Assembly (NCBI GenBank): GCA_026713105.1
Contig: JAPOPC010000077.1
Span: 1 to 64,000, forward strand
DNA: 64,000 nucleotides
From: Acidimicrobiaceae bacterium
Lineage (GTDB): Bacteria; Actinomycetota; Acidimicrobiia; Acidimicrobiales; Poriferisodalaceae
Reading direction: 5' to 3'
Shown here: in pieces, positions 1 to 64,000 of the stretch
Layout of the letters: every line of letters begins with the position of its first letter
Numbering within the stretch: position 1 is the first letter of the stretch
Notes under the pieces: generated by a model
Told to the model about the DNA's origin: nothing
Database searches by the model: none
Seen by the model: only the letters and a program-made list of their open reading frames with translations
Program-made: the position numbers and the translations under genes

Positions 1-728
1 GAACCGAACACCCAGCCGCTCAGCCCGCCGGAGCTCTTGGCCCGCACCCGCACCCGATACGGCGTGCCGTTCGACAAACTCGAGATCGCCTGCGACGCCG
101 CCGTGCCAGAACGCGTCACCGCCACCCAGCCCGCCGACGCCGCTCCCGTCGTCACCGCCGCACCATCAGCCACCGAACCGGCAGCCGCCGAGGTGTAATG
201 CACGTCATAGCCGGTCACCCCAGTCGAAGTCGACGCCGTCCACGACAACGACAACGCCGCGTTCCCCTCCGACACCGAAAGACCAGTCGGGGCGTTGAGC
301 GGCACCTGAGGAGTGACTGTCACCCAAGCCGAGGGGTCGCTAGCTTGATGAACATCCGTAGTGCCAGACCGACTCTGTGCAGTTACCAGAAGCCGATACG
401 CCTGACCGTTAGTCAAACCACTCGCAACATAAGAGTTGGTAAAGGCAGCCCTGTTGACCGTGGTGCCGCTGGGAGACGTACCAAACGTAACCACATACCT
501 GTTGGCGTTAGCGACAGCATCCCAAGTCAATGTCACCTGCCCGTTGCCGGCAGTCGCCTGTACGTTCGTCGGCGTCGCCAACTTGTGGGTCGCCCCAACA
601 GGCACAGCATCGATGACCAACAACGAACCCGCCAACGCCACCAGCGGCACGGCACGAAACCAACGGCCGCGGCCGCGCCGCAGATCAGCCCATCGCGGCG
701 AACCGCGGAACCACCGACCCGGCCTCAC
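1..728 (-). CDS. Secreted fibronectin type III protein, C-terminus cut by window edge
   Basis: The gene reads leftward off the window, so about the first 242 codons are present. I start it at the GTG at 728-726, which has a GGGGG run about seven bases upstream. An Arg-rich segment is then followed by the hydrophobic stretch AVPLVALAGSLLVIDAVP, a plausible Sec signal peptide (about residues 30-48). Two fibronectin III repeats follow (about 50-140 and 145-242), seen in TLTWDA...YVVTF with SGLTNGQAYRLLV and LSLSWTA...YDVHY with SLSNGTPYRVRVRA. Such repeats are usually spacers in extracellular adhesins or enzymes; the functional domain probably lies beyond the edge. A G10 tract lies about 40 bp upstream of the start and may affect expression. 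The secreted Fn3 assignment is firm, the exact start less so. Confidence 0.8.
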   Translation of the reverse strand, partial: MRPGRWFRGSPRWADLRRGRGRWFRAVPLVALAGSLLVIDAVPVGATHKLATPTNVQATAGNGQVTLTWDAVANANRYVVTFGTSPSGTTVNRAAFTNSYVASGLTNGQAYRLLVTAQSRSGTTDVHQASDPSAWVTVTPQVPLNAPTGLSVSEGNAALSLSWTASTSTGVTGYDVHYTSAAAGSVADGAAVTTGAASAGWVAVTRSGTAASQAISSLSNGTPYRVRVRAKSSGGLSGWVFG

Positions 729-766
729 GCCGAGCCCCCACAACAACCTGCGACAACACGAACTCC

Positions 767-776
767 GGGGGGGGGG
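767..776. repeat. G10 homopolymer upstream of the Fn3 gene
   Basis: Ten consecutive G (C10 on the coding strand of the leftward Fn3 gene), 39 bp before its GTG start. An open frame beginning upstream (ATG at 900 or 840) enters the tract. At ten bases it runs to a stop at 685. At nine or twelve it would join the Fn3 frame, and at eleven it hits a stop just before the GTG. The tract is therefore a candidate slippage site, but whether the upstream frame is translated is unknown. Confidence 0.75.
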
Positions 777-1113
777 TCACAGCCGCTCCCGAACCGTGGC
801 GCACCACACCTCCGTCGTTGCTGCTGGCACCGTGTCGCATTGGGCTTCCTCTCGAACCGACCGCCGTCCACCTTATGGCACGCGGTGCCGCCACACCCAA
901 CCCGCTGATTCAGTCTGACTGTGAGCGACAGGTCCTGAGCCTTGTCCGAGCAGCATCGGGCACGGTCGGCGGCCTCAGTCGGAGAGGCCTCGGTGCGGGC
1001 ATTGACCGCGTCGGCCGTGCGTGCTGTTGATCGGCCGGCTGACAGGCGGTATGCACGCCGGGGCTGGCATCACGTCGACTGCATCGCATTCCGTAGCGGC
1101 TGCGCGAGTTTGT

Positions 1114-1148
1114 GAGTTGTGTGTTTGTGCGACACAAACGCACAACTC
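1114..1148. promoter_or_regulatory. 16-bp near-perfect palindrome before the ATPase
   Basis: Arms at 1114-1129 and 1133-1148 (GAGTTGTGTGTTTGTG against CACAAACGCACAACTC) match at 15 of 16 positions around a 3-base loop. The element ends 16 bp before the GTG of the ATPase at 1165, and an actinobacterial-type -10 candidate TAGCCT sits at 1152-1157. The position suits an operator for a dimeric repressor better than a terminator, since no T-run follows. The rest of the 729-1164 gap holds only the G10 tract and no gene I can support. Confidence 0.55.
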
Positions 1149-1164
1149 TGCTAGCCTGGTGCCC

Positions 1165-2430
1165 GTGAGCAGTCCGTTCACGCCCGATTTCGGCACGTCG
1201 CCGGCGTTTCTCGCTGGCAGGACGGCGCTGGTGGAGGCGTGGAAGGCCGCACTGCGAAACCCGAGGGACAGGCTGCGCATGGCTCTGTTGCTGAGCCCGC
1301 GGGGAACCGGCAAGACCGTGATGCTCAACGAGATCGAGGACCTCGCCACCGGGCTGGGAATGCTGGTCGTCGCGGTCGACACGAGCACTGCCGGAGTTGG
1401 CGAACGCATCGCAGAGCAGATCGAGACGGCCCGAGAGATCGGCGCAGGTGCGGCAGACGTGCTGCGGCAACCGCAGACAGAAACGACCAAGTCAGCCCGG
1501 CTCAGTCTCGGATTCGCCTCGCTCGGATGGTCTGCTGCGACGCCTGTCGAGCCGCAATGGAGCCTGCGCAGAATGCTCACGCATCTCGCCTCAGCCTCGT
1601 CGGCGCACAACAGCGCCATGCTGCTCAGCGTGGACGAACTGCACGCAGCCGACCGCGACGAGGCACGGAGGCTCGCCGCAGACGTCCAGCATGTCGCCAA
1701 ACGCGAGAACCTGCCGCTTTGCTTCGCTGGTGCAGCGCTGCCGTTCTTCCGCGGTGCGATGCGCTCCGACCGCAAGCTCTCCTTCTTCAACAGATGCGCC
1801 AAGCCGACTCTGGCGAGCATCAGCCGCGCAGACGCAGCCGGCTTCTACAGGCACATGATCGCCGCGGCGAACGGGACCGTCACCGACGAGGCCGTCGACG
1901 CAATGGCAACCGCGTGCGGCGGCAACGCCTACAAGATGCAGCACATCGGCCACAGCGCATGGCTCGCCGCGGGCGCCCCCCGACGCGAGATCGGCGCGGA
2001 TGCCGCCCGCGATGCCATCGACGCCGCGAACCGGATCGTGTACGAGGACGTGTTCAGGCCCCTCTGGGAAGACCTGACGCCCCCGGAGCGGCGATGCCTG
2101 GAGCTGCTCGCCGGCAGTGCAGATCCGCTGCACGTCGCTGAACTCGCGGCCATCGAAGCCGACCCAGACGGCTTGACTGCCGTGCTGGACAGCCTCGTCG
2201 ACTCCGGCTGCGTCACCTATGACCATTCCTCAGGCGCTGTCACCCTCGGGCATCTCGGAGATCGCGAATCGATCGCCGAGGCAGCCTCAGTGAGCCGCCA
2301 TCTGCAAAACGCCGACATCGCAGCACGGCCGCTGAGTTCCCACCCGGTGTGCGGCCGGCCGATGCAACGCGTGACCGGCCGCTGCGTGCTGCCGCTCGGG
2401 CACGCAGGACGCTGCCGCTCCAAGCGTTAG
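1165..2430 (+). CDS. AAA ATPase (ATP-binding protein)
   Basis: A 421-residue P-loop ATPase. Walker A is SPRGTGKT at about residues 44-51, and Walker B is LLSVDE near 153-158. The protein opens with a short segment containing FLAGRTALVEAW, as in Orc/Cdc6-like AAA_16 proteins that bind ATP and remodel protein or DNA partners. The C-terminal part resembles a winged-helix region (PPERRCLELLAG) and ends in a short Cys-containing tail (CGRP...GRC...GRC). I chose the GTG at 1165 because the upstream in-frame extension crosses the palindrome at 1114-1148 and has no family resemblance. No toxin or restriction partner lies beside it. The substrate is unknown; it could be a regulatory STAND-like ATPase or part of a defence locus. 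Confidence 0.75.
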   Translation: MSSPFTPDFGTSPAFLAGRTALVEAWKAALRNPRDRLRMALLLSPRGTGKTVMLNEIEDLATGLGMLVVAVDTSTAGVGERIAEQIETAREIGAGAADVLRQPQTETTKSARLSLGFASLGWSAATPVEPQWSLRRMLTHLASASSAHNSAMLLSVDELHAADRDEARRLAADVQHVAKRENLPLCFAGAALPFFRGAMRSDRKLSFFNRCAKPTLASISRADAAGFYRHMIAAANGTVTDEAVDAMATACGGNAYKMQHIGHSAWLAAGAPRREIGADAARDAIDAANRIVYEDVFRPLWEDLTPPERRCLELLAGSADPLHVAELAAIEADPDGLTAVLDSLVDSGCVTYDHSSGAVTLGHLGDRESIAEAASVSRHLQNADIAARPLSSHPVCGRPMQRVTGRCVLPLGHAGRCRSKR

Positions 2431-2515
2431 CGCTGCACCACGATGTGAACACGGCCTCAGACCCGATTGCGCCGCCATCTCAGATGCTGACCCGACATCA
2501 CGCCCTCCAGTTCGA

Positions 2516-2653
2516 ATGAGCCGACCGCGGATGCGCACACCGACCGAGTCATCAGCGCAGGACAAGACGAATCGCGACGGATTCGCATCGATGGCGATTC
2601 TCGCGTTGACCATCGTGTTCATCGTCTCGATCATCGTGTTCGCGATTGCCTAG
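2516..2653 (+). CDS. Small single-pass membrane protein (45 aa)
   Basis: A 45-codon frame from ATG 2516 to TAG 2651-2653. It has a polar, Arg-rich N-terminal half and a C-terminal hydrophobic helix of about 20 residues (MAILALTIVFIVSIIVFAIA). It is the only plausible coding content in the 298-bp gap between the ATPase and the hydrolase. No strong Shine-Dalgarno is visible and I recognise no family. The charged tail followed by a terminal helix suggests a small inner-membrane peptide with its N-terminus in the cytoplasm. Support is the clean charge/hydrophobicity layout; a chance frame remains possible. Confidence 0.45.
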   Translation: MSRPRMRTPTESSAQDKTNRDGFASMAILALTIVFIVSIIVFAIA

Positions 2654-2728
2654 ATGGTCATCTAGTGCTGCGTCTTTGACCGGGGTGCGAATGACGGCGC
2701 GGGTACGGGAGCATTAGGTTCGTCGCCT

Positions 2729-3628
2729 ATGGCTCACGGGGAGGTTCCTCAGCCGCACGATGCTCTGCACGTGGCGGCGGCGGATGGCGTGACGCTGAGT
2801 GTGCGCAGACACGGCAGCCCGGTCAGCCCATGCCGGGTGCTGATGAGTCATGGGATCGGGTTGGCAGCAAATGCGTACTTCCCTTTCTGGTCGCAGTTCA
2901 CCGAGCGGTTCGATGTCGTTGTGTACGACATGCGCTGTCACGGGCACAGCGACGTCGGCCCGCTGGACACCCTCAACGTGCCCACGCTTGTCGACGACAG
3001 TCGGCTGGTGCTCAAGGCTGTCCAGCGAGCCTGGGGCACGAAGCCCACTGTGGGCGTTCTGCACTCGCTCGGCGCCGTTGTCGGCCTGCTGCACGCAGTG
3101 CAGGAAGCCGACTTCGCCGGATTGGTGCTGTTCGATCCGCCTGTGTGGCCGACTGACGGGATGCCGGGCGATATGGAGGCGCGGGTGCAGCGAACAGCGA
3201 AGATGGCGCGTCGGCGCCGTGACAGGTTCGAACATCCCGGCCAGCTCGCGGAGGCGTTGGCAGGGGCCCCTCCGTTCCGGCTGGTTCCGCGGTCGACTCT
3301 CGAACTGATTGCCTGCTCGACGTTGGTTGAGGAGGGTGACGAATGGCGTCTGCGCTGCCCGCCTGCGCACGAGGCTCGTCTCGCCGAATGGACGTTTGGG
3401 TTCACGATGCAGCTGCCCGACGTCATCGGCTCACTTCCGATCCCGGTCAAAGTGATCGGTGCCGACCCGACCGTTCCGTTCTCATTCCTGCCGACGATCG
3501 ACATGAGCGACCTGATCACCATCGGCTATGACTTCGTTCCCGATCACTCGCACTTCCTGCAGTTCGAGAACCCGACGCTGACCTCGTCTTTGGTGGCGGA
3601 CTTCTTGGAGTCTCTGGAACTGGCCTGA
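2729..3628 (+). CDS. Alpha/beta-fold hydrolase
   Basis: A 299-residue alpha/beta hydrolase. The oxyanion segment SHGIGLAAN lies near residue 41 and YDMRCHGHSD, typical of the strand-4 region of this fold, near 70. The nucleophile elbow is LHSLGA near 115 (the usual first Gly is replaced by Leu), and the catalytic His is probably in PDHSHFLQFE near 275. Reaction class: ester, lactone or C-C bond hydrolysis of a small metabolite in the cytoplasm; the substrate cannot be read from sequence. It stands alone on the plus strand between a small membrane protein and a convergent CoA-transferase. Confidence 0.85.
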   Translation: MAHGEVPQPHDALHVAAADGVTLSVRRHGSPVSPCRVLMSHGIGLAANAYFPFWSQFTERFDVVVYDMRCHGHSDVGPLDTLNVPTLVDDSRLVLKAVQRAWGTKPTVGVLHSLGAVVGLLHAVQEADFAGLVLFDPPVWPTDGMPGDMEARVQRTAKMARRRRDRFEHPGQLAEALAGAPPFRLVPRSTLELIACSTLVEEGDEWRLRCPPAHEARLAEWTFGFTMQLPDVIGSLPIPVKVIGADPTVPFSFLPTIDMSDLITIGYDFVPDHSHFLQFENPTLTSSLVADFLESLELA

Positions 3629-3683
3629 CTCGGTTGTAGGTCCCGGCGTTGTCTCTGACCTGGCGCTGTTGACGTCGGCCCGG

Positions 3684-6140
3684 TCATTCGAGCACCTCGG
3701 CGGCAGCCAGATCGGCGATCTGATCGGCGTTGTAGCCGAGGAATTCGCTCAGCACCTCATAGTTGTCCTCGCCGAGGCAGGGACCGCCGCGCCGCACAGC
3801 CGCCGGCGTCGCTGACATGCGTGTCCGGCAGTTGTGTGTCCACATCGTCCCGCGGTAGCTGTGAGGGACTTCGAGGTGGTGTTGACGAGCGATGAGTTGT
3901 GGGTCGTCGCAGCAGCCCTGGGCGTCGTGGACGGGATAGGCGTCTATACCGCGCTGCTGAAGTTCCTCGGCCGCCTGCTCGTTGCTTCGTGTCGAGGTCC
4001 ATGCAGCGATTGCGGATTCGATCTCCGGCGCGCGTTCCCGGCGTGCGGCTTGGTTCCAGCTTGCGCTGGCGCTGTCGACGAGGCCGATGACGTCTGCGAG
4101 TGAGGGCCACATGTCGTCTGTGCACGCGATCGCGACCCACCGGTCGTCGCCGTCGCTGGGGAACACACCGTGGGGGCTCATGTGGGGGTCTTCATTGCCG
4201 CAGCGGTGAAGATCGCGGCCGTTGATCGATGCGTCAAGGATTGCGGGCGCGAGGAAGTGCAGAGCTGCTTCGGTCTGTGACAGGTCGATGTAGCAGCCGG
4301 CACCTGTCCGATCGCGACGTTCGACCGCCGCCATCAGAGCCACCACCGCGATTCGCGGCGCCAGGAAGTCGGTGTAGGGGCCGAATGGTCCGGCCGGGTT
4401 GCGGTCCTGCCAGCCGGTGATCTCATAGAAGCCGGCAATGGCCGCCGCCATGAAGCCGAAGCCGGCCAGACGTGAATGCGGGCCGGTCTGGCCGAGGAGT
4501 GAGCTTGACAGCATGATCAGCTTCGGGTTGATGGCCCTCAGTTCGTCATACCCGAAGCCCATGCGGGCAGCGGTGCCAGGCGCCCACGATTCGGTCACGA
4601 TGTCAGCCCATCGAACGAGGTCCTCGACGACCCCGCGAGACTCCGGCTTGCTCAAATCCAAGCTGAGGCTGCGCTTGCCCGCGTTGTACACGCCGTAGAC
4701 GACGCTGTTGTCGGGGTGCGCTTCCTCGTCCACGAATGGGCTCACGGTGCGTGCGGTATCGGGTCGATCCGATGTCTCCACCTTCACGACGGTCGCGCCG
4801 TAGTCGGCGAGGACCCGAACTGCCGTCGGCGCGGCAATGACCCACGAGAACTCCAGGACCTTCAGGCCTGAGAGCGGCAGCGATGTTGTATCTGGCGCCA
4901 GGAGATCGGATGCGGCGCCGCCGCTTTGGGCTGAAGCCGCGGCTGCGCACGGCTGCCGGTTCGTGTCGACGGCATCGTCGTGGCTGCCGAGTCGGGGAAC
5001 AACAGCCCTCGGCCTCGGGGCATCGTCGCGGATATGCACCAGTGGGCCGCACGAGCGTGCGGCAATCCCGTCTGAGAGCTCAGCGTCCCACCAGAAGCCG
5101 CGAGCGGCCAAGTGCTCGTTGGCCAGCAGCTCGAGCACACGGGCTGACGGCGTGACGAGGATGCTCCGGCTGAAGGCGGCCTCCCACAGCTCAGATCGTG
5201 TCTTGGATGCGAGAAACCGGGCGTGCACCGAGAAGGCTTTGTGCACAATGTCGAGCGATCGTCGGCCGTCCAGGAGATCGACGCCGAGTGTTTCCCAATC
5301 GACTGCCTGCAACTCCTCGTCGGCGAATCCTTCCTCGGCTTCCCACTCCACCAGCCGGCGAGTGAACGGCGCCAGGGCGGCGCCCATAAGAGCAACGCAG
5401 ATCGTGTTGCCGTCCGCGCACGGGAACAGCATCGGGATGTCGATGCCGCCGAGACTGAACCCGCCTGCAATACGGCCGACAGGGCGCGCATTGACCCGCG
5501 GCGACAGATTCTGCGGCTGACCGTGGGTCATGGATTCCGTCGCCGAGACGTCGATGTGCTGGCCGTTGCCGCTGCGCCCGGCGTAGCGGAGTGCGATGAG
5601 CACGGCTCCAGCGGCGTCGCCCGCTGCCTGCAAGAAGCTCTGCGGAACGCCCGAGACGCGGACCGGGGCGCGGTCGGCGTCGCCGGTGGCGTGAAGGAAT
5701 CCGCTGCCCGCAGCCGCGGTGAGATCCGAGCCCGACCAGCCGCTGCGTGGTCCGGTCGATCCGTAGGGAGTGATGGACGCATGCACGAGGGCGGGATTGA
5801 CGCGAGCAAGATCTTCGTAGCTCAGGCCGAGTGACGCGAGATGGCCGACGGGCGCGTCATCGATGAGCGCGTCCGCCCCTGCAACCAGCTCCAGGAAGCG
5901 TTGGCGCCCGCTTTCGGTGAGCAGATCCGCGATGACGCTGTGCTTGCCTTGGTTGTACGCCCAGTGGCGCAAAGAGCGTTCGCGGCCCGGATTGTCGTCG
6001 ACGAACGGGCCAAGGTGGCGGCTGCGCACGCCGTGGGGTGGCTCGACGGCGATGACCTCTGCGCCGAAGCGGGCGAGCAGGTAGCCCGCGAACTGACTGA
6101 GCCCATTGCAGAGATCCAGTACCCGGTAGTGCTCCAGCAT
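3684..6140 (-). CDS. Double-domain CaiB/BaiF (family III) CoA-transferase
   Basis: An 818-residue protein made of two family III CoA-transferase modules. The first starts at MLEHYRVLDLCNG (about 1-395) and the second at LSGLKVLEFSWV (about 430-818). Family III enzymes normally have about 400 residues and work as interlocked dimers, so this looks like a covalent dimer. Each half has its own CaiB strand-turn (GNGQHIDVSATES and GAGCYIDLSQTEA). These enzymes move CoA between carboxylic acids during catabolism of carnitine, bile acids, aromatics or oxalate. I start at ATG 6140, with an AGGGGG motif about 10 bases upstream, and reject the longer frame. A P450 lies 97 bp upstream on the same strand, suggesting a shared transcript. 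Substrates are unknown. Confidence 0.88.
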   Translation of the reverse strand: MLEHYRVLDLCNGLSQFAGYLLARFGAEVIAVEPPHGVRSRHLGPFVDDNPGRERSLRHWAYNQGKHSVIADLLTESGRQRFLELVAGADALIDDAPVGHLASLGLSYEDLARVNPALVHASITPYGSTGPRSGWSGSDLTAAAGSGFLHATGDADRAPVRVSGVPQSFLQAAGDAAGAVLIALRYAGRSGNGQHIDVSATESMTHGQPQNLSPRVNARPVGRIAGGFSLGGIDIPMLFPCADGNTICVALMGAALAPFTRRLVEWEAEEGFADEELQAVDWETLGVDLLDGRRSLDIVHKAFSVHARFLASKTRSELWEAAFSRSILVTPSARVLELLANEHLAARGFWWDAELSDGIAARSCGPLVHIRDDAPRPRAVVPRLGSHDDAVDTNRQPCAAAASAQSGGAASDLLAPDTTSLPLSGLKVLEFSWVIAAPTAVRVLADYGATVVKVETSDRPDTARTVSPFVDEEAHPDNSVVYGVYNAGKRSLSLDLSKPESRGVVEDLVRWADIVTESWAPGTAARMGFGYDELRAINPKLIMLSSSLLGQTGPHSRLAGFGFMAAAIAGFYEITGWQDRNPAGPFGPYTDFLAPRIAVVALMAAVERRDRTGAGCYIDLSQTEAALHFLAPAILDASINGRDLHRCGNEDPHMSPHGVFPSDGDDRWVAIACTDDMWPSLADVIGLVDSASASWNQAARRERAPEIESAIAAWTSTRSNEQAAEELQQRGIDAYPVHDAQGCCDDPQLIARQHHLEVPHSYRGTMWTHNCRTRMSATPAAVRRGGPCLGEDNYEVLSEFLGYNADQIADLAAAEVLE

Positions 6141-6237
6141 GCGGTGATACCCCCTGCGGCTGCGCATATCTCGGCTGCTCCCCCATTCTTCCGCGCTCGA
6201 TGAGCAGGGGCCTCGAGCGCGGGTTGCGAGGGAAGAC

Positions 6238-7461
6238 TCAGCCGGTGATGCGAATTGGCACGCTGCGAGGTCCCCGCACAGGTCCGGAGGTCCACGAGAT
6301 CTCATCGGGATCCGCGGCGAGCTCGAAGCTGGGGTAGCGCTGCAACCAGGCGGTGAGGGCAACGCGCAACTCCATGCGGGCCAGATTCGAGCCCATGCAG
6401 CGGTGCACGCCCACCCCGAATGCCACATGACGGTTGTTCTCGCGGTCCAGGGTCACCTCATCGGGATTCTCGAACTGCGCGGCGTCACGATTGGCCGACG
6501 GATACGAGCCGAAGACCCTGCGGCCGGCGCTCACCGGGCATCCGGCGATCTCTGCGTCCTCGGTGATGAGTCGAGTGATGCTCACGGGGCTGTAGAAGCG
6601 CAGGAGTTCCTCGACTGCGGAGGGCACGAGGCTCATGTCACTGACGAGTCGTTCCCGATCGCCGGGATGGGTGGCCAGGTGATAGAGCATCGAGCCGAGC
6701 GACGACCATGTGGTGTCGATGCCGCCGAGCATCAGCACAAACAGCGTTCCGATGCGCTCGAAGTCGCTGAGATGACGGGTAGACCCGTCTGCCAGGTTGA
6801 CCTGTGCGCGCAGCATGGTGGTGATGAGGTCATCAGGAGCATCCGCGCCCAGTTCCGCTCGCTCGCGCAGCTGACCGGCGAAGAACTGCTGAACCTCACG
6901 CGTCGCAGTACGCGCCACGTCGAGATCGGACAGGCCGTCCTTGAGCATCGCGTCGACCCAGCCCCGAAATGTCGGACCCATGTCCGTCGACACGCCGAAC
7001 AGGCGGCTCATCACCTCCGCCGGCAGCAGTTGGGCATAGTCGATGGCGCCGTCGACGAACTCGCGTCCCGCGCATGCATCGAGAAAGCGGTTCGCCATCG
7101 CGACGACGACGGGTTCGAACTCGTCGGTAGCGCGTGGGCTGAACGACGGCAGCAGTGCTCGGCGGATCGGGCCGTGCTCGGGTGGGTCCAGTGTGATCGG
7201 CGGCGTCTGAAGCCGGATGTCGTCGGGGTGGTTGTCGTTGAGGATCATGACGCGGCTGGAGTAGGTGCGTGTGTCCCAGGCAGTCTCGACGACGTCGGCG
7301 TACCTGCTGACGAGGTAGGCGCCATGAAACCGCTCCGTCGTGGCGACGGGGCAGCGAGCGCGAAGATCAGCGAGGATTTCGGGCCCCCGGGCGCCCCACT
7401 GCTCGTCCAGGTGGTCGAAGTCGGTCGTCCAATCCGCGACCGCCGGCCGATTCTGTGTCAC
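6238..7461 (-). CDS. Cytochrome P450
   Basis: A 407-residue soluble bacterial P450. The I-helix oxygen-activation motif reads MLGGIDTTWSS, the K-helix ExxR is EELLR, and the haem-binding loop is FGVGVHRCMGSNLAR with the Cys ligand in HRC. It hydroxylates or otherwise monooxygenates an organic substrate using electrons from ferredoxin and a reductase, neither of which is nearby. I start at GTG 7461 because AGAGGGG lies five bases before it; a longer ATG start at 7491 is possible. It is divergent from the reductase-like gene at 7530 and upstream of the double CoA-transferase, so it may oxidise a side chain before CoA activation. Confidence 0.9.
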   Translation of the reverse strand: MTQNRPAVADWTTDFDHLDEQWGARGPEILADLRARCPVATTERFHGAYLVSRYADVVETAWDTRTYSSRVMILNDNHPDDIRLQTPPITLDPPEHGPIRRALLPSFSPRATDEFEPVVVAMANRFLDACAGREFVDGAIDYAQLLPAEVMSRLFGVSTDMGPTFRGWVDAMLKDGLSDLDVARTATREVQQFFAGQLRERAELGADAPDDLITTMLRAQVNLADGSTRHLSDFERIGTLFVLMLGGIDTTWSSLGSMLYHLATHPGDRERLVSDMSLVPSAVEELLRFYSPVSITRLITEDAEIAGCPVSAGRRVFGSYPSANRDAAQFENPDEVTLDRENNRHVAFGVGVHRCMGSNLARMELRVALTAWLQRYPSFELAADPDEISWTSGPVRGPRSVPIRITG

Positions 7462-7529
7462 GCGATCCCCTCTTGACTCTTCGGCGCGCATGGCCGTTGC
7501 GGGAGCATTGGATTCGTTACCTTGAGCGA

Positions 7530-8633
7530 ATGGCAGACACAGCCTTGGTCATTGGAGGCACGGGTCCGACGGGACCCAGCGTAGTGAGCGGCTTGTTGGA
7601 GCGCGGCTACGACACAAAGATCCTGCACACGGGCCGCCATGAAGTCGACACGATCCCATCGAGCGTCGAGCACATTCACACCAACCCATTTCGCGTCGCC
7701 GAGGTGGAAGCTGCTCTCGGCTCGGCCACCTTCGACATCGTCTACGCCATGTACGGGCGCCTGCGCGACCTGGCTCCGTACTTCGTCGGAAGATGCGGGC
7801 AGTTCGTGGCTGTCGGCGGCGTGCCGGTGTACAAGGGCCTAGCCGAGCCTCATCTTCTGTGGCCGCCGGGTCTGCTCGCACCCGTTCGCGAGACCGCCGA
7901 GCGTGCCGTCGACCACCCCAATGAGGCCGTCGTCAAGATGGTCGCAACCGAGAACACGGTCTTCGAACACCATCCCGACGCCACGATGTTCCGCTACCCG
8001 CTCATCTATGGGCCGCGCCAGATTGCGCCTCGCGAGTGGCTCGTCGTGCGGCGGATCATCGACGGGCGTCGCCGGGTCATCGTCGCCGACGGCGGCCTCA
8101 CATTGCGTGCCGCTGCATTCGGCCCGAACGCCGGGCATGCCCTGTGCCTGGCGGCTGACCATCCAGCCGCTGCTGCAGGCAAGGCATTCAACGTCAGCGA
8201 CGAACACGTCCTCACAGCGCGTCAAACCATCGAGGTCATCGCCTCGGCGCTGGGGGTTGAGCTCGACATTGTGAGCCTGCCGGCCGAACTGGCAACTCCT
8301 GCTCGTCCGTTCCTGAACGTCGAGCACACCCAGCACCAGATGAGCATTCCGGACCGGCTGATGGCTGAACTCAGCTACCGCGATGTCGTCCCATCTGTCG
8401 AAGCCATCGGCCGCACGGCCAGGTACCTGTTCGACAACCCCATCGAGCGGGGCAGTGACACCGAGATGCGATTGCAAGACCCGTTCGACTACGAGGCCGA
8501 AGACGCCATCATCGGGGCATACCAGTCCGCTGTCGGCGCCGCGGCCGAGCGAGCTGCTGCGTTTGACCCGGACTTTCGCTATCCGTATGCGCCCGGCTCA
8601 GACGGCTGGCGTCTCGTCGCAGCGAAGAATTGA
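7530..8633 (+). CDS. NAD(P)-dependent epimerase/reductase-like protein
   Basis: A 367-residue extended short-chain dehydrogenase/epimerase fold protein. It begins with the dinucleotide-binding turn GGTGPTGPSV at residues 8-17. Later segments include FDIVYAMYG and FRYPLIYGPRQ, but the usual YxxxK active-site pair is not clear, so the reaction is uncertain (reductase, epimerase or isomerase). Start at ATG 7530. It is divergent from the P450, and the 68-bp shared region probably carries both promoters. It may modify a product of the P450/CoA-transferase unit. Confidence 0.78.
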   Translation: MADTALVIGGTGPTGPSVVSGLLERGYDTKILHTGRHEVDTIPSSVEHIHTNPFRVAEVEAALGSATFDIVYAMYGRLRDLAPYFVGRCGQFVAVGGVPVYKGLAEPHLLWPPGLLAPVRETAERAVDHPNEAVVKMVATENTVFEHHPDATMFRYPLIYGPRQIAPREWLVVRRIIDGRRRVIVADGGLTLRAAAFGPNAGHALCLAADHPAAAAGKAFNVSDEHVLTARQTIEVIASALGVELDIVSLPAELATPARPFLNVEHTQHQMSIPDRLMAELSYRDVVPSVEAIGRTARYLFDNPIERGSDTEMRLQDPFDYEAEDAIIGAYQSAVGAAAERAAAFDPDFRYPYAPGSDGWRLVAAKN

Positions 8634-8689
8634 ACCCGCAGCAACAAGCATCTCCGTCATCGGCTCAGCGATCTGCGGCATCAGCGGCT

Positions 8690-10330
8690 TCAGTCTGATG
8701 TCTCGCCCGGCATGCCGGTGAGCAGTTGGCGCGTTGCCTCTCTGGCTTCGTCGAGTGCGGAGACCCTGTGTTCTGGGGGCACTCGGCGCAGCACGTTCAG
8801 CGACTCGAGCGTGGCGGCGGGTGCGCCGTCGAGCGCCATCACGATGCAGTGAACCTCCTCGGCATGAGCCGCGTCGATGAGCTGTTCGATGACCAGCGCA
8901 GCGCTGTCGTCGATGTAGTCGGTCTCGGAGAAGTCCAAGATGACGACCTTGTGACCGACGATGTCGTCGCCGATAGTGCGGATGAGCTTGCTCGAAGACG
9001 CGACCGTGAAGCTGCCGCGCAGCTTCACGATGCCGGTGCGTGCCGAATAGGGGGCAATCTCGTTTGTCGCAACACTCTGTTCAGCCAGGAAGACCTGATC
9101 CAGCAGCGGCACGGACACGACGCTGTCGAGCTGGAGGCGCTCGAATTGGCGGGCGCCGATCATGCCTGCCACGATCAGCCCGACCGCCACTGCGGTCACC
9201 AAGTCGACGAACAGCATGATGCTGAGCGTCGTCAGCATGATCAGCAGGTGCTCGCGCTGCACCCGGTGGAGTCGGGCGAAGAAGCGCCAATCGATGAGCT
9301 GCCAGCCGAAGATCACCAGCACCCCTGCCAATGCAGCGTGGGGCAGGTAGGCGAGATGGCGTGCCAATCCCAGGACGATCGCCAGCAGTACCAGGGTTCT
9401 GACGATGACTGCAACGCGTGTCGTCGCTCCTGAGCGCACAGCGATCATGGTCGGAATGAAGGACTGGTGACCTGCCAGCCCGCCGAGGAGGCCGGCGGCA
9501 ATATTGCCGGCCCCGAGGGTCACGAGACTCTTGTCGGGATCCAGCTGGGTGCGCGTCTGCGCGTCGGTGGCGAAGATCGAGAGCAGCGCCCTGACGGTGC
9601 TCAGCAGAGCGATGGCGAGCGCTGGGGTCAGCGCTTCGGCGAGAAAGCTCGGCGACAGCACCGGTGCCGCGAGTTCAGGCAGGCCGGTCGGCAATTCGTC
9701 GAGCGTTGCGACATCTTTGAGCCACACGATGCTCAGCAATGTTCCTGCGGCCAAACCCGCCAGCATCGGCGGCACCTTCGTTCGAAGCCGCTTGGGCCAC
9801 GTGAGGGCGACGGCCAAGGTGAGCGCTCCGATCGCGAGTGCAGCGAAGTCGACGTCGGCGAACGCCTCGGGCCAGTCCCGTACCGCTGTCGCAGGCTTCG
9901 TGATCCAGACGGTTTGTCCGAGGAACGAACGGACCATCGAGACGATGATCAGGACGCCGACACCTGAGGTGAAACCTGCGATGACCGAATACGGCGTGTA
10001 GGCGACGAATCTGGCCAGCCGCAACAGGCCCAACACAACCTGCATCAGCCCTGCCAGCATCACGATCGTGAGCGCCTTGCCCAGGCTGTCCGCGTATGTC
10101 GCGACGACGACGGCCATCGGAATGGCGGTGACGCTGGAGACGTCTCCGAACTGCGGACGCTCGCGTTCGAAGACCCCGACGAAGAATCCCACAGCGACCG
10201 CCGCATAGATGCCGCTGGCCGCATCCAAGCCGGCGGCGACTCCGAACGCCACCGATGGCGTCAGCACGACCAACGCCGACATCACCCCGCCGAGGACATC
10301 ACCTCGCAGCGTCTGCAGTTCGTAGCGCAT
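8690..10330 (-). CDS. SulP family anion transporter with STAS domain
   Basis: A 546-residue integral membrane protein. Multiple hydrophobic helices occupy about residues 10-410, and a C-terminal STAS domain (about 430-530) contains VVILDFSETDYIDDSAA, the conserved STAS region. SulP proteins carry sulfate, bicarbonate or dicarboxylates by symport or exchange. The next genes upstream on the same strand encode biotin-dependent carboxylase subunits, which consume bicarbonate, so bicarbonate uptake is an attractive inference; sulfate is equally allowed by sequence alone. The gap to the carboxylase alpha gene is 87 bp. Confidence 0.88.
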   Translation of the reverse strand: MRYELQTLRGDVLGGVMSALVVLTPSVAFGVAAGLDAASGIYAAVAVGFFVGVFERERPQFGDVSSVTAIPMAVVVATYADSLGKALTIVMLAGLMQVVLGLLRLARFVAYTPYSVIAGFTSGVGVLIIVSMVRSFLGQTVWITKPATAVRDWPEAFADVDFAALAIGALTLAVALTWPKRLRTKVPPMLAGLAAGTLLSIVWLKDVATLDELPTGLPELAAPVLSPSFLAEALTPALAIALLSTVRALLSIFATDAQTRTQLDPDKSLVTLGAGNIAAGLLGGLAGHQSFIPTMIAVRSGATTRVAVIVRTLVLLAIVLGLARHLAYLPHAALAGVLVIFGWQLIDWRFFARLHRVQREHLLIMLTTLSIMLFVDLVTAVAVGLIVAGMIGARQFERLQLDSVVSVPLLDQVFLAEQSVATNEIAPYSARTGIVKLRGSFTVASSSKLIRTIGDDIVGHKVVILDFSETDYIDDSAALVIEQLIDAAHAEEVHCIVMALDGAPAATLESLNVLRRVPPEHRVSALDEAREATRQLLTGMPGETSD

Positions 10331-10417
10331 ATCGGTGCAGCCCGACCCTCTCGAATGCCGACCCGAACGACGCTATTCGACGGGGTGGTAGCGCTCTTCG
10401 ACTGGGGTGCCTGTCGG

Positions 10418-12621
<2,204 letters not shown>

Positions 12622-12625
<4 letters not shown>

Positions 12626-12702
12626 GGCAGCCGCCCTACATCCGGAAGACCGGTGTGGTTGCGGCGTATTCCGTTGGTGTTGTTGTCGTCCGTCTTCACC
12701 AT
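12622..12702 (-). CDS. Possible 26-aa coupling peptide between carboxylase subunits
   Basis: A 26-codon frame runs from ATG 12702 to TGA 12624-12622. Its stop overlaps the GTG of the carboxylase alpha gene as GTGA, and its start is five bases after the beta-gene stop behind a GGGCG motif. This would let ribosomes pass from beta to alpha. It does not look like the epsilon subunit of actinobacterial carboxylases and has no recognisable domain, so a leader or coupling frame is the most that can be argued. Confidence 0.3.
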
Positions 12703-12707
12703 CGCCC

Positions 12708-14333
12708 TTACATCCGGAAGACGCCGAACCCGTCGGCGCCCTTGATCTCGTTGTTGTGGCAGGCAGACAGCGACATGGCGATCACGTCGCGAGTGTCGCG
12801 GGGGTCGATCACGCCGTCGTCGGTCACGCGCCCGCTGGCGTAGGCGGAGAGCGATTTCAGCTCGTGATAATGCTCGACCTGCTCGGTGATCTTGCGGTCG
12901 GCTTCCTCGTCGAACTCGATGCCGCGGCGCATCGCCTGGCCTCGGCGCACGATCGACATCACGCCGGCGATCTGCTTGGGCCCCATGATGGCGATCTTGG
13001 CGGTAGGCCACAGATAGGTGAAACGGGTGTTGAAGGCCCGGCCCGACATGCCGTAGTTCCCGGCGCCGTAGCTGTTGCCCAGGATGACGGTGATGTGGGG
13101 CACCATCGAGTTCGACACGGCGTTGATCATCTTCGAGCCGTTCTTGACGATGCCGCCCTGCTCGAAGTCCTTGCCGACCATGTAGCCGGTGATGTTCTGC
13201 AGGAACACCAGCGGGATGTCCTGCTGGTTGCACAGCTGGATGAACTGGGTGGCCTTCTCGGAGCTGTCGCTGAACAGCGGGCCGTTGTTGCCCAGGAACC
13301 CCACGGGGAAGCCGTGGACGGAGGCCCAGCCGCAGATGAGCGTGGTGCCGTAGCGGGCCTTGAACTCCTCGAAACGGGAGCCGTCGGTGATTCGGGCGAT
13401 GACCTCGCGGCAGTCGATGAGCGCTTGGAGATCCCGTGGCATCAGCCCGAGCAGCTCCTCGGGATCATGGACGGGCGGGTCGGCTGGCATCGACGGGCCG
13501 GGACCGAGCTTGCGCCAGTTGAGGTGCGCAACGACCTCCCGGCAGATGCGCAGCGCATCTGCTTCGTCTTCGGCCAGGTAGTCGGCGAGCCCTGAGATCT
13601 CGGCGTGCATCTGCGCGCCGCCGAGCGTCTCGTCGTCGGAATCCTCACCGGTCGCCATCTTCACCAGCGGCGGTCCGCCTAGGAAGACCTTCGACTGGTT
13701 GCGGATAAAGATGTTGTAGTCACTCATGCCCGGCTGGTAGGCGCCCCCGGCGGTGGAGCTGCCGAAGACCACCGAGATCGAGGGGATCTTCAGTTTCGAC
13801 AGTTCGGTGACGTCGTAGAACAAGCGTCCCGACTCGGCGAAGTGACTCTCCTGCTCACGCATCTGCCGTTCGGGATCGTCGTCGCCCCGCAGGTCGCCGC
13901 CGGCTGATTCCACGAACTGGATGTACGGCATGCGGTTGTCGCGGGAGATCTCGATCGCACGCATGATCTTGCGGCCGGCGAACACCGTGATGGCGCCGCC
14001 GAGCACGGTCGGGTCGTTGCCCTCGATCATGCACTCGACGCCGTTCACGACGCCGATGCCCATCACCAGCCCGCCGCCGACGGCGTAGTTCGAGCAGTAG
14101 CCAGCCAGCGAGCTGATCTCGTAGAACGGCGAGTCGCGATCCACCAGCATCGAGATGCGCTCGCGCACCGGCATCTTGTCGCGGCTGCGCATGCGCGCCA
14201 TCGCCCGCGGCCCCCCGCCTGCGGCGGCCTGCTGCTGCAACTCGTCGAGCTCGCCGAGTTGTTCGCGCATGTCGTCGCAGTTCTTCGTGAACCACTCGGC
14301 AGAGGTGTCGATGTGGGATCGCAGTACCGGCAT
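12708..14333 (-). CDS. Acyl-CoA carboxylase beta subunit (carboxyltransferase)
   Basis: A 541-residue carboxyltransferase with the two crotonase-like halves of the family. An N-terminal half contains GGGLVMGIGVVNG and FGSSTAGGAYQPGMSDY; the C-terminal half contains FLQNITGYMVGKDFEQGG and GNSYGAGNYGMSGRAF. It transfers carboxyl from biotin to an acyl-CoA. The full GNSYGAGNYGM segment resembles methylcrotonyl-/geranyl-CoA carboxylase beta chains more than propionyl-CoA chains, so branched acyl-CoA is a reasonable guess. Start at ATG 14333; the upstream extension of the frame has no family similarity. It is co-transcribed with the alpha subunit downstream. Confidence 0.9.
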   Translation of the reverse strand: MPVLRSHIDTSAEWFTKNCDDMREQLGELDELQQQAAAGGGPRAMARMRSRDKMPVRERISMLVDRDSPFYEISSLAGYCSNYAVGGGLVMGIGVVNGVECMIEGNDPTVLGGAITVFAGRKIMRAIEISRDNRMPYIQFVESAGGDLRGDDDPERQMREQESHFAESGRLFYDVTELSKLKIPSISVVFGSSTAGGAYQPGMSDYNIFIRNQSKVFLGGPPLVKMATGEDSDDETLGGAQMHAEISGLADYLAEDEADALRICREVVAHLNWRKLGPGPSMPADPPVHDPEELLGLMPRDLQALIDCREVIARITDGSRFEEFKARYGTTLICGWASVHGFPVGFLGNNGPLFSDSSEKATQFIQLCNQQDIPLVFLQNITGYMVGKDFEQGGIVKNGSKMINAVSNSMVPHITVILGNSYGAGNYGMSGRAFNTRFTYLWPTAKIAIMGPKQIAGVMSIVRRGQAMRRGIEFDEEADRKITEQVEHYHELKSLSAYASGRVTDDGVIDPRDTRDVIAMSLSACHNNEIKGADGFGVFRM

Positions 14334-14515
14334 GTGACTCCAGCGGACTATCGGTGCGCCCGCCCGCGGCTCGACTATCGGGGGCGCTGGCGCGAACTGC
14401 CGAATTCTGCATGACGCGGCCCGCCTTTGCCTACCTGCGGCCCTCAAGGTGGGCTGCAACGACATGCGGGCCGGAACTGGGTGGCGCTGTGGGCCGGCGC
14501 CGTAGCCTCGCCTGC

Positions 14516-15175
14516 GTGTCCCGGGACTCCGCATTCGTGGAAGAACAGGCCGCGCTCTATGCGGCGGCGCATTCGCTGCAGCCCACAGCCGTCCAGCGCG
14601 AACTGATCGCTGAGACGGCGAAGCTCGGACGGATTGCGGGCATGCAGATCGGCCCGCTGCAGGGTGCGTTCATGACCGTGCTGGCGACGGCGCTGCGGCC
14701 CCGGCTGGCTGTCGAGGTCGGCACCTTCACGGGCTACTCGGCGCTGTGTGTGGCCAGCGCGCTCGAATCGGGTGCCCGGCTCGTCTGCTGCGATGTCTCC
14801 GAGGAGTGGACCTCGGTCGCCCGCCGCTACTGGGACCGAGCCGGCGTCGCCGACCGCATCGACCTGCGCATCGGACCCGCGCTGGACACGCTGAGCGCAC
14901 TGCCGTCCGAACCCCGGATCGACTTGGCGTTCATTGACGCCGACAAGTCCAGCTACCCGGACTACTACGAGGCGATCTTCGGGCGGCTGTCGCCGGGCGG
15001 CGTGATCCTGGTGGACAACGTTCTGCGGGGCGGCACGGTTGCTGATCTGGAACACGATGACGAAGCCACCGAGGCGATGCGTGCGTTCAATGATCACATC
15101 GCGGCCGACAACCGGGTCAGCAGCGTGATGCTGCCAATCGGTGACGGCCTGACGATGATCAGCCGTCGCCAATAA
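14516..15175 (+). CDS. Class I SAM-dependent O-methyltransferase (family 3)
   Basis: A 219-residue methyltransferase of the catechol/caffeoyl-CoA O-methyltransferase family. The SAM-binding motif is VEVGTFTGYSAL, followed by CCDVSEEW, the metal-ligand and active-site segment AFIDADKSSYPDYYE, and VDNVLRGG. It transfers methyl from SAM to a hydroxyl, usually with a divalent cation. I start at GTG 14516 because residues encoded upstream do not fit the family. It is divergent from the carboxylase operon, and the esterase at 15186 follows after 10 bp, so the two are probably co-transcribed. Confidence 0.9.
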   Translation: MSRDSAFVEEQAALYAAAHSLQPTAVQRELIAETAKLGRIAGMQIGPLQGAFMTVLATALRPRLAVEVGTFTGYSALCVASALESGARLVCCDVSEEWTSVARRYWDRAGVADRIDLRIGPALDTLSALPSEPRIDLAFIDADKSSYPDYYEAIFGRLSPGGVILVDNVLRGGTVADLEHDDEATEAMRAFNDHIAADNRVSSVMLPIGDGLTMISRRQ

Positions 15176-15185
15176 CATCCCCGCC

Positions 15186-15968
15186 GTGGCTGACTCAGGC
15201 GCGTGGCCCATCGAGACACACATCCTCCATCGGAGCGACGCCGGTCGGTCCTACCAGCTCTGGGTGGCGCTGCCGATGGGCTACCGGCCCGATGCGACCA
15301 ACCCGTACCCGCTCGTGGTCTGCTGCGATGCTCCCTGGACGTTCGGCACCGCCGTGGACACCACCCGGATCCTGTCGATGTCTCGGGAGACACCGCGATG
15401 TGTCGTCGCCGGCATCGCACACGACACCGCTGACATGCGCGAGATGCTCGACCTGCGTGCCGTCGACTACACGGTGACGCCTGCGGAGGCCCCGCCGATG
15501 ACCGGCATCCGGGTGCCGCCTGCCGAGACGGGTCAGGCCGAGCCGTTCCGACAATGGCTCGCCGGAGATGTGCTGCCGCTGCTGTACAGCCGCTACCACG
15601 TCGGCGAACCCACCTACGTGGGCCATTCGTTCACTGCGCTGTTCGGCCTGCACGTGCTGTTCAATGCGCCCGACATGTTTGCCCGGTACCTGCTGGCGAG
15701 CCCGTCGGTGTGGTGGGACTACGAGGTCATGTTCCGCCTCGAGGAAGAGCACGCCAAAGCCGGCGGCGACCCCAAGGTCAAGGTCTTCATGTCGATGGGG
15801 GAGAACGAGACCGACGAGTACTCGCCCCAAGCCAAGTTCTGGGACCAGTTCTCGGCTCGCGGCTACCGCAACATCGACTCGACCTGGCACGTCTTCCCCA
15901 ACGAGAACCACAACACGGTCGTCGGCCCCGCAGTCAGCCGGGGCCTGCGGGTTCTCTACGCCGACTGA
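15186..15968 (+). CDS. Esterase-like alpha/beta hydrolase (IroE/Fes-type)
   Basis: A 260-residue hydrolase. The nucleophile elbow is VGHSFTALFG (Ser about residue 150), and ASPSVWWDYE shortly after is characteristic of the esterase D / enterochelin esterase-like group. The acidic residue probably lies in SMGENETDEYSP and the catalytic His in NENHNTVV near the end. It hydrolyses esters, possibly of siderophore or acyl type; no signal peptide is seen, so action is cytoplasmic. Start GTG 15186, 10 bp after the methyltransferase. No siderophore genes are nearby, so a siderophore role is unsupported. Confidence 0.82.
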   Translation: MADSGAWPIETHILHRSDAGRSYQLWVALPMGYRPDATNPYPLVVCCDAPWTFGTAVDTTRILSMSRETPRCVVAGIAHDTADMREMLDLRAVDYTVTPAEAPPMTGIRVPPAETGQAEPFRQWLAGDVLPLLYSRYHVGEPTYVGHSFTALFGLHVLFNAPDMFARYLLASPSVWWDYEVMFRLEEEHAKAGGDPKVKVFMSMGENETDEYSPQAKFWDQFSARGYRNIDSTWHVFPNENHNTVVGPAVSRGLRVLYAD

Positions 15969-16087
15969 TCCCCGTCTTCTCAGGACACATCGACCCTTAG
16001 ACGGACGCTCGGGAGCGCCTTCTCCGGCTGCGCCGCTGCTGGGGGTGGGGCAGAATGGTCGCACTGGGGCAACGGGGAGGCAGTGAC

Positions 16088-17239
16088 ATGGCCATGACGC
16101 AGACACGCAAGAGCGCTGGACCGCTGGCATCGAATGGGACAGTGCCGGTGTACGACGCGGACGCGCACATCGCCGAGCCGACGTCGGTGTGGGAGGAGTA
16201 CGCCGATCCCAAGTACCGGGATCTGATCGCGCAGTGCCGGATTATGGGTGACGGCAGCGACGCCATGTTCGTCGAGGGCAAGAGGCTGCGCAACGGCATC
16301 GCGCCGGCCTGCATCCCGGACGCCTATGGCACCGACGTCACCTGGAATGACATCGTGCCCGGCAGCTACGACCCGGCCGCTCGCTTGTCGGTGATGGACG
16401 ACGAGGGCCTCGACGCGGCGCTGATGTTCCCGTCGCTGATGCTGATCTCGGGCGACATTAACGATCCCGAGATCGCAGTCGAGAATGCCCGTGCGTACAA
16501 CCGCTGGATGACCGACTTCTGCTCCGAGAACCCGAACCGGTTGTTCGGCATGGGCGTATGCCCGCTGCAGTCCATCGACGGGGCAGTCGAGGTTATCGAA
16601 GAGGTCGCCAATGCCGGGTTGACCGGCATCACGTTCCGACCGGAGCGATATCACGGTCTCGAGTTGTTCTCCGACGAAATGGATCGCGTCTGGTCCGCGG
16701 CCGAGCACCACGACCTCACCGTGGGCATCCACGGCAGCTTCGGCTCTGGCATGCCGAGCTTCGCGAAGACCCGATACGAGAACCAGTTCTACGTCCACAT
16801 GGTCTGCCACCCCTTCGAGCAGATGGCATCGGTGATGGAGATGGTGTCCTCCGGCGTGCTCGACGACCATCCCATGCTGCGGGTGGGCTTCTTCGAGTCG
16901 GGGCTGGGCTGGCTGCCGTACTGGCTGGACCGCCTCGACGAGCACAAGGAGGCCATGGGTCACCTCGTGCCGCGGCTCAAGCGCGATCCCACCGAGATCT
17001 TCTCCGAGCAGTGCTTCGTGACCATGGAGGCCGGCGAGGGCGAGGCGTTCGAGCAGGTCGCTGCGATGGGACTGGCTCACACAGTCGTGTGGGGCTCGGA
17101 CTACCCGCACTACGACTGCACCTTCCCCGGCGCGCTGGCCGAGCTCAACGAAACGTTCGAAGGCTTCGACGACGAGGTAGCCAGCCTGCGCAACGAGGTC
17201 GTCTACACCAACGCCCGCCGCTTCATGGGCCTCACCTAG
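16088..17239 (+). CDS. Amidohydrolase family 2 (ACMSD-like metal-dependent hydrolase)
   Basis: A 383-residue TIM-barrel amidohydrolase. DADAHIAEP at about residues 20-28 supplies the metal-binding D-x-H, VGIHGSFGSG the barrel His, and WGSDYPHYD the C-terminal Asp/His pair. The family decarboxylates or hydrolyses small aromatic and related acids. Start at ATG 16088 behind GGGGAGG; the longer frame lacks a ribosome site. A hairpin terminator follows, then the dienelactone hydrolase, so the neighbourhood suggests aromatic ring-cleavage metabolism. Confidence 0.87.
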   Translation: MAMTQTRKSAGPLASNGTVPVYDADAHIAEPTSVWEEYADPKYRDLIAQCRIMGDGSDAMFVEGKRLRNGIAPACIPDAYGTDVTWNDIVPGSYDPAARLSVMDDEGLDAALMFPSLMLISGDINDPEIAVENARAYNRWMTDFCSENPNRLFGMGVCPLQSIDGAVEVIEEVANAGLTGITFRPERYHGLELFSDEMDRVWSAAEHHDLTVGIHGSFGSGMPSFAKTRYENQFYVHMVCHPFEQMASVMEMVSSGVLDDHPMLRVGFFESGLGWLPYWLDRLDEHKEAMGHLVPRLKRDPTEIFSEQCFVTMEAGEGEAFEQVAAMGLAHTVVWGSDYPHYDCTFPGALAELNETFEGFDDEVASLRNEVVYTNARRFMGLT

Positions 17240-17256
17240 CCCCTGAGCGTTTGGCC

Positions 17257-17285
17257 CCGCAACGGCCGATACCTGGCCGTTGCGG
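17257..17285. terminator. GC-rich hairpin between amidohydrolase and dienelactone hydrolase
   Basis: A perfect 11-bp inverted repeat, CCGCAACGGCC at 17257-17267 and GGCCGTTGCGG at 17275-17285, with a 7-base loop. It begins 18 bp after the amidohydrolase stop and ends 15 bp before the next start. There is no T-run, as often in actinobacterial terminators. It could instead regulate translation of the next gene. Confidence 0.6.
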
Positions 17286-17299
17286 TAGACAATGGCGCC

Positions 17300-17977
17300 A
17301 TGGGACAGACGATCCAACTGACAGCTTCTGACGGCGCGACCTTCAGCGCTTACCGGGCCGATCCCGATGGCACGCCCAAGGGCGGCGTTGTGGTTGTGCA
17401 AGAGATCTTCGGTGTGAACGACCACATCCGCAGCGTCGCCGACGGGTATGCCGCTGACGGCTACTTGGCGGTGGCGCCTGCGCTGTTTGATCGCGTCCGC
17501 GGCGGGGTCGAGCTCGGCTACGACGCCGAGGGCATCGACGTCGGGCGCAAGATTGCCTTCGACGACCTCACCACCGATCAGGTCATGGCAGACATCTCCG
17601 CGGCGGCTGACTGCGCATCGGCGGGCGGCAGCGTTGGCATCGTTGGCTATTGCTGGGGCGGTTCGATGTGCTATCTGGCCTCAGCCCGTCTGGCCGGCAA
17701 GATCGCTGCGGCGTCGGGTTACTACGGCGGGCAGATCATGCCGCACCTTGACGAGCGGCCGGAAGCGCCGTTGCTGCTGCACTTCGGCACCGAGGACCAC
17801 GGCATCCCGCTCGAGAACGTGCACGCGATCGCGGAGCGATGGGGCCACATTGCGGTGCACGTCTACGACGGTGCAGATCATGGCTTCAACTGCGACGCCC
17901 GTGCCAGCTTCCACCCTGACGCCGCCGCACTGGCCCGCCAGCGCACACTCGATCATTTTGCTGAGCACCTGAGCTGA
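17300..17977 (+). CDS. Dienelactone hydrolase family protein
   Basis: A 225-residue hydrolase with the hallmarks of carboxymethylenebutenolidase: VVVQEIFGVNDHIRSVADG near residues 33-50, the Cys nucleophile in GYCWGGSM (Cys about 118), and a terminal HGFNCDAR region supplying the His. The enzyme opens dienelactone to maleylacetate in chlorocatechol-type pathways, but many relatives act on other lactones or esters. Cytoplasmic, no signal peptide. It sits 60 bp after the amidohydrolase, from which it is separated by a hairpin. Confidence 0.9.
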   Translation: MGQTIQLTASDGATFSAYRADPDGTPKGGVVVVQEIFGVNDHIRSVADGYAADGYLAVAPALFDRVRGGVELGYDAEGIDVGRKIAFDDLTTDQVMADISAAADCASAGGSVGIVGYCWGGSMCYLASARLAGKIAAASGYYGGQIMPHLDERPEAPLLLHFGTEDHGIPLENVHAIAERWGHIAVHVYDGADHGFNCDARASFHPDAAALARQRTLDHFAEHLS

Positions 17978-18062
17978 ATCGTCGGTTCTCCGGTTGGGCG
18001 TCGCTGAGCGCCTGTGGGACGAGCGCCAAGGTGATCACGCTCTGTAGCGCTCATCTGCAAGA

Positions 18063-19682
18063 GTGCAACTGGTGCATACGTGGATGAGGGCAACAGTGCC
18101 CGCGCTGGCTCTCGCGTTGGTGCTGTCGGCGTGCACCAGTTCCGATGACGGGCGCAGCGATGCAACGGTGCCGGTGCGGGCGACCGCAGAGGCAGCGACC
18201 GCCACATCCGCCACGGTGCCGCCTCCATCGACAACAGCAGCTCCGGCGCCGGCAACGACGGCGCCCAGCGTCACAGAGACGACCGCGCCCACGACCACCG
18301 CGCCGCCGGCACCTGCTGAGGAGCAAGAGCACGCCGTGCCGCCACCTGGCGCCGGTGCCGGCGACAGCTTCTACCCGTGGCTCGGCAACAGCGGCTACGA
18401 CGTCACCCACTACGACCTCGCGCTCGATGTCGACCCGGACGCCAACGCCATCGACGGTGTCACGACTGTCCACGCGGTGTCCACCAGTGAGCTCGAGACG
18501 ATCTACCTGGACCTGTCCGGCCTCGAAGTCAGCACCGTGAAGGTGGACGACACCGCGGCTGAGTTCTCGCGTGAGGACGCCGAATTGATCGTCCAGCCCA
18601 CGACTCCGGTTCCTGCCGGAGTCAGCTTCTCCGTCGAGGTGGCCTACTCGGGAATGCCGGAGCGCATCGACGATCCGGGAGTGCCGTTCTTCGAGATCGG
18701 CTGGTTCAACCAGGACGGCGTGATCTTCACCGCCAACGAGCCGTCGGGCTCGATGTCGTGGTTCCCGTCCAGCAACCACCCCACCGACAAGGCCACATTC
18801 ACCATCGCCATCACCGTGCCCGAACGCCTGACGGCAGCCTCGAACGGTCTGCTCACGAGCGAGACCGTTGTCGACGGCCGCCGAACGGCGACATGGCAGA
18901 TGAACGACCCCATGGCCACCTATCTGGCAGCGGTCTACATCGGCGAGTTCGAGCGCCATGAACAGGGGACTCGCGAGGGCCTGCTGATCCGCGACTACAT
19001 CCCCAGCTCATTGACCGACGAGGAGCGCCAGGCAACCCTCGAAGCCCTGTCTGTCACCCCGGGCGCCATCGAGTTTTTCGAAGAGCTGCTTGGCCCGTAT
19101 CCGTTCGATGCGTATGGCACGCTCGTGCTGCCGTTTCGCACCGGCTTCGCCATGGAGAACCAGACGCTCTCGCTGCACGGAAACCAGACGCTGAACCCGC
19201 TGATCATCGGTCACGAGCTGGCGCACGCGTGGTTCGGCAATTCGGTGTCGCCGGGGGACTGGAGCGACATCTGGCTCAACGAGGGATTCGCGCACTACCT
19301 GGCCTTCCTGTATCTCGCCGACTACGAGGGCAGTGACATCGGCGCGCTGATGGCCGGTGAGCTGCAGGCAGCGCGCGATGCGAATGCAGCGCCTCCCGCC
19401 AGCGTCACCGTGCAGCAATTGTTCGACTTCAACTCGGTGTACCGGCGATCCACGTTGACCTTGCATGCGCTGCACCGTCATCTCGGCGACGAGATGTTCT
19501 TCGAGGTCGTGCGGAGCCACTACCAGCAGTCGGCCGGAGACAGCGTAACCACGCGCGAATTCATGGCGATCGTGGCGCAGCTCGGCGGGCCCGAGGCTGT
19601 GGCCCTGCTCGCCTCGTGGCTCTACAGCCCCGAGATGCCGTCGACCCTCGACGACCTCGCTGTCAGCGACTCAGCAGGATGA
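18063..19682 (+). CDS. M1-family metallopeptidase lipoprotein
   Basis: A 539-residue secreted zinc aminopeptidase-like protein. The N-terminus carries a lipobox (LALVLSAC, Cys about residue 24) followed by a 70-residue Thr/Pro/Ala-rich linker, typical of a cell-surface stalk. The catalytic domain has an exopeptidase motif FAMENQT (GAMEN-like), then HELAHAW (His384, Glu385, His388) and, 19 residues on, Glu407 in NEGFA, completing the zinc site. The C-terminal helical domain of large M1 enzymes is absent, as in short actinobacterial members. The first GTG (18063) is used; GTG 18072 or ATG 18084 also leave the lipobox intact. The gene overlaps the convergent MaoC gene by 20 bp. Confidence 0.88.
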   Translation: MQLVHTWMRATVPALALALVLSACTSSDDGRSDATVPVRATAEAATATSATVPPPSTTAAPAPATTAPSVTETTAPTTTAPPAPAEEQEHAVPPPGAGAGDSFYPWLGNSGYDVTHYDLALDVDPDANAIDGVTTVHAVSTSELETIYLDLSGLEVSTVKVDDTAAEFSREDAELIVQPTTPVPAGVSFSVEVAYSGMPERIDDPGVPFFEIGWFNQDGVIFTANEPSGSMSWFPSSNHPTDKATFTIAITVPERLTAASNGLLTSETVVDGRRTATWQMNDPMATYLAAVYIGEFERHEQGTREGLLIRDYIPSSLTDEERQATLEALSVTPGAIEFFEELLGPYPFDAYGTLVLPFRTGFAMENQTLSLHGNQTLNPLIIGHELAHAWFGNSVSPGDWSDIWLNEGFAHYLAFLYLADYEGSDIGALMAGELQAARDANAAPPASVTVQQLFDFNSVYRRSTLTLHALHRHLGDEMFFEVVRSHYQQSAGDSVTTREFMAIVAQLGGPEAVALLASWLYSPEMPSTLDDLAVSDSAG

Positions 19683-20556
19683 CCCCGCGGTCCACTGCGG
19701 GGCCGCCTTCGGCATTGAGCACGTCGAAGCGCACCGCTTCGGTGACGTCGTCGTGATCGTTCACCGGGATCGTGTCCCAGACGCGCACCGTGATCGTCGA
19801 CGGCATGAGCACCATGGCTCGGAATCGGCAGACGATGCGGCGGACTCTCGCTGGATCGCCGCCGGCTACGGCGTCGACGACGGCTGAAACGCCGAGCGCC
19901 AAGGTGGCGGTTCCGTGCAGGATGATGCCGGGCAGCCCTGCTTTCTCGGCAACAGCCGCGTCGGTGTGGATCGGATTCCAGATGCGAGCGCACTCGGTGT
20001 AGGTGTGCGCTGCGCCGTGCGCGACGGGCACCGGAATCTCGGCCATCGGCTCAACGGGCAGCTCGCCGAAATCCGGTTCGGCTGGCGCATCGAGATCGGG
20101 CCGGTTCTCGCCTGCTGTCTCGACGTTGAGAAACATCCCGCCTTGGTAGGTCGTGGCGACCGGATTGCCGTCTGCGTCGACGGTGTCGATCCGCATGGTC
20201 TGGAAGGTGCCGGGCTTGCGCTGCTCAACCCCGGTGTAGGTGACCTTGGTCGACAAGTGGTCGCCCGGGCGCACGAGCCGGTGCACCGTCAGGTCGTGCG
20301 TCGCGTGCACCGAACGTCGGACCTCATCGGGTGTGATGCCCCAGCGATCAGAGATGTCCCGACCCGCGACGATCACGGGCCACTCCGGGCACACCGCAAA
20401 CATGGGGTGCGCCACCACACCGTCATCGGCGAGCGTGTCGAAGTAGCAGTCGTGTGTGTCGCCGAGCGACGCTGCGTACGCCATCGTCCAGCGCTCGTCC
20501 ACGTCGTGGGTAATGGGCCCGATCGTCTCGCCCACCATGTCCGTCGGTACTGGCAT
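19663..20556 (-). CDS. MaoC-like (R)-specific enoyl-CoA hydratase, double hot-dog
   Basis: A 297-residue protein with two hot-dog modules. The N-terminal MaoC_dehydratase-N-like half has lost catalytic residues. The C-terminal half carries the hydratase-2 motif WNPIHTDAAVAEKAG...ILHG (Asp/His catalytic pair). It hydrates trans-2-enoyl-CoA to (R)-3-hydroxyacyl-CoA in fatty-acid, steroid or polyketide-type metabolism. Start at ATG 20556; the 14-residue upstream extension is not needed. Convergent with the M1 peptidase (overlapping ends) and divergent from the acyltransferase operon. Confidence 0.88.
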   Translation of the reverse strand: MPVPTDMVGETIGPITHDVDERWTMAYAASLGDTHDCYFDTLADDGVVAHPMFAVCPEWPVIVAGRDISDRWGITPDEVRRSVHATHDLTVHRLVRPGDHLSTKVTYTGVEQRKPGTFQTMRIDTVDADGNPVATTYQGGMFLNVETAGENRPDLDAPAEPDFGELPVEPMAEIPVPVAHGAAHTYTECARIWNPIHTDAAVAEKAGLPGIILHGTATLALGVSAVVDAVAGGDPARVRRIVCRFRAMVLMPSTITVRVWDTIPVNDHDDVTEAVRFDVLNAEGGPAVDRGVILLSR

Positions 20557-20640
20557 CGTGTCAACCCCCGCTGTCTGCGGGATCGAGCGTAGTGACACCG
20601 CGAAGTCCCGTCCGAAGGTGATTCGGAGGGATCGGCGGCT

Positions 20641-20811
20641 CTAGTAGCTGCAGGGCGGGCGCTTGATGGCGGTCAGCACCTTCAGCACACGCCGGTAGTC
20701 CTCGCTGGGCTGCGGGGGTCGTGTGCAGATGGGTTGCCCGTCAATCTGGCGCCGCCGCGCAATCCGCTGCCGCCGGATTTCGGCGTGTCCTGGGATCGTT
20801 GTGCGGGCCAT
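20641..20811 (-). CDS. Possible small basic protein (56 aa)
   Basis: A 56-codon frame from ATG 20811. It is basic (RRQRIARRRQ) with two Cys, and I recognise no family. It occupies part of the 373-bp gap between the divergent MaoC and acyltransferase genes, where nothing else is visible. A chance frame is quite possible; the support is only codon-compatible composition and a reasonable start. Confidence 0.25.
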   Translation of the reverse strand: MARTTIPGHAEIRRQRIARRRQIDGQPICTRPPQPSEDYRRVLKVLTAIKRPPCSY

Positions 20812-20929
20812 GTGCTCACGGTATGCCCGGCAGGTTCGGAAGTGTGAGCGCGCGGCGCAGCGTGTCCCCAGGAGTCCGATTCCGCAAGTTGGTCGTCGCG
20901 ATGTCATCGCGGAACGCCAGAATCACCGT

Positions 20930-21676
20930 GTGGCAAAGCGGGTGAGCAGATGGCAGCTGCGCGGTCCGGGAGGATTGCTGGCCGACGACGGCCTGGCTGG
21001 ATTGACGGCGTGGCGGGCGACACGCGGTCTCATACGCATCCTGCTGTTTCGTGTCTACCGACTGCGCGCCACCGATCAGGAGCGCCTGCGGGAGAGCGGC
21101 CCGTTGATCTATGCGCCCGTTCACCGCAGCCACCTCGACGGCCCGCTCATCGGGGGCCTCACCCAGCGCCGCGTTCGCTACCTCGGCAAGGAGGAGCTCT
21201 TTCATCCCAAGCCGCTCGGCTGGTTCATGCGCTCGATCGGCACGTTTCCGGTGCGACGCGGCGAGGCCGACCTCGACGCGATGCGTGCGGCGCTGGGCTT
21301 GCTGCAGGGCGGGGCAGCAATGCTGGTCTTCCCGGAAGGGACACGGCAGCCCTCCGATGAGATCGGCACCGTCTTCGACGGCACGGCATGGCTGTCCGCG
21401 AAGTCGGGAGCACCCGTGCTACCGGTGGGCATCGCCGGTACACGCGAGGCGATGCCCAGCGGCGCGAAGTTCCCGAAGCGGACGCAGGTCGCGATCGTGG
21501 TGGGGGAGCCACTCGCTGCGCCGACCGGACCGGACGGCGGGCGTGCCAGGCGGCCGGACATGACGGCGTGGACGGCAACGCTGCGAGCCGCGCTCGAGGA
21601 CTGCCAGCGGCGCGCACGTGCGCTGGCGAACCAGCCGGGCCGTGCCCGCACGCCCATGCGCGACCTGGTGCCGTGA
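20930..21676 (+). CDS. 1-acyl-sn-glycerol-3-phosphate acyltransferase (PlsC-like)
   Basis: A 248-residue acyltransferase with the catalytic HX4D motif HRSHLD (His about residue 65) and the phosphate-binding block VFPEGTR near 137. It transfers an acyl chain from acyl-CoA or acyl-ACP to a glycerol-phosphate-type acceptor at the membrane in phospholipid synthesis. I start at GTG 20930; the longer frame adds an Arg/Cys-rich stretch unlike the family. Its stop overlaps the GTG of the following CoA-transferase (GTGA), so these genes are translationally coupled. Confidence 0.87.
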   Translation: MAKRVSRWQLRGPGGLLADDGLAGLTAWRATRGLIRILLFRVYRLRATDQERLRESGPLIYAPVHRSHLDGPLIGGLTQRRVRYLGKEELFHPKPLGWFMRSIGTFPVRRGEADLDAMRAALGLLQGGAAMLVFPEGTRQPSDEIGTVFDGTAWLSAKSGAPVLPVGIAGTREAMPSGAKFPKRTQVAIVVGEPLAAPTGPDGGRARRPDMTAWTATLRAALEDCQRRARALANQPGRARTPMRDLVP

Positions 21677-22950
21677 TCGGGCCGGATCACCGTTCGCCGG
21701 TGTGGCCCAAGCCCGAGCCGGGCGCACTGGCCGGCATCCGCATCTGTGATTTCACCGGACAGCTTGCGGGCGCTGGCGCCACCAAGATCCTGGCGGCTCT
21801 CGGCGCGGAGGTGATCCGCATCGAAGACCCGGTCAGGCAGGGCCGCTGGGACATCCTGCGGGGCACCCAGCCGTTCGTGGGCGAGCACCGCGGCATCGAA
21901 GCCGGTGGCTCGTACAACAATCACAACGCGGGCAAGCTCGGCATCACGCTCAACCTGCGGGACGAACGGGCGAAGGATCTGCTCCGCGACCTCATCGCCG
22001 CCAGCGATGCAGTCACCGAGAACTTCGCAGCCGGCGTGATGGAGCGTTTGGGGATCGGCTACGAGGCGCAACGGCAGATCAAGCCCGACATCGTGTACGT
22101 GTCGAACTGCGGCTTCGGCGCTGATGGCCCCTATGCCAGCTTTCGCTCCTGGGGTCCGATCGCGCAGGCGGTGTCCGGTCTGACCTTCCAGTCGGGACTG
22201 CCTGATCTGCCGCCGGCAGGGTGGGGCTACTCGTTCATGGACCACACGGGTGCGTATTACATGGCGATCGCCATCCTGATGGCGCTGTATCACCGCAAGC
22301 GGACCGGCGAAGGCCAGTGGGTTGACCTGGCCTGCATCGAGGCAGCAGGCACGCTGCACGGCGCAGCCTCGCTCGACTTCACGGTGAACGGCCGCCCGGC
22401 CCGGCGAAGCGGCATGCCCAACAGCAACCGGTCCCAATCGCCGGCGATGGCGCCGCACGGCATCTTCGCCTGCGAGGGCAGCGACGAGTGGGTCGCGATT
22501 GCCGTCCGTGACGACGAGGACTGGCAGCGCTTCGCAGACGAGGTCGGCGAACCCTGGGCCGGCGACGAGCGCTGGCGGCGTCTTGCCGGTCGCCTGGCAT
22601 ACGAAGACGAGCTGGAGCGACTGATCGGCGGGGGGACTGCGAAGCACGACAAGCACACGGTGAGGCGCCGGCTCGTCGAAGCGGGCGTGCCCGCTGCACC
22701 GGTGCTGCGCCCCAGCGAACGCATCGACAGCGATCCCCGAACCAAGGACTGGGGTCTGTGGGTCACGGTGCCCCACAGCGCGGTGGGCGACACCCGGGTC
22801 GAGGGTCTGCCCGTCCGGCTGTCGGAGACCGACTGGGCGATCGGGCGCGGTGCCGCGTGTCTGGGCGAGGACAACCAGTACGTGTTCGGCGATGTACTCG
22901 GACGCAGTCACGATGAGATTGCCGAGCTCGAAGCCGCCGGGGTCATCTGA
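21673..22950 (+). CDS. Family III CoA-transferase (CaiB/BaiF)
   Basis: A 425-residue CoA-transferase. ALAGIRICDFTGQLAGAGAT begins the family fold at about residue 17. IRIEDP, YNNHNAGKLGITLNL, PDIVYVSNCGFG and GEGQWVDLACIEA are the usual blocks, the last carrying the conserved Asp region. It starts at GTG 21673, overlapping the acyltransferase stop, and its own stop overlaps the ATG of the next CoA-transferase. Two adjacent, non-identical CaiB genes may form a heteromer, as in some (R)-benzylsuccinate-type enzymes; that is inference. Substrate unknown. Confidence 0.9.
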   Translation: MIGPDHRSPVWPKPEPGALAGIRICDFTGQLAGAGATKILAALGAEVIRIEDPVRQGRWDILRGTQPFVGEHRGIEAGGSYNNHNAGKLGITLNLRDERAKDLLRDLIAASDAVTENFAAGVMERLGIGYEAQRQIKPDIVYVSNCGFGADGPYASFRSWGPIAQAVSGLTFQSGLPDLPPAGWGYSFMDHTGAYYMAIAILMALYHRKRTGEGQWVDLACIEAAGTLHGAASLDFTVNGRPARRSGMPNSNRSQSPAMAPHGIFACEGSDEWVAIAVRDDEDWQRFADEVGEPWAGDERWRRLAGRLAYEDELERLIGGGTAKHDKHTVRRRLVEAGVPAAPVLRPSERIDSDPRTKDWGLWVTVPHSAVGDTRVEGLPVRLSETDWAIGRGAACLGEDNQYVFGDVLGRSHDEIAELEAAGVI

Positions 22951-24218
22951 TGGCCCCGCCGAATCGCCGCCCCCTCGACGGGATCCGGGTCATCGAGCTG
23001 ACGTCGGAACGATGTGCGCTCGCGGGGAAGCTGCTCGCCGACATGGGCGCAGATGTGATTGTGGTCGAGCCACCCGGCGGTTCGCCGATGCGTGCCTACG
23101 AGCCATTCGCTGGCGATGAGCCTGATCGGGAACAGGCGCTGTGGTGGTGGCACTACAACACCTCGAAGCGCTCGGTCGTGGCCGACTTGGACCAGACCGA
23201 CGGAGCGGATGACTTCCGGCGCCTAGTGAGCACATCCGACGTCGTGATCGAAGCCGAGCCGCTCGGCCGCCTTGCGGCGCTCGGACTCGACTGGAGCCAG
23301 CTCGGCAGAGCTGCTCCGAGTACGACAGCCGATGCGGCCCGACCGTCGGCCGAAGCGAGCCGCCGCAACGAACGCCTCATCTGGGTGTCGATCACGCACA
23401 ACGGGCGCGAGCGCCCCGATCCGCCGGCGACCGATCTCACAGTCCTGGCCGAGGGTGGTCCCGCGTGGTCGTGCGGCTACGACGATCACACCGTCCCGCC
23501 GGTTCGGGGCGGCGGGAACCAAGGCCTGCAGATGGCCTGCCATTACGCCGTGGCGACGCTGATGGCAGCGCTGTGGTGGCGGGAAGACTCGGGCCGAGGG
23601 CAGCTGATCGATGTCTCGATGCTTGCCGCCGCAAACCTGACTTGTGAGTTTGCGACCTACTTCTGGCTGAACCAGCAGGTCGATGTGCAGCGCCAGACTG
23701 GCCGCCACGCTCTTCCGCAGATCTCCGATCCCACGCAGGTGCGCTGCGCGGACGGCCGCTGGCTCAACACCGGGGTGCCGCCCCGCCGCGGACCGGAGTT
23801 CGCGGCGCTGGCCGGCTGGGTCGACGAGCTCGGTCTCACCGACGAGTGTCCGTACTCCGAACTGCTGAAGTTGGGCGAGGAATACGAGCAGATCGACATC
23901 CTGCACCTCGACGCCGACCCGCTCGGTGCCGAGGTGTTTGGCGCTGGGCGAGACACCGTCAACTTCCTGGCCGAACGGCTCGGCGCGCACGAGCTCTTCG
24001 TGGGACTGCAGTCGATCGGGCTCGCCTGCGGCATCGTGTATTCACCCGAGGAGATGCTGGCCGACCAGCATTTCGAGGCCCGCGGCTTCCCCGTTGAGAT
24101 CGACCACGATGGCACCCCGGTGACCTACCCGGGGGCTCCCTACAAGTTCTCTGCCACACCGTGGCACGCCACCAGAGCGCCTCGGCTGGGCGAGCACCAA
24201 GACTTGCTCGCCGACTGA
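22950..24218 (+). CDS. Family III CoA-transferase (CaiB/BaiF), second of pair
   Basis: A 422-residue paralogue of the preceding gene, sharing one base with its stop (TGATG). Family blocks are PLDGIRVIELTSER, VIVVEPPGGSPMRAYEPFAG, WWHYNTSKRSVVADL and GRGQLIDVSMLAAAN. An insertion-like stretch rich in Ala/Arg follows residue 110. The two genes are probably made together with the acyltransferase. A CoA donor/acceptor pair cannot be deduced. Confidence 0.9.
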   Translation: MAPPNRRPLDGIRVIELTSERCALAGKLLADMGADVIVVEPPGGSPMRAYEPFAGDEPDREQALWWWHYNTSKRSVVADLDQTDGADDFRRLVSTSDVVIEAEPLGRLAALGLDWSQLGRAAPSTTADAARPSAEASRRNERLIWVSITHNGRERPDPPATDLTVLAEGGPAWSCGYDDHTVPPVRGGGNQGLQMACHYAVATLMAALWWREDSGRGQLIDVSMLAAANLTCEFATYFWLNQQVDVQRQTGRHALPQISDPTQVRCADGRWLNTGVPPRRGPEFAALAGWVDELGLTDECPYSELLKLGEEYEQIDILHLDADPLGAEVFGAGRDTVNFLAERLGAHELFVGLQSIGLACGIVYSPEEMLADQHFEARGFPVEIDHDGTPVTYPGAPYKFSATPWHATRAPRLGEHQDLLAD

Positions 24219-24271
24219 GTGCTGCGCCGCTGGATTCCGTCCGGCGGCGTCGAATTCGCAGTGCCGCTGGG

Positions 24272-25015
24272 CTATTCGTCGGGATTGTGGAAGCGGCCCG
24301 CTTTGGCCAGCTCGCGCACCTCGGCGCGCTCGTCCGGTGTCAGGCACTCGAAGTCGGGCGCATGGAGCTTGTCGGTGAGCGCTTCGATCTCCTCGCGAGC
24401 ATCAGCGAGATGGCTGACATCGGGAAACGGCTTCTTCCAGCCGAAGAAGTCGGCATTCCACTCGCCGGCCGGTCCCGACAGAATTGCTTCGAGCGGTCCC
24501 ATGCCCAGCGCCTGCACGGCGACGGCATGCCGGCCGAAACGCAGCTCCCGCATGATCTGGGCCATGAAGAATGCGTGCGCCGGGCCGGGTTCGCCAGGCC
24601 GGGGCAAGTCTCGCCAGCCGACAAACGTCGGCGCGCCCTGGGGGGCAGCGGAGTCCACGACGCGCTCCAGCAGTTCGCCCAGTCGCTCAGCACCGTCCAT
24701 GCCAGCGAGTCGTTTTTTGCCGTACTCGGCGCAGATGTCAGCCCAGATCAGCGCCCCTTGCGACGGGTTCATGACCGCACGGCCTTCTTCGACCATCGAG
24801 CGCATCTTGTCCGGAGCCCAGAAGAAGGCGGCACCGACGACGTTGTCGACCGGGCATTCGCCCAGCACGCCCAACCGCCCGGTGGCGTACGCCCCGAAGC
24901 CCTCTGCCATGCCGCGTTGGGCTGCCTTTTCCAGCGTGGACGGGTCCATCAGCCAGTCCATTGCCAGCATTCCCACTGAGCCGCGCATGCTGCGCGCAAC
25001 TGCCGTCGTCTCCAT
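24272..25015 (-). CDS. SCO6745-family protein
   Basis: A 247-residue, mostly helical protein of the actinobacterial SCO6745 family, recognised from its overall length, the repeated helical pattern and segments such as FFWAPDKMRSM and ALGMGPLEAILSGPAGEWN. The family has no established biochemical role; its members often lie near MarR regulators or oxidoreductases. Convergent with the CoA-transferase operon and divergent from the luciferase-like oxidoreductase at 25208. No signal peptide or membrane helix is visible. Confidence 0.7.
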   Translation of the reverse strand: METTAVARSMRGSVGMLAMDWLMDPSTLEKAAQRGMAEGFGAYATGRLGVLGECPVDNVVGAAFFWAPDKMRSMVEEGRAVMNPSQGALIWADICAEYGKKRLAGMDGAERLGELLERVVDSAAPQGAPTFVGWRDLPRPGEPGPAHAFFMAQIMRELRFGRHAVAVQALGMGPLEAILSGPAGEWNADFFGWKKPFPDVSHLADAREEIEALTDKLHAPDFECLTPDERAEVRELAKAGRFHNPDE

Positions 25016-25207
25016 GACCGAACTCTCCTGATTCGACTCGGCCTGACGCTAACCGCCTGCCCCGTCATCGTGCATTGGTCGCTGTTGCCGTGTGGCTGGG
25101 AGATGGCTCGTGTCGTCCGCCGCGACCGCACGGCCACGGCGGGTCGAGAATCTGCCTAACATTAGATTTTGGCCGCGCCAGGGGCGGTCAGATCCAGGGG
25201 GCACGTC

Positions 25208-26320
25208 ATGCACGTCGGTTATTCGGCCGTTTTCCAGAACCCAGAGAATGCGCTCTCGGACCGAGAGGTCTGGGACCAGGAGATCCGCATGGTCGAGGAG
25301 GCCGAGGATCTCGGCTTCGACTCGATCTGGACGGTGGAGCACCACTTCACCGACTACACGATGTGCCCCGATCCGGTGCAGTTCCTGACGTGGGTCGCCG
25401 GCAAGACAAACCTGCAGCTCGGCACTGCGGTCATCGTGCTGCCGTGGCACGACCCGATGCGTGTCGCCGAGCAGGTGACCATGCTCGACAACCTCTCCGA
25501 CGGCCGGCTCATCCTGGGCATCGGCCGGGGTCTCGCCCGCATCGAGTACGAGGGCTTCCGGGTGGACATGAACTCCAGCCGGGAGCGCTTCCTGGAGTAC
25601 GCGAAGATGCTCATCGAGGGCCTCGAGCAGGGCTATGTCGAACACGACGGCGAGTTCGTGCAACAGCCCCGCCGCGAGATTCGCCCCCGGCCCGAGCATT
25701 CCTTCAAAGGGCGCACGTATGCCGCTGCGGTGTCGCCGGAGGGAATGCCGCTCATGGCGCAGCTCGGCATCGGTCTGCTGGTGATCCCCCAGAAGCCCTG
25801 GGAGATTGTGGAGTCCGACTTTGCCGCTTACCACGGCGAGTGGGTCAAGCACCACACCGCCCCTCCGCCCCCTCCGCTGTCGGGCGGCTTCTGCTGGGTG
25901 GACACCAATGCAGATCGCGCCGAAGAGAAGGCAATGGAGCACATCGGCAACTACTACGGCACGGTCATGAAGCACTACGAGTTCGGGCCGAAGCGGCCGC
26001 ATGAAGGCGTCAAGGGCTACGAGTTCTACGAGGGCATCTCCAAGTACATCGACCGTCACGGCGCTCGCGGCGCCGCCGAGGATTTCACCCGCCTCATGCC
26101 CTACGGCACGCCCGACCAGGTGCTCGAGAAGCTCCAGGTCATCAGGGAGAAGATCGGCATGGCGGCGTTCTTCCCGAACCTCTGCTTCGCCGGCATGAAC
26201 TGGACCGAGGCGCGTCGCAACCGCGACCTGTTCGCCACCGAGGTGCTGCCCGTGCTCAAGGAATGGGACGCCCCGCCGGTCGGTCTCGCCGCAACCGAAC
26301 TCGCCAGCGCTGCCGCCTAG
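25208..26320 (+). CDS. Luciferase-like (LLM) flavin-dependent oxidoreductase
   Basis: A 370-residue TIM-barrel oxidoreductase of the bacterial luciferase superfamily. Typical blocks are EAEDLGFDSIWTVEHHF near residue 33, LQLGTAVIVLPWHDPMRVAEQ near 75, and SDGRLILGIGRG near 105. It uses reduced FMN or F420 to oxidise or reduce an organic substrate. Start ATG 25208 is preceded by a GGGGGC stretch. It is the last gene before the 26.3-27.8 kb repeat-rich region. Confidence 0.88.
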   Translation: MHVGYSAVFQNPENALSDREVWDQEIRMVEEAEDLGFDSIWTVEHHFTDYTMCPDPVQFLTWVAGKTNLQLGTAVIVLPWHDPMRVAEQVTMLDNLSDGRLILGIGRGLARIEYEGFRVDMNSSRERFLEYAKMLIEGLEQGYVEHDGEFVQQPRREIRPRPEHSFKGRTYAAAVSPEGMPLMAQLGIGLLVIPQKPWEIVESDFAAYHGEWVKHHTAPPPPPLSGGFCWVDTNADRAEEKAMEHIGNYYGTVMKHYEFGPKRPHEGVKGYEFYEGISKYIDRHGARGAAEDFTRLMPYGTPDQVLEKLQVIREKIGMAAFFPNLCFAGMNWTEARRNRDLFATEVLPVLKEWDAPPVGLAATELASAAA

Positions 26321-26368
26321 CGATCACTGCCAGCGTCGCGTGCCCGTCCAGCACCGTCGGCGCTAACT

Positions 26369-26456
26369 GAGCACCGAGAATCGAAGCGCACGGTTTCGGC
26401 GACCAGTTATGACATATATCTTTTCAGCCGCCGGGTGCTCAACATGTATGTCATAA
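26369..26456. repeat. 88-bp direct repeat with AT-rich palindrome, copy 1
   Basis: The first of two similarly oriented copies (second at 26555-26642). Each begins GAGCACCGAGA.TCGAAGCG and contains inverted arms. Here the left arm TTATGACATATAT (26407-26419) faces ATGTATGTCATAA (26444-26456) with one mismatch. The element is strikingly AT-rich against its surroundings. It could be a MITE-like element, a hairpin RNA or a binding site. Confidence 0.75.
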
Positions 26457-26554
26457 ATGGACGTCGGGCAGAATGTCCCGCCCTGATCGAGCAGGCAGTC
26501 GCCTCGCTGCGATGATCGCTAGACGACACGGCCGGTCCTGTCCCGGCGTGCACG

Positions 26555-26642
26555 GAGCACCGAGAGTCGAAGCGCACGGTTTCGGCGCACAGTTATGACA
26601 TACATCTTTTGCGCCGTGCCACGCTCTACATGTATGTCATAA
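26555..26642. repeat. 88-bp direct repeat with AT-rich palindrome, copy 2
   Basis: The second copy of the element at 26369-26456, in the same orientation, 186 bp downstream. Here the arms are a perfect 13-bp inverted repeat: TTATGACATACAT at 26593-26605 and ATGTATGTCATAA at 26630-26642. The position that mismatches in copy 1 pairs here. The stem is retained in both copies while the loop varies, which suggests the stem is what matters. Confidence 0.75.
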
Positions 26643-26659
26643 GTTGCCGTGACCGCAGT

Positions 26660-26830
26660 CGTCGGGCCCTGCTCGCCGAAGTCGAACAGGCGGAGACCCA
26701 TTGCGAGGGCGGCGGAGTTCATGCGCTGGTCGTATAAGGCCAGTTCGATGCTGGGGCCGTGGCGGTGCAGGTAGTCGCGGGTCGCGATATGAAGCGCATT
26801 CAGCGTGCGGATCGTCGGGGCGAGTTCAGC
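26660..26830 (-). pseudogene. C-terminal remnant of a PIN-domain toxin
   Basis: In the frame overlapping and following the Phd stop, the sequence reads ELAPTIRTLNALHIATRDYL and then LALYDQRMNSAALAMGLRLF. This matches the final third of VapC-type PIN ribonucleases (RTLDALHLATA... YDxRM.xAA..LGL). The N-terminal part with the first catalytic acidic residues is gone: an in-frame stop lies about 45 bases before the recognisable segment. The toxin partner of the upstream antitoxin is therefore deleted down to its tail and is almost certainly inactive. Confidence 0.6.
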
Positions 26831-27110
26831 GGTCGCCTCGGTCGCGGTCCAGTTGCTGGAGAATCTCGCTCAATGGTGCGATCGGCTCAGGTTTGGGTGG
26901 CGCACCCGTAGTGACATGCGAGGGCGGCGCCAAGATGCCTGTTCGCATGAGTTCGGCCAGATGCGCGTCCGCGACTGCCGCGCTGCGGGCAGGTGCTGGC
27001 GGCCCGATCTCCGCGACGACGCGGTCGCGGTCTGTGACCAGGATGGTCTCGTCGGCGGCTGCGAGGCGCACGTACTCGCTCAGTTTGCTGTTCAGCACCT
27101 TGATGCCCAC
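26826..27110 (-). CDS. Phd/YefM-type antitoxin, orphaned
   Basis: A 94-residue antitoxin. Starting at GTG 27110 it reads VGIKVLNSKLSEYVRLAAAD, then ETILVTDRDRVVAEIGPP, the N-terminal Phd dimerisation and DNA-binding fold. The C-terminal tail, which would bind the toxin, is Pro/Ala-rich. The longer ATG frame adds 16 residues unlike the family. Its partner PIN toxin survives only as a remnant directly downstream. It may still repress its own promoter or protect against a related toxin elsewhere. Confidence 0.75.
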   Translation of the reverse strand: MGIKVLNSKLSEYVRLAAADETILVTDRDRVVAEIGPPAPARSAAVADAHLAELMRTGILAPPSHVTTGAPPKPEPIAPLSEILQQLDRDRGDR

Positions 27111-27359
27111 TGATCTCTTGCAAGCCAGCGTAGGCACGGGGTAGCGACAAGTAGCCACTGTGCAGCTCCGACGGCATCGCAGGCTTGTCAGACAAGAGAT
27201 GTCGAATGTGCATTGAGCATGTAGTGAGTTGCACGTTTGTATCCCTTGAACGGCGCCACTACGATTCGCCGCCGATGCTGGCCGCGCTGAACCGGGAACG
27301 CACAGTGATGCAGCCCAGCGTCTCGGCGCGTTCGGGCAACGTCGGCGCGCGACCGGTTA

Positions 27360-27376
27360 CCCCCCCCCCCCCCCCC
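27360..27376. repeat. C17 homopolymer
   Basis: Seventeen consecutive C, preceded by ACGTCGGCGCGCGACCGGT, a near copy of the sequence before the second tract at 27499. It is the longest mononucleotide run in the window and lies 436 bp before the metalloprotease start at 27813. It is not in a gene I can support. Its true length may vary within a population or between sequencing reads. Confidence 0.9.
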
Positions 27377-27498
27377 GCGGTGGCGGGGCGGATTGGTGGC
27401 ACATGTGCGCCTATAACCAACCGCCTTCGGTTTCTCGCGCTTGTCGGTGTGCCGCCGCGTGTCCGCGGTCTTCACGGCCACGTCGGCGCCCGCCCGGT

Positions 27499-27513
27499 CC
27501 CCCCCCCCCCCCC
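27499..27513. repeat. C15 homopolymer
   Basis: Fifteen consecutive C, preceded by ACGTCGGCGCCCGCCCGGT at 27480-27498, a near-duplicate of the flank of the C17 tract. The two tracts with their flanks are therefore a diverged direct repeat about 140 bp apart. The 299 bp from here to the metalloprotease start contain no supported gene and presumably hold the promoter and leader of the surface-protein array. Confidence 0.9.
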
Positions 27514-27812
27514 GGTCGGTCGCGCGTTAGCGGAGTAGCGCCGACTCGTAGCACCAACCCTCATTCGGGTTCGTCTGAGGTAGCTCTCACACGGCACGGC
27601 CGCTCGGTCGCCCAATCACCGTCAGTTGATACGAAGCGGCGCTCGCGTTCGGCGAGCGGTTCTCGGCAGTCGGACGCGTCTCGTGCGTCGAGCCGGGTGC
27701 GGTCCACAACCGCTGGATCCCTCCATCAGCGATTTCCGATCTTGTCCAAGGAGCACGCCGTCGCTGTGCGTTCGTGGTCTCCATCATCAGTTTCCGGCAG
27801 GGGGTTCAGAAC

Positions 27813-30812
27813 ATGAACGACGCAGGAACCGGAGCAGCTTGCTTTCGAATCGCGGCCGCGCGTCACGTCGCGGCCGTTCTTGCGGTGGCGTCTTTGTTGG
27901 CGTTGGTCGGATTCTCACAGGCCGCGGGTGCGCAGGTGCCTCAGCCGCCGCCGAACGGGAATTGTGAGGGCGCTGCGGTCGTTGTCAAGCTGGGCGTGGT
28001 CGAGGACCGTGCCGCGGCGAACATGCTCGCGGAGGCTGCGACGGCACTCGGCTTGGGCGCACGCTGCTTGGTGGACGCCGGCGATCCGCAAGCAGGAAGC
28101 GTGCCGTCGCGCAGTCGCAGCGAACTCAGCGGTGCTGATCGAGTATTCGTTGTCGGCGGTCCCTCTGCGATTCCGGACTCGTGGCTGAGCTCTCAACTCG
28201 GAGTCGACAGCTACACGCGTATCGCGGGCGGCAACCGCTGGGAGACCCAGTCCGCCGTCGCAGCCGCAATCGTCAGCCTCGCCCGCGGCGAGCCAGTGAC
28301 CGCCTATTCGGGCCAGCCGGCGAGCAATCCCGATCTGCCGCCGAACACCGGGTGCACCAACGCTGTGCTGGTGAAGCTCAATGTGGTCGAAGACCGGGCT
28401 GCGGCGAACATGCTCGCCGAGACGTTCGATCATCTCTCAGCCAATGGCGACGACCGCTGCTTGGTCGACGTCGGCGATCCGCAGAATGGGGAAACGCCGA
28501 AGGTCTCAGCCATGAGCGACGTACGCAGTGCGGACGATCACTATGTGGTCGGCGGTACCGCAGCGATACCCAATTCGTGGCTTCGTGCACACTTCGACGA
28601 CGTCTCGGTTTCTCGGTTCTCAGGTGCTGATCGCTGGGCGACTCAGGCGGCGGTCGCGACGATGATCGTCCGCTTGGCCAATTCGGGTGCCGCTGACGCT
28701 TTCAGTGTCGCGGAGACGACTTCCAATGCGGTGGCATTTGAAGCGCGAATTGATCGCACCACAGTGACAGTCCACTATTGCGGCCCACAGCACGGAAGCG
28801 ATGCTGAGGGTGCCTGGGACGAGCAGCGTCTCCGACGCGAGGTTGGCCTCTTGAACGAGAGAGTCAAGCCCTTCTTCGAGTCTCAGTTTGGGGACAGCGG
28901 GTTCACGATTGAATTCGAGGCCGGCGAGTTCCTCCAGCCGACTACGGAACCCGGCTATTGGCTCGAAACTAGGATGAAAAACTGGCAGGACTCCGCGAGG
29001 GATTCGGCAGAGGCCGCAAGAGAATCGAAAGGCGAAAAGAAGGCAGTGCCTTCAAATGCTTGCGAGAGCGAGCTCATAGCAAGAGATATCGATGTGAGAA
29101 GTGCGCTCATGCTTGCGCACATCGAGGCGGATTGCGCGGCGTACGCGTGGTCAGGTCACGGGCCTTCCGTCGTGGCTACACGACTGAAACACGGAAGCTG
29201 TGGCCTTGGGGGTGACTACTACACAGTGGTAGCACACGAACTCGGTCATGGTCTTTATGATCTGCCTCATTCGTGGGGAGATGCCTCTGTATGTCAAGGC
29301 ACGCATTCTGAACACGGACATATCCTCAGCCGGGACGAATTGACGTCAATAATGTCGTACACATGGCCCAGAGGTACATGTGATAGGCAGGCGATCGGCG
29401 CAGGTGCTCATGTGTCCTGTGTCGACCGTCAGAGACAGCATCTTCAGTGGTTGACCGCGGCGGGGGAGTGCGGTCAGTCCCTGCGTTCAAGCGAGCCTGA
29501 TGCGCCGGAGCAGGTCCAATTGATCGCGAGAGATAGGCAACTGCACGTCATTTGGGATCCGCCGAGCAGTGATGGTGGAAGCGCAATTGAAAGCTACGAG
29601 GTGCGTTTCCGCCAGGCAGGCAGTAGGAACGGATGGACTGTATTCGGGCGTGTGAGTGCTGGCATAACATCGGCGACGATTATCGGCCTCAGCAATGGTG
29701 TCGAATACGAGGTCGTCGTGCGTGCCCGCAATGGCGTCGGCGTCGGTGAGGACTCGACTTCCAAGACCGAGACCCCGGGTTCGGACGTTGCGACTGTGTC
29801 GCTATCTGTCGGTCGCAGCGCTGAGAGCGAGCCAACCACGAGCCCGGCCGGAGGGACCTGTTCGTCGCGTTGTCGCTGGCTGCACGTTGATGTCGACAAC
29901 ATCGTTGCTTTGGGTCCTGGTCCTCACAATGTTGTGTGCGCTCATCGGGGCATTCAAGGTGCGGTCACCTACGCCGCAGGTGCGTTCAATTCGAAGCAGG
30001 TGAGTTCATTTCCAGTCGACGCGTGTTTCTTTGGATTCCCCGGCGCGACGGTGTATGTCATTGTCGGAGCAGAGCGAGTGAGCGGCGGCTGGCAAGGTGG
30101 CGTGCGTTCCAATGATCTGATTTGGCCCGACTGCAGCGTCGATCCGAGGCGCTGCGGCGAGGACGATGAAGCGCCGACCGCTTCGCCTTTGCTCGAAGCT
30201 CAAGATGGCGCCATCGGCGTTCGTCTGGGCTCGTCGTCGGCGTTCGACATCCAATACCGGCAAGCGAGAACAACGACATGGCGTACATGGAATGCGGTGA
30301 CTTTCGTCGATGTCGCCGGTGACGGTACATGGACCAGCATTCGCAATCTGACTAACGGCGTCAGCTACGAGGTACGCATTAGGTCACGCGACGCGTCTCG
30401 GGATTGGGGCTGGTCCTCACCGGTCCGGGAGACGCCGATGGGCGCTGAACCGGGATCACCGCGAGTCACCGTTGCGCGTGGTGATCCCGGTCCGAGGACC
30501 GCACCTCGTCCGGACTCGGTTCCGTGTAGTGCAAATTCACCTGACTGCCGCTGGCTCGACATTCGGCTAGAGAACTTCAGGCCAGGCGATTATCGGGTGT
30601 ATTGCGTCCACGACGGCTGGAACAATGGAGAGTTCCGCTCCGGTCGCTTCCACAGCTTCAATACCACAATAGGTAACGCTGGCAGCGCGAGATCGATTCG
30701 CGACTGCTACATAAATGTTGCACGTACAGATGGGCGTGGTGTCGCCATATACGTCGGACGCGCGTCTCAACCGGACGGTCAATACCTCTGGGTCTCGAAT
30801 TGGCTTCGATGA
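27813..30812 (+). CDS. Secreted CWB2 metalloprotease with Fn3 and C-terminal modules
   Basis: A 999-residue exported protein. ATG 27813 follows AGGGGG, and a signal peptide (HVAAVLAVASLLALVGFSQA) ends near residue 42. Two CWB2-like cell-wall-binding units follow (about 47-165 and 170-290), each with VVGG...IP and RWxTQxAVA. The protease domain has HELGHGLYDLPH (first His about residue 475) and a later SIMSYTW turn, a metzincin-like zinc site with the third His one residue further than the canonical spacing. Then come Fn3 (about 565-655), a Cys-bearing module CRWLHVDVDN (about 685-770), a second Fn3-like segment (about 790-875) and a second copy of the module, CRWLDIRLENF (about 910-999). The protease coding DNA is visibly poorer in GC than its flanks, suggesting a mosaic origin. 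Confidence 0.85.
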   Translation: MNDAGTGAACFRIAAARHVAAVLAVASLLALVGFSQAAGAQVPQPPPNGNCEGAAVVVKLGVVEDRAAANMLAEAATALGLGARCLVDAGDPQAGSVPSRSRSELSGADRVFVVGGPSAIPDSWLSSQLGVDSYTRIAGGNRWETQSAVAAAIVSLARGEPVTAYSGQPASNPDLPPNTGCTNAVLVKLNVVEDRAAANMLAETFDHLSANGDDRCLVDVGDPQNGETPKVSAMSDVRSADDHYVVGGTAAIPNSWLRAHFDDVSVSRFSGADRWATQAAVATMIVRLANSGAADAFSVAETTSNAVAFEARIDRTTVTVHYCGPQHGSDAEGAWDEQRLRREVGLLNERVKPFFESQFGDSGFTIEFEAGEFLQPTTEPGYWLETRMKNWQDSARDSAEAARESKGEKKAVPSNACESELIARDIDVRSALMLAHIEADCAAYAWSGHGPSVVATRLKHGSCGLGGDYYTVVAHELGHGLYDLPHSWGDASVCQGTHSEHGHILSRDELTSIMSYTWPRGTCDRQAIGAGAHVSCVDRQRQHLQWLTAAGECGQSLRSSEPDAPEQVQLIARDRQLHVIWDPPSSDGGSAIESYEVRFRQAGSRNGWTVFGRVSAGITSATIIGLSNGVEYEVVVRARNGVGVGEDSTSKTETPGSDVATVSLSVGRSAESEPTTSPAGGTCSSRCRWLHVDVDNIVALGPGPHNVVCAHRGIQGAVTYAAGAFNSKQVSSFPVDACFFGFPGATVYVIVGAERVSGGWQGGVRSNDLIWPDCSVDPRRCGEDDEAPTASPLLEAQDGAIGVRLGSSSAFDIQYRQARTTTWRTWNAVTFVDVAGDGTWTSIRNLTNGVSYEVRIRSRDASRDWGWSSPVRETPMGAEPGSPRVTVARGDPGPRTAPRPDSVPCSANSPDCRWLDIRLENFRPGDYRVYCVHDGWNNGEFRSGRFHSFNTTIGNAGSARSIRDCYINVARTDGRGVAIYVGRASQPDGQYLWVSNWLR

Positions 30813-30856
30813 GCAGATCCAGCTCGCTGAGACGTCATTCAGAAGGCGATGAACTC

Positions 30857-32554
30857 ATGACACCTATCAGGCAGGCGCAACGGCGATTCCTGGTTACATT
30901 GTCCGTTGCGTTGTTCTCGGGCGCAGCCCTCACGTCTGGTTTAGCAAGTCCGGCATTCGCATACGAAACACTGGCGTACGTCGCAGGTGCCGAGTCTTGG
31001 ACGGCATCTGATTGTTCGGGCGACATCCCGATCGTAGTTGGTTCGGATGCGGCGGCGCAGTCGGATATCTATAGCGCTGTGACGCTTGCGGGGGTGCTCG
31101 GTACCGACTGTGTGGTCTTGGCTGGTGCCCGTGACGAGGTGATGTCGGCGGGCCAGCGGGTGCGCTTGGACGCGGCGGCGGGCGGCGGCTATGTCGTTGG
31201 CGGCTTGGCAGCCGTTCCGGCAGGCAAGATCGCCGGACGTGCCATGACCCGTATCGGGGGTGCCTCCCGCTGGAACACTGCGCAACTGATCGGCCGTGAG
31301 GCCGTTTCGTTGGCTGGAGGCAGTGTGCCCGCTTCCCCGAGCGCAATCGATGGATCGTTGAGCATCCCTGCCGACGTGCGACAGCCGGGAGTTTTTCTGT
31401 ATGGGGCTGGGCCGTGGGTTGCGTCGGACTGTGCTGGGGACACGCCCATCGTGGTGGGTTCGGACGCTAAGGCGCAGTCGGACATCTACAGCGCCGTCGC
31501 CTTGGCCGGGGTCGTCGGCACTGATTGTGTCGTCCTTGCGGGGTCTCGTGATGGGCCGATGCCGCCAAGCCAGCAGGAGCGTCTTGATGCTGCCCAGCCG
31601 GGCGGCTTCGTGCTCGGCGGCACAGCGGCGGTTCCGACTGCGAAGATCGCCGGTCGGGACATGACGCGTCTGGGGGGAGCGTCGCGTTGGGAGACAGCAC
31701 AGTTCGTAGGCCGACGCGCCAGCGGCGACACCGCCGCAGGAACCAGCACCACAACCGAAGGCGTGCCGACTTCATCAATGTTCACAGCGATTTCGGCAGC
31801 AGACCAACAGATGTGCGGCATTCGCACCGATAGCACTATTGAATGCTGGAACCATTGGGACGAGGCACGAACCTCGCCCGTGTCGGGAACTTTCACTGAA
31901 GTCGCAGCGGATGACGGGGCAAGAGGTTGCGGCGTTCGCACCAATGGCACAGTCGAATGCTGGGGCTGGCCATCTTCGGCGCCTTCGGGTTTGTTCACCA
32001 AGGTTGTTGTAGAAGGCGACCTGTGCGGCATTCGCACCAATGGCACTATTGAATGCTGGCACTTTTTCAGCGGGGAACGAAGCTCGCCGCCGTCAGGAAC
32101 TTTCACCGCAATAGCCGGCGACCGCCTTCATGCGTGCGGCATCCGTACCAACGGTGCTGTCGAATGCTGGGGTTTTGCAGACGATGAACGAACTTCGCCG
32201 CCGTCAGGAACATTCACCAAGATAGCAGTCGGTCACGCTGTGTCGTGCGGTATTCGTACCAACGGTGCTGTCGAATGCTGGGGTTCGTCGTACAGCGATG
32301 TGGTGAACTCCGCCGTGCCGTCAGGAATTTTCACCGAGATAGCAGTGGGAACCCGAAATGCGTGTGGCATCCGCCCCGCGGGCACCATTGAATGCTGGGG
32401 CGCGGACGAACACGATGATATTTGGCCGCCGCTGCCGCCACCGCCGTCAGGTAGGTTCAGGTCGATTGCAGCGGATGGCTCCTATGCGTGCGGTATCCGC
32501 CTAGAGGGCGCCGTTGAGTGCTGGGGCGCGTTCGGCGCCAAGTATGCGGGATAA
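30857..32554 (+). CDS. CWB2 surface protein with seven RCC1-like propeller blades
   Basis: A 565-residue exported protein from ATG 30857, with a signal peptide ending near ASPAFA. Two CWB2-like units (about 40-150 and 175-285) share SDIYSAV.LAG and DMTRLGGASRWETAQ with the next gene and should anchor the protein to wall polymers. From about 308 to the end I count exactly seven repeats of about 36 residues, each with FTxIA...CGIRTNGTIECWG...PPSG, the RCC1/BLIP-II pattern, predicting one closed seven-bladed beta-propeller. Every blade carries a C-x9-C pair, which could form an intrablade disulfide outside the cell. The likely role is ligand or protein binding at the surface; the ligand is unknown. 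Confidence 0.87.
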   Translation: MTPIRQAQRRFLVTLSVALFSGAALTSGLASPAFAYETLAYVAGAESWTASDCSGDIPIVVGSDAAAQSDIYSAVTLAGVLGTDCVVLAGARDEVMSAGQRVRLDAAAGGGYVVGGLAAVPAGKIAGRAMTRIGGASRWNTAQLIGREAVSLAGGSVPASPSAIDGSLSIPADVRQPGVFLYGAGPWVASDCAGDTPIVVGSDAKAQSDIYSAVALAGVVGTDCVVLAGSRDGPMPPSQQERLDAAQPGGFVLGGTAAVPTAKIAGRDMTRLGGASRWETAQFVGRRASGDTAAGTSTTTEGVPTSSMFTAISAADQQMCGIRTDSTIECWNHWDEARTSPVSGTFTEVAADDGARGCGVRTNGTVECWGWPSSAPSGLFTKVVVEGDLCGIRTNGTIECWHFFSGERSSPPSGTFTAIAGDRLHACGIRTNGAVECWGFADDERTSPPSGTFTKIAVGHAVSCGIRTNGAVECWGSSYSDVVNSAVPSGIFTEIAVGTRNACGIRPAGTIECWGADEHDDIWPPLPPPPSGRFRSIAADGSYACGIRLEGAVECWGAFGAKYAG

Positions 32555-32615
32555 CACCTCCCCACCCAGTTACGGGAGTGAGGGCCCAGAGCCAATAAGC
32601 GCGGCACCTAGCGCG

Positions 32616-35204
32616 ATGTTGGGCCGAGTGAAGTTCCGACGATCTCTATCGTCGACTGGACGTCTCAGATTGGCGTCTCTTGCCGTAGTCGTTGCAGTGT
32701 TGTTGGGTACGGTGCCGGTGTCGGCGCAGCAGGCGGGAGCGTATGTTGCTGGCGCGGAGCCGTGGGTCGAGTCTGATTGCTCGGGCGATGTGCCGGTGGT
32801 GGTTGCTTCGGATGCGAAGGCGCAGTCGGACATTTACAGCGCGATCACTCTCGCGGGCGCGGTCGGCACTGATTGTGTGGTTCTCGCGGGGCCCCGAGAG
32901 GGTGACATGCCGGCGGCTCAGCGGTCGAGGCTGAACGATGCTGCGGCAGGCGGTTACGCGGTGGGCGGCACTGCTGCGCTTGCGGATGCGAAGCTCGCCG
33001 ATCGGGACATGACGCGTATCGGGGGTGCGTCGCGTTGGGAGACGGCGCAGCTCATCGGCCGTGAGGCCAGTGCGCGTGCAGGCAGCACGCCGCCGGATAT
33101 TGCCGCTCCCGATTCGTCGCTGCACCTGCCGTCTGATGTGCGCCGGCCAGGCGTCTTCCTCGGCGGCGCGGAGCCGTGGGTCGCGTCTGATTGCTCCGGT
33201 GACGTGCCGATCGTTGTTGGTTCGGATGCCAAGGCGCAATCCGACATCTACAGCGCGGTCACGCTCGCTGGGGTAATCGGTACCGATTGCGTGATCCTTG
33301 CCGGTCCCCGGGACAAGGACATGCCCGCCAGTCAACGAGCGCGGCTCGCCGATTCCGCCGAGGGCGGTTACGTGGTAGGCGGCATCGCTGCGGTGCCCAC
33401 GGTGAAGATCGCTGGCCGCGACATGACCCGCTTCGCGGGATCGGACCGTTGGGCCAGCGCCGTGCTCGTCGGACGGCGCGCTAGCGGCGACACCTCCGCC
33501 GGCACCGCCACCACGACTGAGACAGCCACGGTTGGTTCCGGCGACACCGCAATGTTCGCAGCGGTCTCGGTCGGCGGATCGCACACGTGCGGGCTGCGCA
33601 CCGACGGCACAAGCATCTGTTGGGGCGACTACAGGCAGGGGCAGTTGGATGCTCCGCGGGGCTCATTCACCGCGGTGTCTGCGGGAAGAAAACACTCGTG
33701 CGGTTTACGTCTGGATGGCACAGTCGACTGCTGGGGCCGCAACGAGAGCGGGCAGGCGGATGCGCCTGACGGATCGTTCATCTCGGTGTCCACCGGCTCA
33801 GACCACTCGTACGGGGTGCGCGCCAACGGAGCGGTGGTCTGTTGGGGCGCCAACGGCTACGTCTGGGAAGATGTGGACGACGGGCGCGCGGATGCCCCGT
33901 CGGGCTCGTTCGTGTCGGTGTCCGCCGGCCTAGGACATTCGTGCGGGGTGCGCACCAGCGGTGCTGTGACTTGCTGGGGCCGCAACGAGAGCGGGCAGGC
34001 GGATGCGCCTGACGGCTCGTTCATCGCGGTATCCGCTGGCCGATGGCATTCGTGCGGGGTGCGCACCGACGCGACTGTGGTCTGCTGGGGCGAGGCTGAT
34101 CGCGTGCTCTACACGCCCAAGGGTTCGTTCGTGTCGGTGTCCGCTGGAAACAACCATACGTGCGGTCTGCGCACGAACGGCACGGTCGCCTGCTCGGCTT
34201 GGTGGAGCGCTCCCAACCACAGTAGCGACGGCGATTACGGGCAGGCGGATGCGCCTGAGGGCTCGTTCACGTCGGTGTCTTCCGGCAGTGACACCTCGTG
34301 CGGGGTGCGCGCGAACGGGGCCGTCACCTGCTGGGGACGGAACAGCGTCGACGGAATAGCGACGGCACCGTCGGCTTCGTTCACGTCGGTCACGGTCTCG
34401 GGTCTTTGGTATTCCGACGGGTACCCGTTCTCGTGCGGGCTGCGCAGCGACGGGACAGTGAGTTGCGCGGGTCCCTCCCGGCAGTTTCCAAGTGCGTCAC
34501 ATGACGAAGGGGGCTTCACGGCCATTTCGCTGGGTAACGGTTTCCTTTGCGGACTGCGCCGCGGCGGAAGTGCAATATGTTCGAGCCGCTACGACCTCGG
34601 GGAGAACTTCGCGCCGACTGCACGCTTCGTCGCGGTCTCTGCGAGCCGATTGGATGTAAACGACGATCTTGTCTGCGGCGTGCGTGCGACAGGCGAAGTG
34701 CAGTGCTGGACGAAAACGATATGCCCTAGCTGCAGGGCTGACCGCCGGGTCGCGGAAAGTCCGACAGGTGTGTTCACCGATGTGTCAGTCGGCGACCGGC
34801 ATGTCTGCGGGTTGCGCGCGAGCGGCGCCGTCGCCTGTTGGGGCAGTAACGGCTTTGGGCAGTCATCAGCGCCGTCAGGCTCGTTCACCGCGGTGTCGGC
34901 TGGCGCAGACCACTCGTGCGGGTTGCGCGCGAGCGGCATCGTCGCCTGTTGGGGCAGTAACGGCTTTGGGCAGTCATCAGCGCCGTCAGGCTCGTTCACC
35001 GCGGTGTCGGCTGGCGCAGACCACTCGTGCGGGTTGCGCGCGAGCGGCATCGTCGCCTGCTGGGGTAGAAACCAAGGGGGACAAGCGGACCCGCCCTCTG
35101 GGCTCTTTCAGGATCTGGCCGCCGGCACCACCCATTCGTGTGCCGTGCGCAACGACGGCGCGATGGTTTGCTGGGGCTTCAATGCTGAAGTTCTGCTGTG
35201 GTGA
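32616..35204 (+). CDS. CWB2 surface protein with fourteen RCC1-like blades
   Basis: An 862-residue paralogue of the preceding protein. I start at ATG 32616; GTG 32628 is an alternative. The signal peptide spans about residues 15-36, and two CWB2 units cover about 42-300. The remainder is fourteen RCC1-like repeats (counted by their C-x9-C core), i.e. two seven-bladed propellers in tandem. Blades 8 to 10 are the most diverged. Blades 11-13 are encoded by DNA containing an exact 111-bp tandem duplication (34806-35027), the length of one blade, which points to recent copy-number change. It follows the previous gene by 61 bp and is probably co-transcribed. Confidence 0.87.
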   Translation: MLGRVKFRRSLSSTGRLRLASLAVVVAVLLGTVPVSAQQAGAYVAGAEPWVESDCSGDVPVVVASDAKAQSDIYSAITLAGAVGTDCVVLAGPREGDMPAAQRSRLNDAAAGGYAVGGTAALADAKLADRDMTRIGGASRWETAQLIGREASARAGSTPPDIAAPDSSLHLPSDVRRPGVFLGGAEPWVASDCSGDVPIVVGSDAKAQSDIYSAVTLAGVIGTDCVILAGPRDKDMPASQRARLADSAEGGYVVGGIAAVPTVKIAGRDMTRFAGSDRWASAVLVGRRASGDTSAGTATTTETATVGSGDTAMFAAVSVGGSHTCGLRTDGTSICWGDYRQGQLDAPRGSFTAVSAGRKHSCGLRLDGTVDCWGRNESGQADAPDGSFISVSTGSDHSYGVRANGAVVCWGANGYVWEDVDDGRADAPSGSFVSVSAGLGHSCGVRTSGAVTCWGRNESGQADAPDGSFIAVSAGRWHSCGVRTDATVVCWGEADRVLYTPKGSFVSVSAGNNHTCGLRTNGTVACSAWWSAPNHSSDGDYGQADAPEGSFTSVSSGSDTSCGVRANGAVTCWGRNSVDGIATAPSASFTSVTVSGLWYSDGYPFSCGLRSDGTVSCAGPSRQFPSASHDEGGFTAISLGNGFLCGLRRGGSAICSSRYDLGENFAPTARFVAVSASRLDVNDDLVCGVRATGEVQCWTKTICPSCRADRRVAESPTGVFTDVSVGDRHVCGLRASGAVACWGSNGFGQSSAPSGSFTAVSAGADHSCGLRASGIVACWGSNGFGQSSAPSGSFTAVSAGADHSCGLRASGIVACWGRNQGGQADPPSGLFQDLAAGTTHSCAVRNDGAMVCWGFNAEVLLW
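34806..35060 (+). repeat. Exact 111-bp tandem repeat, one propeller blade
   Basis: Two full 111-bp units (34806-34916 and 34917-35027) plus the first ~35 bp of a third. The units are almost identical: the only difference I see is GCC against ATC at one codon near the start. The period equals 37 codons, one blade. Near-identity at DNA level, while neighbouring blades are diverged, indicates recent unequal crossover or replication slippage. Confidence 0.85.
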
Positions 35205-35400
35205 TTCGTCGTGGATTCGCTACTGCCTCCAAATAGCTCTCGAGAATTGACATCGGCGGCCGCGATAGTCCACCTGTTGCTCTTCAGCGCGTCGCTGCGG
35301 GGATTGGCCTCGATACTCGAGCCTGTCATGTACCTACGCAGGTGTGAACGGGGGTGCTTCGGTGTTCGGTCGTAGCTACGAGAGTCGGATCGCCAGTGTG

Positions 35401-38400
35401 ATGGCTGCACGACGGCGGTGTCGACGGCGTCTCACAGCAGTGATGCTGGCGTCTGCACTCATGCTGAGTGTTTCCGCAGTGGTGCCGCCGGCCGGAGCGC
35501 AGGCCGGTGGGGAGGCTGACCCGCCGGTGCTTGTGGTGGCGTTGGAGTCGTCGTTGTCTGATGTGGGCACGGCGGCGTCGCTGGTGGCAGCGGGCAAGGG
35601 CGACGCAGTGGTGTTCGCAGTCTCAGTTGACTCGCTGGGCGATGCGAGCGCCGATCTGGTCAGGGTGCAGATGCCTGAGCGGATCTACATCGTCGGCGGC
35701 ACGTCGGCTGTGGGCGCTGATGTCGAGCACCGGTTGCGGTCGCTGGCGCCGGGGGTGTCGATCACGCGGTTCGCGGGCTCGACCCGCGTCGAGACGGCTG
35801 CGCTGGCTGCGGACGAGGCGTTGGACGGTCGCAGCGCGTCGAAGATCATTGTTGCGAATGGCTGGTCGCTGCCAGACGTGGGCGCCGCGGCGGCAGCGGT
35901 CGCGGCTGGGGCGGCAGACGCCGTGCTTTACGCCGGACGGGACGTCTTGGGCGAGCCGACTCGTGACGCGCTCGGGGCCCAACGGCCGGCAACGGTGCTG
36001 ATTGCTGGCGGTCCGGCGGCGTTGTCTGCCGGGGTGGAGGCTGCGGCGGCCACGGCGGCAGGCGGGGCGACTACGTCGAGGCTGGCTGGGGCGACGCGTC
36101 TTGAGACTGCGGCGCGGGTTGCTCAAGAAGCGCTGCCTGATGGAGCGACGACGGTGGTGGTCGCCGATGGCTGGTCGCTGGCTGATGTCGGGGTGGCCGC
36201 GACGCTCGCAGCGTCAATGCCCGACAGTGCTGTGCTGTATTCCGCGGATGGCGACGATCTGCCCGCCGCGCTCGATGCGGCTCTGCGCAGCTTGGCACCG
36301 GATCGCATCGTCCTTGTCGATGCCCGCAGTGCTGCATCGCGGGGCGTGCTGAACGGGCTCGCCCGGCGCGGGACCTCGACGCGCATTTCTTCTACGGTCA
36401 ATGCGACGCGGGCCGCGCTGGGCGAAGACGTGGGAGAACGTGTCGAAGTCGAAGAAGCGGACCCTGCAGCCGCGATCGCCAACGCCGAGGCCTACATGGT
36501 CGAACTGGTCAACGAACTGCGTGAGAGCGTCGGCGTCCCTCCGCTGCACCCGAATGACCTCATCTCAAACGTGGCCCGCAACTGGTCCACCGTGATGCAG
36601 GAGCGGACCACGTTCGAGCACAACCCAAACTGGAGGTCCGAGTACCCGCCCGGCAACGTTTCCGGGGGCGAGAATATCTCAAGACTTACGTGGCCGACCA
36701 TCCGCTATGGAAATGAGAACAATGCGTACGTTCCATGTCCAAACTGCATAACTCTGCGCACAGCAACTCAAGAGAGCTTCGACTCGCTCAAGGACAGTCC
36801 CGGCCACTACGCCAATATGGTCCATCCCAACTTCGGCCAGATCGGCGTGGGCATCGTGGCAGGTCCAAACAGCGTCTGGTTCACCCAGAACTTCGCCTGC
36901 TACGCGACACGGCCGTTGCAGCCGGATGAGACTTGTCCCTCTGGTCCTGGGCCAACCAGTTCAGCGACCGAAATAGATGTCGACGATCTCAGCGTTGTCG
37001 CAGGTATCGAGGCGCCGTACTCGGTCAGCTCGATTCGCGACGGCGAATACGTGGCCATGGACTACAGCGTCGGCGTCAGCGGCGGTCTCTGCGCGATCCG
37101 CTCGGATAATTCCATCATGTGCTGGAGCGGTAATCCTTCATCGCGGTTGAAGGACGTCCCGAGCGGTGAGTTCATGGATATCTCGATCCTCGGTGAACGA
37201 GCGTGCGCGTTGCGCCTCGACGGCACGATCACGTGCTGGGGCGATTTCGCTGGCCCAGGCCTGCCGAACCCGCCGAGCGGTGCCCATCAATCGATTGCCG
37301 TCGCATCAAATTACGCGTGTGCTCTGCGAGAGGACCGAACGATCGCATGCTGGGGCATGGGCAAGGATTGGGAGCGTGCTGATGCGTCCGGAGTTCTCGA
37401 TACGCCCGCAGGCACCTATGCGGCCGTCAGCCCAGGTAACCGTCATGCCTGTGCGCTGAGGACCGATGGAGCGATTCGATGCTGGGGGGACGAACGATCG
37501 GGACTCACGGACTCTCCAAGCGGTACGTTCACGGCCTTGGCTGCCGATGGCGGGGCGTGTGCGGTCCGAGCCGACGGGACTGCACATTGCTGGGATTCGA
37601 CATTCAGCGGGCAGCAGCAATTCGACTTCGGCGGCAACGGCAGCCAACCGATTGCGAGCATCGCAGGCGGCAACAGCACGGTATGCGCCTTGGACACGAA
37701 TTCGCACTTGGCCTGCAAGCATGCGCAACTTGCCACTGTCGTCGGCAATGAGATCATCGTGGCGGATGGCTCGTCGTTCGACGTATCCGTGCCGAACGGG
37801 CCGTTCTCGTCCATCAGCGTCGGTTCTCGGTCGGGTTGCGGCCTGCGCCCTGACGGCGCGATCGCATGCTGGGGACGGGGCCACGACAACCTCCATGTGC
37901 CTCCTGGCAACTATCAGTCATTGTCGAACTCGTGCGGTCTACGAATCGACGGAACGATGGTCTGCTGGAAAGGCCTTCGAGCGCCAGACCTCCCGCTGAG
38001 TTTCTGGGGTCGGGGTGTCCGTTCCGGCGTCGCTGTGTTTCCAGGAGAATACGTGGCGATGAGTTCGGGGCCACCACCCGGTAGTTTCAACGGACATTTC
38101 GCCGTCTGCGGCGTCACAACAGACGCAGCGCTCAACTGCTTCGGAGCTGACCTGGTGACAGGCTGGGTCAGCCGACAACCTCAACGAATCGAGGGCAGCT
38201 ACGAATCTGTGGTTGTTGGGCACGGTGCCGCATGTGCGCTGAGAACCGACTCGACGATCAGTTGCTGGGGCGAAGAAAGTGCACGCCAATTCGGAATGCT
38301 CGACGCCCCCTCGGGCACGTTCACCCAGATCAGCGCCGGTTTCCTGCATTTCTGCGCCATCCGAAGCAATCAGTCCGTGACGTGCTGGGGCCACAACGGA

Positions 38401-38862
38401 GCGGACCAGCTCGATGCTCCAGGCGGGAGATTCACGTCGATCAGCAGCGGCGGAGATCTGACGTTCGGCGTTCGCCCCGACGGCTCAGCAGTCAGCTGGG
38501 GCGACCACAATTGGGGTGGCGGGTGGACCAACTGGACCGGATTCAGCCCCGAGCAGCGCTTCGCTTTGATCAGCTTGGGCCCACAAGGCGGCTGCTACGT
38601 CGGACCCGCAGGATCTACTGGCTGCTTCGGACCGGCCGGTTCCGGGATGAGGCCGCCCCATCTGTCTCAGCTTGGCCTCGACGAATCGGGCAAGTTCCTC
38701 GAATGGACCTCCATAGATTTCAACTCACGCTGCGGCATACGCAGCGACGACGGAGTCACCTGCTGGCCCGAACTGCCAGACGGCGTCACCTGGCACACCG
38801 CCGAGACCATGATCTGGACCTACGGCGACGACCTGCCCGGGCCCCATCAGTGGGCATGGTGA
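35401..38862 (+). CDS. Triple-CWB2, CAP-domain, fourteen-blade RCC1-like surface protein
   Basis: An 1153-residue exported protein. The signal peptide ends near VVPPAGAQA, with start at ATG 35401 (the frame is open back to GTG 35344). Three CWB2 units (about 40-345) have the canonical spacing, e.g. IYIVGGTSAV and ITRFAGSTRVETA. A CAP/SCP domain follows (about 361-505: LVNELRESVGVPPL, GGENIS, GHYANMVHPNFGQIGVG). From about 546 to the end I count fourteen RCC1-like repeats, some degenerate, again two sevens. CAP domains often bind lipids or proteins or act as proteases, and three CWB2 copies is the usual anchor number. This gene is more diverged than the two before it and ends the array. Confidence 0.86.
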   Translation: MAARRRCRRRLTAVMLASALMLSVSAVVPPAGAQAGGEADPPVLVVALESSLSDVGTAASLVAAGKGDAVVFAVSVDSLGDASADLVRVQMPERIYIVGGTSAVGADVEHRLRSLAPGVSITRFAGSTRVETAALAADEALDGRSASKIIVANGWSLPDVGAAAAAVAAGAADAVLYAGRDVLGEPTRDALGAQRPATVLIAGGPAALSAGVEAAAATAAGGATTSRLAGATRLETAARVAQEALPDGATTVVVADGWSLADVGVAATLAASMPDSAVLYSADGDDLPAALDAALRSLAPDRIVLVDARSAASRGVLNGLARRGTSTRISSTVNATRAALGEDVGERVEVEEADPAAAIANAEAYMVELVNELRESVGVPPLHPNDLISNVARNWSTVMQERTTFEHNPNWRSEYPPGNVSGGENISRLTWPTIRYGNENNAYVPCPNCITLRTATQESFDSLKDSPGHYANMVHPNFGQIGVGIVAGPNSVWFTQNFACYATRPLQPDETCPSGPGPTSSATEIDVDDLSVVAGIEAPYSVSSIRDGEYVAMDYSVGVSGGLCAIRSDNSIMCWSGNPSSRLKDVPSGEFMDISILGERACALRLDGTITCWGDFAGPGLPNPPSGAHQSIAVASNYACALREDRTIACWGMGKDWERADASGVLDTPAGTYAAVSPGNRHACALRTDGAIRCWGDERSGLTDSPSGTFTALAADGGACAVRADGTAHCWDSTFSGQQQFDFGGNGSQPIASIAGGNSTVCALDTNSHLACKHAQLATVVGNEIIVADGSSFDVSVPNGPFSSISVGSRSGCGLRPDGAIACWGRGHDNLHVPPGNYQSLSNSCGLRIDGTMVCWKGLRAPDLPLSFWGRGVRSGVAVFPGEYVAMSSGPPPGSFNGHFAVCGVTTDAALNCFGADLVTGWVSRQPQRIEGSYESVVVGHGAACALRTDSTISCWGEESARQFGMLDAPSGTFTQISAGFLHFCAIRSNQSVTCWGHNGADQLDAPGGRFTSISSGGDLTFGVRPDGSAVSWGDHNWGGGWTNWTGFSPEQRFALISLGPQGGCYVGPAGSTGCFGPAGSGMRPPHLSQLGLDESGKFLEWTSIDFNSRCGIRSDDGVTCWPELPDGVTWHTAETMIWTYGDDLPGPHQWAW

Positions 38863-38908
38863 GGCCGTGCGCAACTCGGCGCGCGTGATCCTCGCGTGGT
38901 GGGATGAT

Positions 38909-39397
38909 TCAGATGACTGGGGCGGGTTCGCGGCTGGGTAACCACTGTTCGAGCGGGGCGGCTTCGCTGACGATTTGCAGGCCGAGGGCGGCCAGGGCTC
39001 GTTCGACCTCATCGGGCTTGGCGGGGCGGTAGATGTCGGTGAGTCGCCTGGCGTGCGACGGGCGCATGCCGATGCGACGCGCCACTTCAGTTGGCGTGAT
39101 TCCCTCGGCTCGCATGGCCTCATAGAGGGCGAGCTGTGCTGCGACCGGCGCCGACACTGCGACGAGCACCTGGCCAGGCCCGGGATCGCTTGGCTCCGGC
39201 AGGGGCTCATTGCTGTCGATGCTGAAGCTCAGCGCCGTCTCGAGGCAGTCCCGCAGGTGACTGTTCACTTCCTGAACCGACCAACCGCCGGTGATGGCAG
39301 GTGGCACATCAGGAAAAGACGCGACATACGCCTCGCGACCCGTGGTCTCGGCCTCCTCGCCGTCCAGCGCTACCTCACATGGATAGGAGCACCTCAT
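38909..39397 (-). CDS. hicB: HicB-like antitoxin with C-terminal HTH, copy 1
   Basis: A 162-residue antitoxin. The N-terminal HicB fold reads YVASFPDVPPAITGGWSVQE, and the linker is acidic and Pro-rich. A C-terminal helix-turn-helix (GITPTEVARRIGMRPSHARR) should bind its own operator. The partner HicA ribonuclease is missing: only its last ~20 codons remain directly upstream. A closely similar copy lies at 42450-42938, and fragments of its 3' end recur at 40128 and 41563. Its job without a toxin is unclear; protection against relatives or simple decay are both possible. Confidence 0.85.
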   Translation of the reverse strand: MRCSYPCEVALDGEEAETTGREAYVASFPDVPPAITGGWSVQEVNSHLRDCLETALSFSIDSNEPLPEPSDPGPGQVLVAVSAPVAAQLALYEAMRAEGITPTEVARRIGMRPSHARRLTDIYRPAKPDEVERALAALGLQIVSEAAPLEQWLPSREPAPVI

Positions 39398-39400
39398 TGA

Positions 39401-39472
39401 TCAGAATTCCGCCTTGTCGATGTCAAGCTGCCGGAGCATCGCCCGCAGCTCGCCGGGCCGCAGCGACCACGC
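39401..39472 (-). pseudogene. HicA toxin C-terminal remnant
   Basis: Immediately before the HicB start, the frame reads LRPGELRAMLRQLDIDKAEF then TGA, matching the last helix of HicA toxins (LRPGTLRSILRQAGL...EF). The rest of HicA, including its catalytic His, is replaced by the end of the broken ATPase, whose stop lies just upstream in the same frame. Recombination evidently joined the two genes. Confidence 0.55.
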
Positions 39473-39999
39473 TCATGCTGTCAGGAGCGACGCAGGGATA
39501 ACTGCTATCCCGTCCTTCCTGCGGTAGGCACCGGGACCTGTGTTGATCACAGCCGCGTCAATGAGGTCGGGACCGATCTTGTCGGCAAGCCAATGGAGGT
39601 GGCGCACATCATCCGAATGGACTGTGTCTGACAGTTTCACTTCCAACGCCACGACGGCTCCATCAGAGCGCTCCCAGCAGAGTCTCGTTTCTCGGGACGT
39701 GGCCCCAACCGGCATCCGTGCCGTTGATGAGCGCGTCAACGCCGACGCCGAGCAACCTCGCTGCGAGGGCCGGATCCGCGAGCTGATGAACGGGCGCGAC
39801 AGCAAGTTGCCGCAGGTGGTTTCTCGACGGTAACCAAGCAGGCACCTCTTCGATTGTCGAGTCGGTGGACGGTGTCGGCCCGACGGAGAGCCGTCGCAGT
39901 CTTGCCGACCCCCCTGGCACCTTCGATCGAGATTGCGGGGCACGAGGCCAGAAGGATGTCGAGTTCCTTGTCGACAATTCTCGGGAAGTACGCGGCCAT
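39473..39999 (-). pseudogene. Broken AAA_14/DUF4143 ATPase
   Basis: Parts of one ATPase are spread over three frames. The first is the N-terminus MAAYFPRIVDKELDI with Walker A GARGVGKTATA (39999 to about 39870). The second is a middle piece, LADPALAARLLGVGVDALI. The third is the C-terminus GAVVALEVKLSD...IAVIPASLLTA (to 39473). The whole spans about 175 codons against 428 in the intact relative at 40187-41473, so there is a large internal deletion plus frameshifts. It cannot make a working ATPase. Confidence 0.75.
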
Positions 40000-40127
40000 G
40001 CGACGCCACCACCTCGCTGCCAGAGCCTGAGCTACCGTTTCAACAATCTCTACGCTACTGTTTGAGCAGCCGCTATCAGGGTTGTCGACGCTCGCTCATC
40101 AGTTCGAGGCAGCATGTCGGCACTCGC

Positions 40128-40162
40128 TCAGAGAGCCGGGGCGGGATCGCGGCTGGCTGCCC
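40128..40162 (-). pseudogene. HicB 3'-end scar, first
   Basis: The minus strand reads SRDPAPAL and a stop at 40130-40128, matching the ends of the two complete HicB genes (SREPAPVI and SHDPAPAR). About 35 bp are recognisable and nothing upstream matches HicB. It lies just after the intact ATPase, as if a HicB had been deleted. The rest of the gap 40000-40186 holds no gene I can support. Confidence 0.5.
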
Positions 40163-40186
40163 TTGCCGCGGTTGGGCTGGTTTGGT

Positions 40187-41473
40187 TCAGGGGGCGAGTT
40201 GGTCGATGGGCACTATGGCGATGCCGTCGCTGGTCTCGTATGCATGTCCGGAGGCGGTGATCACCATGAGCCGTCGCGGCGTGCCGACGCGTTCGGCGTC
40301 GACGTTGTCGCGCAGCCAACGCAGCGATCGGACGCCCTGCTCGATGAGCAGTGGGCCGCCGAGCTTGATCTCCGCAGCCGCCCAGTCCCGGTGGCCGCGG
40401 GTGATGACGGCGTCGATTTCATGCCCGGCACTGTCTTGGAAGTACCGAACTTCTGCCCTGCATGCCTGCGCGTAGACACGCAGATCGCGGATTGCGAGCG
40501 ACTCGAAGAGCAGCCCGAGCGTCTCGAGGTCGCCGAGCAGCCCGGGCGGGGTGGCTCCGACCGCTGCGGCGGCCAATGACGGATCGACAAAATAGCGCTT
40601 GGGCTTCACTCGTAGCGTTGCCTTGCTGCGCAGATGCGTCGACCACGCAGCGAGCGGTTCGACGACGAATGCCTCGGCGAGCCGGCTGATGTAGCGCCGG
40701 ACTGTGTCGCGGCTCGTGGCGCCGCCCGCACCGGCCGTATCTTCGATCAGCGTCTTGACCGATGCGGCGGTCGCCTCGTTGCGCGCGAGCGACGACAGCA
40801 GCGCGCGCATCTTGGCGGGGTCGTGGGCTGGCGGGTCCCCGGTGGCCAGATCGATCCGGGCGATGTCGGCGAGGTAGTCGCGCAGGCGTTCGAGCGCGTC
40901 GAGCGGGCTGAGCCCGATGAGGTCGGGCAGACCACCGCGGCAGATCAGATCGGCGGCACGTCCGATGCCGGAGTCGCGCCCGTCGGCAGCGCTGGCGGCG
41001 CAAGGCTGCCCATCGAGCAGCTCGCGCAGCGAGATGGCACCCGTCGAGTCGCCGGATTCGAACAGCGACATGGGCCGCATGCGCAAGCGGGAAACCCGCC
41101 CTGCGCCGCTGTGGTCGGTGAGGTTGTGGGTCGGCCTCACCGAACCGGTGAGGATGAACTGCCCATGCAAGGCCCGGTCGTCGCAGGCGTGCCGCATCGC
41201 GTTCCACAGGCCGCTCGCCAAGTGCCACTCGTCGAGCAGTCGCGGCGTTGGACCCGCTAGGAACGAGGCTGGCTCGATCGCCAGCCGCAGTCGGGTGGAG
41301 TCGAGTTCGTCGAAGCGGATCTCGCTGGCCGAGAAACGCCGGCCGGTCCAGGTCTTGCCGCACGCGCGTGCACCTTCCACCACCACTGCTGGCGCGATCC
41401 GGAGCAGGCGCTCCATCTGGGCATCGACCACTCGGGGCAAGTAGCCCGCAGGCGCGAGCGATCCCGGTGCCAT
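40187..41473 (-). CDS. AAA_14/DUF4143 ATPase, intact
   Basis: A 428-residue ATPase. The N-terminal AAA_14 domain has Walker A GARACGKTWTG and LLDEWH as the Walker B region; the C-terminal DUF4143 domain (about 240-428) contains YFVDPSLAAAA and FLESLAIRDLRVYAQ-like sequence, here LLFESLAIRDLRVYAQA. It ends in a PD-(D/E)xK-like core (HEIDAVITRGHRDWAAAEIK), as in archaeal and bacterial relatives. I start at ATG 41473: the extended start at 41503 would put the TATAG...CTATA element in the coding region. The biological role of the family is unknown; it is common in accessory DNA, often duplicated as here. Confidence 0.85.
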   Translation of the reverse strand: MAPGSLAPAGYLPRVVDAQMERLLRIAPAVVVEGARACGKTWTGRRFSASEIRFDELDSTRLRLAIEPASFLAGPTPRLLDEWHLASGLWNAMRHACDDRALHGQFILTGSVRPTHNLTDHSGAGRVSRLRMRPMSLFESGDSTGAISLRELLDGQPCAASAADGRDSGIGRAADLICRGGLPDLIGLSPLDALERLRDYLADIARIDLATGDPPAHDPAKMRALLSSLARNEATAASVKTLIEDTAGAGGATSRDTVRRYISRLAEAFVVEPLAAWSTHLRSKATLRVKPKRYFVDPSLAAAAVGATPPGLLGDLETLGLLFESLAIRDLRVYAQACRAEVRYFQDSAGHEIDAVITRGHRDWAAAEIKLGGPLLIEQGVRSLRWLRDNVDAERVGTPRRLMVITASGHAYETSDGIAIVPIDQLAP

Positions 41474-41562
41474 CAGGCAAAATATAGCATCTCTATAGTG
41501 CAAAAAATGACAATGGAACTATGCAAGAAATGGGAGCGCTTCGCGCTTGCGCGTGGGGTGAT

Positions 41563-41671
41563 TCAGAGGGCTGGCGCGGGATCGGCGCTGATCGGCCATG
41601 ATGTTCGCCGCCGCGCCGACCGAGCGCAGCGGATGGAGGCTTCAGGTGAGAATCGGCTCGACGTGTGCGCG
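41563..41671. repeat. Composite scar: HicB 3' end joined to oxidoreductase 5' end
   Basis: On the minus strand 41563-41585 reads DPAPAL-stop, another HicB 3' end; its flank GTGGGGTGATTCAGA repeats that of the copy at 38899-38913. From 41589 the plus strand repeats the 5' region of the oxidoreductase gene at 42996-43076: 27 identical bases, then a diverged stretch including GGTGAGAATCGGCTCGA against AGATGAGATTCGGCTTGA. The region is a collapsed duplicate of the HicB-oxidoreductase junction. No gene is visible between 41474 and 41770. Confidence 0.6.
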
Positions 41672-41770
41672 CTTGGTGGGCGACGACATCGGTCACACAG
41701 AACGCTTGGCCAGCCGGCCGCGACGCGGAGCACTGCGTTGAGCGCCGCGCGTGCCCCGAAGTCCGAGGAA

Positions 41771-42364
41771 ATGCCGCTCTACGAGCTGCTCATCACCCTT
41801 GACGGTGCTCATGTGCAGATCGACCGTCGTGTGTTGGTGCCCGGGCAGGCCACGCTGGCGGATCTCCATGTCGTTATTCAGCTCGCGATGGGCTGGCAGG
41901 ACTGCCACCTGCATGCCTTCACAGATCGCAACGGGACCACCTACGGCGATAGCACCATGAGCGAGTTGGACTTCGCCGAACAGTCGAAGTTCCGTGTGTC
42001 GGAGGTTCTTGCGGAACCAGGCGACGAGATCGAGTACGAATACGACTTCGGCGACTCATGGCACCACCGAGTCGAGCTGGTGCAGATCCGGCCCGACGAA
42101 GGACAGGGAATCAGGGGCCTCGCCTGCATCGGCGGTCACGGGATGTGCCCGCCCGAGGACTGCGGCGGCATCTGGAGCTACGCCGAGCTGTGCGACTCGC
42201 TGGCTGATCCACGCCATCGCGACCACGAGGAGATGGTCGAGTGGATGGGCGGCATCGACGAGCAGCCGTTCGACCCGAGCCTCTTCGACCCATCCGCCTT
42301 TGACCTCGAAGCCGCCAACACCGCAGTTCGGACGCTGCTCGGACAATCTCGGCCCGATTCGTAG
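41771..42364 (+). CDS. pRiA4b ORF-3 family protein (TnpR passenger-like domain)
   Basis: A 197-residue protein with the pRiA4b ORF-3 / IS1096 passenger domain. YELLITLDG begins it, followed by VVIQLAMGWQDCHLHAF near residue 38, then YEYDFGDSWHHRVELV, CIGGHGMCPPEDCGG and a final acidic region. The family is widespread on plasmids and near transposons, and its function is not established. I start at ATG 41771 behind GAGGAA. No transposase is visible nearby, so it is not evidence by itself for an insertion sequence. Confidence 0.85.
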   Translation: MPLYELLITLDGAHVQIDRRVLVPGQATLADLHVVIQLAMGWQDCHLHAFTDRNGTTYGDSTMSELDFAEQSKFRVSEVLAEPGDEIEYEYDFGDSWHHRVELVQIRPDEGQGIRGLACIGGHGMCPPEDCGGIWSYAELCDSLADPRHRDHEEMVEWMGGIDEQPFDPSLFDPSAFDLEAANTAVRTLLGQSRPDS

Positions 42365-42449
42365 CCCGCCGGAATCCAGGCATCGGGACGGCCGTCTGGC
42401 GCGCCACGCGGCGGGCTGAGAGCGAGTGGTCCCTGTGCGTTGCACTCGC

Positions 42450-42938
42450 TCAGCGAGCCGGGGCGGGATCGTGGCTTGGCGTCCACTGCTCCAGCGGGGT
42501 GGCTTCACTGACCATCTGCAGGCCGAGGGCGGCGAGTGCCCGTTCAACCTCGTCGGGTTTGGCGGGCCGGTAGATGTCAGTGAGCCGTTTGGCGTGCGAA
42601 GGGCGCAGTCCGATGCGGCGCGCTAGCTCCGCAGCGGTTACACCGTTCGCGAGCATGGCTTCATGGAGTGCGAACTGGCCGGCGACCGCTGGCGACACAG
42701 CGACCAGAACCTGATCTGGTTCGGGATCACTCGGTTCAGGGAGATCTTCGCCGTCGCGCAGGTACCCGCCCAATGCGACCTCAAGGCAATCTTGCAGCCG
42801 GTCACTCACTTCCTGCACGGTGTCCCCGCAGGTATGGGCACCATGTACATCGGGAAATGAGGCGTTGTAGCCCTCCTGCCCCGTGTCGCGCAAGTGCTCT
42901 TCGTCGAGTTCAACAGCGCAGGGAAAGACGTATCGCAT
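42450..42938 (-). CDS. hicB: HicB-like antitoxin with C-terminal HTH, copy 2
   Basis: A 162-residue paralogue of the antitoxin at 38909-39397: YNASFPDVHGAHTCGDTVQE, then ELARRIGLRPSHAKRLTDIY for the helix-turn-helix, and the same ALAALGLQ.VSEA.PLEQW ending. No HicA precedes it; the upstream frame ends QKINKIPQGDF and stops, possibly the very last codons of a deleted toxin. Both copies keep full length and conserved cores, which suggests continued selection or recent duplication. Confidence 0.85.
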   Translation of the reverse strand: MRYVFPCAVELDEEHLRDTGQEGYNASFPDVHGAHTCGDTVQEVSDRLQDCLEVALGGYLRDGEDLPEPSDPEPDQVLVAVSPAVAGQFALHEAMLANGVTAAELARRIGLRPSHAKRLTDIYRPAKPDEVERALAALGLQMVSEATPLEQWTPSHDPAPAR

Positions 42939-43053
42939 TGCTCAGAAATCTCCCTGCGGGATCTTATTGATTTTCTGAATGGGCACCCTGGTTGTTGATC
43001 GGCCATGATGTTCGCCGCCGCGACGTCCGAGCGCGGCGGACAGGGGTTCCCAG

Positions 43054-43905
43054 ATGAGATTCGGCTTGATCTCCGCGAACTTGATGGGCAACGTCGACGG
43101 CGCTGCCGCGCTTGAGACTGCTCAGACCGCTGAGGAGGTCGGCTTCGACTCGCTGTGGGCGATCGAACACGTGGTGGTGCCGAAGTCGTACAGCTCGACC
43201 TATCCCTACGACGACGGCGGCCGCCTGTTCAAAGGCGCAAGCCAGATCGACCACTCCGACCCGCTCATCTGGCTGGCGTACGCCGCCGCGGTGACGTCGC
43301 GCATCCGGCTGGCGACGGGCATTCTCATACTGCCGCAGCGCAATCCGCTGATTCTGGCGAAGGAGATCGCGTCGCTGGACCGCCTGTGCGGCGGCCGTTT
43401 CGATTTCGGCATCGGCGTGGGATGGCTGCGCGAGGAATTCGACGCGCTCGGCGTGCCATTCGAGCGCCGGGGTGCCCGCACCGACGAGTACATCGCCGCG
43501 CTGCGGGTGCTGTGGACGGAGGAGGAGGCTGAATTCCACGGCGAGTTCGTGGACTTCGATCCGGTCTACTCACAGCCCAAGCCGATCCAGCAGCCGGTGC
43601 CGATCCTGGTCGGCGGTCACAGCGACCGGGCTGCGCGGCGCGCCGGCGAGCTCGGCGACGTGTTCTTCCCGGCCGAACGGCCGGCCGAGGTGCTGGCGAG
43701 TTTGTTTGCAACGGCGCGCCGGTATGCCGAGTCTGCGGGACGAGACCCCGATGCGGTGGAGATGTGGACGACCGGCGGGACCGACCGGGCGCACCTTGAC
43801 CAGCTGGTCGAACTCGGCGTCAGCCAGGTGATGGTGCCGGGACGGCGGCCGCCCCAGCTCGGCGAGACCTACGGGCAGATCCTTGCCGACTACGCGGATG
43901 CCTAA
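43054..43905 (+). CDS. Luciferase-like F420/flavin oxidoreductase
   Basis: A 283-residue LLM oxidoreductase of the short F420-type. Blocks are TAEEVGFDSLWAIEHVVVP near 30, IRLATGILILPQRNPLILAK near 89, and GGRFDFGIGVGWLREEFDALG near 113. It probably uses F420 or FMN. Start ATG 43054. Its 5' region is duplicated at 41589-41671. It precedes the carboxyltransferase at 43920 by 14 bp and is probably co-transcribed with it. Confidence 0.88.
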   Translation: MRFGLISANLMGNVDGAAALETAQTAEEVGFDSLWAIEHVVVPKSYSSTYPYDDGGRLFKGASQIDHSDPLIWLAYAAAVTSRIRLATGILILPQRNPLILAKEIASLDRLCGGRFDFGIGVGWLREEFDALGVPFERRGARTDEYIAALRVLWTEEEAEFHGEFVDFDPVYSQPKPIQQPVPILVGGHSDRAARRAGELGDVFFPAERPAEVLASLFATARRYAESAGRDPDAVEMWTTGGTDRAHLDQLVELGVSQVMVPGRRPPQLGETYGQILADYADA

Positions 43906-43919
43906 CAAGGAGACGAGCG

Positions 43920-45500
43920 ATGGCTGAGTACGGCGACGGCGACGCGATTACGCACGAGCAGCGGGTTGCCGACATGGCGGCCCACGCCGAGGTGATCCGG
44001 CGCGACATGGGTGGCGCCTCGAAGGTCCAGGCGATGGCCGCTGAAGACGACCGCACGATCCGCGAGCACATCGACGCCTTCAGTGACCAAGGCACGTTCC
44101 GCGAGATCGGCACGTTCACGCGTTCCCTGCGTCCCGAGATGCGTGACGTCACTCCCGGCGACGGAAAAATCGGCGGCCATTGCGAAGTCGACGGCCGCCC
44201 TGTCGCCGTCTTCGGCGACGACATCACCGTGCTGCGCGGCTCGAGCTCGATCGTCGGCACCCGCAAGGAGAGCCGCTTGTTCGATCGAGCGCTCGCGATG
44301 GGCATTCCGATCGTCCACTTCGGCGAGACCGGCGGTGGTCGGATTCCCGACCTGATGGGCTCGGAGGGCATCTCCGAGCCAGGCGCCATGTTCGAAATGG
44401 CACGCCGGCGGCACCGGGTGCCGATGGCCACCATGATCTGCGGCCAGTCCTTCGGGGGCTCGTCGTTCGTGTCTGCCCTGAGCGACTACGTGGTGATGGT
44501 GCGCGGCTCGTGCCTCGCCGTGACCTCGCCGAAGGTCTTCGAGATCGCCACCGGCGAGGTCATCTCGTTCGAGGACGTGGGCGGAGTGGACGTGCACTCC
44601 CGCAAGACGGGCCAGATCGACCTCGGCGTCGACACCGACGAAGAGGGCTACGCCGCCATCAAGCGGTGGCTGTCGTTCATGCCGTCGAACGCTTGGGAGC
44701 CAGCCCCCCGAACGGAACCCCGCGGCGGCGACGGACCTGATCCCGAGCTCGCCCGCATGGTGCCGGCCCGCCGCACCCGCGGCTACGACATGCGGCGCGT
44801 CGTGGCTCGCATCTGCGATCCCGAGTCAGTCCTCGAGATGCAGCCCAACTACGCCCGCAACGTCGTGTGCGCAATGGGGCGCCTCGACGGCTACGCCGTC
44901 GGCGTCATCGCCAACAACCCGATGTTCGGAGCCGGCACGCTCGACCCGCAGGCCTGCCACAAGATCATCCGGCTGGCCACCGTCTGCGACTCCTTCAACA
45001 TTCCGATGGTCTTCCTGGTCGATGTGCCCGGCTTCATGGTCGGCAAGCGGGTCGAGCACGACCTGATGCTGCACTGGGGCATGCGCATGATGCACGCGCT
45101 GCAGAACGCGTCGACGCCCACCCTCACCGTGTGCATCCGCAAGGCATTCGGCTTGGCGTGGCAGGCCATGAACGGCTCACGGATGCCAAGCCACGGCATC
45201 TACTGCTGGCCCGGTGCAGAGATCGGGTTCATGGATCCTGAAGTCGGCGTGAATGTGGCGTTCGGCTCAAAGCTGGGACGGATCGATGATCCCGACGAGC
45301 GCGAAGCCGAGCGGCTGAAGCTGGTCGCCGAGGTGGCCGAAGCCACCAATCCGTACGACGCAGCCGGCACCATGCGCATCGACGAGATGATCGACCCCGC
45401 TGACACCCGCCGCGTGCTCATCTCCGACCTGCGCATGCTGGCCAACAGGCCGGTGCCACCGCCCGAGCAGCGACCCCTCAGCTACTGGCCGAGCTGCTGA
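43920..45500 (+). CDS. Acyl-CoA carboxylase carboxyltransferase subunit
   Basis: A 526-residue carboxyltransferase behind AAGGAG. Two crotonase-type halves are present: GETGGGRIPDLMGSEG and MICGQSFGGSSFVSALSDYVVMV in the first, FLVDVPGFMVGKRVEHD and KAFGLAWQAMNGSRM in the second. It moves carboxyl from biotin to an acyl-CoA. The carrier must come from elsewhere, perhaps the alpha subunit at 10418. It is not a close copy of the beta subunit at 12708, so it likely has another substrate. Confidence 0.88.
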   Translation: MAEYGDGDAITHEQRVADMAAHAEVIRRDMGGASKVQAMAAEDDRTIREHIDAFSDQGTFREIGTFTRSLRPEMRDVTPGDGKIGGHCEVDGRPVAVFGDDITVLRGSSSIVGTRKESRLFDRALAMGIPIVHFGETGGGRIPDLMGSEGISEPGAMFEMARRRHRVPMATMICGQSFGGSSFVSALSDYVVMVRGSCLAVTSPKVFEIATGEVISFEDVGGVDVHSRKTGQIDLGVDTDEEGYAAIKRWLSFMPSNAWEPAPRTEPRGGDGPDPELARMVPARRTRGYDMRRVVARICDPESVLEMQPNYARNVVCAMGRLDGYAVGVIANNPMFGAGTLDPQACHKIIRLATVCDSFNIPMVFLVDVPGFMVGKRVEHDLMLHWGMRMMHALQNASTPTLTVCIRKAFGLAWQAMNGSRMPSHGIYCWPGAEIGFMDPEVGVNVAFGSKLGRIDDPDEREAERLKLVAEVAEATNPYDAAGTMRIDEMIDPADTRRVLISDLRMLANRPVPPPEQRPLSYWPSC

Positions 45501-45666
45501 CGCAGATCCTCGCGCGCATTCCTAGAAAGCGGGCACCGACGTAACCCGCCCGCGAGCGAGGCCGAAGTAGGGTCTCGATGCAGACCAATTGGTTGTGAGG
45601 TCGCTCAAAGGGTTCGATAATGCAGGCAACTACCGAGAGACGCGGGCGACTGGGGAGTTCCGTGAC

Positions 45667-46368
45667 GTGATTGACCTTCAGGGAGTCACCAAGCATTACG
45701 AGGTCGGCCCCGTGTTGGTGACGGCACTCGCCGGCATCGATCTGCATGTCGACGCTGGTGAATTCGTGGTGGTGCTCGGCGCGTCCGGCAGCGGCAAGAC
45801 CACGACGCTCAACATCATCGGGGCGCTGGACACGCCGTCGTCGGGCAAAGTGACGGTTGGAGGCCGTGACCTCACGGCATCCAGCAGGAGCGAGCTCTTT
45901 GCGTTGCGGCGCGAGACCGTCAGCTTCATCTTTCAGAGTTTCAATCTGTTCCCGGGACTGACCGCGACCGAGAACGTGGAGTTCGGCATGGATGTCTCGG
46001 GTCGCAACGGCTCAGCGGACCCAGCCGAGATCTTGGATTCCGTCGGGCTGGGCCATCGGCTCGGCCATTTCCCCCATGAGCTCTCGGGCGGCGAGCAGCA
46101 GCGGGTCGCCATCGCCCGGGCGCTTGCCACCGGCAACCCGGTGCTGCTGGCTGATGAGCCGACTGGTGAGCTGGACTTCAAGACAGGTGCTCAGATTCTC
46201 GAACTGCTGGCCGAGCAGGCCAGCCGAGACCGCGCAGTGCTCGTGGTGACCCACAATCGCGAGATATCGCGGATGGCCGACCGGGTCGTCGAGATGAGCA
46301 GTGGGAACATCGTCAGCGACGGACCGCCGGAAGGCGGCAAGATGCCGCTGTCCGAGTTGCACTGGTAG
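45667..46368 (+). CDS. ABC transporter ATP-binding protein (MacB/LolD type)
   Basis: A 233-residue ATPase with Walker [10 protein letters not shown] (about residues 38-46), Q-loop [18 protein letters not shown], signature LSGGEQQR and Walker [13 protein letters not shown]. It belongs to the MacB/LolD export group. I start at GTG 45667 ([13 protein letters not shown]) behind GGGGAG; the frame is open to TTG 45589. The permease follows after 9 bp, forming a two-gene exporter for lipoproteins, peptides or small molecules. Confidence 0.9.
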
Positions 46369-46377
46369 GTCTCGAAC

Positions 46378-48828
46378 GTGTGGTTGTTGCGCCTGCGGTG
46401 GTCGTTGAGGGACGCCCGCAGGCGGTGGCTCCAGATCGTCGGCATCTCGTTCACCCTTGCCATCGGCATCGGGTTGTACGCGGGTCTCTCCAGCGTCACC
46501 CAATGGAGGCTCACCTCGATCGACAAGAGCCTCGAAGTCACCAACATGTACGACCTGCGGGCGACCATCACCGAGGGCTCCGATGTACCGACCGGCGCTC
46601 TCGCAGCGATCGCCGCCGAGATCGACGGCGTCGCTGAGTACAACGAGCGCCTCGTAGTCGATACCCAGATCGACGCCGTCGTGGACGGTGAGGAAGTGCT
46701 CGTGCACGGGCGCGTGGTCGGCATGGAGATGTCCGAGAGCGGGTCAGTCGTCAACGACGTCTTCCTGATCGAAGGCGATGTGCTGCCAGCGTCGGGGACA
46801 GCCACCCCGCAAGTGCTGATCGACCGGAACTTCGCTGCATTCTGGGGCCTGCCGACGGATGGCAACGTGACAGTCGGAGGAGACATCGACGTCGAATACG
46901 TCGGCCATGCCGTGTCGCCGGAGTACTTCCTGATCGTGGAAGGAAACGGTTCGCTCGGCAAGTCCAACCTGGCTGTGCTGTTCGCGCCACTAGCAGCCGC
47001 GCAGGACATATCCGGCAAATCAGGGGCCGTCAACGACCTCGTGCTGACGCTCGAGCCGGGTGCCGATGCCGAAGCAGTGAGGCAACAACTGATCGATGCA
47101 ACAGGGTCGCTCGACGGCGCGCTGCTCGATGTCATCACCCGGGACGAGACGCCGTCCTACGTCGGCCTGGTCGGTTCGCCGGAAATTGATCAAGGCATCT
47201 ACGACGCAATCTCGCTCTTGCTTTTCGTAGGTGCCGCGTTCGCTGCGCTGAACTTCTCGGCGCGGATGGTCGAAGCGCAGCGCCGTGAGATCGGAGCGGC
47301 GATGGCAATCGGGGAGGCACCCCGGTCGATCACCATCAGGCCGATTCTGATCGGCTTGCAAATTGGCGTGCTCGGCATGATCCTGGGTGTTGTCGTCGGC
47401 TACGCGATCTCGTTCCAAACGGTGAGTGTGATCCAGGAGACCGTGCGGCTGCCGATCTTCGAGCAACCGTTCCAGGGGTCGATCTACGGCCGAGCCCTGG
47501 CGATCGGCTTCGCGGTGCCGATGCTGGCCGTCTTCTGGCCGGTATTCCGGGCCGTGCGTGTGCGGCCCGTCGACGCGATCCGGTCGAGCCATCTGGCGTC
47601 GCGGGGCGGCAGCCTGGGACCGATCATCAGCCGCATCCCATTGCCCGGACGCAGCCTCGAGCGGATGCCGATCCGGAACCTGATGAGGGCCCCCCGCCGG
47701 ACGTTCCTGACGTTGCTGACCTTCACCATGAGCTTGGCGATCATGTTTGCCATGCTGGGCATGTCCAGCACATTCACGACCACCTTCGACGAGGGCAACA
47801 AGGAGTTGCTCGGCGCCGAACCCGACCGCTTCGCTGTGCAGTTCGATTCCTTCTACCCGGTCGATTCACCGCAAGTGCAAGACGTGCTCACCAATCCGAT
47901 GGTGCAACTCGGCGAGACGGCAATAGTGCTCGGGGCCAGTGCCACTGCCGCCAAGAGTGACGACAGCGTCGATGAGGCCACTCGGCTGGATCTCGCGATC
48001 CGCTTCGTCGACTTCGGCAGCGATGTGTGGACGCCGACGATGACGACGGGAACGCTGTCCCGGGGAGCGCCGGGCATCGTGCTCGCCGACAAGGCCGCAC
48101 GCGACTTCGGAGTGGGCGTCGGCGACGACGTGGTTGTCACCCACCCGGCGCTGGTCGATAGGGAATTCGCCTACAGCACGCGCACGCTGCCGGTCACCGC
48201 GATTCACCCGCATCCGTTGCGACTCAATGCCTACATGGATCTCTCGCAGGCATCGACGTGGGGCTTCGGGGGTCTCGCCAACATCGTGACGGGTGTGCCG
48301 GCAGACGGCACCAGCCTGAACGAGGTGAAGCGGGCGCTCTTCGGCAGCGGCAAGGGCGTGTCACTGATGCAGGGCCTGGGCGACTCCTTCCGATCAGTGG
48401 AGGACTCCCTCGACCAATCCCAGGGCGTGTTCTTCATCACGCGGATCTTCGTGATCTTCCTGGTGATGCTGATCGCATTCAATACCGCCAACATCAACGT
48501 CGACGAACGGTCTCGCGACCACGCCACGATGTTCGCCTACGGCGTTCCCGTGCGAAGAGTGATCGCCAATCTGTCGGTAGAGGGGCTGCTGTTGGGCCTG
48601 GCTGCGGTGGTGCTCGGCGGATTGTTCGGCTACGCGTTGCTGCTGTGGATGGCGTTGTTCTTGATGCCGACCGCGATCCCCGAGATCGGCATGATCGTGT
48701 CGGTCCGCTGGTGGGAGATGGCGGTGTCGTTCGTCTTGGCCTTGGCGGCGATCGCGGTCGCTCCAATGTTCCCCGGACGCAAGCTGAAGAAAATGTTCAT
48801 TCCCGGCCAGCTGCGGGTGATGGAGTAG
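46378..48828 (+). CDS. FtsX-like ABC permease, two FtsX modules
   Basis: An 816-residue permease. An N-terminal helix (WLQIVGISFTLAIGIGLYAG) is followed by a large extracytoplasmic MacB-core-like region, then helices near residues 280, 320 and 380 (first FtsX module). A second helix and periplasmic region begin near 440, and three C-terminal helices near 690, 730 and 780 form the second module. It pairs with the ATPase at 45667. There is no MacA-like adaptor nearby, as is usual in Gram-positive bacteria. Convergent with gluQ 21 bp away. Confidence 0.88.
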   Translation: MWLLRLRWSLRDARRRWLQIVGISFTLAIGIGLYAGLSSVTQWRLTSIDKSLEVTNMYDLRATITEGSDVPTGALAAIAAEIDGVAEYNERLVVDTQIDAVVDGEEVLVHGRVVGMEMSESGSVVNDVFLIEGDVLPASGTATPQVLIDRNFAAFWGLPTDGNVTVGGDIDVEYVGHAVSPEYFLIVEGNGSLGKSNLAVLFAPLAAAQDISGKSGAVNDLVLTLEPGADAEAVRQQLIDATGSLDGALLDVITRDETPSYVGLVGSPEIDQGIYDAISLLLFVGAAFAALNFSARMVEAQRREIGAAMAIGEAPRSITIRPILIGLQIGVLGMILGVVVGYAISFQTVSVIQETVRLPIFEQPFQGSIYGRALAIGFAVPMLAVFWPVFRAVRVRPVDAIRSSHLASRGGSLGPIISRIPLPGRSLERMPIRNLMRAPRRTFLTLLTFTMSLAIMFAMLGMSSTFTTTFDEGNKELLGAEPDRFAVQFDSFYPVDSPQVQDVLTNPMVQLGETAIVLGASATAAKSDDSVDEATRLDLAIRFVDFGSDVWTPTMTTGTLSRGAPGIVLADKAARDFGVGVGDDVVVTHPALVDREFAYSTRTLPVTAIHPHPLRLNAYMDLSQASTWGFGGLANIVTGVPADGTSLNEVKRALFGSGKGVSLMQGLGDSFRSVEDSLDQSQGVFFITRIFVIFLVMLIAFNTANINVDERSRDHATMFAYGVPVRRVIANLSVEGLLLGLAAVVLGGLFGYALLLWMALFLMPTAIPEIGMIVSVRWWEMAVSFVLALAAIAVAPMFPGRKLKKMFIPGQLRVME

Positions 48829-48849
48829 GCCCGGGCCGCTGCGGCGAAC

Positions 48850-49809
48850 TCAATCAGCGGTGCCGCTCAGGTTCGGGCGTGCAGGAGGCGTGCAGATCCA
48901 CGGCTCTCTTGGCAGCGCCACAGGATCGAAGGCCTCCGCGACGGCCGGCAAGTCCGCTGCTGAGGACACAGCTTCGATCCTGAGGCTGGCCAAGAGCAGG
49001 TTCACCACATCGAGCGGCGTTTCGCTGAGCGCGAGGCGGTCGGCCAGCGTCACGGCGCCGTCGCGCTTGGCGAGGCGGTGACCCTGCGGACCGAGCACAA
49101 GGGGGACGTGGGCATGTGAGGGCGGCTCGAGGCCGAGCAGGCCAGCTAGGTGTACTTGGCGCGGGGTGGAGGGCAGCAGGTCGTCTCCCCGCACTACTTC
49201 GGTGATGCCTTGGGCGGCATCGTCCACGACGACTGCGAGGTTGTACGCCGGGGTTCCGTCGCCGCGCTGGATCACAAAGTCGTCAACGGTGCCGGTGTAG
49301 TTGCCGAGCTGGCGGTCGACGACGGTCAGCTCGATGGGTCCCGTGCCGTGGAGGTCGGCGCGGAGCCGCAGTGCGGGGGACCGGCCGTCGCCGCGACGCT
49401 GGTCGCGTTCGGCGCGGGTGAGACCGAGGCACGTGCCCGGATAGGCCCCTTCGAGCGACGAACCGTGCGGAGCGGCAACCGCCTCCGCTATCTCACGACG
49501 TGTGCAGAAGCACTCGTAGGTGAACTCGCGCCGGCGCAGGTCTGCGATGGCGTCGCGATACAGGTCCAGGCGGTCGCTTTGGCGGACCGGCGCGCCATCC
49601 CAGTCGAGTCCGATCGCGGCGACATCGCGCAGCTGCGAATCGTAGAACTGCGGTCGCACGGCACCGTCGAGATCCTCGAAACGCCACAGGAGTCGTCCGC
49701 CGTCCGAGCGGGCGAACAGCCAAGCCAGCAGCGCCGTGCGCAGGTTTCCCAAGTGCAGGTCGCCCGTGGGGCTCGGGGCCCAGCGTCCGACGGTCGGGCG
49801 CTTGCTCAA
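48850..49809 (-). CDS. gluQ: Glutamyl-Q tRNA(Asp) synthetase
   Basis: A 319-residue truncated GluRS lacking the anticodon-binding domain. The HIGH-like motif sits in RWAPSPTGDLHLGN, the Zn region in YECFCTRREI with a later YPGTC, and the KMSKS-like loop in HRLAKRDGAV. It attaches Glu to queuosine in tRNA-Asp. Start at TTG 49809, overlapping the TGA of the upstream nitroreductase (TTGA), implying translational coupling. Queuosine synthesis genes are not in the window, so a relaxed substrate is possible. Confidence 0.9.
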   Translation of the reverse strand: MSKRPTVGRWAPSPTGDLHLGNLRTALLAWLFARSDGGRLLWRFEDLDGAVRPQFYDSQLRDVAAIGLDWDGAPVRQSDRLDLYRDAIADLRRREFTYECFCTRREIAEAVAAPHGSSLEGAYPGTCLGLTRAERDQRRGDGRSPALRLRADLHGTGPIELTVVDRQLGNYTGTVDDFVIQRGDGTPAYNLAVVVDDAAQGITEVVRGDDLLPSTPRQVHLAGLLGLEPPSHAHVPLVLGPQGHRLAKRDGAVTLADRLALSETPLDVVNLLLASLRIEAVSSAADLPAVAEAFDPVALPREPWICTPPARPNLSGTAD

Positions 49810-51017
49810 GCGCTGCCTTCGGCGAGCGTCTTGATGCCCGCGACGCAGCGCTCCATGTTCGCCATGTGCTCGCTCTGGCGACGGGACAGGATGCGAGGCT
49901 CCTTGTCGGGCATCGCCTCGATGGCTGCGCTGAGGCCCGAGGGCCCGGGGCCGATGCGCACGGTGTGACGCAGCCGGCAGCGCTGGCCATGCAGCACGTC
50001 GATCTCGTAGCGCCACCGGGCACCGGCGACGTCTTCGGTCTCGCCGGTTGCCCAGCCGAACAGCACGCCGGGCTCGTATTCGGTGACGGTGAGATCGATG
50101 TTCCATTCGCCGATGGCTGGATGCTGGTTGTGGCCGATGAACTTGGCGCCGACGGCCGGACCGTCGTAGCCGGGGGCCCACTCGGCACGCACGAACTCCT
50201 CGGAGAAATCGGAGCCCGCGTTGATATCGCTGACGATCTCCCACACGCGTTCGGCGGGCGCGTCGATGTCGACCTCTACGGTGGCGCCGGGACCCTCGCC
50301 GAGCCTGCGGTCGGCTGTTTCGTCGCCCCGTGCCTCCCAGGTGCGCCCCCAGTTGTCCACGTAGGCAATCTCGTTGGCGCGCCGCCGCGGCACGGCACCG
50401 AACTCGGTGCCCGTCGCATACGCCAGCGGCAGCAGCGCGACCGGCGTGACACCTTCAGGGATGCCGAGGATGTCGCGCAGTTCGGCTTCCTTGTTGAGAA
50501 TTGCTGTGGTCCACGCGGTGGCGAGGCCCCGGGCGCGAGCAGCGAGGCAGAAGCTCCATGCTGACTGCAGGACCGAGTCGAACAGGCCCGGTTTGCCGCT
50601 GTTGTCGTGGACGCCCCACACGCAGGGGATGACGATGACCGGCACCTCGGCAAGGTGTTCCGCGAGGTGGAACGCCGACTTCATCACCTGTTCCATCGGA
50701 TGGCCCGTGCCCGCAGTGGCGTCTCGACCGCGCTGCATAAAGCTGCCGACGATCGAGTTGTACATGTCGCCGATGGCCTGCCGTTGGGCGGGGTCGCGGA
50801 TCAGCAGCCAGCGCCGGCTGGCCTGGTTGCCACCTCCGGGCCCTTGCTCGGCCACGTCGATGCAGTCGAGCACGAGGTCATGGGGCACCTCGCGTTCGAG
50901 GTCTAGCCGCAGCCGCACCGAACGCGTGGTGGACAGCACGCCGTCCACTGAAGCCAGGTCAACCCCAGCGGTGTCGTAACGGGCGGGGACATGGGGGTTC
51001 AGCTCTGGTTCCGGCAT
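49806..51017 (-). CDS. Nitroreductase fused to SRPBCC (START-like) domain
   Basis: A 403-residue two-domain protein. Residues 1-245 are nitroreductase: SVRLRLDLEREVP, RRWLLIRDPAQRQAIGDMYN, AWSFCLAARARGLATAWTT and GIPEGVTPVALLPLAYATG fit the FMN-binding fold. Residues 250-400 form an SRPBCC domain (VEVDIDAPAERVWEIVSDIN ...), which binds hydrophobic ligands. The fusion suggests the second domain presents a bulky substrate to the flavin. Start ATG 51017; it is divergent from the lipoprotein at 51058 and coupled to gluQ. Confidence 0.85.
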   Translation of the reverse strand: MPEPELNPHVPARYDTAGVDLASVDGVLSTTRSVRLRLDLEREVPHDLVLDCIDVAEQGPGGGNQASRRWLLIRDPAQRQAIGDMYNSIVGSFMQRGRDATAGTGHPMEQVMKSAFHLAEHLAEVPVIVIPCVWGVHDNSGKPGLFDSVLQSAWSFCLAARARGLATAWTTAILNKEAELRDILGIPEGVTPVALLPLAYATGTEFGAVPRRRANEIAYVDNWGRTWEARGDETADRRLGEGPGATVEVDIDAPAERVWEIVSDINAGSDFSEEFVRAEWAPGYDGPAVGAKFIGHNQHPAIGEWNIDLTVTEYEPGVLFGWATGETEDVAGARWRYEIDVLHGQRCRLRHTVRIGPGPSGLSAAIEAMPDKEPRILSRRQSEHMANMERCVAGIKTLAEGSA

Positions 51018-51057
51018 GCCGCCAGTATTGCCTCCGCAGTCCGTAGTTTCTCCGAGC

Positions 51058-52686
51058 GTGACGAGACCCGCTCCGGTCGGACGAGTCGTCGACCGGCCGA
51101 TCAGGGTCGGTGCGGCGCTGGCTGCGGTCGTGCTCGTGGTCCTTGCCGGTGCCTGCCTGCCCGGTGGTTGGGACACCCAATCGACACCAGCAACTGCCGC
51201 GCCCGTCGGATCGGACGCTGGTACGGCAGCCGAGACTGCGGCGCCAGCGACGTCGGGAACGTTCGCGCCCCCCACGACTGCTCGTGACTGCTCCCCTCGC
51301 GATCCGGCAGACGATGTGGCGATCGATGCCAGCGCCGCCGCGGACACCGCAGCCGCAGCGCTTCTCAGCGTCGCCATCTCGCGTTCGCTCTACGACTGCG
51401 CCGACGAAATCGGTCTGGCGTTCGCCAATGATGCAGAGGCGATACTCACGCTGGCGGAGCGCGGGGTCGCCGGACCGCTGCTGCTGATCGACTCGTGGTC
51501 CGCGTCAGAACTGACGGCCGCGGAGCCGATGGCAGAAATTCGCCGTCTGGCTCCGAAGCGAATCGCGGCCGCGGGCATCAGTCGGCAGCTCCTCGAACAG
51601 TGGCTCGCCGATGTCACCGTCGAATGGGTGCCCGTCGATCCCGAGGCGGTGTTGCCGCCTCGAGCCGTTCCCCCTGATCAAGTGTGGATTGTCGCCAGCG
51701 CCGAGCAGGCCGCGGTGCTCGGCGCCATCGGTAGGCAGGTCGACGTGGCGGCGCTGCCAGTGACGGGCGATTTACGAGCGGTGAGCCCACAAGATCGCGA
51801 ACTGCTCCGCGGGGCTGCTCGTGTGGATCTGCACGCGGGCCTCGGTCCCGACGCAGCGTGGCAACTCGAGGTCATCCGTCGCGGCGATGAGCTGCCCGGC
51901 GGCGGCCTGCTCGTGTTCGAGCCCGATCGCGCTCGCCGCATGGTGGCGATGTACGGCCACCCATCGACGTCGCAGCTCGGTGTGCTGGGGGAGCAGGACC
52001 CAGCCGAGGGCGTGGCGCGCTTGGCGTCCATCGCCGAGGGCTACGACGCCGACGGATTCGACGTCGTGCTCGCGTTCGAGATCATCGCCACCGTTGCCGC
52101 AGCCACGGCTGGCCGCGACGGCGACTACTCCAACGAGACCGCCCTCGACGACATCAGGCCTTGGATCGAGGCGGCTGCCGCCAACGACATGTACGTGGTG
52201 CTGGACCTGCAGTCGGGCCGAACCGATTTCCTCTCCCAGGCCAAGCTGTATGAGGAGTTCCTGCGGTTGCCCCACGTTGGGCTGGCGCTCGATCCTGAAT
52301 GGCGACTCGGCCCTGATCAGGTGCATCTGCGCCAGATCGGAAGCGTCGATGCCGCCGAGATCAACCGGGTCGCACGGTGGCTGGCCGATCTCGTCCGTAC
52401 CGAAGCCCTGCCTCAGAAGCTGCTGATCCTGCACCAATTCCGCTTCTCGATGATCACCAACCGCGAACTGGTCGAGACCCCGCCAGAGCTCGCTGTGCTG
52501 GTCCACATGGACGGGCAGGGCGCGATCGCCACGAAATACAGCACTTGGGATGCGTTGACCGGAGAGCGCGACGCCCATCGCTTCTACTGGGGCTGGAAGA
52601 ACTTCTACGACGAGGACTTCCCCACCCCCACAGCCGAACAGGTGCTGCGTCTCAGGCCATCCCCGCTGTTCGTCTCGTACCAGTAG
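51058..52686 (+). CDS. Secreted protein of unknown function with CWB2-like and barrel-like regions
   Basis: A 542-residue exported protein. I start at GTG 51058: a Sec signal (AALAAVVLVVLAGAC) ends in a Cys that fits only weakly to a lipobox, and a Ser/Thr/Ala linker follows. Residues about 85-240 show alternating strands and helices reminiscent of CWB2 (LLLIDSWSASELT, RIAAAGISRQLLEQW, VWIVASAEQAAVLG). The second half, with FDVVLAFEII, MYVVLDLQSGR, VGLALDPEW and LLILHQFR, looks like a TIM-barrel glycosidase-type fold. I recognise no named family. The aminotransferase follows after 18 bp. Confidence 0.7.
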   Translation: MTRPAPVGRVVDRPIRVGAALAAVVLVVLAGACLPGGWDTQSTPATAAPVGSDAGTAAETAAPATSGTFAPPTTARDCSPRDPADDVAIDASAAADTAAAALLSVAISRSLYDCADEIGLAFANDAEAILTLAERGVAGPLLLIDSWSASELTAAEPMAEIRRLAPKRIAAAGISRQLLEQWLADVTVEWVPVDPEAVLPPRAVPPDQVWIVASAEQAAVLGAIGRQVDVAALPVTGDLRAVSPQDRELLRGAARVDLHAGLGPDAAWQLEVIRRGDELPGGGLLVFEPDRARRMVAMYGHPSTSQLGVLGEQDPAEGVARLASIAEGYDADGFDVVLAFEIIATVAAATAGRDGDYSNETALDDIRPWIEAAAANDMYVVLDLQSGRTDFLSQAKLYEEFLRLPHVGLALDPEWRLGPDQVHLRQIGSVDAAEINRVARWLADLVRTEALPQKLLILHQFRFSMITNRELVETPPELAVLVHMDGQGAIATKYSTWDALTGERDAHRFYWGWKNFYDEDFPTPTAEQVLRLRPSPLFVSYQ

Positions 52687-52704
52687 CCGCCTAACCTCGC
52701 CAGC

Positions 52705-53865
52705 GTGGCACGGCTGCCGTACCTGAACTCTCGCCTGCAGGGCTACCAGTCGACGATTTTCGCCGAGATGTCTGCGCTGGCGGTGCGGACCGGCGCCATA
52801 AATCTGGGACAGGGCTTCCCCGACACCGACGGGCCGACCGAGGTGCTCGAAGCGGCGGTCGCAGCGATCCGCAGCGGCACTGCGAACCAGTACCCGCCGG
52901 GCATCGGCATCGGTGAGCTGCGCCATGCGGTGGCCCGGCACCAGAAGCGCTTCTGGGGCATGGACGTCGACCCCGACAGCGAGGTGCTCATCACGGCCGG
53001 CGCGAGCGAGGCGCTGGCGGCGAGCATCCTGGCGTTGACCGAGGTGGGCGACGACGTGCTCACCTTCGAGCCCTGGTACGACCTGTACGGCGCCGTGATC
53101 TCCATGGCCGGGGCAGTGCGCAAGGTGGTGACCTTGCGACCGCCCGATTACGGATTCGACCCTGACGAGCTGGCGGCGGCAGTGACGCCGCGCGCCCGGC
53201 TGCTGGTGCTCAACAGCCCGCACAACCCGACCGGCAAGGTATTCACCCGGGCGGAGCTCGAGGCCATTGCGGAAGTGGCCATCGAGCGAGACCTCATCGT
53301 GGTCACCGACGAGGTGTATGAGCACCTGGTCTTCGACGGCGAGCACATCCCCATCGCGACGCTGCCGGGCATGGCTGACCGCACGGTCACCATCTCGAGC
53401 GGCGGCAAGACCTTCGCTGTGACCGGCTGGAAGATCGGCTGGGTGTGCGCACGGCCGGAGCTGGTGGCGGCGGTGCGCACGGCCAAGCAGTGGCTGACCT
53501 ATGTCAGCGGCGGACCGTTCCAGCACGCGATCGCGGCCGGGCTGGACCTCGGCGACGACTATTTCAAGGCCCAGGCCGAGGACCTGCGCGCCAAGCGTGA
53601 TCGACTGTCGGCCGGACTGCGATCGACCGGCCTCGAAGTCTTCGAGCCGTCGGGGACCTACTTCATCACCGCCGACATCCGCTCGATCGGCCACGACGAC
53701 GGCATCGAATTCTGCTGGAACTTGCCTGAGCGGATCGGCGTGGCCGCAGTGCCCAACGTGGTCATGTACGACAACGTCGACGAGGGCCGCTACCTCGTCC
53801 GCTTCGCCTTCTGCAAGCAGCACGACGTCCTCGACGCAGCCATAGACCGCCTCCGCGCGCTCTGA
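52705..53865 (+). CDS. PLP-dependent class I/II aminotransferase
   Basis: A 386-residue aminotransferase. GQGFPDTDGP and NQYPPGIGIGELR open the fold, VLNSPHNPTGKVFT and VTDEVYEHLVFDG are family blocks, and the PLP lysine lies in SSGGKTFAVTGWKIGW (Lys about 236). It resembles DapC/kynurenine-type enzymes moving an amino group from an amino acid to a 2-oxo acid. Start GTG 52705. Confidence 0.92.
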   Translation: MARLPYLNSRLQGYQSTIFAEMSALAVRTGAINLGQGFPDTDGPTEVLEAAVAAIRSGTANQYPPGIGIGELRHAVARHQKRFWGMDVDPDSEVLITAGASEALAASILALTEVGDDVLTFEPWYDLYGAVISMAGAVRKVVTLRPPDYGFDPDELAAAVTPRARLLVLNSPHNPTGKVFTRAELEAIAEVAIERDLIVVTDEVYEHLVFDGEHIPIATLPGMADRTVTISSGGKTFAVTGWKIGWVCARPELVAAVRTAKQWLTYVSGGPFQHAIAAGLDLGDDYFKAQAEDLRAKRDRLSAGLRSTGLEVFEPSGTYFITADIRSIGHDDGIEFCWNLPERIGVAAVPNVVMYDNVDEGRYLVRFAFCKQHDVLDAAIDRLRAL

Positions 53866-53993
53866 CGGATCTGCACACAGGGTGTCCGGGTGGGGCACTG
53901 CACGCCAGCCGTGACCATGTCGAGTGGCGGCACCTCTCCGAGTTGATACGGCCGCAGGCGATCGTCGGCAACCGCACCGGTACAGTCGAGAAC

Positions 53994-54284
53994 GTGAACC
54001 GTCGCGATGCCGTGCTTGAGACTCATCGGGCAGCGATCCGAACCGCCGCGGAACGCGCCAAGGCACGATCTATATCTCTGGTTGGCTCGGTGGCCCGAGA
54101 CGAGGACACGGACCGGAGCGACTACGACTTCCTTGTCGAATTCGAGGACGACGCTGACCTCTTCGACATCGCAGGCTTGCAAGTGGACTTGACGGAATTG
54201 CTCGGTCAGTACGTCGACGTTGTTGATTCTTCGGCAGTGCGTGAGAGCCACCGGGGAATGTTCGAGGACGCAATACTTCTGTGA
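53994..54284 (+). CDS. mntA: MntA-type nucleotidyltransferase antitoxin
   Basis: A 96-residue minimal nucleotidyltransferase. SLVGSVARDE and DRSDYDFLVEFE give the GSxAR...SDxD active-site motif (Gly-Ser at about residues 31-32, Asp pair about 42-44). In known pairs the enzyme adds AMP to the HepT toxin and so neutralises it. Start GTG 53994 fits the family length; the longer frame does not. Its stop overlaps the GTG of hepT (GTGA). Confidence 0.9.
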   Translation: MNRRDAVLETHRAAIRTAAERAKARSISLVGSVARDEDTDRSDYDFLVEFEDDADLFDIAGLQVDLTELLGQYVDVVDSSAVRESHRGMFEDAILL

Positions 54285-54625
54285 CTCGCAGCGACGCCGA
54301 GCGTGTCCGCGACATTCTCGATGCGTGCAACAACCTGGTCGAAATTGCGGCGCTGGGCCGCGCGGAATTCGACCGAAGCTGGATTCTCCAGAGCGCGGCT
54401 GAGAGACAACTCGAAATCATCGGCGAAGCGATGGCCAACTTCTCAGAAGAGTTCTTCGGTCATGGGACCAACTTGCCGATTCGACAGGCGAAGGGTCTCC
54501 GCAACGTGATCTCGCACGAGTACTTCAGGGTGAACCGCGACCGGGTCTGGAATGTCGTGAACAACAGGATTCCTCAGCTCCTGTCGGCTCTGGCCGAGTA
54601 CAGGGACCAAGAGCCCGGAGCTTGA
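54281..54625 (+). CDS. hepT: HepT-type HEPN ribonuclease toxin
   Basis: A 114-residue HEPN protein with RNVISHEYF, the RX4HXY ribonuclease motif (Arg about 71, His 76, Tyr 78). It cleaves RNA unless AMPylated by MntA, which is encoded by the overlapping upstream gene. All key residues are present, so the pair looks functional, unlike the hic and vap remnants in this window. Confidence 0.9.
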   Translation: MTRSDAERVRDILDACNNLVEIAALGRAEFDRSWILQSAAERQLEIIGEAMANFSEEFFGHGTNLPIRQAKGLRNVISHEYFRVNRDRVWNVVNNRIPQLLSALAEYRDQEPGA

Positions 54626-54710
54626 CGCCGCCTCGCCTCAGTGTTGCCAGGTGTCCCCTTCGAACAGACCGAGCAGTTCGCCCATCGAGGGCTCCGTCGC
54701 AGTTCCCGTG

Positions 54711-55343
54711 CTAGCGACGGCGATCGGGGAAGAGGGTGACGGCGAGGGCGGAGCCGATCATGCCGCCGCCGGTGGACAGCACCAGGTCGGCGACGGTGTC
54801 GTCGTAGGTGAGATCGAGTCCTCCGCCGGCGCCGGTCTCGGCGACGATCCACTCGGCCGCCTCCCAGCCCACGATGGCGAGTGCTCCTAATCCGGCACCG
54901 AGTAGCCAGGCGTCGCCGCGCGACAGCCGGGCGGCGGCCCCGCCGCGGCGGTAGCGCCAGGCGTGGAACGCTCCGACTAGCAGGATCCAGTTGAGCGTGT
55001 GCAGCACATCATCGGTGGCGTCGAACGTGTCGTAGACGTACGCCAGGTTGCCGAGCGTGTCGATCAGAAACGGGGCCACGATCAGCACGTCGGCCGTTGC
55101 GGGGTAGGGCCGGAACCGCCCGCGCACGCCCCACGCCAGCGGCACCACCACAGCAGACAGCATGAACAGCGGGAAGCGGAAGGCCATCCCCTTGCCTTCG
55201 AGGTGGTCGAGCGGGACCGCGATCGCCACGATGAAGCACAGCGCCAGCGCGATCTTGAACGCAATCGCCGTCGCCACCGCCCGACGGCGACCGTCCCAAG
55301 CTGCGACGGCGGACGGGGAGCGAGCAGGGGCAGGCGCAGGCAT
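54711..55343 (-). CDS. Multispanning membrane protein (YjdF/DUF2238-like)
   Basis: A 210-residue membrane protein with about five to six hydrophobic helices (near residues 25, 57, 85, 115, 150 and 190). YDDTVADLVLSTGGGMIGSA near the end and DTLGNLAYVYD in the middle match the D-T/D-L and G-G pattern of DUF2238 proteins, whose function is unknown. Start ATG 55343. Convergent with hepT, downstream of the fusion protein at 55413. Confidence 0.72.
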   Translation of the reverse strand: MPAPAPARSPSAVAAWDGRRRAVATAIAFKIALALCFIVAIAVPLDHLEGKGMAFRFPLFMLSAVVVPLAWGVRGRFRPYPATADVLIVAPFLIDTLGNLAYVYDTFDATDDVLHTLNWILLVGAFHAWRYRRGGAAARLSRGDAWLLGAGLGALAIVGWEAAEWIVAETGAGGGLDLTYDDTVADLVLSTGGGMIGSALAVTLFPDRRR

Positions 55344-55412
55344 GGCGCACTCAGCCGCCGCAGGGCGGCAGCGTTGACTGCGTCGGCCCCAATGGCCGTG
55401 CGGCGAGACGGC

Positions 55413-57902
55413 TCACTGTGAGGACCGCTCGTCCGCGTCTGCGTGTTCGTCGCCCGCATCCGCGTGGTTGTCGGCATCGGAGCGGTCGAAGAGCGATTTC
55501 GCGTTGTCCAACGCCGTGCTGGTGACGCCGCCGAGGGCCTCTGCCGTCTTGCGGGTCGCCTCCTTGGCCGTGTCGGCACCCTCCGCGACGACTCGACCGG
55601 CTGCAGCCGCACCCTCGGAGATGTGTCGTCCGGCCGCGCTGACGCCGTCGGCGACGAGCCGACCAGCGCCCTTCGCGCCGCTGACGGCCGCGCCGCCCGT
55701 CGTTCTTGCGGACCCGGCTACGACATCGCCGGCGACGACAGCCATCTGCGCAATGCGCGAGATGATCGTCGCTGCTTCTGTCTTGATGAAATCGCAGACG
55801 GCACCGACGTCTACGTTGCTGGTCACCACGTGGGCGAGCACACCGGCAGTGATGCCGGCGAGCAAGGCAACTCCCGCCGAACCGCCTGCCATTCCCACGA
55901 ACGCGACAGTGCCGATTGTGGCAGCTGCGCCTGCGGCGCCAGCGAACGCACCTTGGGCCAGATCGTCGTAGGCGTCTTCGTGCTCGGCCTTGTGGAACGC
56001 TCGACCGAACGCGACCACCGCAACGATCATCAGCAGCGGGTTGGTGCTGAGCGCCGCGGACATCCCGATGCCGGCGGCGATTCTGCCAAACGCCTGTGTG
56101 TCGGCTCGGTTCCACCCGAAGACCAGCGACGCGATCCCGACCGCAGCGCCGAGCAGGTCGGCGGCATCGTAGGTGTTCAGTTCGTAGAACCAGCTCTTGG
56201 GAACCCCGAAATCCGTTTGCAGTGAATCGGCGACGCGGTCGAAGGTGGGCTTGTCCCAAGTGGCGAGCGGCAGGCCGCGCGGTGTGGACACGTCGCGCAG
56301 CAGTCCCTTGATGGCGCCGAGGGCCTCTTGGATCAAGGTGTCGTCGGGCGCTGCCGCGTGCGCAGCCTTGAATGCGCCGCCGATGGTGTGTCCGCCGTCG
56401 AACAGCCGGTGGTAGCCGCCGCCGATGCCAGTCTCGAGAAAGACGGCATCCATTGCCTTGTCGTAGATGGTGGCGTTTCCCTTCACGGCGGCAGCGACCA
56501 AGTCGTTCACCTGCGCCGAGAGGTCGCTCGCCGCCAGCGCCTGGGCTGTCGCCAAGGCAGTCGATGGCATGTCGACCGTCCAGTCGAACGACCGGCGGAT
56601 TCCCGCGCCGATTGCTCGCCCTGCGCTAGTGCCTGCTTGGATCACTGTGTCTCCGCTCGCTCGGGATGCTTTGGCAACGCTGCCTGCGATCGCCTTGGCG
56701 GCGGACCCCACGGTGCCAACCGCTGCGGCTGCCGCTTCCCGTGCCGACGCGCCTAGGCCTCGGGACTCGCCCCGCAGGGGGGCGATCACGCCCTCGGCGA
56801 ACTCGTTGAGCATCGCGAGCTCCTGATCCTGGGTGAAGTAGCCGACGTGGTGCCACAGGAAGAACTCGGTGACGCCGAACTCCTCGTGCAATGAGGCGAC
56901 GTGGTCGAGTTCCTCCTCCCGGCTGCCTCGCCACACACGGCCCATCGGCACCACATAGGGGGGCGCGTTGTATGCCCAGTTGAAGAGCTCCTCGAAACCG
57001 TCGTACAGGTCGGCGGCCTCGGTCGGCGTTCGGCCCATCGTGAGGTGGCCGCCGATCGCCAGCGCATCGGCCGCCGTGGTGTCACGGCCTGAGCTGTGCG
57101 CCTCTTCGAGATAGATGTTGAGCGCGGTGCCGATGAAGCTCTGCCGCTCGGGGGCGACGAAGCTGACCATCTTGCCGCCCTCGCGCGCCCAGAACTTCGA
57201 CGTTTCCATGCTGTAGCTGAAGGGTGCGTACACCGGCGGGTGGGGCTGCTGCAGGGGCCGGGGCACGATGCCGATCTCGCGCAGCGTCTTGTCCTGGTCG
57301 ACTGCGGTCGGGTCGAAGTCATCAGTGGGCGGGAAGTGCCATTCCATCTCGGGAGGTGCCTGCCAGAACTCGCCCTGGATCGACACCTTGTCCTGGGTCC
57401 ACAGCGACTTCACCAGGTGCCAGTTCTCGTACAGCGCGCGGCGGTTGCGCTGGTCGGCGTCGGACTTGTCGGACTCGGTGGAGGTGATGCCGAGATGCTG
57501 GCCGAACGTGCCCGTCCAGCGCGGCGTGTTGCCCCGTGAGAACCCCACGAAGGTCCGCCCGCCGGTGAAGTGGTCGAGCATGGCGATGTTCTCAGCGAGC
57601 TGGATCGGGTTCACGGCGGTGAGGTTCATCCCGAGCTGGCCGACCCGCATCCGCTCGGTGTGCTGGGCCACGAAGTAGTCCCAGAACAGCGGGTTGGTGG
57701 TGGTCTCGATGCCTTCCACCTGCAGGTGCTGCTCTGTCATGGCGAAGCCGTCGTATCCCACCGACTCGGCGAACTGCATCTGGGTGCGAATGTGATCCAT
57801 CAGAATCTGCCAGCGCTCGGGTATGGATCCGGGGAGGCCGATCTGCTCGCCTCGGCGGCGCATGTAGGGCACCACGAGAATGGTGAAGCGGAAGTCAGTC
57901 AT
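55413..57902 (-). CDS. LLM oxidoreductase fused to an uncharacterised Ala/Gly-rich membrane domain
   Basis: An 829-residue protein. Residues 1-385 are a complete LLM oxidoreductase (QFAESVGYDGFAMTEQHLQ near 42, HFTGGRTFVGFSRG near 110). From about 395 an Ala-rich linker leads to a domain of about 290 residues (about 460-750) with conserved blocks ATIYDKAMDA, HRLFDGGHT, LLRDVSTPRGLPLATWD, FGWNRADTQ, NPLLMIVAVVAFGRAFHKAE, and several Gly/Ala-rich hydrophobic helices. An Ala/Gly repeat and an acidic His-rich tail follow. The same domain stands alone at 62092-63693. The reading frame is unbroken, so this is not two genes joined by error in the given sequence. I know no name for the second domain; membrane tethering or compartment targeting of the enzyme is a guess. 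Confidence 0.8.
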   Translation of the reverse strand: MTDFRFTILVVPYMRRRGEQIGLPGSIPERWQILMDHIRTQMQFAESVGYDGFAMTEQHLQVEGIETTTNPLFWDYFVAQHTERMRVGQLGMNLTAVNPIQLAENIAMLDHFTGGRTFVGFSRGNTPRWTGTFGQHLGITSTESDKSDADQRNRRALYENWHLVKSLWTQDKVSIQGEFWQAPPEMEWHFPPTDDFDPTAVDQDKTLREIGIVPRPLQQPHPPVYAPFSYSMETSKFWAREGGKMVSFVAPERQSFIGTALNIYLEEAHSSGRDTTAADALAIGGHLTMGRTPTEAADLYDGFEELFNWAYNAPPYVVPMGRVWRGSREEELDHVASLHEEFGVTEFFLWHHVGYFTQDQELAMLNEFAEGVIAPLRGESRGLGASAREAAAAAVGTVGSAAKAIAGSVAKASRASGDTVIQAGTSAGRAIGAGIRRSFDWTVDMPSTALATAQALAASDLSAQVNDLVAAAVKGNATIYDKAMDAVFLETGIGGGYHRLFDGGHTIGGAFKAAHAAAPDDTLIQEALGAIKGLLRDVSTPRGLPLATWDKPTFDRVADSLQTDFGVPKSWFYELNTYDAADLLGAAVGIASLVFGWNRADTQAFGRIAAGIGMSAALSTNPLLMIVAVVAFGRAFHKAEHEDAYDDLAQGAFAGAAGAAATIGTVAFVGMAGGSAGVALLAGITAGVLAHVVTSNVDVGAVCDFIKTEAATIISRIAQMAVVAGDVVAGSARTTGGAAVSGAKGAGRLVADGVSAAGRHISEGAAAAGRVVAEGADTAKEATRKTAEALGGVTSTALDNAKSLFDRSDADNHADAGDEHADADERSSQ

Positions 57903-57959
57903 GGAGCATCATTCAAGCCAGCATTGTTGCTTTCCGCCGCCGATGAGAGGAACCGCCAC

Positions 57960-59258
57960 ATGCCCAAGTTCGAACCCGTTGCGGGTCGGGGGCTTCATCC
58001 CATCGAAAACGCCCCGATCCCGCAGATTCGAGCCCTCCAGCTCGAGCGGCTGAAGTGGAGCTTGGCGCACGCCTACGCCCATGTGCCGGCGTACCAGCAA
58101 CTGTTCGACCAAGCGGGCGTGAATCCATCAGATCTGCACAGTCTCGAGGACTTGCAGCGGTTCCCGTTCACATCGAAGAAGGAGCTGCGCGACAACTATC
58201 CCTTCGGGATGTTCGCTGTTCCCCGCGAACAGGTGCTGCGGGTACACGCCTCATCGGGCACCACCGGCAAGCCGACCGTCGTGGGGTACACCCAGGCCGA
58301 CCTCGACATGTGGTCCCACGTCTTCCAGCGCTCACTGATGGCGGCTGGTGCGCGGCCCGGCGACGTCGTTCATGTCGCATACGGCTACGGGCTGTTCACC
58401 GGCGGGCTGGGCGCGCACTATGGCGCCGAGCAGTACGGCTGCACGGTGGTTCCCGCATCGGTCGGCCAGACCGCCCGTCAAGTGCAACTGCTGGTGGACT
58501 TCGACGCCGATGTGCTGTGCGCGACGCCGTCGTATGCGCTGGTGGTAGCCGACGAGTTCCGCAACCAGGGCATCGACCCGACGTCGACATCGCTGCGAGT
58601 GGGGATCTTCGGGGCCGAGCCGTGGTCGGAGGCGATGCGGGCCGAGCTCGAGGACGCGTTCGGGATCGACGCCGTGGACATCTACGGCCTCTCCGAGGTC
58701 ATCGGCGGCGGCGTGGCGAACGAGTGCGTCGAGACCAAGGACGGGCCGACGATCTGGGAGGACCACTTCTATCCCGAGATCATCGACCCCGATTCGGGCG
58801 AGGTCCTGCCCGAGGGCGAGACGGGCGAGTTGGTGTTTACGTCGCTGACCAAGGAGGCGATGCCGGTCATCCGGTACCGCACCCGCGACATCTGCTCGCT
58901 GCAGCCAGGGACAGCACGCACGATGAGACGCATGGGCCGGGTTGCCGCACGCAGCGACGACATGCTCATCATCCGCGGGGTGAACGTGTTTCCGAGCCAG
59001 TTTGAGGAGCTGGTCTCGGCCGATCCGCGGCTTACCGGGCATTTCTTTCTCGAGTTACACGAGCGGGGGCGCATGGAGGGCATCACGGCGGTGCTCGAGC
59101 CCAAGCCTGATGCCGGAGACCACGAGACGATCGAGCAGGAGTTCGCCAGCACCGTTCGCCAGCGCATCGGCATCGCGGTCGAAGTGCGGACGGTCGAGCC
59201 CGGCGGCATCCCGCGCTCGGAAGGCAAGGCCCAACGAGTCCGCGATCTCCGAGGCTGA
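57960..59258 (+). CDS. paaK: Phenylacetate-CoA ligase family (PaaK-like)
   Basis: A 432-residue adenylate-forming ligase. Phosphate-binding loop HASSGTTGKPT near residue 97, IYGLSEVIGGGVANE for the adenine site, and PVIRYRTRDI near 303 fit PaaK. It activates phenylacetate or a similar aryl acid to its CoA thioester with ATP. Start ATG 57960 behind GAGAGG. The paa ring-oxygenase genes are absent, so the substrate may differ. Divergent from the fused oxidoreductase, with a 57-bp gap. Confidence 0.9.
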   Translation: MPKFEPVAGRGLHPIENAPIPQIRALQLERLKWSLAHAYAHVPAYQQLFDQAGVNPSDLHSLEDLQRFPFTSKKELRDNYPFGMFAVPREQVLRVHASSGTTGKPTVVGYTQADLDMWSHVFQRSLMAAGARPGDVVHVAYGYGLFTGGLGAHYGAEQYGCTVVPASVGQTARQVQLLVDFDADVLCATPSYALVVADEFRNQGIDPTSTSLRVGIFGAEPWSEAMRAELEDAFGIDAVDIYGLSEVIGGGVANECVETKDGPTIWEDHFYPEIIDPDSGEVLPEGETGELVFTSLTKEAMPVIRYRTRDICSLQPGTARTMRRMGRVAARSDDMLIIRGVNVFPSQFEELVSADPRLTGHFFLELHERGRMEGITAVLEPKPDAGDHETIEQEFASTVRQRIGIAVEVRTVEPGGIPRSEGKAQRVRDLRG

Positions 59259-59334
59259 GCGCCGGGCGAGGCGGCCCGGCAAACCCCGGCAATCCCTTCG
59301 CCGCCCACACCCCTTCGGGCCGCCGGATCCCGAC

Positions 59335-60513
59335 CTACAGCGGCTCCGTCCCCTCGCTGAGGATGTCGAGGTACTCAGGGTAAGCAAAGAGCCGGTTGCG
59401 CCGCTGACCGGTCACCTCTCGTGCGATCTTGAATTCGCCCAGGCGGCCGAGAGCGTCCTGCACGGCCGGTTTTGACAATTCGGTCCGGTTCATGCTCTCG
59501 CGCACATTCAGGATGGGCGTTTGGGCCAGTGCCTCGTGCACGCGGAGCGCTGATCCCGCTGCGCGCCCCGCGCGCGCTTGGATCAGCGCCCGATCACGCT
59601 TCACCAGTTCCTCCAGGCGCTCGGTGGTGCTCAGCGCAGCGATTGCCGTGGAACGTACGCCCTCGAGGAAGAACAACAGCCAAGCAGTCCAGTCCCCGTC
59701 GGTGCGAACGCGCCCGAGAAGTTCGTAATAGCGGGACCGGTGCTGCTTGAAGAACAGGCTGAGATACAGCGCGGGAGTCGCGAGAACGCCGCGCGTCATG
59801 AGCATCAGTGTGATCAGCATTCGTCCGATGCGGCCGTTGCCGTCGAGGAATGGATGGATGGTCTCGAATTGAACATGGGCGAGGCCGGCCCGCACCAGCG
59901 GAGGCAGGTGATCGTCGTCGGCGTGCAGGAATCTCTCCAATTCCGAGATGGCCTCGTGCGCCTCCGCTGCCGGTGGGGGAACGAACATCGCGGTGCCGGG
60001 GCGCCGTCCGCCGATCCAGTTCTGCGAGGTCCGGAACTCGCCGGGGCGCTTGTCTGCGCCGCGGGCACCGGTGAGCAGGATGCGATGAGCTTCCCGCAGC
60101 AGTCGGTTGCACAACGGCAGTCCTGCGGGGTCTGCTATCTGCGCAACCGCGTGATCGAGGGCGGCGACGTAGCGCGACACCTCGAGCACGTCGTCGAGCG
60201 GTACCCCCGGCGCGGCACCGAGTTCGTGGCGCATCAGATCGGTCAGCGAGGATTGAGTGCCTTCGATCTGAGACGACAGCACAGCCTCTTTTCGTACATA
60301 GGAGTAGATGAGCAGCGTTGGGTCGGGAAGGTGACGTATTGCGCCGTCGAACCGGCCGAGCGCCCGGCTTGCCTCGTCGAGTGCCATCACGAGCGGGCCG
60401 TCCATCAGCAGCGGCGGGCTCGGCGGCAACGGCGCCGGTACGAATGCTCGGACTTCCTCGCCGCCGACGACGGTCACGACGTAGTGGCCTGTCGGGCTGC
60501 TGTGCGATTGCAT
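59335..60513 (-). CDS. fic: Fic family protein with C-terminal winged helix
   Basis: A 392-residue Fic protein. An N-terminal inhibitory helix motif SSQIEGTQ (S/T-xxx-EG type) precedes the Fic core HPFLDGNGRIGR (His about residue 218), and the C-terminal segment RTELSKPAVQDALGRLGE looks like a winged helix. Fic enzymes AMPylate or otherwise modify proteins; the internal helix usually keeps activity off. Start ATG 60513 (60519 is possible); the open frame to 60567 enters a 15-bp palindrome that probably is the operator. Autoregulation through the winged helix is inferred. Confidence 0.9.
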   Translation of the reverse strand: MQSHSSPTGHYVVTVVGGEEVRAFVPAPLPPSPPLLMDGPLVMALDEASRALGRFDGAIRHLPDPTLLIYSYVRKEAVLSSQIEGTQSSLTDLMRHELGAAPGVPLDDVLEVSRYVAALDHAVAQIADPAGLPLCNRLLREAHRILLTGARGADKRPGEFRTSQNWIGGRRPGTAMFVPPPAAEAHEAISELERFLHADDDHLPPLVRAGLAHVQFETIHPFLDGNGRIGRMLITLMLMTRGVLATPALYLSLFFKQHRSRYYELLGRVRTDGDWTAWLLFFLEGVRSTAIAALSTTERLEELVKRDRALIQARAGRAAGSALRVHEALAQTPILNVRESMNRTELSKPAVQDALGRLGEFKIAREVTGQRRNRLFAYPEYLDILSEGTEPL

Positions 60514-60555
60514 CGACATGAGTGCTGTCTCTTCAACAAGTAGGTAGTTGTGTGC

Positions 60556-60598
60556 AAAACTTATCAAACTGACGGTTTGGGCTAGTTTGATAAGTTTT
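60556..60598. promoter_or_regulatory. Perfect 15-bp palindrome upstream of fic
   Basis: AAAACTTATCAAACT at 60556-60570 and its exact complement AGTTTGATAAGTTTT at 60584-60598, with a 13-base spacer. The arms are strongly AT-rich in GC-rich DNA, about 43 bp upstream of the fic start, as expected for a promoter/operator bound by a dimer. It could also fold as a hairpin with a T-rich edge. Confidence 0.65.
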
Positions 60599-60900
60599 AT
60601 AGCTGTAATATATCTAGATGGCAGCGGAACGGTGTCTTAGTCAGATAAGCTGCCTTGTCATCGCCGCTAGGCGGTTTTCAAAGTTAAAACTGCCCATGAG
60701 TCAGCGCTCTCAGGGGCTGGAACGGTACGTCCGGTTACTCCAGGTTTGGCTTGGAACGAAAGCGACGGCGCCGCAGGTGGTCGGAGCATCACTGTGCGCC
60801 GTCCTGCCGACGGCGCATTTGCGATGCGGGCACTACGGTGCGGACCGCGAGTCGGCCGTGAGCCGTACCGGCACAGCGCAACACGTCGAAGGGGAGAGCC
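60599..60900. other. 302-bp gap, no gene recognised
   Basis: Between the fic palindrome and the NIPSNAP gene I see no supported coding frame. The first third is AT-richer than average and the 3' end carries AAGGGGAG, the ribosome site of the following gene. Promoters for both flanking genes are presumably here. Confidence 0.5.
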
Positions 60901-61209
60901 ATGAGCTTTGTGGAGATGCGTCGTTACCGGCTGAAGGTGGGCGCACCTGACCGCTGGGTCAAGGAGTACTTCGAGAAGGGCTACGAGGCACAGCGCAAGT
61001 ACCTCGGCGAGCCGGTCGGCTACTACACGACCGAGTTCGGCGGCATCAACGAGATCATCCACATGTGGCGCTACGACACGCTCGAGGAGCGAGCCGAGAA
61101 GCGCAAGGCGCTCTTTGGGGACGCCCAGTGGCTGGAGTTCGTCAAGGAGATTGCGCCGCTGGTCGAGACGCAGGAGAACACGCTGCTGCGCGACATCTTC
61201 GAGGCCTGA
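60901..61209 (+). CDS. NIPSNAP-family protein
   Basis: A 102-residue ferredoxin-like alpha/beta-barrel protein of the NIPSNAP family: EMRRYRLKVGAPDRWVKEYF near the start, GGINEIIHMWRYDTLEERAE near 42-60, and a helical C-terminus. Bacterial members are small and dimeric with no agreed function; some act near degradative enzymes. Start ATG 60901 behind AAGGGGAG. The aldolase at 61295 follows, possibly in one unit. Confidence 0.88.
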   Translation: MSFVEMRRYRLKVGAPDRWVKEYFEKGYEAQRKYLGEPVGYYTTEFGGINEIIHMWRYDTLEERAEKRKALFGDAQWLEFVKEIAPLVETQENTLLRDIFEA

Positions 61210-61294
61210 GCTGCGGCCTGTCGTCGCGTCTCGGGTTCAGGCTCGGAGACGGATTCTGTATTGATGCACTAGCCCAACGCGGGAGCACATTTTC

Positions 61295-62098
61295 ATGCCG
61301 AACACGATGATGGACACTTGGGCCGACGGGGGCGAGACCTTGGGCACGTGGCTGTCGATGGCGTCCAGCCATTCGGCTGAGATCGCCGGGCGTGCCGGAT
61401 TCGACTACGTCTGCGTGGACATGCAGCACGGCGTGGCCGACTACCTGGTTGCGGTGGAGATGATGCAGGCCATCGAGATGGGCGGCGGCACGCCCATCGT
61501 GCGGGTGCCGTGGAACGAGCCCGGCATCATCGGGCGGGTGCTCGACGCCGGCGCTCGGGGCGTGGTCGTGCCGATGGTGAACTCGGTCGCGGAAGCAGAG
61601 GCTGCCGTGACGGCGTGCAAGTACCCCCCGCTCGGTGCGCGCAGCTTCGGGCCGGTGCTCGTGGCGGCGCGGGCAGCGGCGGGGGAGAACTACTTCGAGG
61701 TCGCGAATGCCACCACAGCCTGCATTCCCATGATCGAGACTCGCCAGGCGGTCGAGGCGCTCGACGAGATCCTGGCGATCGAAGGCGTCGATGCGATCTA
61801 TGTCGGGCCAGCCGATCTGTCCATCAGCTACGGCTACGGCCCCGGCTACACCGACGACCATGCCGACTACAAGGCAGCGCTCGAGCACATCGCGGCGCGA
61901 TGCGCTGCGCACGGTGTCGTGGCCGGCATCCATTCAACGGCGGAGCTGTCCGCAGACCGGCGAGGCAAGGGCTTCCGCATGCAGACCGTCGCGGGCGACG
62001 CCATGGCGCTCGGCCGCGGCATGGCCCGCGACCTGCGCACCGCCCGCGAGTCCGGCGTCGCCGAAGCCGCCAGCGGAGCCGACGCCAAGATCTACTGA
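61295..62098 (+). CDS. HpcH/HpaI family class II aldolase
   Basis: A 267-residue TIM-barrel aldolase. DYVCVDMQHG (metal/substrate region), PIVRVPWNEPG with the conserved Arg, GVVVPMVNS, MIETRQAVE with the metal-ligand Glu, and IYVGPADLSISYG with the metal-ligand Asp region are all present. It cleaves or forms a C-C bond between pyruvate and an aldehyde, as in hydroxyphenylacetate-type pathways. It overlaps the end of the convergent gene at 62092 by 7 bp. Confidence 0.92.
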   Translation: MPNTMMDTWADGGETLGTWLSMASSHSAEIAGRAGFDYVCVDMQHGVADYLVAVEMMQAIEMGGGTPIVRVPWNEPGIIGRVLDAGARGVVVPMVNSVAEAEAAVTACKYPPLGARSFGPVLVAARAAAGENYFEVANATTACIPMIETRQAVEALDEILAIEGVDAIYVGPADLSISYGYGPGYTDDHADYKAALEHIAARCAAHGVVAGIHSTAELSADRRGKGFRMQTVAGDAMALGRGMARDLRTARESGVAEAASGADAKIY

Positions 62099-63693
62099 TC
62101 TGTGCAGCGCCCCTTGCGCATCAGCGTCGCTTGATGTCCGTTGTCGGGCGCGTCCGGCTGATCGATGCCGGCATCTTCAGGTTCGTCGCGGTCGACGAGT
62201 TCCCTGGTTCGCTGCGTCACTGAACCGACTGCAGAGGAAGCCGCTGTGGTGGTAGCTGCTGCGGCGCGGCCTGCAGCACGCGCAGCACTGGCCGTCGCTC
62301 TTCCGGCGGCGACTGCCTGGCCGGCTGTGAAACGTCCGGCGGTAGACGCCGAGTTCGCGACGAACTTGCCTGCAGCCGCTGTGCCGCTTACGACGCCACG
62401 TCCGGCGACGGCAGCGGTGTCCCCGATGACATCGCCGATGGCAATGGCCTGTTGGGAGACGTGGCGGACCACCGTGGCCGCATCCTCCTTGACGAAGCTG
62501 CTGACGTCGCCAAGCTCAACCTTTAGGTCATCCAGCTTCAGGTCCTTGGTGGCGACATGCGCGAGCACGCCTGCGGTGACACCTGCGAGCAGCGCAACGC
62601 CAGCAGGTCCGCCTGCGACGCCGACGAGCGCGATGGCGCCCAAGCTCGTCCCTGTGCCGATGGCGCCCTTGAGCCCGCCCTCAGCCAGTTCGACGTACTC
62701 GTCTGCGTGATTCGCCTTGTGGAAGGCGCGTCCGAAGGCAACGACCGACACCGCCAGCAGCAGCGGGTTCGCGCTCACGGCCGCCGACATGCCCATGCCT
62801 GTCGCGAGGCTCGCGAACGACTCGGTTTCGGCCTTGTTCCAGCCGAAAATCAGCGAGACCACGCCGACGGCGCCGCCCAGCAGCTCGCCGACGTCGTAGG
62901 AGTTCAGGTCGTAGAACCAATCCTTGGGGATGCCGAACGTCGAATGAAGCGAGTTCGCAACGGAGTCGTAGGTGGACTGGTCCCATGTGGCGAGGGGCAG
63001 ACCCTTCGGTGTGGACACGTCGCGCAGCAGGCCCTGCATCCCACCGAGTGCATCTTGGATGAGGTTGTCGTCTGGCGATGCGTCGCGAGTCGCCTTGATC
63101 GCCCCCCAGAGCGTGTGTCCGCCATCGAACAGGCGGTGGTTGGCGCCGCCGATGTGTGTCTCGAGATACAGGGCGTCCATCGCCTTGTCGTAGATGGTGG
63201 CCTTGCCCTTCACGGCTGCTTGCACCAGATCGTTCAACTGAGGTGACAGATCGCTCGCCACCAGGCCCTGGGCTGCCGAGAACAGTTGAGCTGTCCGCAC
63301 GGACGACGAATCGAATACCCACCGAGCGCCTGTGGCAACAGCTCGTCCAGCGGCAACTCCCGCCTTGGCGGTTCCGCTCCCAATCGCCTGCGCTGCCGAC
63401 GCGCCGGCAGTCACTGCGGTCTTGGCGCCAGCGCCGATTGCCTGAGCCGTCGTCGTTCGGGCCGATCCGACTATCTCGGTTGCCTTTCGACTTCCGGAGA
63501 CAGTCGCATCGGCCGCCTGCTTTCCGAGCGTCCGCGCGGAATTGGTGGCCTGCTTCATTCGCCCGCTGTCGCCGTTGTCGGGGTCCGGCATGGCTCCTTC
63601 AGGACTGATCGGGTCGACGCTGTCGGGGTCCGCATCTTCCGCATCGAGGTAGTGGTATGACGTCCCTTCCTGGACGTGTTCAGAGCGACTCAT
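62092..63693 (-). CDS. Stand-alone paralogue of the uncharacterised membrane domain
   Basis: A 533-residue protein without an enzyme domain. It has an acidic N-terminal tail (EDADPDS...), an Ala/Gly repeat region to about residue 130, then the domain shared with the fusion at 55413: ATIYDKAMDALYLETHIGG, HRLFDGGHTLWG, LLRDVSTPKGLPLATWD, IPKDWFYDLNSYD, FGWNKAE, NPLLLAVSVVAFGRAFHKA and AGVALLAGVTAGVLAHVAT. The C-terminus is again an Ala-rich helical repeat plus a charged tail. The hydrophobic Gly/Ala stretches suggest membrane insertion or a coiled sheath. No family known to me. Confidence 0.75.
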   Translation of the reverse strand: MSRSEHVQEGTSYHYLDAEDADPDSVDPISPEGAMPDPDNGDSGRMKQATNSARTLGKQAADATVSGSRKATEIVGSARTTTAQAIGAGAKTAVTAGASAAQAIGSGTAKAGVAAGRAVATGARWVFDSSSVRTAQLFSAAQGLVASDLSPQLNDLVQAAVKGKATIYDKAMDALYLETHIGGANHRLFDGGHTLWGAIKATRDASPDDNLIQDALGGMQGLLRDVSTPKGLPLATWDQSTYDSVANSLHSTFGIPKDWFYDLNSYDVGELLGGAVGVVSLIFGWNKAETESFASLATGMGMSAAVSANPLLLAVSVVAFGRAFHKANHADEYVELAEGGLKGAIGTGTSLGAIALVGVAGGPAGVALLAGVTAGVLAHVATKDLKLDDLKVELGDVSSFVKEDAATVVRHVSQQAIAIGDVIGDTAAVAGRGVVSGTAAAGKFVANSASTAGRFTAGQAVAAGRATASAARAAGRAAAATTTAASSAVGSVTQRTRELVDRDEPEDAGIDQPDAPDNGHQATLMRKGRCTDQ

Positions 63694-63760
63694 GTTCGAC
63701 GAGGCTATGACGAAGAGGTGGTCTTCGGTGGAGGTAGTCGACGCTGTCTAGATCGATGTA

Positions 63761-63890
63761 ACACCCCTTTCGTACGGTTGTTCTCATGTCGAAAGTCGAT
63801 TCGGACAGGACCAGCAGGGCCCGCGGCGGGACAGCCACGCGGCGTGCGATCGGTTCGTGTGACACCCCCACCGTACGGTTGTTCTCATGT
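63761..63890 (+). repeat. Duplicated 29-bp promoter/start segment
   Basis: ACACCCC, three variable bases, then CGTACGGTTGTTCTCATGT occurs at 63761-63789 and again at 63862-63890, 101 bp apart and in the same orientation. Both copies include an ATG (63786, 63887). The first opens a 35-codon frame that ends inside the second; the second opens the partial gene at 63887. The core GTACGGTTGTTC is one base from a GAAC-N4-GTTC type LexA box. Confidence 0.6.
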
Positions 63891-64000
63891 TGAGGGACGG
63901 CGCGAATGGTGCCAAGCGGGCCAACCGACTCTCCCAACCCGACCATCTTGAGCCGTTGTCGCTGCCTCGGCTGCGTGCGGAGGCGTTGGCTGGGCTCGGG
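63887..64000 (+). CDS. Start of an unidentified gene, cut by window edge
   Basis: 38 codons from ATG 63887 to the window end. The reading is basic at first, then LEPLSLPRLRAEALAGLG. Too little is present to name a family. The start lies at the end of the second 29-bp repeat. The LexA-like core nearby would fit SOS-controlled 13E12/HNH-type genes, but I cannot confirm that from 38 residues. Confidence 0.5.
   Translation, partial: MLRDGANGAKRANRLSQPDHLEPLSLPRLRAEALAGLG

Follow-up and report, generated by a model that had tools for sequence, protein, structure and literature searches.

Compact RCC1-related repeats carrying a cysteine pair are known from the extracellular part of plant CRINKLY4/ACR4 (PDB 7a0j, 7a0k), which contains seven of them; the repeat motif is given as C(X10)CWG, with a disulfide predicted in every repeat (PMC4617170). 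Among bacterial proteins, beta-lactamase inhibitory protein II (BLIP-II) is described as a secreted binder with an RCC1-like propeller (PMC9218822); its target is known and, according to PMC4617170, it is without such regular cysteine pairs. A larger number of blades is seen in WRAP (PDB 2YMU), where 14 blades with signs of recent amplification form two seven-blade rings (PMC6805158, PMC9218822). WRAP belongs to the WD40 lineage and makes up the C-terminal portion of a STAND ATPase protein (PMC9218822). CWB2 units, in turn, are found in threes in C. difficile wall proteins such as Cwp6, Cwp8 and SlpA.

Here we describe bacterial proteins in which CWB2 or CWB2-like units are joined to RCC1-like repeats. 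They are best placed with these known propellers and do not amount to an entirely new kind of protein. No account of this combination was found in literature titles or the openings of abstracts; one paper (PMC4449606) contains both the phrase 'RCC1 repeat' and the phrase 'cell wall binding'.

Three genes for predicted exported repeat proteins

The window, a 64,000-nucleotide stretch of DNA from an Acidimicrobiaceae bacterium, contains three neighbouring genes, all on the + strand, which we call P1 (30857..32554), P2 (32616..35204) and P3 (35398..38862). Their products are predicted to be exported on the basis of N-termini that are, by eye, signal-peptide-like. P1 begins at ATG 30857, just after a purine-rich stretch, and GTG 35398 or ATG 35401 is the likely start of P3; that of P2 is uncertain (ATG 32544 or 32616, or a nearby TTG or GTG). 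From the ORFs and Pfam, two diverged CWB2-like units with two cysteines in each (30962..31780) are followed in P1 by seven blades (31781..32551), probably a single ring. In P2 two diverged CWB2-like units (32727..33554) precede 14 blades, and in P3 three CWB2 units (35503..36400, limits approximate) are followed by a CAP (cysteine-rich secretory protein) domain at 36499..36894 and 14 blades. Membership of the CAP superfamily is clear (PF00188, 50.5 bits against a cut-off of 21.1); this domain had been overlooked in the sequence-only reading of the locus.

Also absent from that reading was an upstream neighbour on the same + strand, P0 (27774..30812), whose ORF combines a CWB2-like region, an HExxH zinc-protease-like stretch and fn3. 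Its Pfam scores are 61.9 for fn3, 28.9 for CW_binding_2 and 19.1 for Reprolysin_4, the last below its cut-off of 22. In tblastn searches of the retrieved loci the CWB2 part alone was matched, with no match to the protease and tail parts.

The counts of 7, 14 and 14 repeats first proposed for P1, P2 and P3 were obtained again both by hand cutting and with an HMM rebuilt from the genus and applied under a fixed rule. The hand-cut blades run without gaps to the C-terminus of each ORF (residues 309-565 in P1, 351-899 in P2 and 569-1172 in P3). All three proteins score above the RCC1_2 (PF13540) cut-off of 22, with 27.3, 290.7 and 98.7 bits respectively, and all fall below the WD40_RLD (PF25390) cut-off of 150, with 20.5, 141.8 and 56.2 bits. 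The further claim that each blade is built on C-x9-C is correct for 33 of the 35 (P1 7/7, P2 13/14, P3 13/14), the exceptions being P2 blade 3, whose first cysteine is replaced by tyrosine, and P3 blade 12, which has lost both. This spacing distinguishes the proteins from CRINKLY4, as do their bacterial origin and the joining of one or two rings to CWB2 and CAP. Both cysteines are kept in 638 of 641 distinct blades, a partly circular figure, as the HMM was trained on these very blades and cysteine-free ones may escape it.

A near-exact blade duplication reported for P2 is also real. The sequence at 34829-34948 is identical to that 111 nt downstream, a run of 120 nt within blades 11-13 (34773..35105, + strand), and this tandem duplication is evidently recent.

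Likely anchoring to the cell wall

The two or three CWB2 units proposed for each protein stand for P3 and, in weaker form, for P1 and P2. Three units can be read in P3, where Pfam CWB2 (PF04122) gives 48.3 bits against a cut-off of 24.9 with two stretches passing; the region was also found in the genome search and matches solved chains of C. difficile Cwp6, Cwp8 and SlpH. In P1 and P2 two diverged units each are recognised by reading, with no Pfam match for P1 and a sub-threshold 18.5 bits for P2, and profile-profile comparison of the P1/P2-type unit with undoubted CWB2 units from the same genome gives an hhalign probability of 86 (E 4.8e-6). At the PILL position the units read CVVL and CVVL in P1, CVVL and CVIL in P2, and AVVF, AVLY and AVLY in P3. 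The proline is therefore missing in all three proteins. P1 and P2 retain the hydrophobic residues required at this position, and differ from the three-unit C. difficile proteins in having a cysteine in place of the proline.

P1-P3 are likely to be wall-anchored. The alternative that P1 and P2 are released freely or attach to something that is not a wall polymer, with CWB2-like units that have lost or altered their wall binding, is possible but disfavoured. It draws on the low Pfam scores and on the presence of two units rather than three, the loss of any one of the three being reported to abolish anchoring in C. difficile (PMC4973711). In addition, other repeat ORFs of the same genome have, by eye, one CWB2 unit, or none together with a membrane- or lipoprotein-like N-terminus. 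Against it, ILL-type residues are retained in P1 and P2, P3 matches the C. difficile chains, and the same genus joins strong CWB2 regions to seven blades: one such ORF (L124) scores 118 bits over three stretches, and its relatives L130 and L136 carry PILL-type strings. The absent proline was itself considered as an argument against anchoring and dropped, since in Cwp66 it is dispensable and its loss harmless (PMC4973711), and for the same reason we slightly lowered our estimate of this alternative.

Blade number across the genus and beyond

A survey of young propellers describes amplification without a counting system, with blade numbers forming a continuum that peaks at a preferred number (PMC9218822). 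For the present family, a question raised at the outset was whether blade number stays a multiple of seven. Among repeat ORFs of at least 350 aa from 11 genomes of the same genus, this is so for 39 of 56, which carry 7, 14, 21 or 28 blades, and not for the remaining 17. Twelve ORFs shorter than 350 aa, mostly fragments, were excluded before counting; none has a multiple of seven, and with them the proportion becomes 39/68. These figures are to be read against a crude 1/7 null, with ORFs that are related and possible assembly errors in repeats; in the window's own genome, scoring covered 150 of the 211 first-look candidates.

By the HMM rule the exceptions are L061 (6 blades), L064 and L072 (15), L067, L071, L103 and L128 (8), L083, L123 and the second ORF of L095 (5), L094 (27 and 10), L102 and L104 (13), L105 and L133 (16) and the third ORF of L121 (4). 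Some are broken genes. By eye, L071 and L103 have seven blades plus a tail remnant, and an L095 ORF assigned 14 blades has 15, a degenerate blade having been missed. Counts of 8, 15 and 16 nevertheless recur, and may represent eight-blade rings.

Multiples of seven are thus the commonest state among relatives. It is improbable that they merely reflect common descent from a single 7- or 14-blade ancestor rather than a requirement for whole rings. Orthologues do share counts, and ring-to-ring comparison of P1, P2, P3, L100 and others gave no clear pattern of ancestry, as descent would allow. However, 28 of 41 clusters at 55% identity are still multiples of seven, and the same holds for 13 of the 17 ORFs in the outgroup and, among those in named genomes, for 13 of 22. 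Moreover, 7, 14, 21 and 28 all occur, even with the same domain make-up (14 in P3, 21 in L100). Fourteen-blade relatives are present in several phyla. Whole-ring duplication was considered as the source of 14 blades and rejected: in 27 ORFs with at least 13 blades, blade i is no more similar to blade i+7 than expected (lowest p 0.03), a result that also speaks against descent as the explanation. The lack of such similarity, like the 17 ORFs and 12 shorter pieces with other counts, weighs at the same time against the reading as whole seven-blade rings.

Fold, ring arrangement and proposed function

The assignment to RCC1/BLIP-II-type propellers is well supported by the PF13540 scores, by profile searches and by structural models. 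Searched against the PDB, a profile built from twelve 14-blade proteins finds ACR4 (2.5e-36) and BLIP-II (4.5e-34). BLIP-II is itself a single ring and is not known to carry a wall domain. ACR4 is the best sequence match of both P1 and P2, and Pfam matches of P1-P3 include no kinase family that would indicate membership of the CRINKLY4 family.

In the AlphaFold2 model of P2, residues 282-822 form fourteen three-stranded groups, with pLDDT mostly 60-95 in ten-residue blocks across the blades and mostly below 50, and so unusable, in the CWB2 part. In Foldseek its best solved match is the ACR4 ectodomain (four chains, TMt 0.71-0.77, rmsd 3.3-3.9). The P3 model matches two of four ACR4 chains with TMt 0.66 and 0.71 and the other two poorly (TMt 0.45-0.50, rmsd 17-19); among the four BLIP-II chains listed, TMt is 0.67 in two and 0.37-0.38 in two. 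Its top-ranked match, a UVR8 chain, superposes poorly (TMt 0.32), and the end of its second ring is weak. Structure prediction, suggested at the outset as a check, therefore supports fourteen three-strand blades in P2 and an ACR4-like fold in both proteins. Although the best matches span about one ring of each model, we infer two separate closed seven-blade rings in P2 (A, 33555..34379, 275 aa; B, 34380..35201, 274 aa) and in P3 (A, 37048..37911; B, 37912..38859, with model confidence lower toward its end).

In 23 fourteen-blade ORFs the junction between blades 7 and 8 is the least regular of the 13 (its motif score averages 2.17, those of the others 2.43-2.78; p 0.008 when permuted within proteins), while simpler tests covering 26 ORFs returned p values of 0.054 and 0.098. 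Other arrangements of the 14 blades, for example one large ring, an 8+6 division or rings to which more than one chain contributes, are very unlikely: WRAP blades in other copy numbers are reported to adopt other, oligomeric forms (PMC6805158) and some relatives have 8, 15 or 16 blades, but counts cluster on 7, 14, 21 and 28, P2 divides almost equally, the 7/8 junction of fourteen-blade ORFs is less regular, the P2 model matches seven-repeat ACR4 with TMt up to 0.77, and natural 14-blade WRAP is described as two seven-blade rings (PMC6805158).

Variability between blades is uneven. The A-B loop and the stretch immediately following strand C together take 259 inserted residues, compared with 17 for the B-C loop and none for the D-A link, near which large inserts can shorten the HMM match so that insertions are undercounted; strands A-D are named after the repeat pattern, and only A, B and C appear in the P2 model. 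One ring face would thus vary in both sequence and length, the opposite face being more constant, and on account of this difference the rings are most likely rigid display scaffolds, with a putative protein or glycan target bound at the variable face. We consider it probable that P1-P3 are exported, disulfide-braced binding proteins made of propeller rings with one variable face. Their C-terminal parts would form one (P1) or two tandem (P2, P3) seven-bladed propellers with blades of around 37 residues and three strands, in which the paired cysteines, presumably oxidised, probably staple strands B and C. The N-terminal CWB2 units, with the CAP domain in P3, would hold the rings at the envelope and so place them at the cell surface.

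P1-P3 look like the bacterial equivalent of the CRINKLY4 ectodomain of plants. More tentatively, the genus may possess a surface recognition repertoire of fast-changing exported propellers of one to four rings, in which a constant disulfide-braced frame carries one variable face and blades turn over while mostly whole rings survive, natural eight-blade rings (8, 8+7, 8+8) among them. Dozens of related ORFs from a single genus have blade counts that mostly amount to whole rings, and no duplication of a whole ring was detected among them; together with the recurring counts of 8, 15 and 16, this makes it testable how a propeller arrives at its number of blades.

Layout, domains and fold

Three adjacent genes on the forward strand, P1 (30857-32554), P2 (about 32616-35204) and P3 (about 35398-38862), each encode a protein with a signal-peptide-like start (by eye) and RCC1_2 repeats, or blades, at the C-terminal end, with a CAP domain additionally present in P3. 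Hand segmentation, gapless up to each C-terminus, gives 7, 14 and 14 blades, as the sequence-only reading had counted. A blade HMM rebuilt on sequences of the genus agrees when a fixed rule is applied that counts a domain if it covers at least seven of the 11 columns from first to second cysteine. The C-x9-C pattern which that reading assigned to every blade is found in 33 of the 35 segmented by hand, two departing from it, and the near-exact blade duplication it reported in P2 is seen as a 120-nt run, within blades 11-13, that matches itself exactly when moved by 111 nt, the length of one blade. The upstream gene P0 (27774-30812) encodes a CWB2/fn3 protein that has two CWB2-like units and an HExxH stretch, HELGH, resembling a zinc protease site; it may be co-expressed with the three. 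Two similar small proteins are encoded on the reverse strand at 38912-39397 and 42453-42938, with an AAA_14/DUF4143 ATPase and a pRiA4b ORF-3-like protein between them. The second matches HicB-like antitoxins (29.2 bits, cut-off 27); a Pfam search at E 0.001 gave no match for the first.

The propeller reading of P1-P3 is well supported. Among solved structures, a profile of twelve 14-blade proteins matched first the ectodomain of the receptor kinase CRINKLY4 (ACR4, 2.5e-36) and the inhibitor BLIP-II (4.5e-34), while P1 as sole query matched ACR4 only, at E up to 0.1. The AlphaFold2 model of P2 (830 residues, 10 sequences) has a mean pLDDT of 65.2 and a pTM of 0.52; the mean is pulled down mostly by the CWB2 part (residues 1-278), nearly all of which is below 50. 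Its blade region comprises fourteen three-strand groups, starting at residues 282, 319, 356, 400, 437, 473, 519, 557, 602, 638, 688, 725, 762 and 799, and Foldseek ranked ACR4 first (four chains, TMt 0.71-0.77, rmsd 3.3-3.9). For the P3 blade region (mean pLDDT 68.3, pTM 0.47, last stretch weak) the top-ranked match was a UVR8 chain at TMt 0.32; ACR4 chains gave 0.66, 0.71, 0.50 and 0.45 and, among the matches listed, BLIP-II chains gave 0.67 (two), 0.37 and 0.38. These matches fit one seven-blade ring per model. One or two closed rings had been expected from structure prediction: the seven-blade match to ACR4 was obtained, and we infer two rings each in P2 and P3 from the blade counts, the nearly equal halves of P2 (275 and 274 aa) and the less regular junction between blades 7 and 8.

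Does seven hold among relatives?

RCC1_2 matches occur in all 11 genomes of the genus and in 7 of 12 genomes elsewhere in the order, and were absent from the eight sampled genomes of other genera in the family. The loci that the searches listed for the genus (150 of 211 candidates scored in the window's own genome) contain 68 blade-bearing ORFs, 56 of them of at least 350 aa. The suggestion that blade number stays a multiple of seven holds for 39 of these 56, with 7 (19), 14 (17), 21 (2) or 28 (1) blades, and fails for 17; against a crude null of 1/7 the binomial p is 8e-21. Without the window's own ORFs the figure is 36/53, by clusters at 55% identity 28/41, and among shorter pieces 0/12. In the outgroup loci retrieved (L106-L120) 13 of 17 ORFs conform, the others having 5 (L106), 6 (L118) and 2 and 5 (two overlapping ORFs of L120). 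Eighteen named loci from several phyla, picked for likeness to P2 blades, give 13 of 22; three of the nine non-multiples come from two broken L141 genes whose pieces sum to 14 and 14 (by eye), three are cut by a contig end (L146, L147, L150), and the rest are L148 (13), L156 (5) and L157 (13).

The 21-blade protein of L100 has the CWB2-CAP-RCC1 make-up of P3. The 28 blades of L081 (5447-10198, +) flank, as 14 + 14, a long insert that is SLH-like by eye and gave no SLH match in Pfam. L094 (-) has a similar 14 + 14 arrangement around a long insert that is SLH-like by eye; its first blade looks interrupted, and next to it lies a shorter copy that looks recombinant. In L121 (9455-11605, -) a CWB2 and RCC1_2 protein has a long HExxH-bearing insert between blades.

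Some exceptions are interrupted genes. In L104 an in-frame stop falls within the last counted blade and blade sequence resumes behind it, its relatives L065, L088 and L089 having 14 blades each; L094 and L096 look interrupted too. Further non-multiples in the genus include L083 (5 highly alike blades) and L102 (13). Other counts recur in different genomes: 8 (L067, L128), 15 (L064, and L095 by eye) and 16 (L105, L133). In the 16-blade ORFs of L105 (4919-8101, -, with a PPC domain) and L133 (3370-6513, -) the only spacing other than 37 is that between blades 8 and 9 (38), and L064 has a 51-residue spacing after blade 8. This pattern suggests that eight-blade rings may exist among relatives, L105 and L133 being candidate 8+8 proteins.

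How blades change

Similarity between blades seven apart was not raised in 27 ORFs of at least 13 blades (lowest p 0.03), so the rings do not appear to be duplicates of a ring. Across 23 fourteen-blade ORFs from the genus and named loci (L095, L149 and L155 left out), the P-x-G-x-F link is at its least regular between blades 7 and 8 (2.17 vs 2.43-2.78 elsewhere, permutation p 0.008); with simpler counts over all 26 ORFs, p was 0.054 for the motif and 0.098 for a length of 37. Of 641 distinct blades, counted with 17 repeated and six gapped sequences set aside, 638 retain both cysteines, and the cysteine spacing is nine in 627 of 655 blades. In 647 distinct blades, entropy and insertions concentrate in two stretches, the A-B loop and the residues directly following strand C, with 259 inserted residues there, 17 in the B-C loop and none in the D-A link. 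Since these two stretches share one face of the meander, the alignments point to a single variable face.

Anchoring and known relatives

The CWB2 units of P3 match the Cwp6, Cwp8 and SlpH chains of Clostridium difficile wall proteins. P1 and P2 have two diverged CWB2-like units each, with two cysteines per unit and under the Pfam cut-off, and profile-profile comparison related such units to undoubted CWB2 at probability 86. According to PMC4973711, anchoring in C. difficile is abolished by deletion of any of three CWB2 units, and by changing PILL to AAAA, the proline change alone not sufficing. At that place P1 and P2 have CVVL or CVIL, retaining the hydrophobic part, and P3 has AVVF, AVLY and AVLY. 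L124 combines three strong CWB2 stretches with 7 blades and its relatives L130 and L136 have the same PILL-type strings, so the genus does have wall-type propeller proteins. Wall binding by P1-P3 is plausible, least certainly for P1 and P2. Genome G000 has 95 CWB2 matches, a large share on contig C1, where many CWB2 proteins lie.

P1-P3 resemble RCC1 and BLIP-II in ring type, CRINKLY4 in the cysteine-paired repeats described in PMC4617170, and probably, for P2 and P3, the 14-blade WD40 propeller WRAP in the doubled rings described in PMC6805158. Here such rings are joined to CWB2 and CAP domains, an architecture that is a variation on a known kind. What most merits follow-up is how nearly quantised the number of rings is within a single genus, together with the recurring eights.
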